From contig JAAXQG010000139.1 of the NCBI GenBank assembly GCA_012974445.1, positions 1 to 43,925 on the forward strand: DNA of 43,925 bases, written 5' to 3'. Positions 1 to 43,925 of this stretch are shown here, piece by piece. Position 1 is the stretch's first letter. Every line of letters starts with the position of its first letter. Source of the DNA: Desulfuromonadales bacterium (GTDB lineage: Bacteria; Desulfobacterota; Desulfuromonadia; Desulfuromonadales; JAAXQG01). A program made the position numbers and the translations under genes. The notes under the pieces were generated by a model. The model saw only the letters and a list, made by a program, of their open reading frames with translations, was not told the origin of the DNA and ran no database searches.

Positions 1-40
1 GCAGCCCCCTCCCCAACCCTCCCCCGCTGGGGGAGGGAGT
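1..40. repeat. C-rich/G-rich palindromic repeat
   Basis: A perfect 9-bp stem, CCCTCCCCC at 17-25 and GGGGGAGGG at 29-37, closes on a 3-base loop and is preceded by more C-rich sequence. No T-run follows on either strand, so it does not read as a classical intrinsic terminator. It lies downstream of the minus-strand gene that ends at 99. It resembles dispersed intergenic palindromes of GC-rich proteobacteria, but only one copy is visible here. Confidence 0.45.
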
Positions 41-98
41 GAGAATATGCAGCGCGGAAAATTCGTGATAGTCAGATATCTGTTACAAATTTCTGGGT

Positions 99-863
99 TT
101 ACAGACCGCGGTTTCTTTTTTCGGTACCTATGAGGTTTAGAATCAGCGTATGGCTGTGGTGACGGGCGAGGGTTCCGAGTACCGAGTTGCTGAGCCGGGT
201 GAGCTGGCGTACGAAAAAATGGACAGGAGTTTTACGGTTATGCAGCAGCGCCCTGATCACTGCAGGGCGGCAGTTCCACCGCGGGTGAGCCACCACCTGT
301 GCCAGGCAGGACTCGCCGGCTCGGGGAGTCCGCAGAAACTGCACCAGGGCCATCTCCTGCAGCCGGGGGTTACCCAGACAGGCCTCGGTGAGGGCAGGAT
401 GGGGCTCCTTGAGCAGCTCGGCAAGCAGCGCTCCGCTACCCTGGCGAGCCAGGCTGATTCGTTGCCCCAGCGCTGAGGCTGGAAGGCGACGGATGAGTTG
501 CTGCTGGGCCGCCGCGCGCTGGTCGGGGCCGGAGGTCGCAAGGCGCGACAGATTCAGCAGGTCGAAGAGGTGGAGGCGCGGCAGGGTGGCGCTAAGAATC
601 GCGGCGCTGGCCGCAGAGTTTTGCCCCAGAGCTCTCTGGAGTCTGTAGCTCGATGTGACGATCTCCAGTTTCGAGATCTTGCTCACCAGAGCCTCGGAAA
701 GATCCCGTCTCTGAAGCAGCACCAGAAGGTGCGCCTCAGCGAGAGCGGGGTTGCGCAAGGTGGCGCGAAGTATCTCCCCGTCGGGCTCCCGGACCAGAGC
801 GAAGAGCCTCTCGTTTGAGGCCGAGAGGGCCAGCTTCAGTTTTTCGATGAGCTCCTGATCCAA
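99..863 (-). CDS. hypothetical protein, helical repeat-like
   Basis: I do not recognise this protein. The open frame continues upstream to 998, but that part runs through an inverted repeat (899-973) and gives an arginine/alanine-rich, improbable N-terminus. The TTG at 863 is preferred: it reads LDQELIEKLKLAL and has an AAGGAGG ribosome site about 12 bases upstream, giving about 254 residues. The protein is rich in Leu, Ala and Arg, with recurring segments such as LRNPALAEAHLL and LGNPRLQEMALVQFLR that look like helical hairpins of a HEAT-type solenoid. No signal peptide, membrane segment or catalytic motif was seen. It ends near the window edge with no visible partner, so no role can be inferred. 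The gene is probably real because the repeat pattern is coherent in this frame. Confidence 0.6.
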   Translation of the reverse strand: MDQELIEKLKLALSASNERLFALVREPDGEILRATLRNPALAEAHLLVLLQRRDLSEALVSKISKLEIVTSSYRLQRALGQNSAASAAILSATLPRLHLFDLLNLSRLATSGPDQRAAAQQQLIRRLPASALGQRISLARQGSGALLAELLKEPHPALTEACLGNPRLQEMALVQFLRTPRAGESCLAQVVAHPRWNCRPAVIRALLHNRKTPVHFFVRQLTRLSNSVLGTLARHHSHTLILNLIGTEKRNRGL

Positions 864-898
864 AGGGGCCGCCTCCCTCCTTGGTGCAATTAAAGGAA

Positions 899-973
899 GG
901 GCGCAGCAAGCAGCGCCCCTACATCGAGAACGAATGATCGGAGATAAACGTAGGGGCGCTGCTTGCCGCGCCC
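899..973. repeat. 24-bp inverted repeat, MITE/REP-like
   Basis: Arms at 899-922 and 950-973 are inverted copies that match at 23 of 24 positions, separated by a 27-base spacer. The core is GGGCGCAGCAAGCAGCGCCC followed by CTAC. It sits in the space between tgt (minus) and the downstream hypothetical gene (minus). Similar GTAGGGGCG palindromes are, from memory, dispersed in deltaproteobacterial genomes. It could fold in RNA between the two genes, but there is no T-run. Confidence 0.7.
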
Positions 974-1008
974 TGGTCCAGGAAGAACGGGGGCTCAATG
1001 GTTACGAA

Positions 1009-2121
1009 TCAGCCTTCGAATCCGTAGGCACCCAGGAAGTCGTTTTTATAATCGCGATAACATCCCTGTTCGATGGCCTTGCGGGCTCCTGCCACCATGT
1101 CGAGATAAAAATGGACGTTGTGGATGGCCGAGAGGGTCGCCGAGAGAATCTCGTTGGCGTTGAACAGGTGGTGAAGATAGGCCCGGCTGAAGTTCTGGCA
1201 GCAGTAGCAGCTGCAGGCCCGGTCCACGGGGTAGAAGTCGCGGCGAAAGTTGCGGTTGGTCAGGCGGATCTTCCCCCGACTGGTGAACAGGGTGGCGCTG
1301 CGGGCGTATCGGGTCGGAATAACGCAGTCGAACATGTCCATCCCCCGGTCGATACTCTCAAGGATGTCTTCCGGAAGGCCGACCCCCATCAGATAGCGCG
1401 GCTTGTTCTCCGGCAGTTTGGGGGCGGTATATTCCACGACCTTCTTCAGCAGGTCCAGCCCCTCACCGACGCTGACCCCCCCAATGGCATAGCCGGGGAA
1501 ATCCATGTCGACGAGTTGACGGGCGCACTCCTGTCGCAGATCCTCGTAGACGCCGCCCTGGACGATAGCAAAAAGCGCCTGATCTTCGGAGCGGTTATGG
1601 CTTTTGAGGCACTGCTCAGCCCAGCGCAGGGTCTTTTTGATGGACTGGGCCGCATAGTCGTGGGTCGCGGGGTGGGGGATACACTCGTCGAAGGCCATGA
1701 TAATGTCGGCGCCGAGTTGGTTCTGGATGCTGGTGGCTTCCTTCGGGCCGAGGAAGATTTCCTCGCCGTTTACCTCATGACGGAAATAGACCCCGTGATC
1801 ATCGATGCGTTTCTTCGGGAGTGAAAAAACCTGAAAACCGCCGCTGTCCGTGAGGATCGGTTTCTTCCAGTTCATGAAGTTGTGTAAGCCCCCGGCTTTT
1901 TCGACCAGAGCTTCTCCGGGCTTAAGATGGAGGTGGTAGGTGTTGGAGAGAATGATCTGAGCGCCGGTATCTTCCACCTGCGCCGGGGTCATGGCCTTGA
2001 GAGCGCCGTGGGTTCCCACGGGCATGAAAATGGGGGTTTCGATGGTGCCGTGCGGGGTCTCAAGGCGCCCTCTGCGGGCGTCGCTGGTTTTGTCTTTCGC
2101 CAGAAGCGTAAATTCAAACAT
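1009..2121 (-). CDS. tgt: queuine tRNA-ribosyltransferase (TGT)
   Basis: This enzyme exchanges guanine 34 of the GUN anticodon tRNAs (Asp, Asn, His, Tyr) for the queuosine precursor preQ1 in the cytoplasm. The 370-residue protein has the usual bacterial length. Asp92 in TDSGGFQVFS and Asp265 in MFDCVIPTRYAR match the general acid/base and nucleophile of the family. The zinc site is Cys303, Cys305, Cys308 and His334. FDECIPHP (144-151) and GGVSVGE (214-220) are further family motifs. The start ATG at 2121 has a GAGG about 10 bases upstream. No queA, yajC or secDF neighbour is seen, although these often sit beside tgt in proteobacteria; the downstream gene is unrecognised. The identification is very secure. 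Confidence 0.97.
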   Translation of the reverse strand: MFEFTLLAKDKTSDARRGRLETPHGTIETPIFMPVGTHGALKAMTPAQVEDTGAQIILSNTYHLHLKPGEALVEKAGGLHNFMNWKKPILTDSGGFQVFSLPKKRIDDHGVYFRHEVNGEEIFLGPKEATSIQNQLGADIIMAFDECIPHPATHDYAAQSIKKTLRWAEQCLKSHNRSEDQALFAIVQGGVYEDLRQECARQLVDMDFPGYAIGGVSVGEGLDLLKKVVEYTAPKLPENKPRYLMGVGLPEDILESIDRGMDMFDCVIPTRYARSATLFTSRGKIRLTNRNFRRDFYPVDRACSCYCCQNFSRAYLHHLFNANEILSATLSAIHNVHFYLDMVAGARKAIEQGCYRDYKNDFLGAYGFEG

Positions 2122-2213
2122 GGGTATCCGAACCTCATTGGTGGTACAGGGAAGAAATGCTCTTCAGGCGCCTGTCCGGTTATCCCGTCTGGCTCCTGAT
2201 TCATAAGCGAGCA

Positions 2214-2242
2214 AATCTATCAGATACCCCCTTCAAAATCAA
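2214..2242 (-). promoter_or_regulatory. candidate promoter for tgt
   Basis: On the minus strand TTGATT (2242-2237) and TAGATT (2219-2214) are separated by 17 bases, a good sigma-70 geometry with four or five matches per box. It would leave an untranslated leader of roughly 85 bases before tgt. Confidence 0.4.
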
Positions 2243-2346
2243 CGGATGCTGCATCTGGCCGAGTGTTCTGTAGGGATTGACCCGGAAGGGGGAAGAGGGC
2301 AAGATGTTCCCGGTTGAATAGCAGCCATGTATTTCAAGGATATTTC

Positions 2347-3276
2347 ATGCCCACTCTGCTACCAAAAGAAACGCTCAAGAGAGTCGAATTCTCAATACTT
2401 CGTTTTCACCTCTGCTTTGAAGGGGAATTCGAGCTAGGGTGGGAGCAGTTTTGCGGTCTGCGCCGAAGGTTCGAGGCGCTGCAGTCGGAAGACCCGGGAC
2501 TTTTTAGGGAACTGGCGTCGATGATGTTTCCGGAATCCTTCACCGATCCCCAAATGCTTCGTCGACACCAGCGCCCCGCCAGCGCCCTGGTCCTTCGCCC
2601 CTTCCAGGAGCAGTTCAGACTCTACGGGGCTGGGGAGATCTTCGTGTTTGAGGTTCTGTTTCTCGGACGCAGCATTGTGCAGGCTCCGGTATTCTTACAG
2701 CTTTTACACCGACTGGGTTCCCAGGGCCTTTGTCCCGGTCGGGGGCGTTTTCGTTTGACCCTTTTGGAGGGGCTGGATGCTTCAGGTGCTCCACAGGAGC
2801 TGGAGCTTCCTCCTGCCGGGGCGACCGAGATGGAATTGCCACTGAGCGATGCGCACTGGTATCTGGATCAACAAAGCGCCCAGCTCCGGGAGGTGGAACT
2901 TGAATTTCTGACCCCCGCACGGCTGATGGTCCAGGGAAAACCCCTTTTTCGCCCTTGCTTCGGGGATATCTTTCCCTTCATGCTTCGGCGGATGACTTCC
3001 ATGATTCAGGCCCACTGCGGTCTCGATCTCATCGGTCCGCCGGGGCCAGTTCTGGATCAGGCGAACCGGTTGGTACAGGAGACTCAATTGAGTTGGCAGG
3101 ATTTGCGTTCTATTGAGTTTGGCAGTAAACGACAGGATCTAGGGGGGCTTTGCGGGAAAATTGTTCTGCGGGGGGATGAACTGGAAACGCTTCTGCCCCT
3201 TCTCCAGCTTGGATCTCTTTTGAATCTGGGCAAGGGTGCCTCCTTCGGTGCGGGGCGCTACTGTCTTCTGGGCTAA
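2347..3276 (+). CDS. stand-alone Cas6-like RAMP protein (PF10040 type)
   Basis: The protein resembles the family annotated as CRISPR pre-crRNA processing endoribonuclease Cas6 (PF10040, formerly a DUF). That family consists of two RAMP/ferredoxin-like folds and cuts CRISPR repeat RNA. What is visible is the late glycine-rich loop LGKGASFGAGRYCLLG at the C-terminus, typical of RAMP proteins, and a length of 309 residues, close to the family norm. The ATG at 2347 is chosen because AAGGA lies 6 bases upstream; an in-frame TTG at 2314 lacks a good ribosome site. No cas1, cas2, effector gene or CRISPR array occurs anywhere in the window, so it is an orphan. The catalytic His/Tyr/Lys set of Cas6 cannot be assigned by eye, so nuclease activity is uncertain. 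It stands between tgt (divergent) and a GGDEF protein 100 bases downstream. Confidence 0.65.
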   Translation: MPTLLPKETLKRVEFSILRFHLCFEGEFELGWEQFCGLRRRFEALQSEDPGLFRELASMMFPESFTDPQMLRRHQRPASALVLRPFQEQFRLYGAGEIFVFEVLFLGRSIVQAPVFLQLLHRLGSQGLCPGRGRFRLTLLEGLDASGAPQELELPPAGATEMELPLSDAHWYLDQQSAQLREVELEFLTPARLMVQGKPLFRPCFGDIFPFMLRRMTSMIQAHCGLDLIGPPGPVLDQANRLVQETQLSWQDLRSIEFGSKRQDLGGLCGKIVLRGDELETLLPLLQLGSLLNLGKGASFGAGRYCLLG

Positions 3277-3379
3277 AGGATATGGATACATTGAATAACG
3301 AGATATTTTCGCATGCCGGTTTCTCGACTTGTTGTGTGATATTCTAGATTTGCCCTTGTTTCGTGAAAGGCAGGCTCCG

Positions 3380-4708
3380 GTGTTTCGACTCACCATCACC
3401 ATAAAAATCCTTGCAGGCTATTTTGTGATTGCCATGTTCATGGCGGCGGCTTCTCTTTATGGTTTGCACTCTTTACAGCTTCTCACGTCGGAAACTTCCA
3501 CACTTGTGGGTACAGGGCTTCAGCGGGCCCGTACGCTCCAGAGTCTCCAGTCGTCCATGTCCGGCATGGAGCTTTGCGCTCGGGTTTATCGTGAAAACTC
3601 CACCTCGGGTATGCTTGATTTGTTTCAGCACTACAAGAGAAACTTCGATGCCTCTCTTTACCGCCTCAACAGGATTGAAGGTCAGCCAGAGGCCAGTCAG
3701 CAGTTGCAGGTTCTTTACAACGAGTACGTCAGCCGTATTGACGCTTTGGTGCAGCAACTCAACGTCTCGGGCAAGCCTGCTGCAACGATCACTCTTTTGG
3801 AGCACGCACTGGAGCAGGGGAGCAACGTCTTCGCGCACCTGGACGGGATGATTCTCACTTCTCAGGAGAGGATGAATGGACGACTTCTGGGAGCCGTGGA
3901 TCTGGGCCGTGACAGTGCGGGAATCGTTTCCTATCTCTTTTTATTCGGAGGGCTGGTGGGGTTGGCGATTGCAGTCTTTGCAGCTCTTAGTATTTCCAGT
4001 GCGCTGGCCAGGCTCAAAAGGGCGACTCATCTGATTGCCGAAGGGGCATTCGATGTTGATCTGAATATCCGCTCAAGAGACGAGATCGGAGATCTTGCCA
4101 AAGATTTCAACATCATGGCCCGTCGTCTCAAAGACTCGGAACAGATGTGCCTCGATGCCAGCCCCCTGACCCGGCTTCCTGGAAATATCGCCATCGAACG
4201 TGCGCTGACCGAGCGACTGGGTCAGGGAAGAAAGTTTGCACTCTGTTATCTCGATTTGGATAATTTCAAGGCCTTCAACGATCGCTACGGTTACGCACGG
4301 GGCAGCGAGGTCATTAAGGCCGCCGGAGAGCTTATCTATAACGCCAGGCAGCTCAAGGGAAAGTCGGATGATTTCGTGGGCCATATTGGTGGAGACGATT
4401 TTGTGCTGATTACTGATCCCCATGAGGCCGAAGAGCTCTGCGCACATGTGACTCGTGAATTTGACCGAATGATTCCCCGCTTTTATTCAGAAAAGGACCT
4501 GGAAGCCGGAGGGATCAAGGGGGTGGATCGCTATGGAGATGAGCGGGAGTTTCCCCTGATGACCATCTCTATCGCCATCGTCAGCAATGCTAAACGTCAG
4601 ATCAAGTCACCGTATGAAATAGCCCAGGTGGCTGCCCAGATTAAGGATTTTGTCAAAATGCTGCCCGGAAGCAATTATCTCTTCGACCGAAGGGAAGATC
4701 TGCGCTAG
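3380..4708 (+). CDS. membrane HAMP-GGDEF protein, variant active site
   Basis: GGDEF domains join two nucleotides into cyclic dinucleotide second messengers, usually c-di-GMP. With GTG 3380 as start the protein has 442 residues: a membrane segment at about 8-32, an extracytoplasmic helical sensor region to about 180, a second membrane segment at about 181-205, a HAMP linker to about 255 and a GGDEF domain to the end. Metal-binding LDLDNF (291-296) is intact. The signature reads GGDDF (337-341), with Asp for the usual Glu. The guanine-contacting pair of PleD is Asn300 here, but the Asp is replaced by Ser309 in YARGSEVI. No RxxD inhibitory site precedes GGDDF. A Ser at that position is reported for Hypr GGDEF enzymes that make cyclic AMP-GMP in Geobacter. 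The upstream TTG at 3329 is an alternative start, but GTG 3380 has GAAAGG before it and places the membrane segment near the N-terminus. Confidence 0.85.
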   Translation: MFRLTITIKILAGYFVIAMFMAAASLYGLHSLQLLTSETSTLVGTGLQRARTLQSLQSSMSGMELCARVYRENSTSGMLDLFQHYKRNFDASLYRLNRIEGQPEASQQLQVLYNEYVSRIDALVQQLNVSGKPAATITLLEHALEQGSNVFAHLDGMILTSQERMNGRLLGAVDLGRDSAGIVSYLFLFGGLVGLAIAVFAALSISSALARLKRATHLIAEGAFDVDLNIRSRDEIGDLAKDFNIMARRLKDSEQMCLDASPLTRLPGNIAIERALTERLGQGRKFALCYLDLDNFKAFNDRYGYARGSEVIKAAGELIYNARQLKGKSDDFVGHIGGDDFVLITDPHEAEELCAHVTREFDRMIPRFYSEKDLEAGGIKGVDRYGDEREFPLMTISIAIVSNAKRQIKSPYEIAQVAAQIKDFVKMLPGSNYLFDRREDLR

Positions 4709-4721
4709 TTGGATAGATTAT

Positions 4722-4911
4722 CAGTAGTGTCCGGTTAGGGTTTTGCGATTAATGAGCTGGCTACCCACCCCGTCGTTCCCGCGCAGGCGGGGACCCAGAA
4801 GGTTTTAAAGTCACTGGGTCCCCGCCTGCGCGGGGATGACGAAATTGGGCGCGGGGATGTTGCAATTTCCTGAGGATTACGGCGTTGCAATTTCCTAACT
4901 GGACACTGCTG
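4722..4911. mobile_element. 190-bp MITE with 9-bp target duplication
   Basis: The ends are 18-bp inverted repeats, CAGTAGTGTCCGGTTAGG at 4722-4739 and the inverted copy at 4894-4911, matching at 16 of 18 positions. The element is flanked on both sides by the direct repeat ATAGATTAT (4713-4721 and 4912-4920), the expected footprint of transposition with 9-bp duplication. It has no room for a transposase. Inside are a second long palindrome (4771-4841) and a 13-bp direct repeat GTTGCAATTTCCT at 4859-4871 and 4884-4896. It lies in the convergent gap between the GGDEF gene and eno, immediately beside the terminator. Confidence 0.8.
4771..4841. repeat. 28-bp palindromic repeat nested in the MITE
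   Basis: Arms at 4771-4798 and 4814-4841 are inverted copies with 26 of 28 matches and a 15-base spacer. The sequence contains CCCGCGCAGGCGGGGACCCAG-like text, close to the widespread GTCATTCCCGCGCAGGCGGG family of dispersed palindromes in proteobacteria (from memory). Its position inside another element suggests either insertion of one repeat into the other or a composite element. Confidence 0.75.
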
Positions 4912-4920
4912 ATAGATTAT

Positions 4921-4957
4921 GTACAAAAGGCCCGCAGTAACTGCGGGCCTTTTGTAC
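4921..4957. terminator. bidirectional intrinsic terminator
   Basis: A perfect 17-bp stem (GTACAAAAGGCCCGCAG and its inverted copy) closes on the 3-base loop TAA. The GC-rich core flanked by A-run and T-run works on both strands. It serves the convergent GGDEF gene (plus) and eno (minus, ending at 4985). Confidence 0.9.
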
Positions 4958-4984
4958 ATTAAGCGCTCAGCTCTCTAAGAGAGC

Positions 4985-6364
<1,380 letters not shown>

Positions 6365-6408
6365 TTATAAACCCCTTTTTGCTGAACAAAAGTGCGCCGC
6401 TTAAGGCC

Positions 6409-6437
6409 GGATAAGGGCTTCAGTTACATGTTGTCAA
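6409..6437 (-). promoter_or_regulatory. candidate eno promoter
   Basis: On the minus strand a perfect TTGACA (6437-6432) is followed after 17 bases by TTATCC (6414-6409). This would give eno a leader of about 130 bases. The remainder of the gap 6272-6589 shows no convincing small gene. Confidence 0.45.
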
Positions 6438-6459
6438 GAATTCTCAGCGGTGATAATGT
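6431..6459 (+). promoter_or_regulatory. candidate phoH operon promoter
   Basis: TTGTCA (6431-6436) is followed after 17 bases by TAATGT (6454-6459). Its -35 box overlaps the -35 box of the opposite eno promoter, so the two polymerase sites would share DNA. The leader to phoH would be about 125 bases. Confidence 0.4.
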
Positions 6460-6589
6460 CTGAATCTGATTTTCGGTACTCCACGCCTCCTTAGCGAGGC
6501 GGAAAATAATGATCATCCTACCCGGTGTAGAGTCTTTTTATGCTGCTTTTTCTGCTTTTCACCGGTCTAACAGGAAGAGTTAACCCTTT

Positions 6590-7558
6590 TTGAGCGAATC
6601 CAGCTTTCAAGAGACCTTCTCCTGCGGCGACAGCCGCCTTGCCACTCTCGTATTCGGTCAGCAGAATCGAAATCTCAGACGTATCGAACAGTCCGTTGGA
6701 GTGCGGCTGGCATCCCGAGGGACCGAACTGAATCTGTCCGGGGATCGTCCCAAGGTTGAACTGGCATTGCGCCTGCTCCAGGAGCTTGAGGCGCTTGCCC
6801 GTGGCGGCTATATCCCTGATCCGCAGGCCGTTGACTATGCGCTCAATATACTCGCCTGCGACAGCCCCCGCAGCGTGCGAGAAGTCTTTCTCGACACTAT
6901 CTTCACAGCCTCGCGAAACCGCAAAATCTCCCCTAAAACCTTGGCACAGAAATGTTACGTCGATGCGATACGTCATCATGACTTAACCTTCGGGGTTGGA
7001 CCGGCAGGCACCGGAAAGACCTATCTGGCCATGGCCATGGCGGTCTCTTCACTGATGCGTAAGGAGGTCAGCCGCATCGTTCTGGTTCGTCCTGCGGTAG
7101 AGGCCGGAGAAAAGCTGGGCTTTCTTCCCGGAGATCTGGCTGAGAAAATCAATCCCTACCTGCGCCCCATGTACGATGCTCTCTACGACATGCTGGGAGC
7201 CGAACAGGGACAACAACTGGTGGAAAAGGGGGTTATTGAAGTTGCCCCTCTGGCTTTCATGCGGGGGCGAACTCTCAACGATTCTTTCATCATTCTCGAT
7301 GAGGCACAGAACACGACGGTGGAGCAGATGAAAATGTTTCTGACCCGCATGGGCTTCGGCAGCAAGGCCGTTGTTACCGGAGATATCACCCAGATCGACC
7401 TGCCCACGGGTAAGGCTTCAGGGCTCATCCAGGCCGTAGATGTCCTCAAGGGAGTCAAAGGCGTGAGTTTTTTGAACTTTTCCGAACGCGACGTGGTTCG
7501 ACACCCTCTGGTTCAGTCCATCGTAAGGGCCTATGAAAATCGTACAGGATCGCAATAG
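6590..7558 (+). CDS. phoH: PhoH-family ATPase (PhoH-like, YbeZ type)
   Basis: PhoH-like proteins are cytoplasmic P-loop ATPases. The YbeZ branch is genetically and physically linked to YbeY and rRNA maturation, and ybeY is two genes downstream here. The 322-residue protein has an N-terminal KH-like region (about 1-80), Walker A GPAGTGKT at 137-144 and Walker B IILDEAQN with Asp237/Glu238. The start is TTG at 6590 with AGGAAGAG about 12 bases before it; MSESSFQETF follows. It begins a likely operon phoH-pgpH-ybeY-corC-lnt. Its stop codon overlaps the left end of a repeat element (7556-7721) that separates it from pgpH. Confidence 0.92.
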   Translation: MSESSFQETFSCGDSRLATLVFGQQNRNLRRIEQSVGVRLASRGTELNLSGDRPKVELALRLLQELEALARGGYIPDPQAVDYALNILACDSPRSVREVFLDTIFTASRNRKISPKTLAQKCYVDAIRHHDLTFGVGPAGTGKTYLAMAMAVSSLMRKEVSRIVLVRPAVEAGEKLGFLPGDLAEKINPYLRPMYDALYDMLGAEQGQQLVEKGVIEVAPLAFMRGRTLNDSFIILDEAQNTTVEQMKMFLTRMGFGSKAVVTGDITQIDLPTGKASGLIQAVDVLKGVKGVSFLNFSERDVVRHPLVQSIVRAYENRTGSQ

Positions 7559-7721
7559 GAGCCTGCCGGAGCCAACATGAACCTACTTCGAAATCGCCTG
7601 ACCGGCTCAGATGCTCGACAATTTTCGTCAAATAGCCCTGCTATTCGCTCTCAAATTCTCGAAAATATGATCTCAAACATTCAACTTTTCGTTATGGCCC
7701 GTCAAGTTCGACAGGCTCCTA
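7556..7721. repeat. MITE-like element between phoH and pgpH
   Basis: The ends TAGGAGCCTGCCG (7556-7568) and CGACAGGCTCCTA (7709-7721) are inverted repeats matching at 12 of 13 positions. The 166-base element begins at the TAG stop of phoH and ends 13 bases before pgpH. It is AT-richer than the flanking genes. It contains an open frame of 53 codons (7577-7738) whose TGA overlaps the ATG of pgpH, but the composition does not look like a protein. I recall similar GGAGCCTGTCG-bounded sequences in Desulfuromonadales, but copy number cannot be checked here. Confidence 0.5.
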
Positions 7722-7734
7722 GGCACCAATCCAT

Positions 7735-10116
7735 ATGAGCAAGAAGTCAGATAAAAAAGAGAAACGCACCGTCCGGGTTCCGCCCCCTTCGGCGCTGCTG
7801 CATCCCAAGACCTCTAGGGAACAGAGTTATCAGCGTATGGCCATCCTGGTTCTTATGGCCATTTTGCTGACCCTGATCATCGTTCCCAAGGGCGGCTTCG
7901 TGCCCGACTATTACCGTCCCGGAGATGTGGCTTCGCGTGACATCAAGGCTCCTCGTGAGGTCCTGGTCGAAGACCGGGAGCTCACCGCCACCAAGAAGGT
8001 GGAGGCATCCGAGGCGGTTCGTCCCTTCTACGATCTGGCTTCAGGCAGCGCCCAGGCGGTGATGAGCCGCATTCTGAGAGCCATCGAACTCGCCGGAACT
8101 CAGGGGGAAGACGGCGTCTTGCCTGCGGACTTCTGGCCTCAGTTGGAAAAGGAGCTGGGATTTGTCCTGTCGGAGGAGGAGCTGGCCGGTCTGCTGAGGC
8201 TGCCTGAGAGCGGTGATCTTATGCCTGATCTGCGCCGCTCCCTGACGCCGCTGCTGCAACAGCGCATCGTCGGTAATCTCGACGTGCTGCTTAACGATCT
8301 CAAGGGCGGGATCCTGGTTCGGGATCTAGGAACCCAGAAGGAGTTTGAGCTGCGCAGTCCCCAGAAGATCAGGGATCCGGCGACCACTCTGGAAGAGGCC
8401 GGTCGCCTTCTGGAGCAGGCCGAAGGCTTAGATCCCCAGTCGCGCTTGTCGCTCTTCGCCATGCTGCGGCAGCTCATCCGTCCTAACCTGACCTTCAACA
8501 AGCAGGAAACCGAGGTCCGCAAGGTTCAGGCGTCCGAGGCCGTAGCTCCCGTGCTGTTTCAGCTCAAGAAGGGGGAGATGATCGTCCGAGAGGGGGAGCG
8601 AGTCTCCGAGGCGCAGATCAAGAAATTGAGAGCCCTGCGCGATATCGGCAGCGACTCCAGCACGCTGAGTATCGGCCTGGGACTTCTTCTGGCTATTGGG
8701 CTGCTGTTTCAATGTGGACACCGCTTCGCCAAGCGCAATCTCAGTACCTATAATCCGGTCAATCGGGATCTGTTCTTTCTCTCGCTCTGCCTGCTGGGTC
8801 TAATTATTCTGATAAAGCTGTCCATCTTTATCTTCTCGGCCCTGGGCAGTACCTTTCCCTATATCGACGCCTCCAGTTATTACTACCTGTTCCCCTTTGC
8901 CTTCGGTGCCATGCTCGTGCGCATGGTACTTAGCGCCGAGGTGGCGCTGCTTTTCGCTATCCTCTCCAGCGTGCTGCTGGGAATTCTTTTCGGTAACAGC
9001 CTCGAAATCACCCTCTTCGTGCTGGCCGCGAGCCTGACGGGGATTCACGGGCTGCGGCAGTGTAAGGAGCGTACCGTCCTCTACAAGGCAGGTATGCGGG
9101 TTTCGCTGGTCAGCCTGCTGATGGTAGTGGCGATTCATTTTCAGGTGGGCCGCGCCGCGGACCTTCAGCTGCTCTACAAGAGCGGTTTTGCGCTGCTGGG
9201 GGGCTTTTTCTCCTCTGTCCTGGTGACGGGCATGATTCCTCTGCTGGAATCGCTGTTCAAATACACCACCGATATCAAGCTACTGGAGCTGGCGAACCTC
9301 AACACACGGGCGTTGCGTGAGCTGATGATTCAGGCTCCCGGAACCTATCATCACTCCATCGTCGTAGGTAATCTTGTGGAAGCCGCCGCAGAGAAGGTAA
9401 ACGCCAACCCGCTGCTGGCCAGGGTGGCCGCCTATTATCATGATGTGGGCAAGGTCAAAAAGCCCCTCTATTTCATCGAAAACGTGCGGGAGCAGGAAAA
9501 CAAACACGATAAGCTGGCACCGTCCATGAGTGCCCTCATTCTGACCTCGCATGTCAAGGACGGGGTGGAGATTGCGCGGGAGAACAAACTGGGTGAGACG
9601 ATCCTGGATATTATCCGTCAACATCACGGCACGGGCCTGATAAAATTTTTCTATGACAAAGCGAAAAATAAGGCGGACCCCGACGTACAACAGATCTCCG
9701 AGAGGGATTACCGATATCCCGGGCCCAAACCGCAGTCCAAAGAGGCCGCGCTGATCATGCTGGCCGATGCTGTTGAGGCCGCCAGCCGTACGCTCACCGA
9801 TCCGACCCCGGCCCGCATCCAGGGTGTGGTGCAAAAGATTATTAACAATATTTTCATCGACGGGCAGCTCGACGAGTGCAATCTCACCCTGAAGGATCTG
9901 CACAGTATCGCCAAGAGTTTCAACAGGATTCTCTCCGGTATATTTCATCAGAGGATTGATTACCCCGATCCCGCTTACAAGGAGCGGGACAAGGATGCAG
10001 TGAAAAGGAAAAATCTTGAGGATACAAATAGACAACAGGCAAAAGACTCAGGCGGTTCCGATCGAGGAACTGGAGCAGGTAGCACAGAAGATCTTAAACG
10101 TCTTGGGATGTCCTGA
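7735..10116 (+). CDS. pgpH: 7TM-HD phosphodiesterase (PgpH, c-di-AMP type)
   Basis: PgpH proteins are membrane HD-domain phosphodiesterases; the Listeria member degrades cyclic di-AMP to pApA. The 793-residue protein has a first membrane segment at about 35-50, an extracytoplasmic 7TMR-HDED region to about 305, a bundle of membrane helices to about 500 and a cytoplasmic HD domain. HHSIVVGNL starts at His539 and the HD pair is His569-Asp570 in YYHDVGKVKKP; HHGTGL lies further on. The C-terminal tail is polar and low in complexity, and its last 101 bases are shared with the start of ybeY. The pair phoH-pgpH-ybeY is conserved in many Firmicutes and deltaproteobacteria. Whether this organism makes c-di-AMP is unknown, so the substrate is inferred from the family. 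Confidence 0.93.
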   Translation: MSKKSDKKEKRTVRVPPPSALLHPKTSREQSYQRMAILVLMAILLTLIIVPKGGFVPDYYRPGDVASRDIKAPREVLVEDRELTATKKVEASEAVRPFYDLASGSAQAVMSRILRAIELAGTQGEDGVLPADFWPQLEKELGFVLSEEELAGLLRLPESGDLMPDLRRSLTPLLQQRIVGNLDVLLNDLKGGILVRDLGTQKEFELRSPQKIRDPATTLEEAGRLLEQAEGLDPQSRLSLFAMLRQLIRPNLTFNKQETEVRKVQASEAVAPVLFQLKKGEMIVREGERVSEAQIKKLRALRDIGSDSSTLSIGLGLLLAIGLLFQCGHRFAKRNLSTYNPVNRDLFFLSLCLLGLIILIKLSIFIFSALGSTFPYIDASSYYYLFPFAFGAMLVRMVLSAEVALLFAILSSVLLGILFGNSLEITLFVLAASLTGIHGLRQCKERTVLYKAGMRVSLVSLLMVVAIHFQVGRAADLQLLYKSGFALLGGFFSSVLVTGMIPLLESLFKYTTDIKLLELANLNTRALRELMIQAPGTYHHSIVVGNLVEAAAEKVNANPLLARVAAYYHDVGKVKKPLYFIENVREQENKHDKLAPSMSALILTSHVKDGVEIARENKLGETILDIIRQHHGTGLIKFFYDKAKNKADPDVQQISERDYRYPGPKPQSKEAALIMLADAVEAASRTLTDPTPARIQGVVQKIINNIFIDGQLDECNLTLKDLHSIAKSFNRILSGIFHQRIDYPDPAYKERDKDAVKRKNLEDTNRQQAKDSGGSDRGTGAGSTEDLKRLGMS

Positions 10117-10471
10117 GGCCGAGCTTTCCATTTCCATCGTCAGCGATGAGGAAATTCGGGAAGTGAATCGGGACTATCTCCAGCGTGACAAGAGCACCAA
10201 CGTGATCTCTTTCTCTCAGCTCGAAGGCGAAGGGGTTCCGGGTTCGGATGAACTCCTCGGCGACGTGATCATCTCCGCCGATACGGCCGCTCGTGATGCC
10301 CAGGAGGCAGGGGGAGCTTTTTTGAGTGAACTCTACTTTTTGCTCGTCCACGGCGTGCTTCATCTGTGCGGCTATGATCATGAGCGGGGCACCGAGGAAG
10401 AGGCTGCGCTCATGGAGGATAAGGAGGCGGAGATCTTCACTCTGATCCGCAAGGAATTTTTATGCAACTGA
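10016..10471 (+). CDS. ybeY: endoribonuclease YbeY
   Basis: YbeY is a zinc-dependent RNase needed for 16S rRNA 3' maturation and ribosome quality control. The 151-residue protein shows the H-x3-H-x5-H metal site as His112, His116 and His122 in HGVLHLCGYDH. RDKSTNVISFS (57-67) is the other family signature. The start is TTG at 10016, supported by AAAAGGA placed 7 bases before it and by the family-like N-terminus MRIQIDNRQK. This places the first 101 bases inside pgpH in another frame, so the two genes are probably translationally coupled. Confidence 0.95.
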   Translation: MRIQIDNRQKTQAVPIEELEQVAQKILNVLGCPEAELSISIVSDEEIREVNRDYLQRDKSTNVISFSQLEGEGVPGSDELLGDVIISADTAARDAQEAGGAFLSELYFLLVHGVLHLCGYDHERGTEEEAALMEDKEAEIFTLIRKEFLCN

Positions 10472-10534
10472 ATCTGGTCGTCATGATACAGCGGGGTTCC
10501 CGCATCGGGGAACGTGGAAAGGGAGGACGGATTC

Positions 10535-11392
10535 TTGGACAGTGACCATTCGGGTCCCAGATCGAATATTTTTGAAGGGCTGAAAAAACTACTGCCTTAT
10601 CGCCGCAAGTCCTTGAGCGGCAAGCAGGTGCTGCAGGAATTCATCGATGAGTCTGAAGGGGAGGGGCTGATCAATGAAGAAGAAGGAGATATGCTCCAGT
10701 CGATCATCGAGTTCAAGGAGACGATTGTTCGTGAAATAATCGTCCCCCGAACCGATATGGTCTGCTGTAGCCTCGAAGATCCCCTTGACTTGGTGGTGGA
10801 AACCATTCTTTCGAGCGGGCACTCCAGGGTCCCGATCTATGAAGGGACTGTCGATCGTATTGTCGGGCTGGTTTATGCGAAGGATCTGCTTAAATTCTGG
10901 AGTCGCGGCGACTCCACCCCCAGCATCGAGTCGGTGATGCGCCCCCCCTATTACGTTCCAGAAACCAAAAAGGTTGAAGAGTTGCTTCGGGAATTTCGTT
11001 CCCGTCGTGTTCATATCGCCATTGTTATCGACGAGTATGGAGGGACTTCGGGGCTGATCACCTTCGAGGATCTCATCGAGGAGATCATCGGCGATATACA
11101 GGACGAGTATGATCTGGAGGAGGACTGGCTGGAAGTCCAGGAGGACGGAAAGGTTGTCGTCGATGCCCGCTTGAGTATCGATGAGCTTCAGGAACATTTC
11201 GATATCCAGGTGGATCGCGATAAGTTTGACACCGTCGGCGGTTATTTATTTAATCTGCTCGGCCATGTGCCCCGGCAGGGAGAGGTAATCGAGGACGGCC
11301 CCTTGCAGATGGTGGTTCTGAAATGCGACGAACGCAAGATCCATAAGGTATGCATCGAGAAGCGCGATCCCGCTTCGGGCTCAGCCGGCTGA
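10535..11392 (+). CDS. corC: CorC/HlyC-type CBS-domain protein
   Basis: The protein belongs to the CorC/YbeX group, linked to magnesium/cobalt efflux, and next to ybeY and lnt as in E. coli (ybeZ-ybeY-corC-lnt). An acidic N-terminal stretch is followed by two CBS domains (about 70-190), the second containing VIDEYGGTSGLITFEDLIEEIIGD-like text, and a C-terminal CorC_HlyC domain (about 205-280) with FDTVGGYLFNLLGHVP. No transmembrane DUF21 domain precedes the CBS pair, so this is the soluble short form. The TTG at 10535 is preferred over GTG 10514 because GGGAGG lies 8-12 bases before it, giving 285 residues. Its direct role in ion transport is inferred only from the family name. Confidence 0.9.
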   Translation: MDSDHSGPRSNIFEGLKKLLPYRRKSLSGKQVLQEFIDESEGEGLINEEEGDMLQSIIEFKETIVREIIVPRTDMVCCSLEDPLDLVVETILSSGHSRVPIYEGTVDRIVGLVYAKDLLKFWSRGDSTPSIESVMRPPYYVPETKKVEELLREFRSRRVHIAIVIDEYGGTSGLITFEDLIEEIIGDIQDEYDLEEDWLEVQEDGKVVVDARLSIDELQEHFDIQVDRDKFDTVGGYLFNLLGHVPRQGEVIEDGPLQMVVLKCDERKIHKVCIEKRDPASGSAG

Positions 11393-11400
11393 GAATTCCC

Positions 11401-12912
11401 ATGTCCCTGCTTCCCCGATCGTACGACCTGTGGGCAATTTTTTCGGGTCTTTTATTGGCTCTGGCCTTTCCCTCTGCTGATTTCGGGTTTCTCGCCTGGT
11501 TCGCCCTGGTCCCTCTGCTTTGCGTTGCGCACCGTCACCCTTTTCGCAGCGGTTTTATCTGCGGTCTGAGCTTTTTTGCTTTCGTTCTTTACTGGCTCAA
11601 CATCGTGATGACCACCTACGGACGCCTTCACCCGGCTCTGTCGGTGGTGGCCTATCTGCTGCTCTGTGCCTATCTTGCGCTCTATTTCGGGCTGTCCACC
11701 TGGGCGGCCTGTCGACTCAGGGAGGTCCGGGGGGTTGCCCTTTACCTGAGTCTTCCGCTGTTCTGGGTTGCGGCGGAATTCCTGCGTTCCTTCTTGCTCA
11801 GCGGTTTTCCCTGGGCACTGCTGGGGTATTCGCAGCAGGGGGTATTGCCCCTTATCCAGTCGGCTGATCTCTTCGGTGTCTACGGGCTGAGCTTTCTGCT
11901 GCTGCTCTCAAACGGAGTCCTGGCAGGAGCCTTGAGTCCTGCAGAGCGAGGGACTCGTTCCTGGCGCCTGGCTCTGGCGGCCCTGCTGATTTTGTTTGCA
12001 GCCAACCTGGGCTATGGGCTCTACCGTTTGGGGCAGCCGGTTGCTGCATCGCAGAAGTCGCTGCGGGTGGCGCTGATTCAGGGCAATATCCCTCAAGATC
12101 TCAAGTGGGATCCCGCTTTTCAGAGCGGTACCCTCGATATCTATGAGCGCCTGTCCCTGGAGGCTGCCGATGCTTCACCCGTCGATCTTATTGTCTGGCC
12201 CGAGAGTGCGACCCCTTTTTATTATCAGCAAGCCGGTGAGCTTTCCCGCAGGGTCGACGAGGTTGCACGGCAGACGGGAGCCCATCTGCTCTTCGGAAGT
12301 CCCGCTTACGAAAGAGGCTATCAGCAGGTCAAGTATCTCAATAGCGCCTTTCTACTTTCCCCCGAGGCGCAGCGCCTTGGCCGCAGCGACAAAATTCATC
12401 TGGTTCCTTTCGGTGAATATGTGCCCCTGGCCAGCTTTTTTCCTTTTATCGAAAAACTGGTCGTGGGTATCGGCGACTTCTCCCCCGGGACCGTAACCCC
12501 CTTGCCCATGGACGGACTGCGCCTGGGTACCCTGGTTTGTTTCGAATCCATCTTTCCAGAGCTGGCACGGGACTATGTCCGTTCAGGGGCCAATGTACTG
12601 GTTAATATCACCAACGATGCATGGTTTGGACGATCTTCGGCTCCCTATCAGCATCTGGTCATGAGTCAGTTCCGGGCCGTGGAGACCCGCACTCCAGTGG
12701 TGCGAGCCGCCAATACAGGCTTTTCGGCCTTCATCTCTCCCACCGGTGAGGTGCTGGAGCGTACGAGTCTCTTCGAACCTGCGGCTCTTACGGGGAGCCT
12801 GAATCCGGCCCGGGGGCAGACCTTCTATGTCCGCTACGGGGATCTGCTGCCCATGTTCTGCTTACTGACGAGTCTGGTCTGGCTGGTCCAGACCCGCCGC
12901 CGGTATCGCTGA
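11401..12912 (+). CDS. lnt: apolipoprotein N-acyltransferase
   Basis: Lnt adds the third acyl chain to the N-terminal cysteine of lipoproteins in the inner membrane, which allows their sorting by the Lol system encoded 3 kb downstream (lolCD). The 503-residue protein has about six membrane helices in its first 210 residues, a periplasmic nitrilase domain and a final membrane helix. The catalytic triad is visible as Glu268 in VWPESATPF, Lys331 in DKIHLVPFGEYVP and Cys380 in LVCFESIFPEL. The ATG at 11401 is 8 bases after the corC stop; an in-frame ATG at 11350 inside corC is possible but less likely. Confidence 0.95.
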   Translation: MSLLPRSYDLWAIFSGLLLALAFPSADFGFLAWFALVPLLCVAHRHPFRSGFICGLSFFAFVLYWLNIVMTTYGRLHPALSVVAYLLLCAYLALYFGLSTWAACRLREVRGVALYLSLPLFWVAAEFLRSFLLSGFPWALLGYSQQGVLPLIQSADLFGVYGLSFLLLLSNGVLAGALSPAERGTRSWRLALAALLILFAANLGYGLYRLGQPVAASQKSLRVALIQGNIPQDLKWDPAFQSGTLDIYERLSLEAADASPVDLIVWPESATPFYYQQAGELSRRVDEVARQTGAHLLFGSPAYERGYQQVKYLNSAFLLSPEAQRLGRSDKIHLVPFGEYVPLASFFPFIEKLVVGIGDFSPGTVTPLPMDGLRLGTLVCFESIFPELARDYVRSGANVLVNITNDAWFGRSSAPYQHLVMSQFRAVETRTPVVRAANTGFSAFISPTGEVLERTSLFEPAALTGSLNPARGQTFYVRYGDLLPMFCLLTSLVWLVQTRRRYR

Positions 12913-13002
12913 TGGCTTCAGGTGGGGATGGACAAAGCACTATAGCTCTGCCCCCTCTTTTTGGCTGGCCCGCCTGAATTCCTGGTTTTGCTCGATGAGT
13001 GG

Positions 13003-13032
13003 TTGCCCACAGCGGTGGGACCCATGTATAAT
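13003..13032 (+). promoter_or_regulatory. candidate prfB promoter
   Basis: A perfect TATAAT (13027-13032) lies 18 bases after TTGCCC (13003-13008). A leader of about 30 bases would reach the prfB ATG at 13071. This suggests that prfB starts a new unit after lnt. Confidence 0.5.
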
Positions 13033-13070
13033 CGCTGCTTTCAAATTTCAGTCGAAAGGTTTTTACAGTT

Positions 13071-14172
13071 ATGTTTCGTGACGAAAAAGAGACTCTCCGG
13101 GAACTGATGATCAAGGTAAACGAGCTCAGGGGGTATCTTTGACGTTCCTGGCAAGAAGGAGCGTATATCAGAGTTAGATGCTGAAATTTCAGGCCCTGGT
13201 TTCTGGGACCGTGGAGATGAGGCTCAGGATCTATTGCGGGAGCGAACCTCTCTGGAGAAGGTCGTGGAGACACTCGATGGTGCAGGCCAGGAGATCGAAG
13301 ACCTTCAACTGCTGATTGAGCTGGGAGAAGAGGAGCAGGACGAAGAGGTGCTTCTTGAGATCCGGGAGCAGATCCCTTTGATCGAAAAAGTCCTCGCCCA
13401 GATGGAGTTTGCACGCATGCTCTCCGGACCTCATGACAGCCACAATGCCATCGTCAGTATTAATGCCGGGGCCGGTGGAACCGAGGCCCAGGACTGGGCG
13501 GAGATGCTTCTACGCATGTACCTGCGCTATTTCGAGCGTAAGGGCTATCGCGCCGAGCTGACCGAATGTCAGGCTGGAGACGAGGCCGGGATCAAGAGCG
13601 CCACCGTTGAGGTTCAGGGGGAATACGCCTATGGATATCTCAAGGCGGAGAAGGGGATCCATCGCCTGGTGCGTATTTCTCCCTACGATTCCAACGCCCG
13701 ACGCCATACCTCCTTCTGTTCGGTCTTCGTCTTTCCGGAGCTCAACGATGAAGTCGAGATAGAAATTCTCGATAAGGATCTCAAGGTCGATACCTACAGG
13801 GCCAGTGGCGCCGGAGGCCAGCACGTCAACAAGACCGATTCGGCGATCCGCATTACTCATATTCCCTCGGGTGTCGTGGTGTCCTGCCAGAATGAGCGCT
13901 CCCAGCACAAGAATCGTTCAACGGCCATGAAGCAGCTCAAGGGGCGACTCTACGAGTTGGAACGGCAGAAAAAAGAAGAGGAAGCCGGGGTTCTTGGCGG
14001 AGAGAAGAAGGAGATCGGCTGGGGCAGCCAGATAAGGTCCTACGTGCTTCACCCCTACCGTATGGTGAAAGATCATCGTACCAGTTTCGAGGTGGGTAAC
14101 ACCGACGCGGTTCTGGACGGTGCAATCGACGGATTTATCGAGGCGTATCTGCTCAGCCGTGCCGAAAGCTGA
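13071..14172 (+). CDS. prfB: peptide chain release factor 2 (programmed frameshift)
   Basis: RF2 recognises UGA and UAA stop codons on the ribosome and triggers peptide release. The gene is read as 13071-13139 joined to 13141-14172 by a +1 shift at an in-frame TGA (13140-13142), giving 366 residues, against 365 in E. coli. GGQ is at 248-250 in SGAGGQHVNKTDSA. The stop-recognition tripeptide, SPF in E. coli RF2, reads Ser203-Pro204-Tyr205 (RISPYDSNARRHTSF). The upstream ATG has AAAGG 11 bases before it. It is followed by lysS, a pairing also common elsewhere. The reading frame without the shift would miss the first 23 residues and look like a gene starting at 13234, which would be a wrong call. 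Confidence 0.97.
13128..13143 (+). promoter_or_regulatory. prfB +1 programmed frameshift site
   Basis: The site AGGGGG TAT CTT TGA C has all classical parts: an internal Shine-Dalgarno-like AGGGGG (13128-13133), a 3-base spacer, the slippery CTT (13137-13139) and a poorly terminating TGA followed by C. Low RF2 delays termination at TGA, so the ribosome slips and makes more RF2: an autoregulatory loop known from E. coli. Confidence 0.97.
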
Positions 14173-14217
14173 ACTTTGTAGATTACAGGGTTGAGCCTTC
14201 GTAAGGGGGCTTAATCC

Positions 14218-14246
14218 TTGACTTCATCTACCCCGGGCGTTAGTTT
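14218..14246 (+). promoter_or_regulatory. weak candidate lysS promoter
   Basis: TTGACT (14218-14223) and TAGTTT (14241-14246) are spaced by 17 bases in the 111-base gap before lysS. The -10 box is poor. An imperfect hairpin at about 14193-14212 precedes it. Confidence 0.25.
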
Positions 14247-14283
14247 GGCTGACTTCTCGACGAGGGTGAAAGGTTGATATTCA

Positions 14284-15768
14284 ATGGAAGAAAAAAACGA
14301 GATTCTCAGGCAACGCCGGGATAAGTTGAAGACGTTTCGCAGCGAAGGGATCAATCCCTTTGCCAACGATTTTCGCGTCAGCCATGGCTCGGGAGAGATC
14401 CTTTCCCAGTACGCCGAGGCGACCACCGAAGAACTTGAGCAGGTTGAAACCGTCTTTGCTGTGGCCGGTCGCATCATGGCGCGTCGTGATTTCGGCAAGG
14501 CCGCCTTCATTCAGCTTCAGGATCAGGCAGGGCGCCTTCAGGTTTACATTAATAAAGCATCTGTAGGTGATGAATCTTTCGAGCTTTTCCGGCGTGTCGA
14601 TATAGGGGATTTGGTCGGGGTGACCGGTCGTGCTTTCAGAACCAAAACCGGCGAGTTCTCTCTGCGGGCTGAGGGTTTTCGCCTGCTGACCAAGTCGGTT
14701 CTGCCTTTGCCGGAGAAGTGGCACGGTCTGACCGATGTAGAGACCCGTTATCGCCAGCGCTATCTGGATCTCATCGTTAATCAGGATGTGCGTGACGTCT
14801 TCGTCAAGCGCAGCCAGATCGTGAGCTGCCTTCGTGACTTCATGTCCCGTCAGGGTTTTCTCGAAGTCGAAACCCCTATGATGCAGCCCATTGCCGGCGG
14901 CGCTACGGCCCGCCCCTTCGTGACGCATCACAACAGCCTGAAGATGGATCTTTTTCTTCGCATCGCTCCCGAACTCTACCTCAAGCGTTTGGTGGTAGGG
15001 GGCTTTGACCGGGTATTTGAGATCAACCGGAACTTCCGCAACGAGGGAATTTCCATTCGTCACAATCCCGAGTTCACCATGATGGAGTTCTATCAGGCCT
15101 ATGCCACCTATGAGGACCTGATGGAGATGACCGAAGAGATGATCTGTGAGGTCGCCGAGAAGGTCTGTGGCTCCACTCAGATCAGCTACGGTGGTGAGCC
15201 CGTGGACCTTTCCCGCCCCTGGGATCGCCTCACGGTCAAGGAAGCCATCGTCAAGCACGGCGGCGTTGATGCGAAGGCCCTGGAGACCCGCGAGAGCCTG
15301 CTGGGGGTTGCCAAATCCCTGGGCGTCGCTGTGGATCCCAAGATGGGGCCCGGGAAGATGTTGATGGAGATTTTCGATTGCGTGGCCGAGCCCAAGCTCT
15401 GGAACCCGACCTTCATTACCGAGTACCCGACCGAGGTCTCCCCTCTGTCGCGCAAGAACGACGCTAATCCCGATGTAGTGGATCGCTTTGAGCTCTTTGT
15501 GGTCGGACGGGAGTTGGCCAATGCCTTCTCCGAGCTCAATGATCCCGAAGATCAGAGGGAGCGCTTTCTGGGTCAGTTGGCCGAAAAGGAAGCGGGGGAC
15601 GACGAGGCCCACGCCATGGACGAGGATTATATCCGCGCTCTGGAGTACGGCTTGCCCCCCACGGCAGGAGAGGGGATCGGCATCGATCGTCTTGTCATGC
15701 TGCTTACCGACTCCGCCTCTATCCGGGATGTCATTCTCTTTCCTCAGCTCAAGAAAGAGAGCCACTGA
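14284..15768 (+). CDS. lysS: lysyl-tRNA synthetase, class II
   Basis: LysS charges tRNA-Lys with lysine using ATP. The 494 residues are typical. An N-terminal OB-fold anticodon-binding domain (about 50-160) is followed by the class II catalytic core: motif 1 around FLEVETPMMQPIAGG, motif 2 FEINRNFRNEGISIRHNPEFT, and motif 3 GEGIGIDRLVMLL near the C-terminus. The ATG at 14284 has GAAAGG about 10 bases before it. It lies between prfB and lolC, 32 bases upstream of the latter. Confidence 0.98.
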   Translation: MEEKNEILRQRRDKLKTFRSEGINPFANDFRVSHGSGEILSQYAEATTEELEQVETVFAVAGRIMARRDFGKAAFIQLQDQAGRLQVYINKASVGDESFELFRRVDIGDLVGVTGRAFRTKTGEFSLRAEGFRLLTKSVLPLPEKWHGLTDVETRYRQRYLDLIVNQDVRDVFVKRSQIVSCLRDFMSRQGFLEVETPMMQPIAGGATARPFVTHHNSLKMDLFLRIAPELYLKRLVVGGFDRVFEINRNFRNEGISIRHNPEFTMMEFYQAYATYEDLMEMTEEMICEVAEKVCGSTQISYGGEPVDLSRPWDRLTVKEAIVKHGGVDAKALETRESLLGVAKSLGVAVDPKMGPGKMLMEIFDCVAEPKLWNPTFITEYPTEVSPLSRKNDANPDVVDRFELFVVGRELANAFSELNDPEDQRERFLGQLAEKEAGDDEAHAMDEDYIRALEYGLPPTAGEGIGIDRLVMLLTDSASIRDVILFPQLKKESH

Positions 15769-15800
15769 ACCGGTGTCACTTCTTCTAGTTGAGCGTTTGA

Positions 15801-17069
15801 ATGGACGGACTGCGCCTCATGGGCTATGAGCTTTTCGTCAGTCTGAGATACCTGCGGGCCAAGCGCAAGCAGACCTTCATCTCGGTGATCTCCTTCATCT
15901 CCATTGCGGGGGTGACGCTGGGGGTCGCTGCGCTCATCGTCGTGCTGGCGGTGATGACCGGTTTTCATGACGGGGTGCGCAAGCAGATTCTTGGGAACAT
16001 TCCCCATGTGTTGATTCAGCACTATGGGGGGGGGATGGCCGAGCCTCAGTCTGTGATCGATGTTGCCTCCGCCACGCCTAACGTGCTGAGCGCTCAGCCT
16101 TTTGTCTCGCGTGAAGCGATGCTGCTGGCCCAGGGCAATGTGTCCGCAGTCAGTGTCAAGGGAGTCGCTGAGGGCAACAAGGTCTTCAACCAGGAGTTTC
16201 TCACCCTGGGTGGCCGACCGGTTCAGGAGTACTTCTTCGAGCCCAAAGAGGGGCTGCCCGGTATCGCCATCGCCATGGATACGGCCACAACTCTCGGAGT
16301 GGCCGTGGGGGACCGCATCAATGTCATCCCGCCGGAGTTCAACGTGACCCCCTTCGGGGTGATTCCCAAGATGAAGCCCTTCGAGGTCGTGGGTATCACC
16401 ACGGCCGGCAGCGGTATCGTCGATGCGTTCTATGCCTATATCTCCCTTGAGCAGGCCCAGCTATTTCTCGGCACCGAAGGGATGGTGACCGGGGTCGAGG
16501 TCGAGGTTGACCACTTCGACCATGTGGCTGAGGTCACGGAGTTGTTGCGGGAAAAGCTTCCCTTCCCCCTGTCGGTACGCTCCTGGGAGGATCTCTTCGG
16601 TTCCTTTCTTTCGGCGCTGAAGCTGGAGAAACTGGGACTCTTTATCGTTCTGACCATTATTATTCTGGTGGCGGCTTTCAATATCGCCACCACTCTGATC
16701 ATGGTGGTGATGGAGAAAAGCAAGGATATCGCGGTGCTTCGATCCATGGGGGCAACTTCCCGCAGTATCACCCGTATTTTCATGCTTGAGGGACTTATTA
16801 TCGGATCCATGGGCACGCTGCTCGGCACTGCCCTCGGTGTTGGCATCGCCACCCATGCCGATGCGATTATCAAGGCTCTGGAGGGGATCTTTAAAATCAA
16901 GATTTTCGAAAAGAGCGTCTACGGCATGGATAGTTTTCCTTCGGTGGTGCATGGTTCCGATGTGCTCGCCGTGGCTCTGGTGGCCATGGGGATTTCGCTC
17001 TTTGCCACCCTGTATCCGGCCTGGCGCGCTTCGCGCATGGATCCCGCCGAAGCGCTGCGTTATGGATAA
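15801..17069 (+). CDS. lolC: lipoprotein-releasing ABC permease LolC/E
   Basis: LolCDE extracts mature lipoproteins from the inner membrane and hands them to LolA. The 422-residue protein has the family architecture: a membrane helix near residues 26-50 (FISVISFISIAGVTLGVAALIVVLAVMTGF region), a periplasmic MacB-like domain, and three C-terminal helices, ending DPAEALRYG. Only one permease gene is present, so the complex may be a homodimer of one LolC/E type (LolF-like), as inferred for many non-enteric bacteria. The ATG at 15801 is used; ATG 15819 is an alternative. lolD begins 10 bases after its stop. Confidence 0.93.
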   Translation: MDGLRLMGYELFVSLRYLRAKRKQTFISVISFISIAGVTLGVAALIVVLAVMTGFHDGVRKQILGNIPHVLIQHYGGGMAEPQSVIDVASATPNVLSAQPFVSREAMLLAQGNVSAVSVKGVAEGNKVFNQEFLTLGGRPVQEYFFEPKEGLPGIAIAMDTATTLGVAVGDRINVIPPEFNVTPFGVIPKMKPFEVVGITTAGSGIVDAFYAYISLEQAQLFLGTEGMVTGVEVEVDHFDHVAEVTELLREKLPFPLSVRSWEDLFGSFLSALKLEKLGLFIVLTIIILVAAFNIATTLIMVVMEKSKDIAVLRSMGATSRSITRIFMLEGLIIGSMGTLLGTALGVGIATHADAIIKALEGIFKIKIFEKSVYGMDSFPSVVHGSDVLAVALVAMGISLFATLYPAWRASRMDPAEALRYG

Positions 17070-17078
17070 GGGGCTGTC

Positions 17079-17747
17079 ATGATCAAGGCCAGAGGGCTGA
17101 GCAAAACCTATATGGGCCCTGTCGGTGCCGTCGAAGTGCTGCGGGGAGTCGATTTCGATCTTGCCCGCGGGGAGCGTCTGGCGGTTGTCGGGGCTTCCGG
17201 TGCAGGCAAGAGTACTCTGCTGCAAATTCTCGGAGCGCTGGATCACCCCAGCAGCGGGCAGGTTCTGTTCGAGGGGCAGGATGTTTTTCGTCTCAAGGGC
17301 TCTGCTTTAGATGACTTTCGTAACCAGAGTGTCGGCTTTATCTTTCAATTCCATCAGCTTCTTCCCGAGTTCTCGGCTCTGGAAAATGTCATGATGCCCG
17401 CCCTGATCGGTCGTGTCGATCGGGGCAGGGCCATGGCGCAGGCAACGGAGCTGCTCAAGGAGGTCGGGCTGTCACATCGCCTCGGGCATAAGCCCGGTGA
17501 ACTCTCCGGAGGCGAGCAGCAGCGTGTTGCCATCGCCCGGGCGCTGGTCCGGAGCCCCAAGGTCCTGCTGGCCGATGAGCCCACGGGCAATCTGGATTCC
17601 GGAACCTCTGCCGATATTCTGGCGCTGCTTGATCAGATGCATGCTCATCGTGACCTCTCCATGGTCGTTGTCACTCATAGTGAGGCCCTGGCCTCACGTC
17701 TGGACCGAGTGGTGCAGATGGAGGATGGTTGCCTCAAAGAGGGGTAG
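17079..17747 (+). CDS. lolD: lipoprotein-releasing ABC ATPase LolD
   Basis: LolD powers lipoprotein release with LolC. The 222-residue ATPase has Walker [10 protein letters not shown] (38-46), Q-loop in [18 protein letters not shown], signature [15 protein letters not shown] and Walker [17 protein letters not shown]. The text [16 protein letters not shown] is characteristic of LolD rather than MacB-type ATPases. It is 10 bases from lolC and 92 bases before bamA. Confidence 0.95.
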
Positions 17748-17839
17748 CGACAGAAGGTAGGTCCGAAGCCGGTTTGCCGGCGATTAACGCTTTGATGATT
17801 TGTTGCAGTAATTATTTGTTCTCTGTATTGGAGTGATAG

Positions 17840-20086
17840 ATGCCCTTACCCAATCGCCGATCCATGACGTCGCTGTTCGGTGTTCTGTTTTTGCTGCCTG
17901 GCCTTGTTTACGCTCAGCCCTTAACCGAAGTGGTTATCGAGGGTATTCAGCGGGTAGATAACAGCTCCGTCGATTCGGTTGTTCAGGTTAAAGCGGGAAC
18001 CGAACCCAGTATCGCTCAGATCGATGCCGATCTTCACTCCATCTTCGCCCTCGGCTACTTCAGCGACGTTACGGCCGACATCAGCGAGGCTGACGGGGCC
18101 CGGGTGCTGACCTATCGTCTCTCCGAGCGCCCCCTGATTAGATCCTTTTCTTTTTCCGGCAATGATGAGCTCTCCGAAGAAAAGCTGCGGGGGCTGGTTC
18201 CTCTCAAACTCCCGGCCTTCTACGCCCCCAGAACCCTGGAGCCCAGCCTCGAGTCGATTCGTAAGCTCTATAAGGAAGAGGGACTCTATAGCGCCCGCGT
18301 CCGCTCCCGGGTCGATGTGAATGATCGAGGCGAGGCCTCTGTGGTGTTCGAGATCGAGGAGGGGGAAAAGGTTCTTATCGACGAGATTCTCTTCGAGGGC
18401 AACAGCGTGCTGTCGCACAAGGAGCTTAAGAAGGCGATTCAGACCAAGGAGCGCTGGTTTCTCTCCTGGCTTACCGGCCGCGGTACCTATCAGGAAGACG
18501 TGCTTCAGGTGGATCTGGAGATCATCGCTGATCTCTACTACAACCTTGGCTACGCTCAGGTGGCGGTCAAACAGCCCCGCGTAGTTTCCATCGAAGACGG
18601 CAAGTACCTTCAGCTCCATATCGAGATTGAGGAGGGGGATCAGTACCGTATCGGCTCCGTGGATGTTCAGGGAGATCTGATCGAGTCCCGCAACGATCTG
18701 CTTGACCTGGTGACTCTGCGCAACGGAAATATCTTCAGTCGCAATCAGTTGCGCAAGGATATCGGGGTGCTCAACGACTTCTATGCCGACCGTGGGCATG
18801 CCTACGTCAATGTGGCGCCGCTGACCGACCTGAAACGCGAAAGCAAAACCGTCGATCTGGTGTTCGATGTCGAAAAAGGGATTCTGGTCCATATCGGCCG
18901 GGTGGAGATCAGCGGCAATAACAAGACTCGTGATAAGGTCATTCGCCGGGAGATGCAACTGGCTGATGGTGATCTCTACAATGCGACCGCCATCAGAAAT
19001 AGCAAGCGTAAGCTCAATAATCTCGGGTTTTTCGAAGAGCTTGATCTCGATACCCGCAGGACCCATGTCCCCGAGATTCTCGACCTGGAGGTCGAGGTCA
19101 AGGAGAAGGCTACCGGCACTTTCAGCTTCGGCGTGGGTTATTCTTCCATCGACGGGGTTATCGGCCAGGGCTCGGTGAGTCAGACCAATTTTCTGGGTCG
19201 GGCTCTCAAACTCGATCTCTCGGCGAGTCTCGGCGGCAGCAGCACCACCTATCAGTTCGGTCTGACCGACCCGTACTTTCTGGACCGTAATCTCACCCTG
19301 GGATTCGATATCTACAATACGGAGCGTGAGTGGTCTGATTTTACCAAAAAAACCACCGGTGGCGACCTGAAACTGGGGCTGCCGGTGACCGAGAACACTC
19401 GGGCCTTCTTCATCTATCGCTACGAAGACAAGTTGATCTTTGACGTTGATCCCGATGCACCGCAGGCAACCCTGGACCAGGAAGGGGCCTCGACGCTTTC
19501 TTCGCTGACCTCCTCACTGAGCCGCAATACCACCGACTATCGTCTCGATCCCTCCGAGGGGACGGCTTCCGAGCTTTCCTTCGAGTTCGCCGGACTGGGT
19601 GGGACGGAGAAGTTTGCCAAGTACATACTGGATCATCGCATCTATTTCCCCGGCCGCTGGGGCACCGTTTTCTCCCTCCACGGCCAGTTGGGTTTCCTTC
19701 AGGAGATCGGCGGAGAAGAGCTCCCCATCGATGAGCGCTTCTATCTGGGTGGCATCAACACCCTGCGGGGCTTCAAGTCCCGGGAGGTAGGCCCCCGGGA
19801 TGCGTCGGGTGATTTCACCGGCGGCAGCAAGCAGGCCTATATGAATGCCGAGTGGATTTTTCCTATCGCAAGGGATATGGGTCTTAAGGGCCTGCTGTTC
19901 TTCGACGCCGGAAACGCCTGGGGAGATGATGAAAGCTATTTCGAGTCGATCCGCTACAGTGTGGGGGCGGGAATCCGCTGGTTCAGTCCTCTTGGCCCCC
20001 TGCGCCTGGAGTGGGGCTACAACCTGGATCCCGAAGAGTTTGAAGACCGATCTCAATTCGAATTTACAATCGGTGCACCTTTTTAA
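17840..20086 (+). CDS. bamA: outer membrane assembly factor BamA
   Basis: BamA folds and inserts beta-barrel proteins into the outer membrane. The 748-residue protein has a signal peptide (cleavage likely after VYA, before QPLTEV), five POTRA domains up to about residue 350 and a 16-strand barrel from about 420 to the end. The C-terminal beta-signal ends in Phe (FEFTIGAPF). RGF in NTLRGFKSREVG matches the conserved loop-6 VRGF/Y motif. GGAGTGATAG precedes the ATG closely. It is followed by skp and lipid A genes, the same order as in E. coli. Confidence 0.97.
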   Translation: MPLPNRRSMTSLFGVLFLLPGLVYAQPLTEVVIEGIQRVDNSSVDSVVQVKAGTEPSIAQIDADLHSIFALGYFSDVTADISEADGARVLTYRLSERPLIRSFSFSGNDELSEEKLRGLVPLKLPAFYAPRTLEPSLESIRKLYKEEGLYSARVRSRVDVNDRGEASVVFEIEEGEKVLIDEILFEGNSVLSHKELKKAIQTKERWFLSWLTGRGTYQEDVLQVDLEIIADLYYNLGYAQVAVKQPRVVSIEDGKYLQLHIEIEEGDQYRIGSVDVQGDLIESRNDLLDLVTLRNGNIFSRNQLRKDIGVLNDFYADRGHAYVNVAPLTDLKRESKTVDLVFDVEKGILVHIGRVEISGNNKTRDKVIRREMQLADGDLYNATAIRNSKRKLNNLGFFEELDLDTRRTHVPEILDLEVEVKEKATGTFSFGVGYSSIDGVIGQGSVSQTNFLGRALKLDLSASLGGSSTTYQFGLTDPYFLDRNLTLGFDIYNTEREWSDFTKKTTGGDLKLGLPVTENTRAFFIYRYEDKLIFDVDPDAPQATLDQEGASTLSSLTSSLSRNTTDYRLDPSEGTASELSFEFAGLGGTEKFAKYILDHRIYFPGRWGTVFSLHGQLGFLQEIGGEELPIDERFYLGGINTLRGFKSREVGPRDASGDFTGGSKQAYMNAEWIFPIARDMGLKGLLFFDAGNAWGDDESYFESIRYSVGAGIRWFSPLGPLRLEWGYNLDPEEFEDRSQFEFTIGAPF

Positions 20087-20104
20087 CCAACTGAGGAGTA
20101 TTTT

Positions 20105-20629
20105 ATGAGAACTATTATTGTCGCCCTGATCCTGAGTCTTTTCTGCAGCGCTCCTGTTCTGGGGGCCGAGATGAAGATTGCCTATATCGATTTGCAAAAA
20201 GCTCTCAATCTCTCCGAAGCGGGCAAGGATGCCAAGGATAAGATCAACGAGCGGGTCAAGCAATTTGAGGCTCTGCTCGAGACCAGTCGAAACGATCTGG
20301 AAAAAATGCAGCAAGAACTGGAGAAACAGGCCCTGTTGCTGTCCGAGTCGGCCCGTGCCGAGAAGGAGCGTAATTACCAGCAAAAGGTCAAGGAGTTCCA
20401 GCGCTTTACCAAGGACGCCCAGGAAGAACTTCAGCAGCAGGATGCCGACTTTACCCGCAGCATTTTGCGCGACATGATGTCCATTGTTCAGACTCTGGGC
20501 AAAAAGCAGGGCTATAGCCTGATCCTTGAGAAGACCGAGAGTTCAGTGCTCTATGCTTCTGATTCCATCGATATCACCGAGGCGATGATCAAGGAGTTTG
20601 ACGCCCAGTTTTTAAAGGGTAAGCAATAA
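20105..20629 (+). CDS. skp: periplasmic chaperone Skp/OmpH
   Basis: Skp holds unfolded outer membrane proteins in the periplasm for delivery to BamA. The 174-residue protein has a clear signal peptide ([21 protein letters not shown]) and a long charged coiled coil (about 45-130) typical of the tentacles of this trimeric chaperone. A TGAGGAG ribosome site lies just upstream. Its TAA overlaps the ATG of lpxD. Confidence 0.93.
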
Positions 20630-21690
20630 TGTCCGGTATGACTCTAAGGCTTGATGATCTGGCTCGTCTGGTCGGTGGGGTTCTCGTGGGGGACTCCGAA
20701 ACGCTCATCGGTGCCGTGGCTCCTATAGAAATAGCGGCCGCCGGGGACATTACCTTTGTGGCGAATCCCAAATATCTCGGCAAGCTCTCTGAGTGCCGCG
20801 CTTCGGCGGTCATTGTAACGCCGGGGGTCGACACTGCAGAGCTGCCCAGAATCGAAACGGAGAACCCCTATCTCGCTTTTGCCAAGATTCTGACCCGACT
20901 TAAAGTTCAGAGCGCCGAGCCCCTGGGCATTATGGCCGGTGCCTTTGTCGATCCTGATGCTCGCATCGGCGAAGGGGTAACCCTTTATCCTGGTTGTTTT
21001 GTGGGTGCCGGGGCCCAGATCGGTGACGGATCTATTCTTCACCCCGGTGTGACAATTTACCCGGGGGCAAAGATCGGTCGCGACGTCATCCTTCACGCGG
21101 GCAGCGTGGTTCGCGAGCACTGCGTGTTGGGCGACCGGGTTATCCTTCAGCCTTCGGCGGTCATTGGGTCGGACGGTTTCGGCTATGCTCCCGACGGGCA
21201 GGGTTATTACAAGATCCCCCAGGTTGGCATTGTGGTGCTTGAAGATGATGTCGAGGTGGGCTCCTGTTCCTGCGTGGATCGGGGGACTATGAGCGAAACC
21301 CGCATCAGCCAGGGAACCAAGATCGACAATCTGGTTCAGGTCGGTCACAATGTGCAACTGGGAGAGCACTCTATTCTGGTTTCCCAGTCGGGTATCGCAG
21401 GCAGCACTCGCATAGGCAGACGCTGCACCCTGGGAGGACAGTCGGCGGTTTCCGGACACCTTAAACTCGGGGATAACGTCACCATCGCTGGTCGCGGTGG
21501 GGTCACCAAGGACGTCGCCTCCAATCAGGTCATGTCCGGAATCCCGGCAATTCCCCACAAAGATTGGCTCAAGGCGTCTATGAGCTTTTCAAAACTTCCC
21601 GAGTTCCGCAAGGAGCTCAAGGAAATGAAAAATAAAATGGCCCGGCTCGAGGCTCTTTTGAAGGAGAGGAACGAAGATGGTTCTCAATAG
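20629..21690 (+). CDS. lpxD: UDP-3-O-acyl-glucosamine N-acyltransferase
   Basis: LpxD transfers a hydroxyacyl chain from ACP to the 2-amine of the UDP-sugar in step three of lipid A synthesis. The 353-residue protein has an N-terminal uridine-binding domain (about 1-105), then a left-handed beta-helix of hexapeptide repeats (about 105-310) and a C-terminal helix. The catalytic histidine region reads [15 protein letters not shown], and [17 protein letters not shown] is the family motif. If the adjacent gnnA/gnnB pair works as predicted, its substrate would carry an amide at position 3. Confidence 0.97.
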
Positions 21691-22120
21691 TCAACAGATC
21701 ATGGAAAAGTTGCCCCACCGCTACCCCTTCTTGCTGGTCGATCGTATCGACGAGGTGGACAGCTCTTCGGAGGTCAAAAGGATTGTCGGGACCAAAAACG
21801 TAACCATCAATGAACCTTTTTTCCAGGGGCACTTTCCCGGGCATCCGATCATGCCGGGGGTCCTTATTATCGAGGCAATGGCTCAGGTGGGTGGGCTCTA
21901 CGCCCTGCTGGCTGATGATATCGGGGATGACAAGGTGACCTATTTCGTCGGTATCGACAAGGCCCGGTTTCGCAAGCCTGTAGTGCCCGGCGATGTGCTG
22001 CGCATGGAGCTGGAACTTCACTCCAGTCGTCGGGGAATCTACATGTTCGCAGGTAAAGCCTATGTCGGCACGGCCCTGGTGGCCCAAGCCGAGCTTAAAG
22101 CTACTTTTGCCGATCGTTGA
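21677..22120 (+). CDS. fabZ: 3-hydroxyacyl-ACP dehydratase FabZ
   Basis: FabZ dehydrates 3-hydroxyacyl-ACP in fatty acid elongation and so competes with LpxA and LpxD for the same substrate, which explains its place among them. The 147-residue protein has catalytic His52 and Glu66 in [20 protein letters not shown]. The start ATG lies 14 bases inside lpxD, preceded by GGAGAGGAACGAAG, so expression is likely coupled. Confidence 0.97.
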
Positions 22121-22143
22121 TCCTGAAACGAAAAGAGGAAGTC

Positions 22144-22914
22144 ATGATTCATCAGACCGCCATCATCGAGCAAGGGGCTCAGCTTGACGAAGGGGTTGAA
22201 GTTGGACCCTACGCCGTTATCCGGAAAAATGTTCAGATCGGCGCCGGAACCACCATCGGCCCCCATGCGGTAATCGAGGGCTGGACGCAGATCGGCAAGA
22301 ACAATCGTATTTTTCAGTTCGCCTCGGTGGGTGCCGTTTCCCAGGATCTGAAATACAAGGGGGAAGAGGCCTGGCTGCGTATCGGGGATAACAACACTAT
22401 CCGTGAGTTCACCACCCTGCACATCGGCACCGGAGACGGGGGTGGCGAGACGCTCATCGGCAACGGTAACCTCTTTATGGCCTATTCCCACGTGGCTCAC
22501 GATTGCCGGGTGGGAAACAACAACATCCTGGCTAACGGTGCTACTCTGGCCGGGCATGTGGAGGTTGCAGACCAGGCTATTCTGGGCGGGCTCAGCGCCA
22601 TTCACCAGTTCTGCCGTATCGGCTCCCACGTTATGGTCAGTGGAGGAGCCATGGTGGCTCAGGACGTCCCCCCCTATGTCATCGTGCAGGGGGATCGGGC
22701 CAAGCCCGCGGGACTCAATCTGGTTGGGCTGAAGCGCCGAGGCTTTTCTCTGGATACAATCCGGGCCGTCAAGGAATCATATCGGTTGATCTTCCGCTCG
22801 GGCATGCGTCAGGAAGAGGCTCTGGTCGAGATCGAGTCGCGCTTTTCGGCTCTACCTGAAGTGATTGAATTCGCCCATTTTATTCGTAACAGTGAACGCG
22901 GCATTGCCCGCTGA
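22144..22914 (+). CDS. lpxA: UDP-GlcNAc (or GlcNAc3N) acyltransferase LpxA
   Basis: LpxA starts lipid A synthesis by moving a 3-hydroxyacyl chain from ACP to position 3 of the UDP-sugar. The 256-residue protein is a hexapeptide beta-helix with a C-terminal helical domain. HVAHDC contains His116 and the catalytic His119. The region PPYVIVQGDRAKPAGLNLVGLKRRGF matches the family. The ATG at 22144 has AGAGGAAG in front; the frame extends back to a TTG at 22117, which is unlikely. The following two genes suggest that the acceptor may be UDP-GlcNAc3N, with an amine at position 3, as in Acidithiobacillus ferrooxidans and Leptospira. Confidence 0.97.
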   Translation: MIHQTAIIEQGAQLDEGVEVGPYAVIRKNVQIGAGTTIGPHAVIEGWTQIGKNNRIFQFASVGAVSQDLKYKGEEAWLRIGDNNTIREFTTLHIGTGDGGGETLIGNGNLFMAYSHVAHDCRVGNNNILANGATLAGHVEVADQAILGGLSAIHQFCRIGSHVMVSGGAMVAQDVPPYVIVQGDRAKPAGLNLVGLKRRGFSLDTIRAVKESYRLIFRSGMRQEEALVEIESRFSALPEVIEFAHFIRNSERGIAR

Positions 22915-22933
22915 CAGTGGAGTTTCCTAAGTC

Positions 22934-23890
22934 ATGAAATCACTTCGTGCTGCAGTCATAGGTGTCGGTTATCTCGGTCATTTTCATGCCCAGAAGTTCG
23001 CCAAGATCGACGGTGTTGAGCTTGTCGCCGTTATTGATACCGATCTTGACCGGGCCAAAGAAGTTGCCGACGAAGTCGGGGCTCGGGCCCTGACTGATTA
23101 CCTTGAGATCATCGATGAGCTGGATCTGGTCTCCATCGTGGTTCCCACGCGCTTGCACCATCGCGTTGCCTGTGATTTTCTCAAGGCGGGTGTTCATGTG
23201 CTGCTTGAAAAGCCCATCACTGAGACGGTGCAGGAGGCCGATGAGCTTATCGCCCTGGCCAGGGAACGTAATTTGGTCTTTCAGGTCGGTCATCTGGAGC
23301 GTTTCAACCCTGCGGTGCTGGCGCTGGAGGGGGTCATCGGAACTCCCCATTTTATCGAGTCTGAGCGTCTGGCCCCTTTCAAGGCCCGGGGGACCGATGT
23401 TAATGTGGTTCTCGATCTGATGATCCACGATATCGATATCATCCTGAATATGGTTAAATCTCCGCTCAAGACGGTCAATTCGGTGGGAACCCCTGTGTTG
23501 TCGAATCAGGTGGATATCGCCAATGCCCGATTGCAATTTGAGAATGGTTGCGTAGCCAATGTCACGGCCAGCCGGGTGAGCCGTGAAGGCTCTCGGAAGA
23601 TTCGTATCTTTCAGGACGATGCCTATATCAGCATCGACTATCAGAGCCGCAAGATCAGTGTCTTTCGCAAAGGGGGAGACGGATTTCCGGTTCCCGGCAT
23701 TCCCGATGTGACCATGATGGAGAAGAGCTTTGACCAGAGCGATGCACTGCATGAGGAGATCGTCTCTTTCGTTGTTTCCGTACGCGACGGCAAACCTCCC
23801 ATGGTCAGCGGTGAGGATGGACGCAGAGCACTGGCGCTGGCGCATCGCATCAATGACCGCTTGATTCACCAGGTAACACCAGTTAACTGA
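22934..23890 (+). CDS. gnnA: Gfo/Idh/MocA oxidoreductase, GnnA-like
   Basis: This NAD-dependent sugar dehydrogenase is best explained as GnnA, which oxidises the 3-hydroxyl of UDP-GlcNAc before transamination. The 318-residue protein has the Rossmann motif GVGYLG (10-15), the EKP motif (92-94, with the conserved Lys93), GHLERFNP (119-126) and DLMIHDIDIIL with the catalytic Asp/His of the family. It lies 19 bases after lpxA, and an aminotransferase follows, both placed between lpxA and lpxB exactly as gnnA/gnnB in A. ferrooxidans. An alternative is a WlbA/WbpB-type enzyme acting on UDP-GlcNAc uronate for O-antigen, but its position among lipid A genes argues against that. The substrate is inferred, not shown. 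Confidence 0.8.
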   Translation: MKSLRAAVIGVGYLGHFHAQKFAKIDGVELVAVIDTDLDRAKEVADEVGARALTDYLEIIDELDLVSIVVPTRLHHRVACDFLKAGVHVLLEKPITETVQEADELIALARERNLVFQVGHLERFNPAVLALEGVIGTPHFIESERLAPFKARGTDVNVVLDLMIHDIDIILNMVKSPLKTVNSVGTPVLSNQVDIANARLQFENGCVANVTASRVSREGSRKIRIFQDDAYISIDYQSRKISVFRKGGDGFPVPGIPDVTMMEKSFDQSDALHEEIVSFVVSVRDGKPPMVSGEDGRRALALAHRINDRLIHQVTPVN

Positions 23891-23921
23891 AATCATTTTT
23901 TAAAAAGAGCATTTGAATATC

Positions 23922-23951
23922 AGGCGGCTCACGCCGCCTTTTCCCTTTTTA
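23922..23951 (+). terminator. intrinsic terminator-like hairpin inside the lipid A operon
   Basis: A perfect 7-bp stem (AGGCGGC at 23922-23928 and GCCGCCT at 23933-23939) with a 4-base loop is followed by TTTTCCCTTTTT. It lies in the only sizeable gap (75 bases) in this part of the operon, between gnnA and gnnB. It could end or attenuate transcription before gnnB, or simply tune the levels of downstream genes. Confidence 0.7.
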
Positions 23952-23965
23952 GAGGATTGAACCCC

Positions 23966-25060
23966 ATGCAGATTCCGATGGTTAATCTCAAGCAGCAGTA
24001 TCTCGATCTTCGCGATGAATTGGATCCGGCGTTCATGTCGGCGCTGGAGTCTACCTGCTACATTCTCGGCCCCAATGTTCAGGCCTTAGAGCAGGAGGTT
24101 GCCGCCTACTGCGGCGTTCGTCATGCGATAAGTTGCGCCTCGGGTACCGATGCTCTGCATCTGGCTCTGGTCGGTGCCGGTATCGGCGCCGGAGATGAGG
24201 TGATTACGACCCCCTTCACCTTTATTGCCACGGCTGAGGCCATCGCCTATGTGGGAGCGACGCCGGTATTTGTGGACATCGATCCTGCGACCTTCAACCT
24301 GAGTATTGATCTGGTTGAGCAGGCCATCACCGAGCGCACCAAGGCCGTTATGCCCGTGCATCTCTTCGGCCAGCCAGCGGACATGATGGCACTCAAGGCC
24401 CTGTGCGACAACCGGGGGCTGGCTCTGATCGAGGATTGCGCCCAGTCCTTCGGCGCCGAGGTGGGGGGGAAGAAATCCGGAGCCTTGGGGCTGGCTGGTG
24501 CCTTCTCCTTTTTCCCCAGTAAAAACCTCGGCTGCTTCGGCGACGGGGGCATGGTGGTGACCAACGATGACGAAATCGCCCGAAAAATGAGGGTATTTCG
24601 CAATCACGGCAGTGAGAAGCAGTATCATCATTCGATGATCGGGGTGAACAGCCGCCTGGATGAGCTTCAGGCGGTGGTGCTGAGGGTCAAGCTACCCCGC
24701 ATCGATGAGTATAATCGTCTCCGTCGTCGCAACGCCCATCGATATACGGAACTCTTTACCGGTACGGCAATTACTCCCCCCTTCGAAGACGGTCTGGGGC
24801 TGCACGTCTACCATCAGTACTGTATTTTGCTGGATGATCGGGCGGCGGTGCAGAAGGCTTTGGCCGATGCCCAGATCGCCTCGGCCATCTACTACCCGAT
24901 TCCCCTGCACAAACAGGAAGTTTTCGCCGCCCAGTGCCGCGATCTGAAATGCCCTGTTTCCGAAGAGGTGGCCAGCCGCGTTCTGGCGCTGCCCATGTTC
25001 CCTGAGCTCTCTCTGGAGCAGGTCGAGCGCATCGCCCACACTGTCCTTGAGGCCCTTTGA
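23966..25060 (+). CDS. gnnB: DegT/DnrJ aminotransferase, GnnB-like
   Basis: This PLP enzyme is predicted to transaminate the 3-keto sugar made by the upstream oxidoreductase, using glutamate, to yield UDP-GlcNAc3N. The 364-residue protein has the substrate/cofactor loop ASGTDAL (58-64), Asp157 in EDCAQSFGAE for the pyridine nitrogen and the Schiff-base Lys186 in FFPSKNLGCFGDGG. The ATG at 23966 is chosen for AGAGGA upstream and the usual N-terminus IPMVNLKQQY; the TTG at 23957 is an alternative. It begins right after the hairpin at 23922. Related family members act in O-antigen or 2,3-diamino-uronate pathways, so the substrate is an inference from its place between lpxA and lpxB. Confidence 0.8.
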   Translation: MQIPMVNLKQQYLDLRDELDPAFMSALESTCYILGPNVQALEQEVAAYCGVRHAISCASGTDALHLALVGAGIGAGDEVITTPFTFIATAEAIAYVGATPVFVDIDPATFNLSIDLVEQAITERTKAVMPVHLFGQPADMMALKALCDNRGLALIEDCAQSFGAEVGGKKSGALGLAGAFSFFPSKNLGCFGDGGMVVTNDDEIARKMRVFRNHGSEKQYHHSMIGVNSRLDELQAVVLRVKLPRIDEYNRLRRRNAHRYTELFTGTAITPPFEDGLGLHVYHQYCILLDDRAAVQKALADAQIASAIYYPIPLHKQEVFAAQCRDLKCPVSEEVASRVLALPMFPELSLEQVERIAHTVLEAL

Positions 25061-25076
25061 TTCAGTGACTTGCGAG

Positions 25077-26228
25077 ATGGAAAAGAAAACAGCACTGATT
25101 GTCACCGGTGAAGCTTCCGGCGATATTCACGGAGCCCACCTGATCGAGGAATCTCTGCGCCTGGATCCCGACCTTCGTTTTATAGGGGTTGGAGGAAAAA
25201 AAATGGCCGAGGCGGGATGTGAAATAATCATCTCTTCCGATGAGCTTGCGGTGGTGGGGCTTGTGGAGGTCATCTCCCATTTCCCCCAGATCAAGCGGGC
25301 GTTTAATTGCCTCAGGGATCTGCTGCATGGACCAAGTCGTCCCGATCTTCTGGTACTCATCGATTTCCCCGATTTCAATCTGCGTCTGGCCAAAGAAGCC
25401 AAGAAGGCCGGAATTCCCGTTCTTTACTACGTCAGCCCCCAGGTCTGGGCCTGGCGTCGTGGACGGGTGAAGAAGATAGCCGCTGTCGTGGACAAGTTGG
25501 CTGCCATTTTCCCCTTCGAGCCCGAATTCTACAAGGGGCTGCCCATCGATGTACGTTATGTGGGGCACCCGCTGCTGGATGAGTTCAAGCAGCCAATGAG
25601 TCGAGATAGCTATCTTGCCGGACTTGGAATCGCTCCTGATACATCGGTGGTGGGGCTTTTTCCCGGAAGCCGGCGCAGTGAGCTGAAATTCAACCTGGAG
25701 ACGATCATTCAGGCGGCGCAAAAGCTCCAGGAGTCACTTCCGCAAGTGCAATTTCTGGTACCCATGGCCTCAAACCTGGATCCCCGACTTCTGAGGGACC
25801 CCTTTGAGGCTTCGGCTCTGCCGGTTCATCTGGTGGATAATCGTATTTACGATGTGGCGGGCGCCTGTGATGCGGTGCTGAGCGTTTCCGGAACCGTGAC
25901 CCTTCAGACGGCCCTGGCCGGGACTCCCATGGCGATTATCTACAAGATGTCTCCTGTGACCTATGCCATCGGCAAGAGGCTGGTGAAGGTCGACCATATA
26001 GGGCTGGCCAATATAGTGGCTGGAAAATCCGTGGTACGGGAGTTTATCCAGCAGGACGCTTCGCCCGAGGCCCTGAGTCAGGAACTGCACCGTTTGATTA
26101 CGGATCAGGATTATTCCGATGCAATTCGCCGAGAGCTTTCGCTGATTCAGGAAAAAATGGGGGATTCCGGCTGTTCAGAGCGGGTGGCCCGCATGGCACT
26201 GGAAATGGTACGGGGGGGCAATGGCTGA
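25077..26228 (+). CDS. lpxB: lipid A disaccharide synthase
   Basis: LpxB (GT19) joins lipid X and UDP-diacylglucosamine into the beta-1,6 disaccharide at the inner membrane. The 383-residue protein begins TALIVTGEASGDIHGAHL, the family signature, and contains YYVSPQVWAWRRGRVKKI and the C-terminal SGTVTLQTALAGTPMAIIYK nucleotide-binding segment. ATG 25077 is chosen on family length; the frame reaches back to 25047. It overlaps msbA by 8 bases. Confidence 0.96.
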   Translation: MEKKTALIVTGEASGDIHGAHLIEESLRLDPDLRFIGVGGKKMAEAGCEIIISSDELAVVGLVEVISHFPQIKRAFNCLRDLLHGPSRPDLLVLIDFPDFNLRLAKEAKKAGIPVLYYVSPQVWAWRRGRVKKIAAVVDKLAAIFPFEPEFYKGLPIDVRYVGHPLLDEFKQPMSRDSYLAGLGIAPDTSVVGLFPGSRRSELKFNLETIIQAAQKLQESLPQVQFLVPMASNLDPRLLRDPFEASALPVHLVDNRIYDVAGACDAVLSVSGTVTLQTALAGTPMAIIYKMSPVTYAIGKRLVKVDHIGLANIVAGKSVVREFIQQDASPEALSQELHRLITDQDYSDAIRRELSLIQEKMGDSGCSERVARMALEMVRGGNG

Positions 26229-27978
26229 GGCGATTCAACAGTCCAAGGAGGCAGGGGAGTCAATTTATCGCCGGCTCTTCCGGCTTGCTCTTCCCTTCAA
26301 GGGGCGTATTCTCATCGCCATGCTGGCTTCGCTGGGGGTTGCTGCCACCGATGCGGCCATTGCCCGTATGGTCAAGCCCTTTATCGACGGTCTGGTGGGG
26401 GTGGAGAAGAACGAGGAATTCTTCTATCTCGTCCCCATGGTGGTGGTGGTCGTTGCTCTGTGCAAGGGAGCGTTTCGCTTCGTGCAGGAGTACTTCATCA
26501 AGACCGCGGGGCAGCTGGTTGTCCAGCGTATCCGCAACCTGCTTTACGGCCACTCCATCTCTCTGTCCATGGGGTTTTACAGTCGTAATTCCGCAGGAAA
26601 CATGATGTCCCGCATCCTCAATGACGTCGGCGTCCTGGAGCATTCCCTTGCCCAGACCCTGGTGGGGATCATGCGGGATCTGGCGAGCCTGGTCGGCCTC
26701 ACGGCGGTGGCCTTTTATACGGACTGGAAGCTTGCGGCCATCGCCTTTGTCGTGATTCCGGTTTCCATCGGACCCGCCCTGGCCATCGGCAAGAAGATCA
26801 AGGGCTATTCCCGCCGGGGGCAGGACGCCATGGGGATTCTCACCGGTGTGCTGGAACAGACATTTTCCGGGATCAAGATCATCAAGGCCTTCGGGACAGA
26901 GGAGCGGGAGCGCAGTAAGTTCAAAGGGAAAAACGACGGCTTCTACGCTTTTATCCGCAAGACGATCAAGTATGATGCGCTGCTCTCTCCCGTCAATGAG
27001 GTTCTGGCCTCTCTGGGGATGGCCACCGTGCTCTGGTACGGCCTCTCCCGGGTGGCTGCCGGGGAAATGACCCCCGGAGACCTCTCTTCGGTGCTGGCTG
27101 CCATATTGCTCATGTACACTCCTCTGAAAAAACTGACCAAACTCAACAACACGGTGCAGAGAGCTGCCGGTGCAGCCAGCCGGGTCTTCGAGGTTCTGGA
27201 CGAGGCTGCCGATATCGTCGATGAACCTGACAGTCTCAGCCTGGATCGGGGCAAGGGTGAACTGCGTTTTGAGGACGTTTCCTTCAGCTACGGCGAAGAG
27301 CCCGTGTTGCAGCATATCAGCCTTGAAGCCGCCCGGGGGGAGGTCGTCGCTCTGGTCGGGCCCTCAGGGGCCGGTAAATCCACCCTGGTGGGACTGGTCA
27401 ATCGTTTCTATGATCCCACCCAGGGGCGAATTCTGGTGGATGGCGTGGATCTTCGTCAGATCAAGCTGGAGAGTCTGTGCCAGAATATTGCACTGGTCGA
27501 CCAGGAGGCTTTCCTGTTTAACGACAGCATCCGGGCCAATATCGCCTACGGCCGCCCCGAGGCCTCGGAGACTGAGGTGATGGAGGCGGCTCGCATGGCT
27601 TTCGCCGACGAGTTTATCTCTGAGCTCTCCGATGGCTACGAGACGATGATCGGCGATCGAGGCTTTCGTCTCTCCGGTGGACAGCGTCAACGGCTCTGCA
27701 TCGCTCGCGCCATACTCAGGGATGCGCCGATCCTCATTCTCGATGAGGCAACCAGCGCCCTTGACACCGAAAGCGAGACCCTGGTTCAGCGGGCTCTCTC
27801 CAATCTGATGGAGAATCGAACCACCCTGGTCATCGCTCACCGGCTCTCCACGATCATGCACGCGGACAAGATTGTGGTCATGGAGGACGGCCGTATCAGA
27901 GAGGTGGGACGTCACGACGAACTACTCAAGAGCGGCGGCCTGTACAGGAAGCTCTACGATATGCAGTTTGCCAGCTGA
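26221..27978 (+). CDS. msbA: lipid A flippase MsbA (ABC exporter)
   Basis: MsbA flips lipid A-core across the inner membrane. The 585-residue half-transporter has six membrane helices (about 20-320) and a nucleotide-binding domain with Walker A GPSGAGKST (380-388), signature LSGGQRQRLCIARAIL, Walker B PILILDEATSALD and the H-loop in VIAHRLST. Its position between lpxB and lipid A acylation genes supports the lipid substrate. The ATG overlaps the end of lpxB, and its TGA overlaps the ATG of the next gene. Confidence 0.94.
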   Translation: MAEAIQQSKEAGESIYRRLFRLALPFKGRILIAMLASLGVAATDAAIARMVKPFIDGLVGVEKNEEFFYLVPMVVVVVALCKGAFRFVQEYFIKTAGQLVVQRIRNLLYGHSISLSMGFYSRNSAGNMMSRILNDVGVLEHSLAQTLVGIMRDLASLVGLTAVAFYTDWKLAAIAFVVIPVSIGPALAIGKKIKGYSRRGQDAMGILTGVLEQTFSGIKIIKAFGTEERERSKFKGKNDGFYAFIRKTIKYDALLSPVNEVLASLGMATVLWYGLSRVAAGEMTPGDLSSVLAAILLMYTPLKKLTKLNNTVQRAAGAASRVFEVLDEAADIVDEPDSLSLDRGKGELRFEDVSFSYGEEPVLQHISLEAARGEVVALVGPSGAGKSTLVGLVNRFYDPTQGRILVDGVDLRQIKLESLCQNIALVDQEAFLFNDSIRANIAYGRPEASETEVMEAARMAFADEFISELSDGYETMIGDRGFRLSGGQRQRLCIARAILRDAPILILDEATSALDTESETLVQRALSNLMENRTTLVIAHRLSTIMHADKIVVMEDGRIREVGRHDELLKSGGLYRKLYDMQFAS

Positions 27979-28649
27979 TGAGAGTCCGTATCCCACAGGC
28001 CCTGATCAATACCGTCATCCCGTTACTGGGAGAGGGCCTTATTCGCTCCCTCTACGGTTCTTTGCGTGTTGAAACCCTGGGGCAGGAGCATCTCGCATCT
28101 TTCTGGAACAGGGGGGAACGTACGATCATCGCCTGCTGGCACGACCAGCTGCTGCTGACGGTCTGCGGATATAGCGGCCCCGGAGCGCGCATGCTCATCA
28201 GCGCCTCCAAAGACGGTGACATGCTGGCACGCACCTTTGCCCGTTTCGGACAGCAGGCGGTACGCGGTTCTTCCAGTCGGGGGGGCAAGGCGGCTCTCAA
28301 GGCCATGATCGAACTGTCGAGGTCCGAATTCGACCTCGCCATTACCCCCGATGGTCCCAAGGGGCCTCGCCATCAGGTCAAAGACGGGGTGCTTCAGCTT
28401 GCGCGAGTATCAAAGCGCCCCATTATACCCATGAGTTTTGCCTGCGCCCGGGGGCACCGTTTTGCTTCCTGGGACCGGTTTTTATGTCCCTATCCTTTCT
28501 CCCGGGCTGTTTTCAGTTTCGGCGCTCCCCTGTTCTACGATCCGAAGGAGGAGCTTTCCGACTTCAGAGAGCGTGTCCGCCTGGCACTGAACGAGAATAC
28601 GAGTAGCGCCGCAAAGCGTTTGAATGACTATGGTTTATCTGCTGTATGA
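27978..28649 (+). CDS. DUF374 acyltransferase, LpxJ-like
   Basis: The 223-residue protein belongs to the DUF374 lysophospholipid-acyltransferase-like family. LpxJ of Helicobacter and Campylobacter, a member, adds a secondary acyl chain to lipid A without needing Kdo. The catalytic region reads IIACWHDQLLL with His55-Asp56 in place of the HX4D of LpxL; TPDGPKGPRHQVKDGVLQLA (about 126-145) is the second conserved block. No LpxL/LpxM homologue is in the window. It lies between msbA and waaA with overlaps on both sides, so a role in secondary lipid A acylation is likely. The acyl donor and position cannot be read from sequence. Confidence 0.85.
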   Translation: MRVRIPQALINTVIPLLGEGLIRSLYGSLRVETLGQEHLASFWNRGERTIIACWHDQLLLTVCGYSGPGARMLISASKDGDMLARTFARFGQQAVRGSSSRGGKAALKAMIELSRSEFDLAITPDGPKGPRHQVKDGVLQLARVSKRPIIPMSFACARGHRFASWDRFLCPYPFSRAVFSFGAPLFYDPKEELSDFRERVRLALNENTSSAAKRLNDYGLSAV

Positions 28650-29922
28650 CATGCTGCTGTTCTGTGTGGCGCTGGTGCTGGTCCCAAGTTATTTCCTGCT
28701 GGGTTTTCGCGGCTCAAAGACCCGCCAAGGCTTCAGGGAGCGTCTGGGGTTTTATCCTGCAGGACAACTGAGTTGTCTTAAGGGGCGCCGCGTCATCTGG
28801 GTTCATGCCGTATCTGTGGGAGAGGTTAAGGCTGCGGTTCCTCTGCTCAGGGCCCTCAAGCAGTCATATCCTGAGCATGCCTTGGTGATGACCTGCATGA
28901 CCCTTACCGGTCAATCCGTTGCGCGCAAGTTACCGGAGCCGGATCTTTGTCTTCTCTTTCCCTTCGATCTCTCCTTCGTCGTGCGCTCGGTACTGCGGAG
29001 ACTCAGTCCCGACCTGTTGGTGATTATCGAGACGGAGATCTGGCCGAATCTGCTTCGCCAAGCTCGCCGGATGGATATTCCCGTCATTCTGGCCAACGGA
29101 CGCATTTCGGAGCGCTCTTTTCCCCGTTATCTAAAAGGGAGGCTGCTTCTTGCTCCGGTGCTGCAGAACTTTTCCGCTTTTTCAATGCAGAGCGAGGAAG
29201 ATGTGCGGCGCATTCAGAGTCTCGGCGCACCCGTCTCTAAAATTTCAGTTTCCGGTAATCTCAAATTTGAAATCCAGGCAGATCCGCCCGCCCCGGAGGC
29301 GCTGACTCTTATTCGCCAGGGGCTTCGTCTGCCTAAGGATGTCCAACTTTTTGTCGCCGGCAGCACCCACGCCGGGGAAGAAAGCGATGTTCTGGACGCC
29401 TATTCTAAGGTGCTGGAGACGGAGCCGAATCTGGTGCTTATTCTGGTGCCCAGGCACCCAGAGCGCTGTCCCCAGGTGGCCGAGCTGCTCTTAGCCCGGG
29501 GCGTTTCCTTTGTGCTTCGTTCCGAACTTGACGACTATCCCCGGGATCTGGCTTCGGGCATGGTGCTGCTGGTCGACAGCATGGGGGAGATGGTCCGGTT
29601 TTATTCCGCCTCGGATGTCGTCTTTGTCGGGGGAAGTCTCGTGCCCGTGGGAGGCCACAACATTCTGGAGGCCGCCCGGGTGGGAAAGCCTGTTCTCTTT
29701 GGTCCGCACATGGAAAATTCTCGCGATATCGTCAAGCTAATCCTTGCGGCCGGGGCCGGTGAACAGGTTGCTGGCGTTGATGAGCTGGCCCAGAGGGTTC
29801 AGTTTCTACTGAGCAATTCCGCTTTCAGAACCCAGATGGGGCAGAGGGGAGCACGGGTGCTGGAGCAGCATTCCGGGGCTACCCGCAGGACCCTTGAAAT
29901 CATAGGACGGTTTCTCCAGTGA
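28624..29922 (+). CDS. waaA: Kdo transferase WaaA
   Basis: WaaA transfers Kdo from CMP-Kdo to the lipid A precursor at the inner membrane. The 432-residue protein has an N-terminal membrane anchor (about 3-24), the conserved WVHAVSVGEVKAA with likely catalytic Glu67, and a GT-B fold with GGSLVPVGGHNILEAA in the C-terminal domain. It overlaps the upstream acyltransferase by 26 bases and lpxK by 4. Whether it adds one or two Kdo residues is open; the Kdo kinase gene at 40470 would fit a single phosphorylated Kdo. Confidence 0.96.
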   Translation: MTMVYLLYDMLLFCVALVLVPSYFLLGFRGSKTRQGFRERLGFYPAGQLSCLKGRRVIWVHAVSVGEVKAAVPLLRALKQSYPEHALVMTCMTLTGQSVARKLPEPDLCLLFPFDLSFVVRSVLRRLSPDLLVIIETEIWPNLLRQARRMDIPVILANGRISERSFPRYLKGRLLLAPVLQNFSAFSMQSEEDVRRIQSLGAPVSKISVSGNLKFEIQADPPAPEALTLIRQGLRLPKDVQLFVAGSTHAGEESDVLDAYSKVLETEPNLVLILVPRHPERCPQVAELLLARGVSFVLRSELDDYPRDLASGMVLLVDSMGEMVRFYSASDVVFVGGSLVPVGGHNILEAARVGKPVLFGPHMENSRDIVKLILAAGAGEQVAGVDELAQRVQFLLSNSAFRTQMGQRGARVLEQHSGATRRTLEIIGRFLQ

Positions 29923-30995
29923 CGAAATTTTCCCTGGGCGAGATCCATCGGAAGCTCTTCGAGCAGCAGAGTGCCGCGGGTCAGTTTGTTTCCCTGGCGC
30001 TGCTGCCTCTGGGGTGGCTTTACGGTCTTGCCGGAGCTGCCAAGGCCCTTCTGTACCGCAGCGGGCTTAAGAAAGCGTACCGCGCCGCGGTTCCCGTTAT
30101 TTCTGTGGGGAATCTCTCCGTCGGCGGTACGGGTAAGACTCCGGTTTGCGACCACCTGCTCAAGAAGCTGCTTGCGCGCGGCAAGAGGGTGGCACTGGTC
30201 AGTCGTGGCTATGGCGGCCAGGGAGCAGGCAGGGTAGGAGTGGTATCCGCTGGCGAGGGGTTGCTGCTGGAGGCCCGAACCTGTGGGGATGAGCCCTTTT
30301 TGCTGGCAAGAAACAACCCAGGAGCGCTTGTTTTTGTGGCGCCCCGTCGTGCCGATGGGGTGCGTATGGCCGTCGAGCAGTACGGGGCCGAGGTGATCGT
30401 GCTCGATGACGGCTTTCAGCATCAGGCGGTTCATCGGGATCTCAACATCGTCCTTCTTGATGCATCCCGTCCTCTTTCTAACGGAAGAGTTCTGCCTGCT
30501 GGCAGACTCAGGGAGTTTCCAAGGGCCCTGGGGCGGTCTGATCTGGTGCTTCTGACCCGAAGTCGCGGAGACGAGAGATTGAATCTTCCCCTCGCTGTCC
30601 CTATAATGCGCTGTCGGCACGTTCTTGGAGCTCTGGCGTTTTCCCTGGAAGGACAATCCGTCGGATTTGACCAGCTTCAGGACAAAGCTGGACTGGCCTT
30701 TGCGGGAATCGCCCAGCCTGATCTTTTCTTCTCTTCCCTGACGGCCCGGGGTCTCAGGCTGGACCGCAGGCTGTCACTACCCGACCATGTCTGCTACGAT
30801 GAGGAGCTTCTGCATCGCCTCAGCTCTTCGGCTGACCGATCCGACTACCTGGTGACTACGGAGAAGGACGCGGTCAAGCTTCAGGCGTCCGATTTTAAAC
30901 TGCCCTGCTATCAGGTGCCCATGAGCATCGAATTCTTCGGCGAGGACTCGCTCGATGCGGTTCTTGACGAACTCTTGAAAGGAAGCACTCAATGA
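29919..30995 (+). CDS. lpxK: tetraacyldisaccharide 4'-kinase
   Basis: LpxK phosphorylates the 4' position of the disaccharide to give lipid IVA. The 358-residue membrane-associated kinase has the P-loop [11 protein letters not shown] (64-73) and the family segment [23 protein letters not shown], whose Asp-Asp-Gly is near the active site, plus [10 protein letters not shown] late in the chain. The start is GTG at 29919, overlapping the waaA stop. In E. coli lpxK sits beside msbA; here waaA and the acyltransferase stand between. Confidence 0.95.
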
Positions 30996-31171
30996 TCAGC
31001 TCTGACCTTCTGGAAATTCTGGCCTGCCCCAAATGCAAGGGCCCGATTCGCTTCGATGAGTCTCAAGGCGAGGGGCATATCCTCTGCGAGGCCTGCCGTC
31101 TCTCCTATCCTGTGCGCGACGGTATCCCCGTCATGCTGGTCGACGAAGCAACAGAGTTCGCCTCCAAGTGA
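30992..31171 (+). CDS. Trm112-family zinc-ribbon protein
   Basis: This 59-residue protein begins [19 protein letters not shown] and has four cysteines in CPKC and CEAC, the pattern of the Trm112/YcaR family. YcaR sits between lpxK and kdsB in E. coli, so the association with lpxK is a conserved one. The ATG overlaps the lpxK stop and the TGA overlaps the GTG of waaF (GTGA), so it is translated as part of the operon. Bacterial members have no settled function; a role as small stabilising partner of a methyltransferase is known for eukaryotic Trm112. Confidence 0.9.
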
Positions 31172-32214
31172 GTCCCGCCCCTTTCTTCTCTCCGGCTCGA
31201 GACCGTAAAATCATGGTTCGCCTCACCAACTGGATCGGTGATGCGGTGATGAATACACCGGCGCTGGGGGCCGTACGCCACAGCTACCCCGAGGCCGAAA
31301 TCGTCCTGGTGGCCAACCCCCTTGTCGCCAAGCTTTTTGCGTCTCACCCCTACTGCGACCGGGTGCTGGTTTTCGACAAAAGGGGTGCCCACAGCGGCAT
31401 CGGCGGTTTCCTGCGCTTCTGTCGTCTGCTTCGAGCCGAGCGCTTCGATGCGGCCATCCTGCTGCAGAAGGCCTTTGAGGCTGCGCTCATGTCCGCTCTT
31501 GCCCTTATCCCCCGGCGTCTCGGCTATGCCACCGACGCGCGGGCTGCGCTGCTAAGTCACTCAATGCCTCTCACCGATGAGGTGCGCTGCCAGCATCATA
31601 CAGAACACTATCTGCATCTGCTGCGCAGCTTCGGCATCGAGGGGGGCGACGGGCAGCAGCGCCTGGAGGTGACGCAGGAGGAGTACGCCTGGGCGAAGGC
31701 TCAGTTGGGAGAGGGTATTTGGTTCGCCATCAATCCCGGCGCCGCTTACGGCTCGGCCAAACGCTGGATCCCCGAGCGCTTCGCCGCCGTCGCTGATGAG
31801 CTTGCAGAGCGTTTCGGCGCTCGCATTCTGCTCACCGGAGGGCCGGCCGAGACGGAGATCGGATCTGATATTGCCGGAGCGATGAAGGTAGAGCCGCTTA
31901 ATTTTATCGGCAAAACAAGCGTACGTGAGATGATGGCCTTGCTGTCGCGCTGCTCCCTGGTGGTCAGCAACGATTCCGGCCCCATGCATGTGGCCGCAGC
32001 CCTGGGGATTCCCATCGTGGCTATCTTCGGCCCCACCGATCACACCACCACCCACCCCTTGAGCCAGATGCACCGCATCGTGCGCAAGCCGCTGCACTGC
32101 GCCCCCTGCCTCAAGCGGGTCTGTCCCACGGATCACCGCTGTATGGAAGCGGTAACCGCAGCAGAGGTTGTCGAAGCCGCGCGCGAACTGCTTGGCGAGG
32201 CACAAATCCCTTGA
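31168..32214 (+). CDS. waaF: ADP-heptose:LPS heptosyltransferase II
   Basis: WaaF (GT9) adds the second heptose of the inner core. The 348-residue protein has [17 protein letters not shown] at residues 17-33, the family start, and ISN-type donor-site text [26 protein letters not shown] in the C-terminal domain. The segment [16 protein letters not shown] is typical of WaaF. The start is GTG at 31168. A second GT9 gene (39415) may encode heptosyltransferase I, and gmhA for ADP-heptose synthesis lies at 42509. Confidence 0.93.
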
Positions 32215-33296
32215 AGCCTAAATCGGTCTGTTTTTTCAACAGCTCCCGGTCCTGGGGGGGAGGAGAGAAATGGCACTGCGACATGTCGCAACGCCTTGCT
32301 CGGTCGGGATGCCGCGTTTCCCTCGTTACCAAAGTGAACAGCGAACTATACCTTCGCGCTCAAAAAGCGGGCACCGATGTTCAGGGCGTTCAGGTCTCCA
32401 ATCTCAGTTTTCTGAACCCCTGGAAGCTCCTGCTGCTTTTTGTCTGGTTCCGGCGCAGTCGTTTTGATGCAGTTATTCTGAATCTGCCCGCGGATCTGAA
32501 GGTCGGAGGATTGGCGGCTAAGCTGGCCGGAGTTCCTAAAATTATCTACCGACGGGGAAGCGCTACCCCCGTAAAAGACAGTTTGTTCAACCGGTTTCTC
32601 CTTCGTAGAGTGGTAACGGAACTCATTGCCAATTCCGCTGAGACCGGCAGAACCATCCTGGCCTCCAATCCGGAACTGGTCGATCCGGGTAAAATTACTG
32701 TGATTTACAACGGAATTGACCTGGATGAATACGACCGACGCCCCTTTTCTCTTCTCTACGAAAAACAGGAGGGAGAAATAGTGCTGGGCTGCGCCGGTCG
32801 CCTTTCCTGGGAGAAAAACCAGAAGTTTATTGTCGAGGTCGCCGCTCTGCTTCGGAACCGGGGCTTGAAATTCAAGCTGCTTATCGCTGGGACGGGAAAG
32901 CTGGAGTCCGAGTTGAGGGCCCAGGTTAAATCTCTGGACCTGGAACAGCATGTACTTTTTTTGGGATTTGTGGAAAATATCAAGGCCTTCATGGAGTCGG
33001 TGGATATTTTCCTTCTGTCTTCAGTCTATGAAGGATTCGGATACGTCCTAGTCGAGGCGATGGCTTCATCTCGGCCGGTGGTTGCCTTCAGTTCGAGCAG
33101 CACCCCTGAAATAGTCGTCGACGGGAAAACCGGCTATCTTGCGGGCAAGGACAACAAGGAGGCCTTCGCCGAAAGAATACTTGAGCTCTCAAGAGAACCG
33201 TCATTGGCGCAATGTTTTGGTACATCGGGAAGGGAACGCGTCTGTGAGATGTTTGAAATGGAGGTTTCCGTAAGGAAGCTGGTATCGCTTATCTAG
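32211..33296 (+). CDS. GT-B glycosyltransferase (GT4 family)
   Basis: The 361-residue protein has an N-terminal acceptor domain starting VCFFNSSRSWGGGEKW and a C-terminal Rossmann domain with GCAGRLSWEKNQKFIVEV, LLIAGTGKLESELR and the E-x7-E motif in SSVYEGFGYVLVEAMASSRPVV, all typical of retaining GT4 enzymes. It starts at TTG 32211, overlapping the waaF stop. Its role is probably adding a sugar to the LPS core. Donor and acceptor cannot be told. It appears AT-richer than its neighbours by eye and ends the long plus-strand series; no clear terminator follows. Confidence 0.9.
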   Translation: MKPKSVCFFNSSRSWGGGEKWHCDMSQRLARSGCRVSLVTKVNSELYLRAQKAGTDVQGVQVSNLSFLNPWKLLLLFVWFRRSRFDAVILNLPADLKVGGLAAKLAGVPKIIYRRGSATPVKDSLFNRFLLRRVVTELIANSAETGRTILASNPELVDPGKITVIYNGIDLDEYDRRPFSLLYEKQEGEIVLGCAGRLSWEKNQKFIVEVAALLRNRGLKFKLLIAGTGKLESELRAQVKSLDLEQHVLFLGFVENIKAFMESVDIFLLSSVYEGFGYVLVEAMASSRPVVAFSSSSTPEIVVDGKTGYLAGKDNKEAFAERILELSREPSLAQCFGTSGRERVCEMFEMEVSVRKLVSLI

Positions 33297-33532
33297 CGGA
33301 TCGTCATGGGGAAATTGTGTCTGCACTTACTAATGTCAAGAGTCAGTTGAGTCGAACGCTTGCCTCCTTGCTGTTTCTTATGTTTTTACTCTTTCCTTTT
33401 AAAGTCCGGTAATATCGACCATTGATACTGGACCAGTCGGCTATTTATTTCTCTCACGACCCTCACGCGATGTTGGCACAAACCTGTTGATATCGTAATG
33501 TTTTCTGCTTACCTGATATTGGATGTGCTTCC
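33297..33532. other. AT-rich intergenic gap
   Basis: These 236 bases separate the lipid A/core series from the surface-glycan cassette. The DNA is AT-richer than the genes around it. No open frame with a ribosome site, tRNA or strong hairpin was seen. A candidate promoter lies at its right end. The change in composition marks a likely border of a variable region. Confidence 0.5.
33473..33501 (+). promoter_or_regulatory. candidate promoter of the glycan cassette
   Basis: TTGGCA (33473-33478), 17 bases, TAATGT (33496-33501). The leader to the ATG at 33533 would be about 25 bases. Confidence 0.35.
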
Positions 33533-33925
33533 ATGAAGAAACTGGTCATTGACCTGGACGGAACTCTCACCATTGAGACTCCAGGACCCTACCCGGAGAA
33601 GCTCCCGAACCTGCCGCTGATTCAAAAACTCCATGAATACAAACAGCTAGGTTACCAGATCACGATTTTCACGGCGCGTAACATGCGAACCTACGAGGGG
33701 AATGTGGGGATGATTAACGTCCACACCCTGCCCATCGTGCTGGAGTGGCTCGAACGGCACGAGGTGCCATTCGACGAGGTGCTGGTGGGGAAACCCTGGT
33801 GCGGAACTGAGGGGTTCTACGTTGACGACCGGGCCGTGCGCCCCAGCGAGTTCGCCAAAGCCACCCCCGAAGAGATCGCGGCGTTAATCGCCGCAGAGTC
33901 GTCCTGCCTTAAGTCGGGGATCTGA
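33533..33925 (+). CDS. small HAD phosphatase, capsule-biosynthesis type
   Basis: The 130-residue protein is a compact HAD hydrolase. The nucleophile/acid pair is Asp7 and Asp9 in VIDLDGTLT, motif II is the Thr in IFTARNMRTYEGN, and the C-terminal VGKPWCGTEGFYVDDRAVRP holds the motif III lysine and motif IV aspartates. Members of this group are annotated as capsular biosynthesis phosphatases and occur in capsule loci. Without a cap domain it should act on a sizeable or exposed phosphate ester. Only one base separates it from the next gene, so it is the first member of a four-gene unit. Confidence 0.88.
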   Translation: MKKLVIDLDGTLTIETPGPYPEKLPNLPLIQKLHEYKQLGYQITIFTARNMRTYEGNVGMINVHTLPIVLEWLERHEVPFDEVLVGKPWCGTEGFYVDDRAVRPSEFAKATPEEIAALIAAESSCLKSGI

Positions 33926-33926
33926 C

Positions 33927-35522
33927 GTGTTTCTGATCACGTCCGGCGCCTACATCGATCAGGAGTTCGTGAGCGAAATCGGTCTGCTGCCGCCCAGCTT
34001 CCTCCCCGTGGGCAACCGCTGCCTCTTTGAGCACCAGATCGCCTTGGCTTCTCAAGCCTCTGAGAAGGTCTGTCTCTCGGTGCCGGAGTCGTACCAGCTC
34101 AACGCCTATGCCCGGAACTATCTCGAAGAGTGCGGCGTCGAGCTGATCCCTGTGCCCGAGGGGTTGCGGTTGGGCGAATCGATTCTCTACTGCCTCAACA
34201 TGACGGAAAGCGCCGAGGGCACCCTTCGTATTCTTCATGGCGACACTCTCTTTGCCAACCTCAGCGAGGCGCTTGATGAAATCAGTCTCTCCCCTAACAC
34301 GGGTTACTATAGTCGGGCGGCACTGAACGAGGCCGAGGGTGACGATGATCTCCTGATCGAGAAGATGGCCGTTGACGACGACGTGGTGGTCAGCGGCTAC
34401 TTCAGCTTTTCCTGTGTGCGCACCCTCATCCGCAACCTTACCCGCTGCCAGGGGCGGTTTATTCAGGCACTCAACGGCTACCACCGCGAGAAACCGCTTG
34501 CCCCCCTGCTCAAGAGCGACTGGTACGACTTCGGGCATTTGAATTCCTACTTCGCCTCCCGCGCCGATTTCACCACCGAACGCAGTTTCAACGCACTGGA
34601 GATCTCTCGTCATCTCGTGCGCAAGGAGAGCTCGAAGATCGAGAAAATGCGCGGGGAGGCCCGCTGGTTCAGTGAACTGCCCGCCCCGGTGCAGCTCTAC
34701 ACCCCGAAACTGCTTGAGGTCTTCGAGGAGGAGGGGCGCGCCGGGTACAGCCTCGAGTACGTTTATAATCTCCCCTTGAGTGACCTCTTTGTCTTCGGCC
34801 GTCTCGCCAAGGAGACCTGGCGGAGCATCTTCCGCTCCTGTGATGACTTCATGCGGCTTTGCCGCGCGAGCCTTCCCCGAGAGAGCCCGCCCGACCCTGC
34901 GTCCCTCAACGCCCTCTATCTTCCCAAGACGCTTGCGCGTCTCGATGAGTTTGCCGTCACCAGCGGTTTTTCCGTGGACGAGCCAATCCGGTTTAACGGG
35001 ATAGCTTGTCCCTCGCCCCGGGAGCTTGCCCGATTCAGCAGTAAACGCATCGCCTCCGTGACGCAGGAGGAGATCGCCATTGTTCATGGGGATTTCTGCT
35101 TCAGCAACATTCTCTACGACTTCCGTACCCGGCGCATCAAGGTGGTGGATCCTCGGGGGGTCGACCTTCAGGGCGCCCCCACGCTCTTCGGGGACCGGCG
35201 CTATGACTACGCCAAGCTCTATCACTCGGTCTACGGTCTCTACGACCTCATCGTCGCCGGGCGCCTCAAGGCCCAGCGAAACGGGGAGGGGAGGGAGTTG
35301 GCCATGGAGGATCTGCGTTTCGACTACCACCAGGGAATCCGTAGTGCCTTCGAGGAGCTGTTCTTCCGGGATCAGCCGCAGCTGCTGAGAGCGGTGCGGG
35401 CCATCAACGTCCAGCTCTTTCTCTCCATGCTGCCGCTGCACGCCGACCGACCGGACCGGCAGTTCACTATGCTGGCCAACGCTTATCGACTCTATCTGGA
35501 AATGGAAGGGGTTGCTTCATGA
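33927..35522 (+). CDS. fusion: nucleotidyltransferase-like domain + APH/choline-kinase-like domain
   Basis: The 531-residue protein seems to have two parts. Residues about 1-240 look like a sugar-nucleotidyltransferase fold, with LPPSFLPVGNRCLFEHQI resembling the LPKPLLPVxxxPLIEHQI signature and LRILHGDTLF resembling the metal-binding strand. The usual glycine-rich GxGTR loop is absent (ITSGAYIDQEFVSEIG), so this half may be inactive or altered. Residues about 240-531 look like an aminoglycoside/choline kinase: Brenner motif HGDFCFSN (His387, Asp389, Asn394) and DPRG at Asp408. The start is GTG at 33927, with GGGG 7 bases before. ATGA overlap couples it to the next gene. A kinase next to a nucleotidyltransferase recalls LicA/LicC, which activate choline, but the substrate here is unknown. 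Confidence 0.75.
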   Translation: MFLITSGAYIDQEFVSEIGLLPPSFLPVGNRCLFEHQIALASQASEKVCLSVPESYQLNAYARNYLEECGVELIPVPEGLRLGESILYCLNMTESAEGTLRILHGDTLFANLSEALDEISLSPNTGYYSRAALNEAEGDDDLLIEKMAVDDDVVVSGYFSFSCVRTLIRNLTRCQGRFIQALNGYHREKPLAPLLKSDWYDFGHLNSYFASRADFTTERSFNALEISRHLVRKESSKIEKMRGEARWFSELPAPVQLYTPKLLEVFEEEGRAGYSLEYVYNLPLSDLFVFGRLAKETWRSIFRSCDDFMRLCRASLPRESPPDPASLNALYLPKTLARLDEFAVTSGFSVDEPIRFNGIACPSPRELARFSSKRIASVTQEEIAIVHGDFCFSNILYDFRTRRIKVVDPRGVDLQGAPTLFGDRRYDYAKLYHSVYGLYDLIVAGRLKAQRNGEGRELAMEDLRFDYHQGIRSAFEELFFRDQPQLLRAVRAINVQLFLSMLPLHADRPDRQFTMLANAYRLYLEMEGVAS

Positions 35523-36238
35523 TCGTCATACCCATGGCGGGGCTCTCGTCCCGCTTTTTTAAGGCGGGCTACAGCCAGCCGAAATACATGCTCGAAGCCA
35601 AGGGGAAGACACTCTTCGCCCACTCGGTGGGAAGCTTCTCCCGCTACTTCGACAGCGATCCCTTTTTGTTCATCGTACGACCCGAGTACGACACCCCCGA
35701 ATTCGTTCGGCGCGAGGCCAGGCTCCTCGGTATCCGGCGGTTCGAGATCGTCGAGCTCCAGGAGTCCACCCGTGGCCAGGCCGAGACCGTTGACCTGGCT
35801 CTCGACGGCTGCGCCAGCAACGAGCCGCTCTACATCTTCAACATCGACACCTTCCGTCCCGGCTACCGCAAACCCGATTTCTGCGACATGGCCGACGGCT
35901 ATCTCGAGACCTTCATCGGGACTGGGAAGAACTGGAGCAACATCGAACCCGCCGCTCCCGGGTCGGACAGGGTGATCCGCACCGCCGAGAAACAGGAGAT
36001 TTCCTCCTACTGCTGCACGGGGCTCTACCACTGGAGGAGCGCCGAGCGCTACCGCTACTACTACGAGCAGTACAAATGCCTCGACGCTACGGAGCTCCAT
36101 GCAGGGGAGCTCTACGTCGCCCCCATGTACAACCTGGCCATCGCCAAGGGCGACGACATCCGCTTCTCGGTGATCGAGCCCGAGGAGGTCATTTTCTGCG
36201 GTACGCCCGACGAGTACCGGGACTATTTGGAGCGTTGA
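35519..36238 (+). CDS. NTP-transferase family nucleotidyltransferase
   Basis: The 239-residue protein starts IVIPMAGLSSRFFKAGYSQPKYML, a clear nucleotidyltransferase signature with the glycine-serine-arginine loop (8-12) and Lys22. YIFNIDTFRPGY near residue 108 should hold the metal-binding Asp. Such enzymes join a phosphorylated small molecule or sugar 1-phosphate to a nucleotide. It overlaps the upstream fusion protein by 4 bases and is followed after 4 bases by the WavE gene. This is the catalytically complete nucleotidyltransferase of the unit. The type of nucleotide and substrate cannot be told. Confidence 0.88.
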   Translation: MIVIPMAGLSSRFFKAGYSQPKYMLEAKGKTLFAHSVGSFSRYFDSDPFLFIVRPEYDTPEFVRREARLLGIRRFEIVELQESTRGQAETVDLALDGCASNEPLYIFNIDTFRPGYRKPDFCDMADGYLETFIGTGKNWSNIEPAAPGSDRVIRTAEKQEISSYCCTGLYHWRSAERYRYYYEQYKCLDATELHAGELYVAPMYNLAIAKGDDIRFSVIEPEEVIFCGTPDEYRDYLER

Positions 36239-36242
36239 ACCG

Positions 36243-37247
36243 ATGATCAACAACCAAGATATCACGGTGGTGGTGCAGGGGCCGGTGCAGGCCCTGGCTG
36301 ACCGCCCCATGGACGAGGGAATCACCTTCCGCAGTCTTCAGAGCATTCGGCGTTTTCTCCCCGGCGCCCGCATCATCCTCTCCACCTGGCCGGACCAGAA
36401 ACTTGAGGGACTCGAGTACGATGAGCTGGTTCTTTGCGAGGACCCCGGACCGAACATCTACCGGTACGATCCCGACGGCACCCCCTACAAGCTCAACAAC
36501 AACCGCCAGATTGTCACCTCCCGCGAAGGTCTCAGGCACGTTACGACCCGCTACGCCATGAAGCTGCGCTCCGACAACTTCCTGGTGGGCGACCAGTTCA
36601 AGGCGCTGCAGCAGCGTTTTCCCAGGCGCCACCCGGAGTACGCCTTTTTCAAGGAGCGGGTGGTGGTCAACAACACCTTCACCCGGGAGTACGCCAAGGG
36701 GATGCCCGTGGTCTTCCACGCCTGCGACTTCTTCTACTTCGGGCTCACGCAGGACGTGCTGGCCCTCTGGGACCTGCCGCTGTTCGAGGACGTCCCCTAC
36801 GATCCGGCCCGGGCGGGGAAGCCCCAGGGACTAGGCAACCCCTATTTCCCGCCGGACTGCACCCAGAAATTCTGGCTCGCCGCCCTGCAACGATTTGATC
36901 CGGAGATCCACATCGATCATTTGCACCACTACTCGCCAGCCCTCAAGCGCCTGAGTGACCTCTGCTACGTCAACAATTTGGTGATTGGCGACTCCGACAC
37001 TATCGGACTCGGGCTCAACAGCAAGTTCACCGGTAAGGAGCGGGCAAACCGCCTGAGCGGCCACATCACCTACATGAGTTATCACGGCTGGCAGCGCCTG
37101 TACCGTCGATATTGCGATGCCTCGCTGGTCATTGAGAAAAATCGATCTGACTTGCTCAAGCAGATCCTCCTGCGGGCCTGCATGCTTCCGGGAAAGTATG
37201 TTGAGGGGAAAATGCGCCTGCGCAAGTGGGTGAAGCGGCACGGCTGA
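36243..37247 (+). CDS. WavE-family LPS biosynthesis protein
   Basis: The 334-residue protein begins ITVVVQGPVQAL and continues TFRSLQSIRRFLPGARIILSTWPDQ, matching the WavE family (PF07507) named for a gene of the Vibrio cholerae core oligosaccharide locus. The DPGPNIYRYD and RYAMKLRSDNFLVGD segments suggest a glycosyltransferase-like GT-A fold with a DxD-like position. A helical basic C-terminus could bind membrane or LPS. It closes the four-gene unit and probably transfers the group activated by the enzymes before it. The precise reaction of WavE proteins is not established to my knowledge. Confidence 0.85.
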   Translation: MINNQDITVVVQGPVQALADRPMDEGITFRSLQSIRRFLPGARIILSTWPDQKLEGLEYDELVLCEDPGPNIYRYDPDGTPYKLNNNRQIVTSREGLRHVTTRYAMKLRSDNFLVGDQFKALQQRFPRRHPEYAFFKERVVVNNTFTREYAKGMPVVFHACDFFYFGLTQDVLALWDLPLFEDVPYDPARAGKPQGLGNPYFPPDCTQKFWLAALQRFDPEIHIDHLHHYSPALKRLSDLCYVNNLVIGDSDTIGLGLNSKFTGKERANRLSGHITYMSYHGWQRLYRRYCDASLVIEKNRSDLLKQILLRACMLPGKYVEGKMRLRKWVKRHG

Positions 37248-37380
37248 CTCTCGCTCTGTATCTTCCGCACCGCCGAGCGGATGCAATCGAATTTCCCGGG
37301 ACAGGGAACGGAGCAATCCCTTCCGATAGCATGTTTTTCACTCAGATAGAAACAAGCTGTAAGCAACAGTGGGAGAAATT

Positions 37381-38649
37381 TTGTCAGTACTTACCGGTGT
37401 TAAAACTCAGCTGTTGAGCCGTCCGCTCGTCACCCTCTTGCTGCTCATGGCTTTTATCTTTCCTTTGGGCATGCCGAGTCTTAAGAGCTGGTCCAGCTCT
37501 CTGGTGCACTTGTTCATTTTCATTGGTCTGCTGAGTTGCCGGAAGCAGTGGCAGTTCTTAACCAGAGCCGAAAAACGCCTGTTTCTATGCCTCGGCCTTT
37601 TTTTCCTACTTTGTTCCATGAGCCTCCTGAACGCCGATGACCTCTCTTACGGCATCAAGCGATTGGGCAAATTGGTTCTTTTCCTCGGTTTTATTCCAGC
37701 CTACCTTGGACTCTGCCGTGCTCGCATCTCTCTTGTACGCCCCTTGATGTATGGTCTGCTCGCTGCAGGCCCCATAAATCTGGGCCTTGCTCTTTATTCC
37801 ATGAGGGTCTGGGGGCGCTCTCAGGCAAGTTGGAATTATAACTCCATTGTCTTCGGTGACCTGTGTATGTTTTTGGCGATCGCCGCCGGCTGTCTTTTTT
37901 TTACTAGAGCTCTTCCGCGGCGTTTTAATCCACTGATTCTGGGTTCGCTGCTCTGTTCCCTCTGTGCCTGCGCCCTGTCCGGATCTCGTGGGGCCTGGAT
38001 CCTGTTGCCGATAATCCTGCTTTTTTTTCTCTGGCTGTTCAGAAAACAGATCTCCATCAGGCATGTTGCCCTGTTTATGGTTTTGATTGTGGTGTTTGGC
38101 GCAGCGGTTTTTGCTCTAGGGGGCAAGACGATTACGTCGAGAGTTTCCACCGCCTATCATGAAGTCCTGAACTTTCAGGCTGGCCAGAGCACGGGTGGAT
38201 CAGCCGGGCAGCGTCTTGAGATGTGGAGGATCAGCCTGGATATTTGGAGTCGTAACCCTGTTTTAGGCTCCGGCATCGGAGATTTCCGTCACGATGTTAT
38301 CGATCTTAGGGGAGATGGAGAGGCCCTGTTGGTGGGAGATTTCAGCCATGCCCACAGCATCTATTTCGAATATCTCTCTATGACAGGAATTTTGGGCTTT
38401 TTCTCCATGCTGCTGGCCGTGCTGGTTCTGCCTTTTAGATACTTCTATGGTCACTGGCTAAGTTGCACGGACTCCGAGCAACGCTTCGCTGCCCTGGCAG
38501 GAATGACGCTTGTCGTTTCATTTGCCGTCTTTGGCTTGACCGAGAGTTGGCTCTCAAGATCACCCTTTGTCTCCCCCTATGTCCTGAGTCTGCTCATCCT
38601 GATGTCCGGTTGTTCCGGTAGGAGTATTTCATGTCCCGACCCCGACTGA
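37381..38649 (+). CDS. waaL: O-antigen ligase/polymerase family membrane protein
   Basis: The roughly 422-residue protein has about ten to twelve membrane helices and a large periplasmic loop (about 260-330) with a Wzy_C domain, including GQRLEMWRISLDIWSRNPVLGSGIGDFRHD and the histidine-containing DFSHAHSIYFEYLSMTGILG. WaaL joins O-antigen to the core on the outer face of the inner membrane. This family also contains Wzy polymerases, and the two cannot be separated safely by sequence alone; its place among core genes favours ligase. The TTG at 37381 has GGGAG 5 bases before it; GTG 37369 is an alternative. The last 19 bases overlap the next gene. The 120-base gap upstream shows no clear promoter. 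Confidence 0.85.
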   Translation: MSVLTGVKTQLLSRPLVTLLLLMAFIFPLGMPSLKSWSSSLVHLFIFIGLLSCRKQWQFLTRAEKRLFLCLGLFFLLCSMSLLNADDLSYGIKRLGKLVLFLGFIPAYLGLCRARISLVRPLMYGLLAAGPINLGLALYSMRVWGRSQASWNYNSIVFGDLCMFLAIAAGCLFFTRALPRRFNPLILGSLLCSLCACALSGSRGAWILLPIILLFFLWLFRKQISIRHVALFMVLIVVFGAAVFALGGKTITSRVSTAYHEVLNFQAGQSTGGSAGQRLEMWRISLDIWSRNPVLGSGIGDFRHDVIDLRGDGEALLVGDFSHAHSIYFEYLSMTGILGFFSMLLAVLVLPFRYFYGHWLSCTDSEQRFAALAGMTLVVSFAVFGLTESWLSRSPFVSPYVLSLLILMSGCSGRSISCPDPD

Positions 38650-39404
38650 GCGTTGCGCTGATCACCAAAAACGAGAACGACAACATCAAGGCCTGCCTGG
38701 AATCGGTGGCCTGGGCCGACGAGATCGTCATTTCCGATTCCGGAAGCACCGACGACACCCTGGAGATCGCGGCGCGTTTCACCGACCGGATATTCATCGA
38801 CAGGGACTGGCAGGGGTTTGGCATCCAGCGCCAGAGAGCTCAGAGCAGGGCCACGGGGGACTGGGTTCTGTTCATCGATGCCGACGAGCGGGTCACTCCG
38901 GAGCTCAAGGAAGAGATTCTGGGGGTGCTGGAGCAGGATGACCGCGGGAGCATCTACGCCCTGTCCAGGCTCTCCTGGTGCTTCGGCGACTTTATCAGGC
39001 ATAGCGGCTGGTATCCCGACTATGTCGACCGGCTCTTTCCCCGGGACAAGGCGGCCTACAACGATGCTCTGGTGCACGAAAAGCTTGTCTATCCCTCCAG
39101 CATGACCCGCGCAAGGCTCAATGGGGAATTGCTGCACTTCACCTTCCGGGATTTGGAACACTGGGTCGGCAAGACGGGAACCTATGCCGCCGCCTGGGCG
39201 AAACAGAGGGAGCTCAAGGGCAAGACGTCCTCCCTGACCAAGGCGATCCTTCACGCGCTGGCCGGTTTTTTCAGGGCCTATGTGCTTCGCAGGGGGTTTC
39301 TCGATGGGAGGCAGGGTCTGTTGCTGGCCATTCTTGGGGCCTATTCCAAGTTTCTGAAATATTCTGATCTCTGGCTGCGCTCGCAGCCCAAGGCTCCGAG
39401 GTAG
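38631..39404 (+). CDS. family 2 glycosyltransferase, WaaE/KdtX-like
   Basis: The 257-residue GT-A enzyme has LSVALITKNENDNIKACLESV at the N-terminus, DEIVISDSGSTDDT, the metal motif WVLFIDADERVTPEL and WYPDYVDRLFPRDKAAYNDALVHEKL. This last block is typical of the WaaE/KdtX group, which adds beta-1,4-glucose to heptose I of the inner core in enterics. TAGGAG precedes the ATG by 6 bases. The protein end has a short amphipathic helix that could anchor it to the membrane. It converges on the minus-strand heptosyltransferase with only 10 bases between. Confidence 0.9.
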   Translation: MSRPRLSVALITKNENDNIKACLESVAWADEIVISDSGSTDDTLEIAARFTDRIFIDRDWQGFGIQRQRAQSRATGDWVLFIDADERVTPELKEEILGVLEQDDRGSIYALSRLSWCFGDFIRHSGWYPDYVDRLFPRDKAAYNDALVHEKLVYPSSMTRARLNGELLHFTFRDLEHWVGKTGTYAAAWAKQRELKGKTSSLTKAILHALAGFFRAYVLRRGFLDGRQGLLLAILGAYSKFLKYSDLWLRSQPKAPR

Positions 39405-39414
39405 GGGAGGGGCT

Positions 39415-40476
39415 TCAGGCGGTGCCCATAACCAGATCAAGTTTCTCTCGCACATCCTTGACGCTTATCAGCGACATCACCTCGGGATCGCGAACCCGCT
39501 GTCCCCAGCGGACATCCTTGACCCTCTTTCCGCACTCTTTCATCAGCGCTTCCGGATAACGGTTCACTGTGCTGTTCTGGCAGAGATATGGACCGGTGCG
39601 CAAGGGGTTGGAGCTGGCGTAGAGGCCGATGACCGGCGTCCCGGCTGCGTTGGCCATGTGGGCGGGGCCGGTGTCCGGGGCAATGAGGGCACTGGAGAGG
39701 TGTAGTAGGGCCATGAGCTCTTTAAGCGAGGTTTTTCCCACCAGGTCGATGGGCGCGGCGGAGGCGGCAGCGCAGATTTGGGCGGCGTATTCGCGCTCCA
39801 TGGCGTTGGGGCCGCCGGTCAGGACGCACTGCATCCCGTAAGTCTGTGCCGCATAGTCGATGATGGCGCCGTAGGACTCCACGCTCCAGTTACGCCAGTT
39901 GCGCGCCCGGTTGCTGGAGCAGGCGTTTATGGCCAGAACGGGTTTGTCCATCGGGATCAGGGCCTTCATGTTCGCCATCGCCTCTTCGGGGAGGGGGATG
40001 TCCCAGCTGATGACCGGTTGCGTCATTCCTAGTGCTCGGGGAAACTCCAGGAAGCTGTCCAGAACATGCTGTCTTTCGATGGCGGCGATTCTATTGTTGG
40101 TAAAGAGCCATTGCAAACCCCTTGCCCGGGCTTTATCATAGCCGAGTTTTATGGGGGCTTTGACGGCCAGGCATGCCAGGCTACCGCGCAGTGAGGCCTG
40201 AAGGTTCAGCAGCAGATCGAAGCGGCGCCCCCTGAGTTGTTCTCTCAGGTCCCGGTGCGCCCGGGCTCCTCTGGACTTGTCGAAGACGATGAACTCGACG
40301 CCCTGAATATCTCCCACCAGTGTGGCTTCGGTCTTGCCGATGATCCAGCTGATGCGGGTTTGGGGCCAGTATTTCTGCAGCGTCCTCAGCATGGGGAGCA
40401 CATGGGTTACGTCACCGATGGCCGAGAGGCGCAGGATGCAAATATTTTCTGGATGGGTGGAGAAATTCAATGACAT
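39415..40476 (-). CDS. family 9 (heptosyltransferase-type) glycosyltransferase
   Basis: The 353-residue GT9 protein begins ICILRLSAIGDVTHVLPMLRTL, then FDLLLNLQASLRGSL, and holds APDTGPAHMANAAGTPVIGLYASSNPLRTGPY, the donor-binding signature. This matches the RfaF/WaaC superfamily; the ICILRLSAIGD start is closer to WaaC-type heptosyltransferase I or to WaaQ-like enzymes. It stands alone on the minus strand. Its start codon overlaps the start codon of the divergent Kdo kinase gene, so its promoter must lie inside that gene. Confidence 0.9.
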   Translation of the reverse strand: MSLNFSTHPENICILRLSAIGDVTHVLPMLRTLQKYWPQTRISWIIGKTEATLVGDIQGVEFIVFDKSRGARAHRDLREQLRGRRFDLLLNLQASLRGSLACLAVKAPIKLGYDKARARGLQWLFTNNRIAAIERQHVLDSFLEFPRALGMTQPVISWDIPLPEEAMANMKALIPMDKPVLAINACSSNRARNWRNWSVESYGAIIDYAAQTYGMQCVLTGGPNAMEREYAAQICAAASAAPIDLVGKTSLKELMALLHLSSALIAPDTGPAHMANAAGTPVIGLYASSNPLRTGPYLCQNSTVNRYPEALMKECGKRVKDVRWGQRVRDPEVMSLISVKDVREKLDLVMGTA

Positions 40477-41222
40477 CAGGTATCTATCCCAAGACTGTTA
40501 AGGTTGGATATGATCATGTGCTGTTCGATTCGAGCCTGCTCGAAACTGGGCTGACGGAAATTTTCGACCCCGAGCTGTTAGAGGCCCGGGGGCAAATTGT
40601 CGGTCGGGCCGGTGGACGTGGGGAAGCCTATTTTCTTAAGTGCAATGGTCACCATTGGGTGCTGAGGCATTATCTTCGGGGCGGTTTCATCGCCCGGTTC
40701 CTTCACGACCAGTATCTTGGCTTCGATGTCACCAGGACCCGTGCCTGGAAAGAGTGGTACCTGCTTGCGGATCTCTACGCCCGGGGCTTTGCGGTTCCGC
40801 GCCCCGTTGCCGCGCGGGTCCGAAAGCAAGGGATGCTTTACCGCGCGGATCTGATCACCCGGTGTATCGAAGGTTCCCGTCCCCTGGCGAGCCTGCTGGA
40901 GGAGGTGCCTGTTTCTGGCCGGCTCTGGAGCGACGTGGGCGCTTGCATCCGGGTCTTTCACGAGGCGGGCGTCTATCACGCCGATCTGAACGCTAACAAT
41001 ATCCTGATCGATGAGAAGCACCATGTCTATCTCATCGATTTCGACCGGGGTGAGATCCGGAAACCCGGCACCTGGGCCGCAGCAAATCTGGGCCGCCTGG
41101 AGCGTTCTTTCAGGAAGCTTAAGGGGCTCAAAAGCCCCTTTCACTTCGACGAGGCCTGCTGGGCGCTGCTGCTCGGAGGTTACGAGGGGGCAGCGCAGGA
41201 ACCCGGGACCAGCTCCCGGTAG
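40470..41222 (+). CDS. kdkA: Kdo kinase KdkA (WaaP-like)
   Basis: KdkA phosphorylates the 4-position of Kdo in inner cores that have a single Kdo, as known in Haemophilus. The 250-residue protein has the kinase-fold motifs: YHADLNANNILID with catalytic Asp172 and Asn177, and the metal-binding LIDFDRGEIRKPG around Asp190. WVLRHYLRGG is characteristic of the family. GGAG lies 7 bases before the ATG. The ATG overlaps the start of the opposite gene by seven bases, and its 3' end overlaps the minus-strand gene that follows by 43 bases. A single-Kdo, phosphorylated core is therefore likely. Confidence 0.9.
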   Translation: MTSGIYPKTVKVGYDHVLFDSSLLETGLTEIFDPELLEARGQIVGRAGGRGEAYFLKCNGHHWVLRHYLRGGFIARFLHDQYLGFDVTRTRAWKEWYLLADLYARGFAVPRPVAARVRKQGMLYRADLITRCIEGSRPLASLLEEVPVSGRLWSDVGACIRVFHEAGVYHADLNANNILIDEKHHVYLIDFDRGEIRKPGTWAAANLGRLERSFRKLKGLKSPFHFDEACWALLLGGYEGAAQEPGTSSR

Positions 41223-42280
41223 AGGGCCAGCGTTTTCTCCATGGTGCTTTCCACCCGGAAGGCCGTACCGATGCGCTTTTTAGCCTCCATCCCCATCATT
41301 GCCAGCATCTCAGGATCCATCTGCAGTGCCATGATCGCCTCGGCGATGGGGCGCGCCTCACCCGAGGGTACGATCAGCCCGTTTTTGCCCTGCTCGATGA
41401 GCTCGGGGCTTCCCCCGGAGTCGGTCACTATGGCCGGCGTGCCGTAGGCCATGGATTCGATGACCACCTTAGGCAGTCCTTCGCGCTTGATGGCGGGGAG
41501 CACCGAGACGTCGCAGGCGGCCATGAGGGCCGGGGCGTCGGTGCGGTAACCGGTCAGGTGGATGCGATCGCGCCAGGGGCTCTGGGCGATCTGCTGCTGA
41601 AGCTTCTCGTTGTCCATGTTCCCCACAAGCAGGAAATGGACCGGGGCATCGATGGGCAGATGGCGGGCCGCCTCGATGAGCACATCGATCCCCTTGCGTG
41701 GGCGGATGTTGGCGATGCAGCCCACCGTGAACGCATCTTCGGGAATGCCGAACTGGGTCAGGTCGCCGGGCTGATCCTGGTACCAGGAGAGGTCGTGCCC
41801 CTTGTGAATCGTACGGACCTTGTTCGGATCCATTCGCATCCAGAGGCAGCGCATGTCCAGGAAGTATTTTCGAATGGCCTCGGCTACGCAGACGATGCGA
41901 TCCACCCGGGGGTGCAGGTAGGTGCCCCAGGATGCCGGATCCAGATAACTGACGTTTCCTACGATGCCCCGATAGCAGATGATCTTCAGGTCAATGCCGC
42001 GGGCCGCGCGGATTCCGTTGGCCGCCGCCTTGTTGTTGTAGAGGTGCAGGATATCGTAGTTGTTTTCCTGCAGTCGTTCGCGGATCGCCGCGGTTCCCTT
42101 CTTGTCATGACGCCCCTTCAGGGCCATGGCTGTCACCGGCACCCCGGCATCGCGCAGGCGCTGAATATGGGGGGCCTCGGGGTGGCAGATGACCTCGAGA
42201 TCGACTCCGGCGGCTCTCAGACTGATGAAGGTCTCGGCTTCGGGGCGGTCGCTGTGGGATGTGATGCAGAGTACTCGCAT
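41180..42280 (-). CDS. GT4-family glycosyltransferase
   Basis: The protein (366 residues from ATG 42280, or up to 379 from ATG 42319) starts MRVLCITSHSDRPEAETF. It shows the GT4 marks VGCIANIRPRKGIDVLIEAARHL, FLLVGNMDNEKL and the E-x7-E motif in REGLPKVVIESMAYGTPAIVTDSGG. A strong minus-strand promoter at 42349-42377 serves it, giving a single-gene unit. It probably adds a core sugar. Donor and acceptor are not identifiable. No start has a convincing ribosome site, so the N-terminus is uncertain. Confidence 0.9.
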   Translation of the reverse strand: MRVLCITSHSDRPEAETFISLRAAGVDLEVICHPEAPHIQRLRDAGVPVTAMALKGRHDKKGTAAIRERLQENNYDILHLYNNKAAANGIRAARGIDLKIICYRGIVGNVSYLDPASWGTYLHPRVDRIVCVAEAIRKYFLDMRCLWMRMDPNKVRTIHKGHDLSWYQDQPGDLTQFGIPEDAFTVGCIANIRPRKGIDVLIEAARHLPIDAPVHFLLVGNMDNEKLQQQIAQSPWRDRIHLTGYRTDAPALMAACDVSVLPAIKREGLPKVVIESMAYGTPAIVTDSGGSPELIEQGKNGLIVPSGEARPIAEAIMALQMDPEMLAMMGMEAKKRIGTAFRVESTMEKTLALYRELVPGSCAAPS

Positions 42281-42348
42281 TTTCACCATGGCAAGGGTCC
42301 GATTCAGGGGGAAAGGCATGTCAGGAAATAGGCTAAAAAACCCGAAAG

Positions 42349-42377
42349 ACTATAGAGTTTGGTCGGAATCTTGTCAA
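42349..42377 (-). promoter_or_regulatory. strong promoter for the 41180-42280 glycosyltransferase
   Basis: On the minus strand a perfect TTGACA (42377-42372) and a near-perfect TATAGT (42354-42349) are spaced by exactly 17 bases. Transcription would start near 42342, about 60 bases before the preferred start codon. Confidence 0.75.
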
Positions 42378-42407
42378 GAAAGCAGGGGGGGGGCTGCATC
42401 TATTTCA

Positions 42408-42437
42408 TTGACAGGGAGGCCTCAGCTTTTCTAGGCT
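42408..42437 (+). promoter_or_regulatory. candidate gmhA promoter
   Basis: A perfect TTGACA (42408-42413) is followed 18 bases on by TAGGCT (42432-42437). The weak -10 makes this a moderate candidate. The leader to gmhA would be about 65 bases. Confidence 0.35.
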
Positions 42438-42508
42438 GGACCCTTCGCTTTTTACACCCCTTCTTTTGGGGCAGGGCCGATAATTTCTTCCGAGGAGACT
42501 TGAAGACA

Positions 42509-43081
42509 GTGATCGAAAAAATCCGCACTCATTTCGCCGGACATATCCGCACCCTGGAGACCGTCGCAGCAGAGCTTTCCCCCGGGATCGAGCGATGCGC
42601 TACTCTGATCATTCAGGCCCTGCGTGACGGGAAGAAGATTCTGGTGATGGGCAACGGGGGCTCAGCTGCCGACGCCCAGCATATGGCTGCCGAATTCGTG
42701 GGGCGCTTCCTGAAGAACCGCAAGGCCGCACCCGCCATCGCCCTGACCACCGACAGCTCCATACTCACCGCCGTGGGCAACGACTTCGGCTTCGACGAGA
42801 TCTTCCGCCGTCAGGTGGAGGCCCTGGCCGCTCCCGGGGATGTCGTTATCGGCATCTCCACCAGCGGCAACTCGGAGAACGTCTGCCGTGCCTTGGAGCT
42901 GGCAGCGGCCATGGGCTGCACCTGCCTGGCCCTGTCGGGACGCGAAGGAGGCCGGGTGGCCCAGCTCAGCGATCACTGCCTCACCATCCCCTCCGACTAC
43001 ACTCCCTTCATTCAGGAAGCCCATCTGACGATTATCCATATTCTCTGTGACCTGGTGGAGGATTCAGTCTTCCCTGGCTGA
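42509..43081 (+). CDS. gmhA: sedoheptulose-7-phosphate isomerase GmhA
   Basis: GmhA converts sedoheptulose 7-phosphate to D-glycero-D-manno-heptose 7-phosphate, the first step toward ADP-heptose used by WaaC and WaaF. The 190-residue product has the SIS domain with MGNGGSAADAQHMAAEFVGRF (47-67, with the zinc-region His58 and Glu62) and GISTSGNSENV. GTG 42509 is chosen because AGGAG lies 11 bases before and MIEKIRTHF matches the family start; the open frame extends back to 42359 but that part is not family-like. The end overlaps the mechanosensitive channel gene on the other strand by 18 bases. Confidence 0.95.
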   Translation: MIEKIRTHFAGHIRTLETVAAELSPGIERCATLIIQALRDGKKILVMGNGGSAADAQHMAAEFVGRFLKNRKAAPAIALTTDSSILTAVGNDFGFDEIFRRQVEALAAPGDVVIGISTSGNSENVCRALELAAAMGCTCLALSGREGGRVAQLSDHCLTIPSDYTPFIQEAHLTIIHILCDLVEDSVFPG

Positions 43082-43925
43082 GTCCCCGTCGCCGGCCGGT
43101 CCCTCTTTCCCCGCTTCGGTCGCCCAGCCCTCGGGCAGGCTTCGAAGGTGCAGATCCCGCTGGGGAAAGGGAATCTCGATCCCCTCCTCGCGAAAGCGTC
43201 GAATGATTTCCGTGCCCACATCACTCAGGGTCAGCAGGCGCTTTTTCACATCCCGTATCCAGGCGCGGAACTGGAAGTCCAGCGAGCTGTCTCCGAAGCC
43301 TGTGAAGATAGGGCTCGGCTCTGGGTCCTCCAGAATCTCTGCATGATCGTGTGCCACCTCTCGAAGAATTCGCAGCACCTGCTCCACATCGCTGCCGTAG
43401 GAGACGCCCACCGGCAGCACCACCCGGCACTGGCGCGAGCTCAGGCTCCAGTTTGTCACCGTCTCCGAGATAAGCTTCGAGTTTGGCACGATGATCTCTG
43501 CCTGGTCCAGCGTCTCAAGCACCGTGGAGCGCAGCCCTATCTTGCGCACCGTACCCCAGGTATCCTCCAGCACCAGCGTGTCTCCGAGTTTCACCGGCCG
43601 CTCGAAGAGCAGGATCAGGCCGCTGACGAAATTGTTTACAACGTTCTGCAGGCCGAACCCGATTCCGATACCCAGTGCCCCTCCCACCAGCGCCAGGGCC
43701 CGCATGTCGAAGCCTGCCATGGTCACTGCGGTGATCAATCCGATGAGCAGGATGCAGTAGTGAAGCAGCCGCTTGATGGAGTCGCGCACTCCCCTCTGGA
43801 TCTTCTTGCGGGGGAAAACTTCGGTCTCCAGCACCGCATCAACCCCCCAGGAGAAGATCACTGCGCCATAGAACACCAGGGACGCCAGCAGCAGGGTCTG
43901 GATGTTGAAACTGAATTCGCCCAGG
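43064..43925 (-). CDS. MscS-type mechanosensitive channel (partial)
   Basis: The protein releases solutes on osmotic downshock. Only the C-terminal 286 or so residues lie in the window; the frame is open at 43925 (LGEFSFNIQTLLLASLVFYGAV runs off the edge), so the N-terminus is missing. GALGIGIGFGLQNVVNNFVSGLILLFERPVKLGD is the pore helix TM3 and start of the beta domain. IIVPNSKLISETVTNWS and the alpha/beta C-terminal domain follow. The long charged tail (WATEAGKEGPAGDGDSARED) ends the protein. It converges on gmhA with an 18-base overlap. Confidence 0.92.
   Translation of the reverse strand, partial: LGEFSFNIQTLLLASLVFYGAVIFSWGVDAVLETEVFPRKKIQRGVRDSIKRLLHYCILLIGLITAVTMAGFDMRALALVGGALGIGIGFGLQNVVNNFVSGLILLFERPVKLGDTLVLEDTWGTVRKIGLRSTVLETLDQAEIIVPNSKLISETVTNWSLSSRQCRVVLPVGVSYGSDVEQVLRILREVAHDHAEILEDPEPSPIFTGFGDSSLDFQFRAWIRDVKKRLLTLSDVGTEIIRRFREEGIEIPFPQRDLHLRSLPEGWATEAGKEGPAGDGDSARED

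Follow-up and report, generated by a model that had tools for sequence, protein, structure and literature searches.

A conserved operon that may supply nucleotide-activated fructose to the lipopolysaccharide core in a Desulfuromonadales bacterium

The K4 capsule of Escherichia coli is a fructosylated chondroitin, and fructose is found in other K antigens as well. D-Fructose also occurs in the core lipopolysaccharide (LPS) of Vibrio cholerae, and the capsule of Campylobacter jejuni HS1 bears fructose. To our knowledge, it is not settled how bacteria activate this sugar for their surface polysaccharides. The kinases of heptose activation have a PfkB or a GHMP fold, and in the recycling of N-acetylmuramate an APH-type anomeric kinase, AmgK, is partnered with the nucleotidyltransferase (NTase) MurU. 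As for K4, the title of Liu 2014 reportedly presents KfoE as the fructosyltransferase itself. Strains deleted for kfoE are reported to lose fructose from K4, and KfoE is treated in the literature as the K4 fructosyltransferase (PMC7925653, PMC7429809), while kfoC, kfoA and kfoF alone suffice for chondroitin (PMC7925653). C. jejuni HS:5 makes CDP-6-D-fructose from fructose-6-phosphate in one step, after which it is reduced to glucitol (PMC10918830). In V. cholerae, adsorption of phage VP3 is reported to involve VC0231 and VC0229 (PMC10458087).

The window analysed here is a whole stretch of 43,925 nucleotides from a Desulfuromonadales bacterium. An ORF scan gives four intact reading frames at 33533-37247, all on the plus strand, for a HAD phosphatase, a fusion of an NTase-like domain with an APH kinase, a second NTase and a WavE protein (Table 1). 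They are spaced by +1, -4 and +4 bases, in agreement with the 1-base, overlapping and 4-base spacings given in a first-pass annotation of this DNA, and their surroundings are an LPS core gene cluster. The same annotation regarded the genes as a four-gene unit. The order and the co-occurrence of the genes speak for one functional unit, but the cassette is really a three-gene donor-making operon (HAD-fusion-NTase) with an exchangeable transferase, which is WavE in the window.

Table 1. Features of the cassette and of the flanking LPS core genes in the window
Feature	Position	Strand	Remarks
Heptosyltransferase-type gene, flank	31168-32214	+	assigned from its own sequence and matches in other core loci
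GT4 glycosyltransferase, flank	32211-33296	+	
HAD phosphatase, EcbF/BcbF family (TIGR01689)	33533-33925	+	130 aa
Fusion, ortholog of E. coli K4 KfoE and V. cholerae VC0231	33927-35522	+	531 aa, GTG start
Fusion, N-terminal domain, degenerate NTase fold	33927-34571	+	about residues 1-215
Fusion, C-terminal domain, APH-type kinase	34572-35519	+	
Second NTase, active-looking by motifs	35519-36238	+	239 aa
WavE-family protein, proposed fructosyltransferase, ortholog of VC0229	36243-37247	+	334 aa; GT-A fold (model)
O-antigen ligase-type protein, flank	37369-38649	+	
GT2, flank	38631-39404	+	
Heptosyltransferase, flank	39415-40476	-	
Kdo kinase, flank	40470-41222	+	

The gene families named in the first pass are confirmed by profiles and models. 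The HAD protein matches the EcbF-BcbF profile TIGR01689 over its full length with 184.2 bits, above the curated cut-off of 162, and PDB entry 1xpj with an E value of 8.6e-54. The catalytic motifs DxD, T, K and DD of HAD enzymes are present as DLDGT (residue 7), TAR (within TARNMRT, 47), GKPWCG (86) and VDDR (within VDDRA, 97), and are conserved in 76 sequences. Likewise, the second NTase holds the nucleotide loop, the catalytic lysine and the metal aspartate of active sugar-phosphate NTases, with the motifs AGLSSRF (7-13), PK (21-22), FNIDTF (107-112) and AEK; G8, S10, R12, K22 and D110 are invariant in 53 sequences. It matches PDB entry 4evw (E 2.3e-82; 58% identity over aligned residues), which is also the sole PDB match of its profile at E <= 0.01. 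WavE scores 312 bits against PF07507 (curated cut-off 27), and its model (pLDDT 93.6) has GT-A transferases as Foldseek matches (E 4e-5, TM about 0.3), which suggests a glycosyltransferase with a GT-A fold.

The model of the fusion protein consists of an NTase fold and an APH fold. By sequence, the window fusion matches the APH family PF01636 weakly (0.0032), and 31 of 69 fusion homologs match it at E <= 0.001. The APH residues K233, E244, H387, G388, D389, N394 and D408 are invariant in these 69 homologs, the kinase motifs being HGDxxxxN (387-394) and DPRG (408-411). In an alignment of 77 sequences, the GxGxR...PK nucleotide loop was not found in the N-terminal domain; the GxSSR loop and the catalytic lysine are replaced by a conserved 'sEfG..PP.fLPlGn', while GDTL (105) and DFGH (201) are retained. 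Pro23 of this domain aligns with Lys22 of the active NTase, in an alignment that served for residue positions only, since the profile comparison of the two gave a probability of only 8. Structurally, the domain is matched best by NTases, among them MurU and RmlA, and not by glycosyltransferases. As the first pass had noted, this is a degenerate NTase domain, and with the nucleotide loop and catalytic lysine lost its role is probably in binding or structure. In a PDB profile search the fusion also drew tetratricopeptide-repeat proteins (E 5e-17), but these hits arise from one 37-residue stretch matched weakly many times and were set aside. The kinase, the phosphatase and the second NTase all have their catalytic motifs intact, which counts for the proposed donor-making pathway.

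A kinase and an NTase also yield CDP-choline, and the first-pass annotation had likened the set to LicA/LicC. LicC is indeed among the structural matches of the fusion N-terminal domain, at rank 33. However, the second NTase has no sequence match to LicC (1jyl), the fusion has its weak APH match alone and none to the choline-kinase family PF01633, and the scanned proteins of cassette and flanks (32211-42319) include none of LicD type. Furthermore, WavE models as a GT-A glycosyltransferase, and K4, where the orthologous operon is needed for fructose, bears fructose and not choline. Activation of choline, ethanolamine or glycerol followed by phosphodiester transfer is therefore highly improbable, and the likeness is not upheld.

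Where the first pass left the substrate unknown, fructose can be put in its place on account of the K4 operon. In the K4 locus (L093), a chondroitin synthase gene (match to PDB 2z86) lies beside HAD, fusion and NTase genes in the same order as in the window. Since kfoC, kfoA and kfoF alone yield chondroitin, the cassette is left over for fructose. The arms of published kfoE-deletion primers (PMC7429809) match this locus without a mismatch at 14322-14371 and 15941-15990, directly abutting the fusion ORF (14372-15940) on both sides; the fructose loss in kfoE deletion strains is thus the loss of the fusion. The K4 fusion scores 681 bits against the fusion-family HMM, and the window HAD, fusion and NTase proteins are 56%, 37% and 47% identical to their K4 counterparts, the fusion over 98% of the window protein. 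The 37% identity of the fusion leaves room for a substrate shift. Before the K4 HAD gene stands a 477-aa protein instead of WavE; as a relative of WavE it was rejected (hhalign probability 0.1). There are strong grounds to regard fructose as the substrate of the cassette, and by analogy it would also be the substrate in the window organism itself.

The published title and use of kfoE (PMC7925653, PMC7429809) favour another assignment, in which the KfoE-family fusion itself is the fructosyltransferase and its NTase-like N-terminal domain, akin in fold to GT-A enzymes, performs the transfer. The acidic residues of GDTL and DFGH, kept in this domain, are consistent with this. On the other hand, the domain finds NTases as its structural matches, the C-terminal domain, an APH kinase, keeps every catalytic residue, and the fusion is conserved while acceptors and companion transferases differ between loci. 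The deletion phenotype is explained equally well by a donor-making enzyme. A transferase role of KfoE is accordingly judged rather unlikely.

The gene set is widespread and not a chance assembly. At class level the HAD family was sampled in 2 of 369 genomes, which is too few, and the family level was used instead, with one unseeded set of 247 Vibrionaceae species. HAD and fusion genes occur in the same 40 of these genomes (Fisher p 5e-47), the second NTase in 39 of the 40, and WavE in 36 of the 40 compared to 3 of the 207 others (Fisher p 3e-35), so that the predicted co-occurrence is borne out. Moreover, the order HAD-fusion-NTase is kept across 80 loci of a seeded set. The operon is constant across loci, with varying polymers and companion transferases, as is expected for donor-making genes. 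In Vibrio mimicus, the published primers for VC0231 match the fusion gene and those for VC0229 the WavE gene; these two V. cholerae genes are the orthologs of fusion and WavE, respectively. In two other genomes, G943 and G1019, a comparable waaA-kdkA site holds WavE together with an NTase and a separate APH kinase. This counts for the proposed pathway, and the lack of a HAD gene beside WavE in G943 counts against it. For the alternative kinase and NTase of locus L136, the PDB gave no match.

Two further E. coli loci bear on the substrate. Another group 2 locus, of an O15 ST69 strain (L096), carries besides the cassette genes for a Glyphos_transf polymerase and an acyltransferase, a content that would presumably suit the fructose-bearing K52 antigen. 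In the fusion tree its fusion stands on the side of the window, and the K4 fusion groups with Vibrio. The O78 O-antigen locus (L097) contains cassette and WavE, yet the O78 repeat unit is not known to contain fructose, which counts against the proposal, although the sugar may have been lost on acid release. As regards C. jejuni HS1, no such cassette is named in the portion of PMC7901785 examined: either there is another fructose route, or the statement that the cassette serves fructose is too broad. The same chemistry might act in the window on sedoheptulose, ribulose or ribose (a ketose or furanose) or on another C6 sugar, as the window fusion differs from KfoE to the extent given above and lies in another part of the tree. 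This is unlikely, given that the tree places the K4 (fructose-type) and K52-like loci on opposite sides, that active-site residues are invariant across the 69 homologs, and that the cassette is not accompanied by any sugar-modifying gene in the compared loci.

We therefore favour, with somewhat better than even confidence, a cassette that makes nucleotide-activated fructose, attached to the LPS core by WavE. The operon would start from fructose or fructose-6-phosphate and yield a fructofuranose that is activated by a nucleotide and linked through C2. The kinase domain of the fusion, of APH type, is proposed to phosphorylate the anomeric hydroxyl, presumably at C2, and the HAD enzyme would take off the 6-phosphate, either before the kinase step or, as GmhB does in the ADP-heptose pathway, after it. 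Fructose-2-phosphate would then be coupled to a nucleotide by the second NTase, giving a putative NDP-fructose, from which WavE may transfer fructose onto the core; in other loci, different transferases would do the last step. In the first pass the cassette had been read as a set that removes a phosphate, phosphorylates, activates with a nucleotide and transfers a surface group; one unit of this kind, acting on a surface glycan, is supported. That NDP-2-fructofuranose, made via an anomeric ketose kinase with a dead NTase domain, is a general fructosyl donor, and KfoE a mislabelled kinase, seems to us an evenly balanced proposition. This nucleotide sugar is not described in the literature examined, and no account of the pathway was found in that on CDP-fructose, the wav cluster and the EcbF/BcbF phosphatase.

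The nearest homologs of the cassette are in Motiliproteus (fusion 63%, NTase 75%, WavE 77%), the fusion is absent from 117 relatives, and the genome is a draft of 329 contigs. It could be imagined that the contig is misbinned and the cassette that of a gammaproteobacterium, which would not affect its function. Against this, the same contig carries the gene run lysS-lolC-bamA-lpxD-msbA-waaA, with a waaA 43-55% identical to that of other genomes of the order. Misbinning is thus very unlikely, and a horizontal gain of the core cluster is the better fit.

One conserved operon tied to fructose makes the question of activation directly testable. If the proposal holds, bacterial capsules, LPS cores and O-antigens would draw on one general fructosyl donor, the role published for kfoE is called into question, and a candidate donor pathway becomes available for engineering chondroitin strains. 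Overlooked acid-labile fructose would be predicted in E. coli O78 glycans and in the cores of many Shewanella, Photobacterium and Marinobacter.

Compared to the described systems, the window shares with the orf-kfoE-orf genes of K4 the order of the operon, but it has WavE in the place of the 477-aa protein, and would serve an LPS core instead of a capsule. In the wav cluster of V. mimicus, cassette and WavE have the same order between waaA and kdkA; the window has waaF-type and GT4 genes ahead of them and a ligase-type gene and GT2 behind, and it differs also by a host outside the Gammaproteobacteria, with horizontal gain likely. The CDP-6-D-fructose of C. jejuni HS:5 resembles the proposed product in that a nucleotide is joined to a fructose phosphate, but it is linked through C6, is not a fructosyl donor and involves no kinase or phosphatase. 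The logic of ADP- and GDP-heptose activation (HldE or HddA-GmhB-HddC) is common to the cassette, with an anomeric kinase, a HAD phosphatase and an NTase; the window kinase has an unrelated APH fold and is fused to a pseudo-NTase, the proposed substrate is a ketose, and an isomerase is not needed. Finally, MurU of the AmgK-MurU pair is a top structural match of the fusion N-terminal domain. These two enzymes are separate, whereas in the window the NTase domain is fused and degenerate, and a second NTase is supplied.

The four packed ORFs of the window, with the 1-base, overlapping and 4-base spacings of the first-pass annotation, were confirmed by an ORF check, and all are intact. The HAD phosphatase and the WavE protein score above the curated cut-offs of TIGR01689 (EcbF-BcbF) and PF07507, respectively. 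The second nucleotidyltransferase (NTase) shares 58% of its residues with PDB 4evw over the aligned part, and 4evw is itself 98% identical to an enzyme of the V. mimicus LPS-core cluster. In family searches by sequence, most libraries miss the fusion; its predicted structure (mean pLDDT 94.2) combines an N-terminal NTase fold with a C-terminal APH kinase fold. In alignments, catalytic residues are kept in the HAD phosphatase, the fusion kinase domain and the second NTase, and the fused NTase domain has a different loop at the nucleotide-binding loop site and a proline at the catalytic lysine position. WavE models as a GT-A transferase rather than a phosphodiester transferase. Distant homologs of the second NTase (26-32% identity), some of which bear phosphatase or HAD hydrolase annotations, are encoded by Synechococcus phages.

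Scanning the collection with the window NTase aligned to 4evw yielded 80 loci, mostly from Gammaproteobacteria. All contain the fusion and 78 the HAD phosphatase, and the commonest arrangements are overlaps of 10 bases between HAD and fusion genes (54 loci) and of 4 bases between fusion and NTase genes (58 loci). Since this sample was seeded on the NTase, co-occurrence was tested again in 247 Vibrionaceae species, selected blindly with respect to the cassette. The HAD gene occurs in 40 species, the fusion in the identical 40 and the NTase in 39 of these; the sole NTase-less genome has a stop inside its fusion gene. WavE is present in 36 of these 40 species versus 3 of the remaining 207. That the four families never co-occur, the refuting result set out in the first-pass annotation, is excluded. 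Within about 8 kb of the cassette, WavE was found in 51 of the 80 seeded loci. Several WavE-less loci resemble capsule, exopolysaccharide or O-antigen loci, and in L077, L029 and the E. coli locus L098 a distant WavE relative adjoins the cassette (hhalign probability 94-95). The unit thus consists of three donor-making genes (HAD, fusion and NTase) plus a transferase that can be exchanged.

A survey of 5426 complete E. coli genomes gave operon matches in 127. One such locus, L093, is the K4 capsule locus, whose 686-aa glycosyltransferase is the chondroitin synthase (PDB 2z86). In the K4 polysaccharide, the glucuronic acid of chondroitin bears a fructofuranose branch (PMC7429809, citing Rodriguez 1988), and in a different E. 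coli kfoC, kfoA and kfoF are enough to produce chondroitin devoid of fructose (PMC7925653). The two 50-base arms of the kfoE-deletion primers (PMC7429809) flank exactly the L093 fusion gene, with 0 mismatches; hence, the absence of fructose upon kfoE deletion is the phenotype of the K4 fusion gene, to which window gene 33927-35522 is orthologous. A 477-aa K4 protein, by position probably KfoD, has relatives adjoining the cassette in two other loci (L028 and L078) and is a candidate for the enzyme that actually transfers fructose in K4.

A second E. coli locus with the cassette, L096, is from an O15 ST69 strain. Its companion genes fit K52, a galactosyl-phosphate antigen that bears fructose and acyl groups. 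In a tree of fusions, with weak deep branches, the K4 protein groups with Vibrio and the L096 protein falls on the window's side; fructose is therefore likely to be the common substrate of the cassette. The O78 O-antigen locus of ETEC H10407 also carries it. To our knowledge the reported O78 repeat has no fructose, so that an acid-labile residue may have been overlooked. The O20/O137 O-antigen locus opens with the cassette, directly after galF, and a plasmid-borne capsule locus of an O25b ST131 isolate combines it with CDP-glycerol-type and Stealth-type genes. Two cassette-adjacent proteins, one of the latter locus and one of L096, share a weak DUF7796 match and possibly belong to another transferase family that works with the cassette.

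Coordinates of features discussed in the text
Feature	Location	Setting or content
477-aa protein, K4 locus	L093:12517-13950	between chondroitin synthase and HAD gene; without Pfam family
WavE sites with alternative module, two Vibrionaceae genomes	L136:2150-5044; L137:2229-5129	waaA-kdkA type site
ETEC H10407 O78 O-antigen locus	L097:7693-13623	WavE, complete cassette, three further glycosyltransferases
O20/O137 O-antigen locus	L094:14001-16713	
O25b ST131 capsule locus	L095:10309-14744	
DUF7796-matching proteins	L096:9603-12092; L095:10309-11997	
Cyanophage NTase homolog (example)	MH629685 71615-72316	

D-fructose is present in the core LPS of V. cholerae. Published VC0231 and VC0229 primers match the V. 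mimicus fusion and WavE genes, respectively, with 0-1 mismatches, versus 4-8 for shuffled primers. Both genes reportedly have a role in VP3 phage adsorption (PMC10458087); this assigns the fusion and WavE to the same surface pathway.

In the window organism, the simplest reading is horizontal gain of an LPS-core block. The contig has a lysS-lolC-bamA-lpxD-msbA-waaA run whose waaA is 43-55% identical to those of other genomes of the order; a profile search, however, found no fusion in 117 relatives, and Motiliproteus has the closest homologs of the fusion, the NTase and WavE. Elsewhere in a phylum sample of 297 genomes only weak matches were obtained.

No gene for a mutase, epimerase or dehydratase accompanies the cassette from locus to locus, and the substrate should therefore be close to a central metabolite. 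Mutases are not known to lead from a ketose to its anomeric phosphate, so that a kinase with a phosphatase would be the economical route. Fru-6-P would be converted to Fru-2,6-P2, then to Fru-2-P and finally to NDP-fructose; alternatively, the HAD phosphatase would act first. The nucleotide, the phosphorylated position, the step order, the assignment of WavE as the transferase and the occurrence of fructose in the window organism are inferences. In the annotated locus L136, WavE is accompanied by a distant NTase (348 aa) and by a separately encoded APH/choline-kinase-like kinase (290 aa) and there is no HAD gene; ORFs of equal sizes occur in L137. This is an alternative activation module, and it suggests that the phosphatase is dispensable. 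The C. jejuni HS1 capsule carries fructose, with no obvious cassette in the portion of PMC7901785 considered here. The route proposed for the cassette, through a kinase plus a phosphatase, resembles that of ADP-heptose synthesis.
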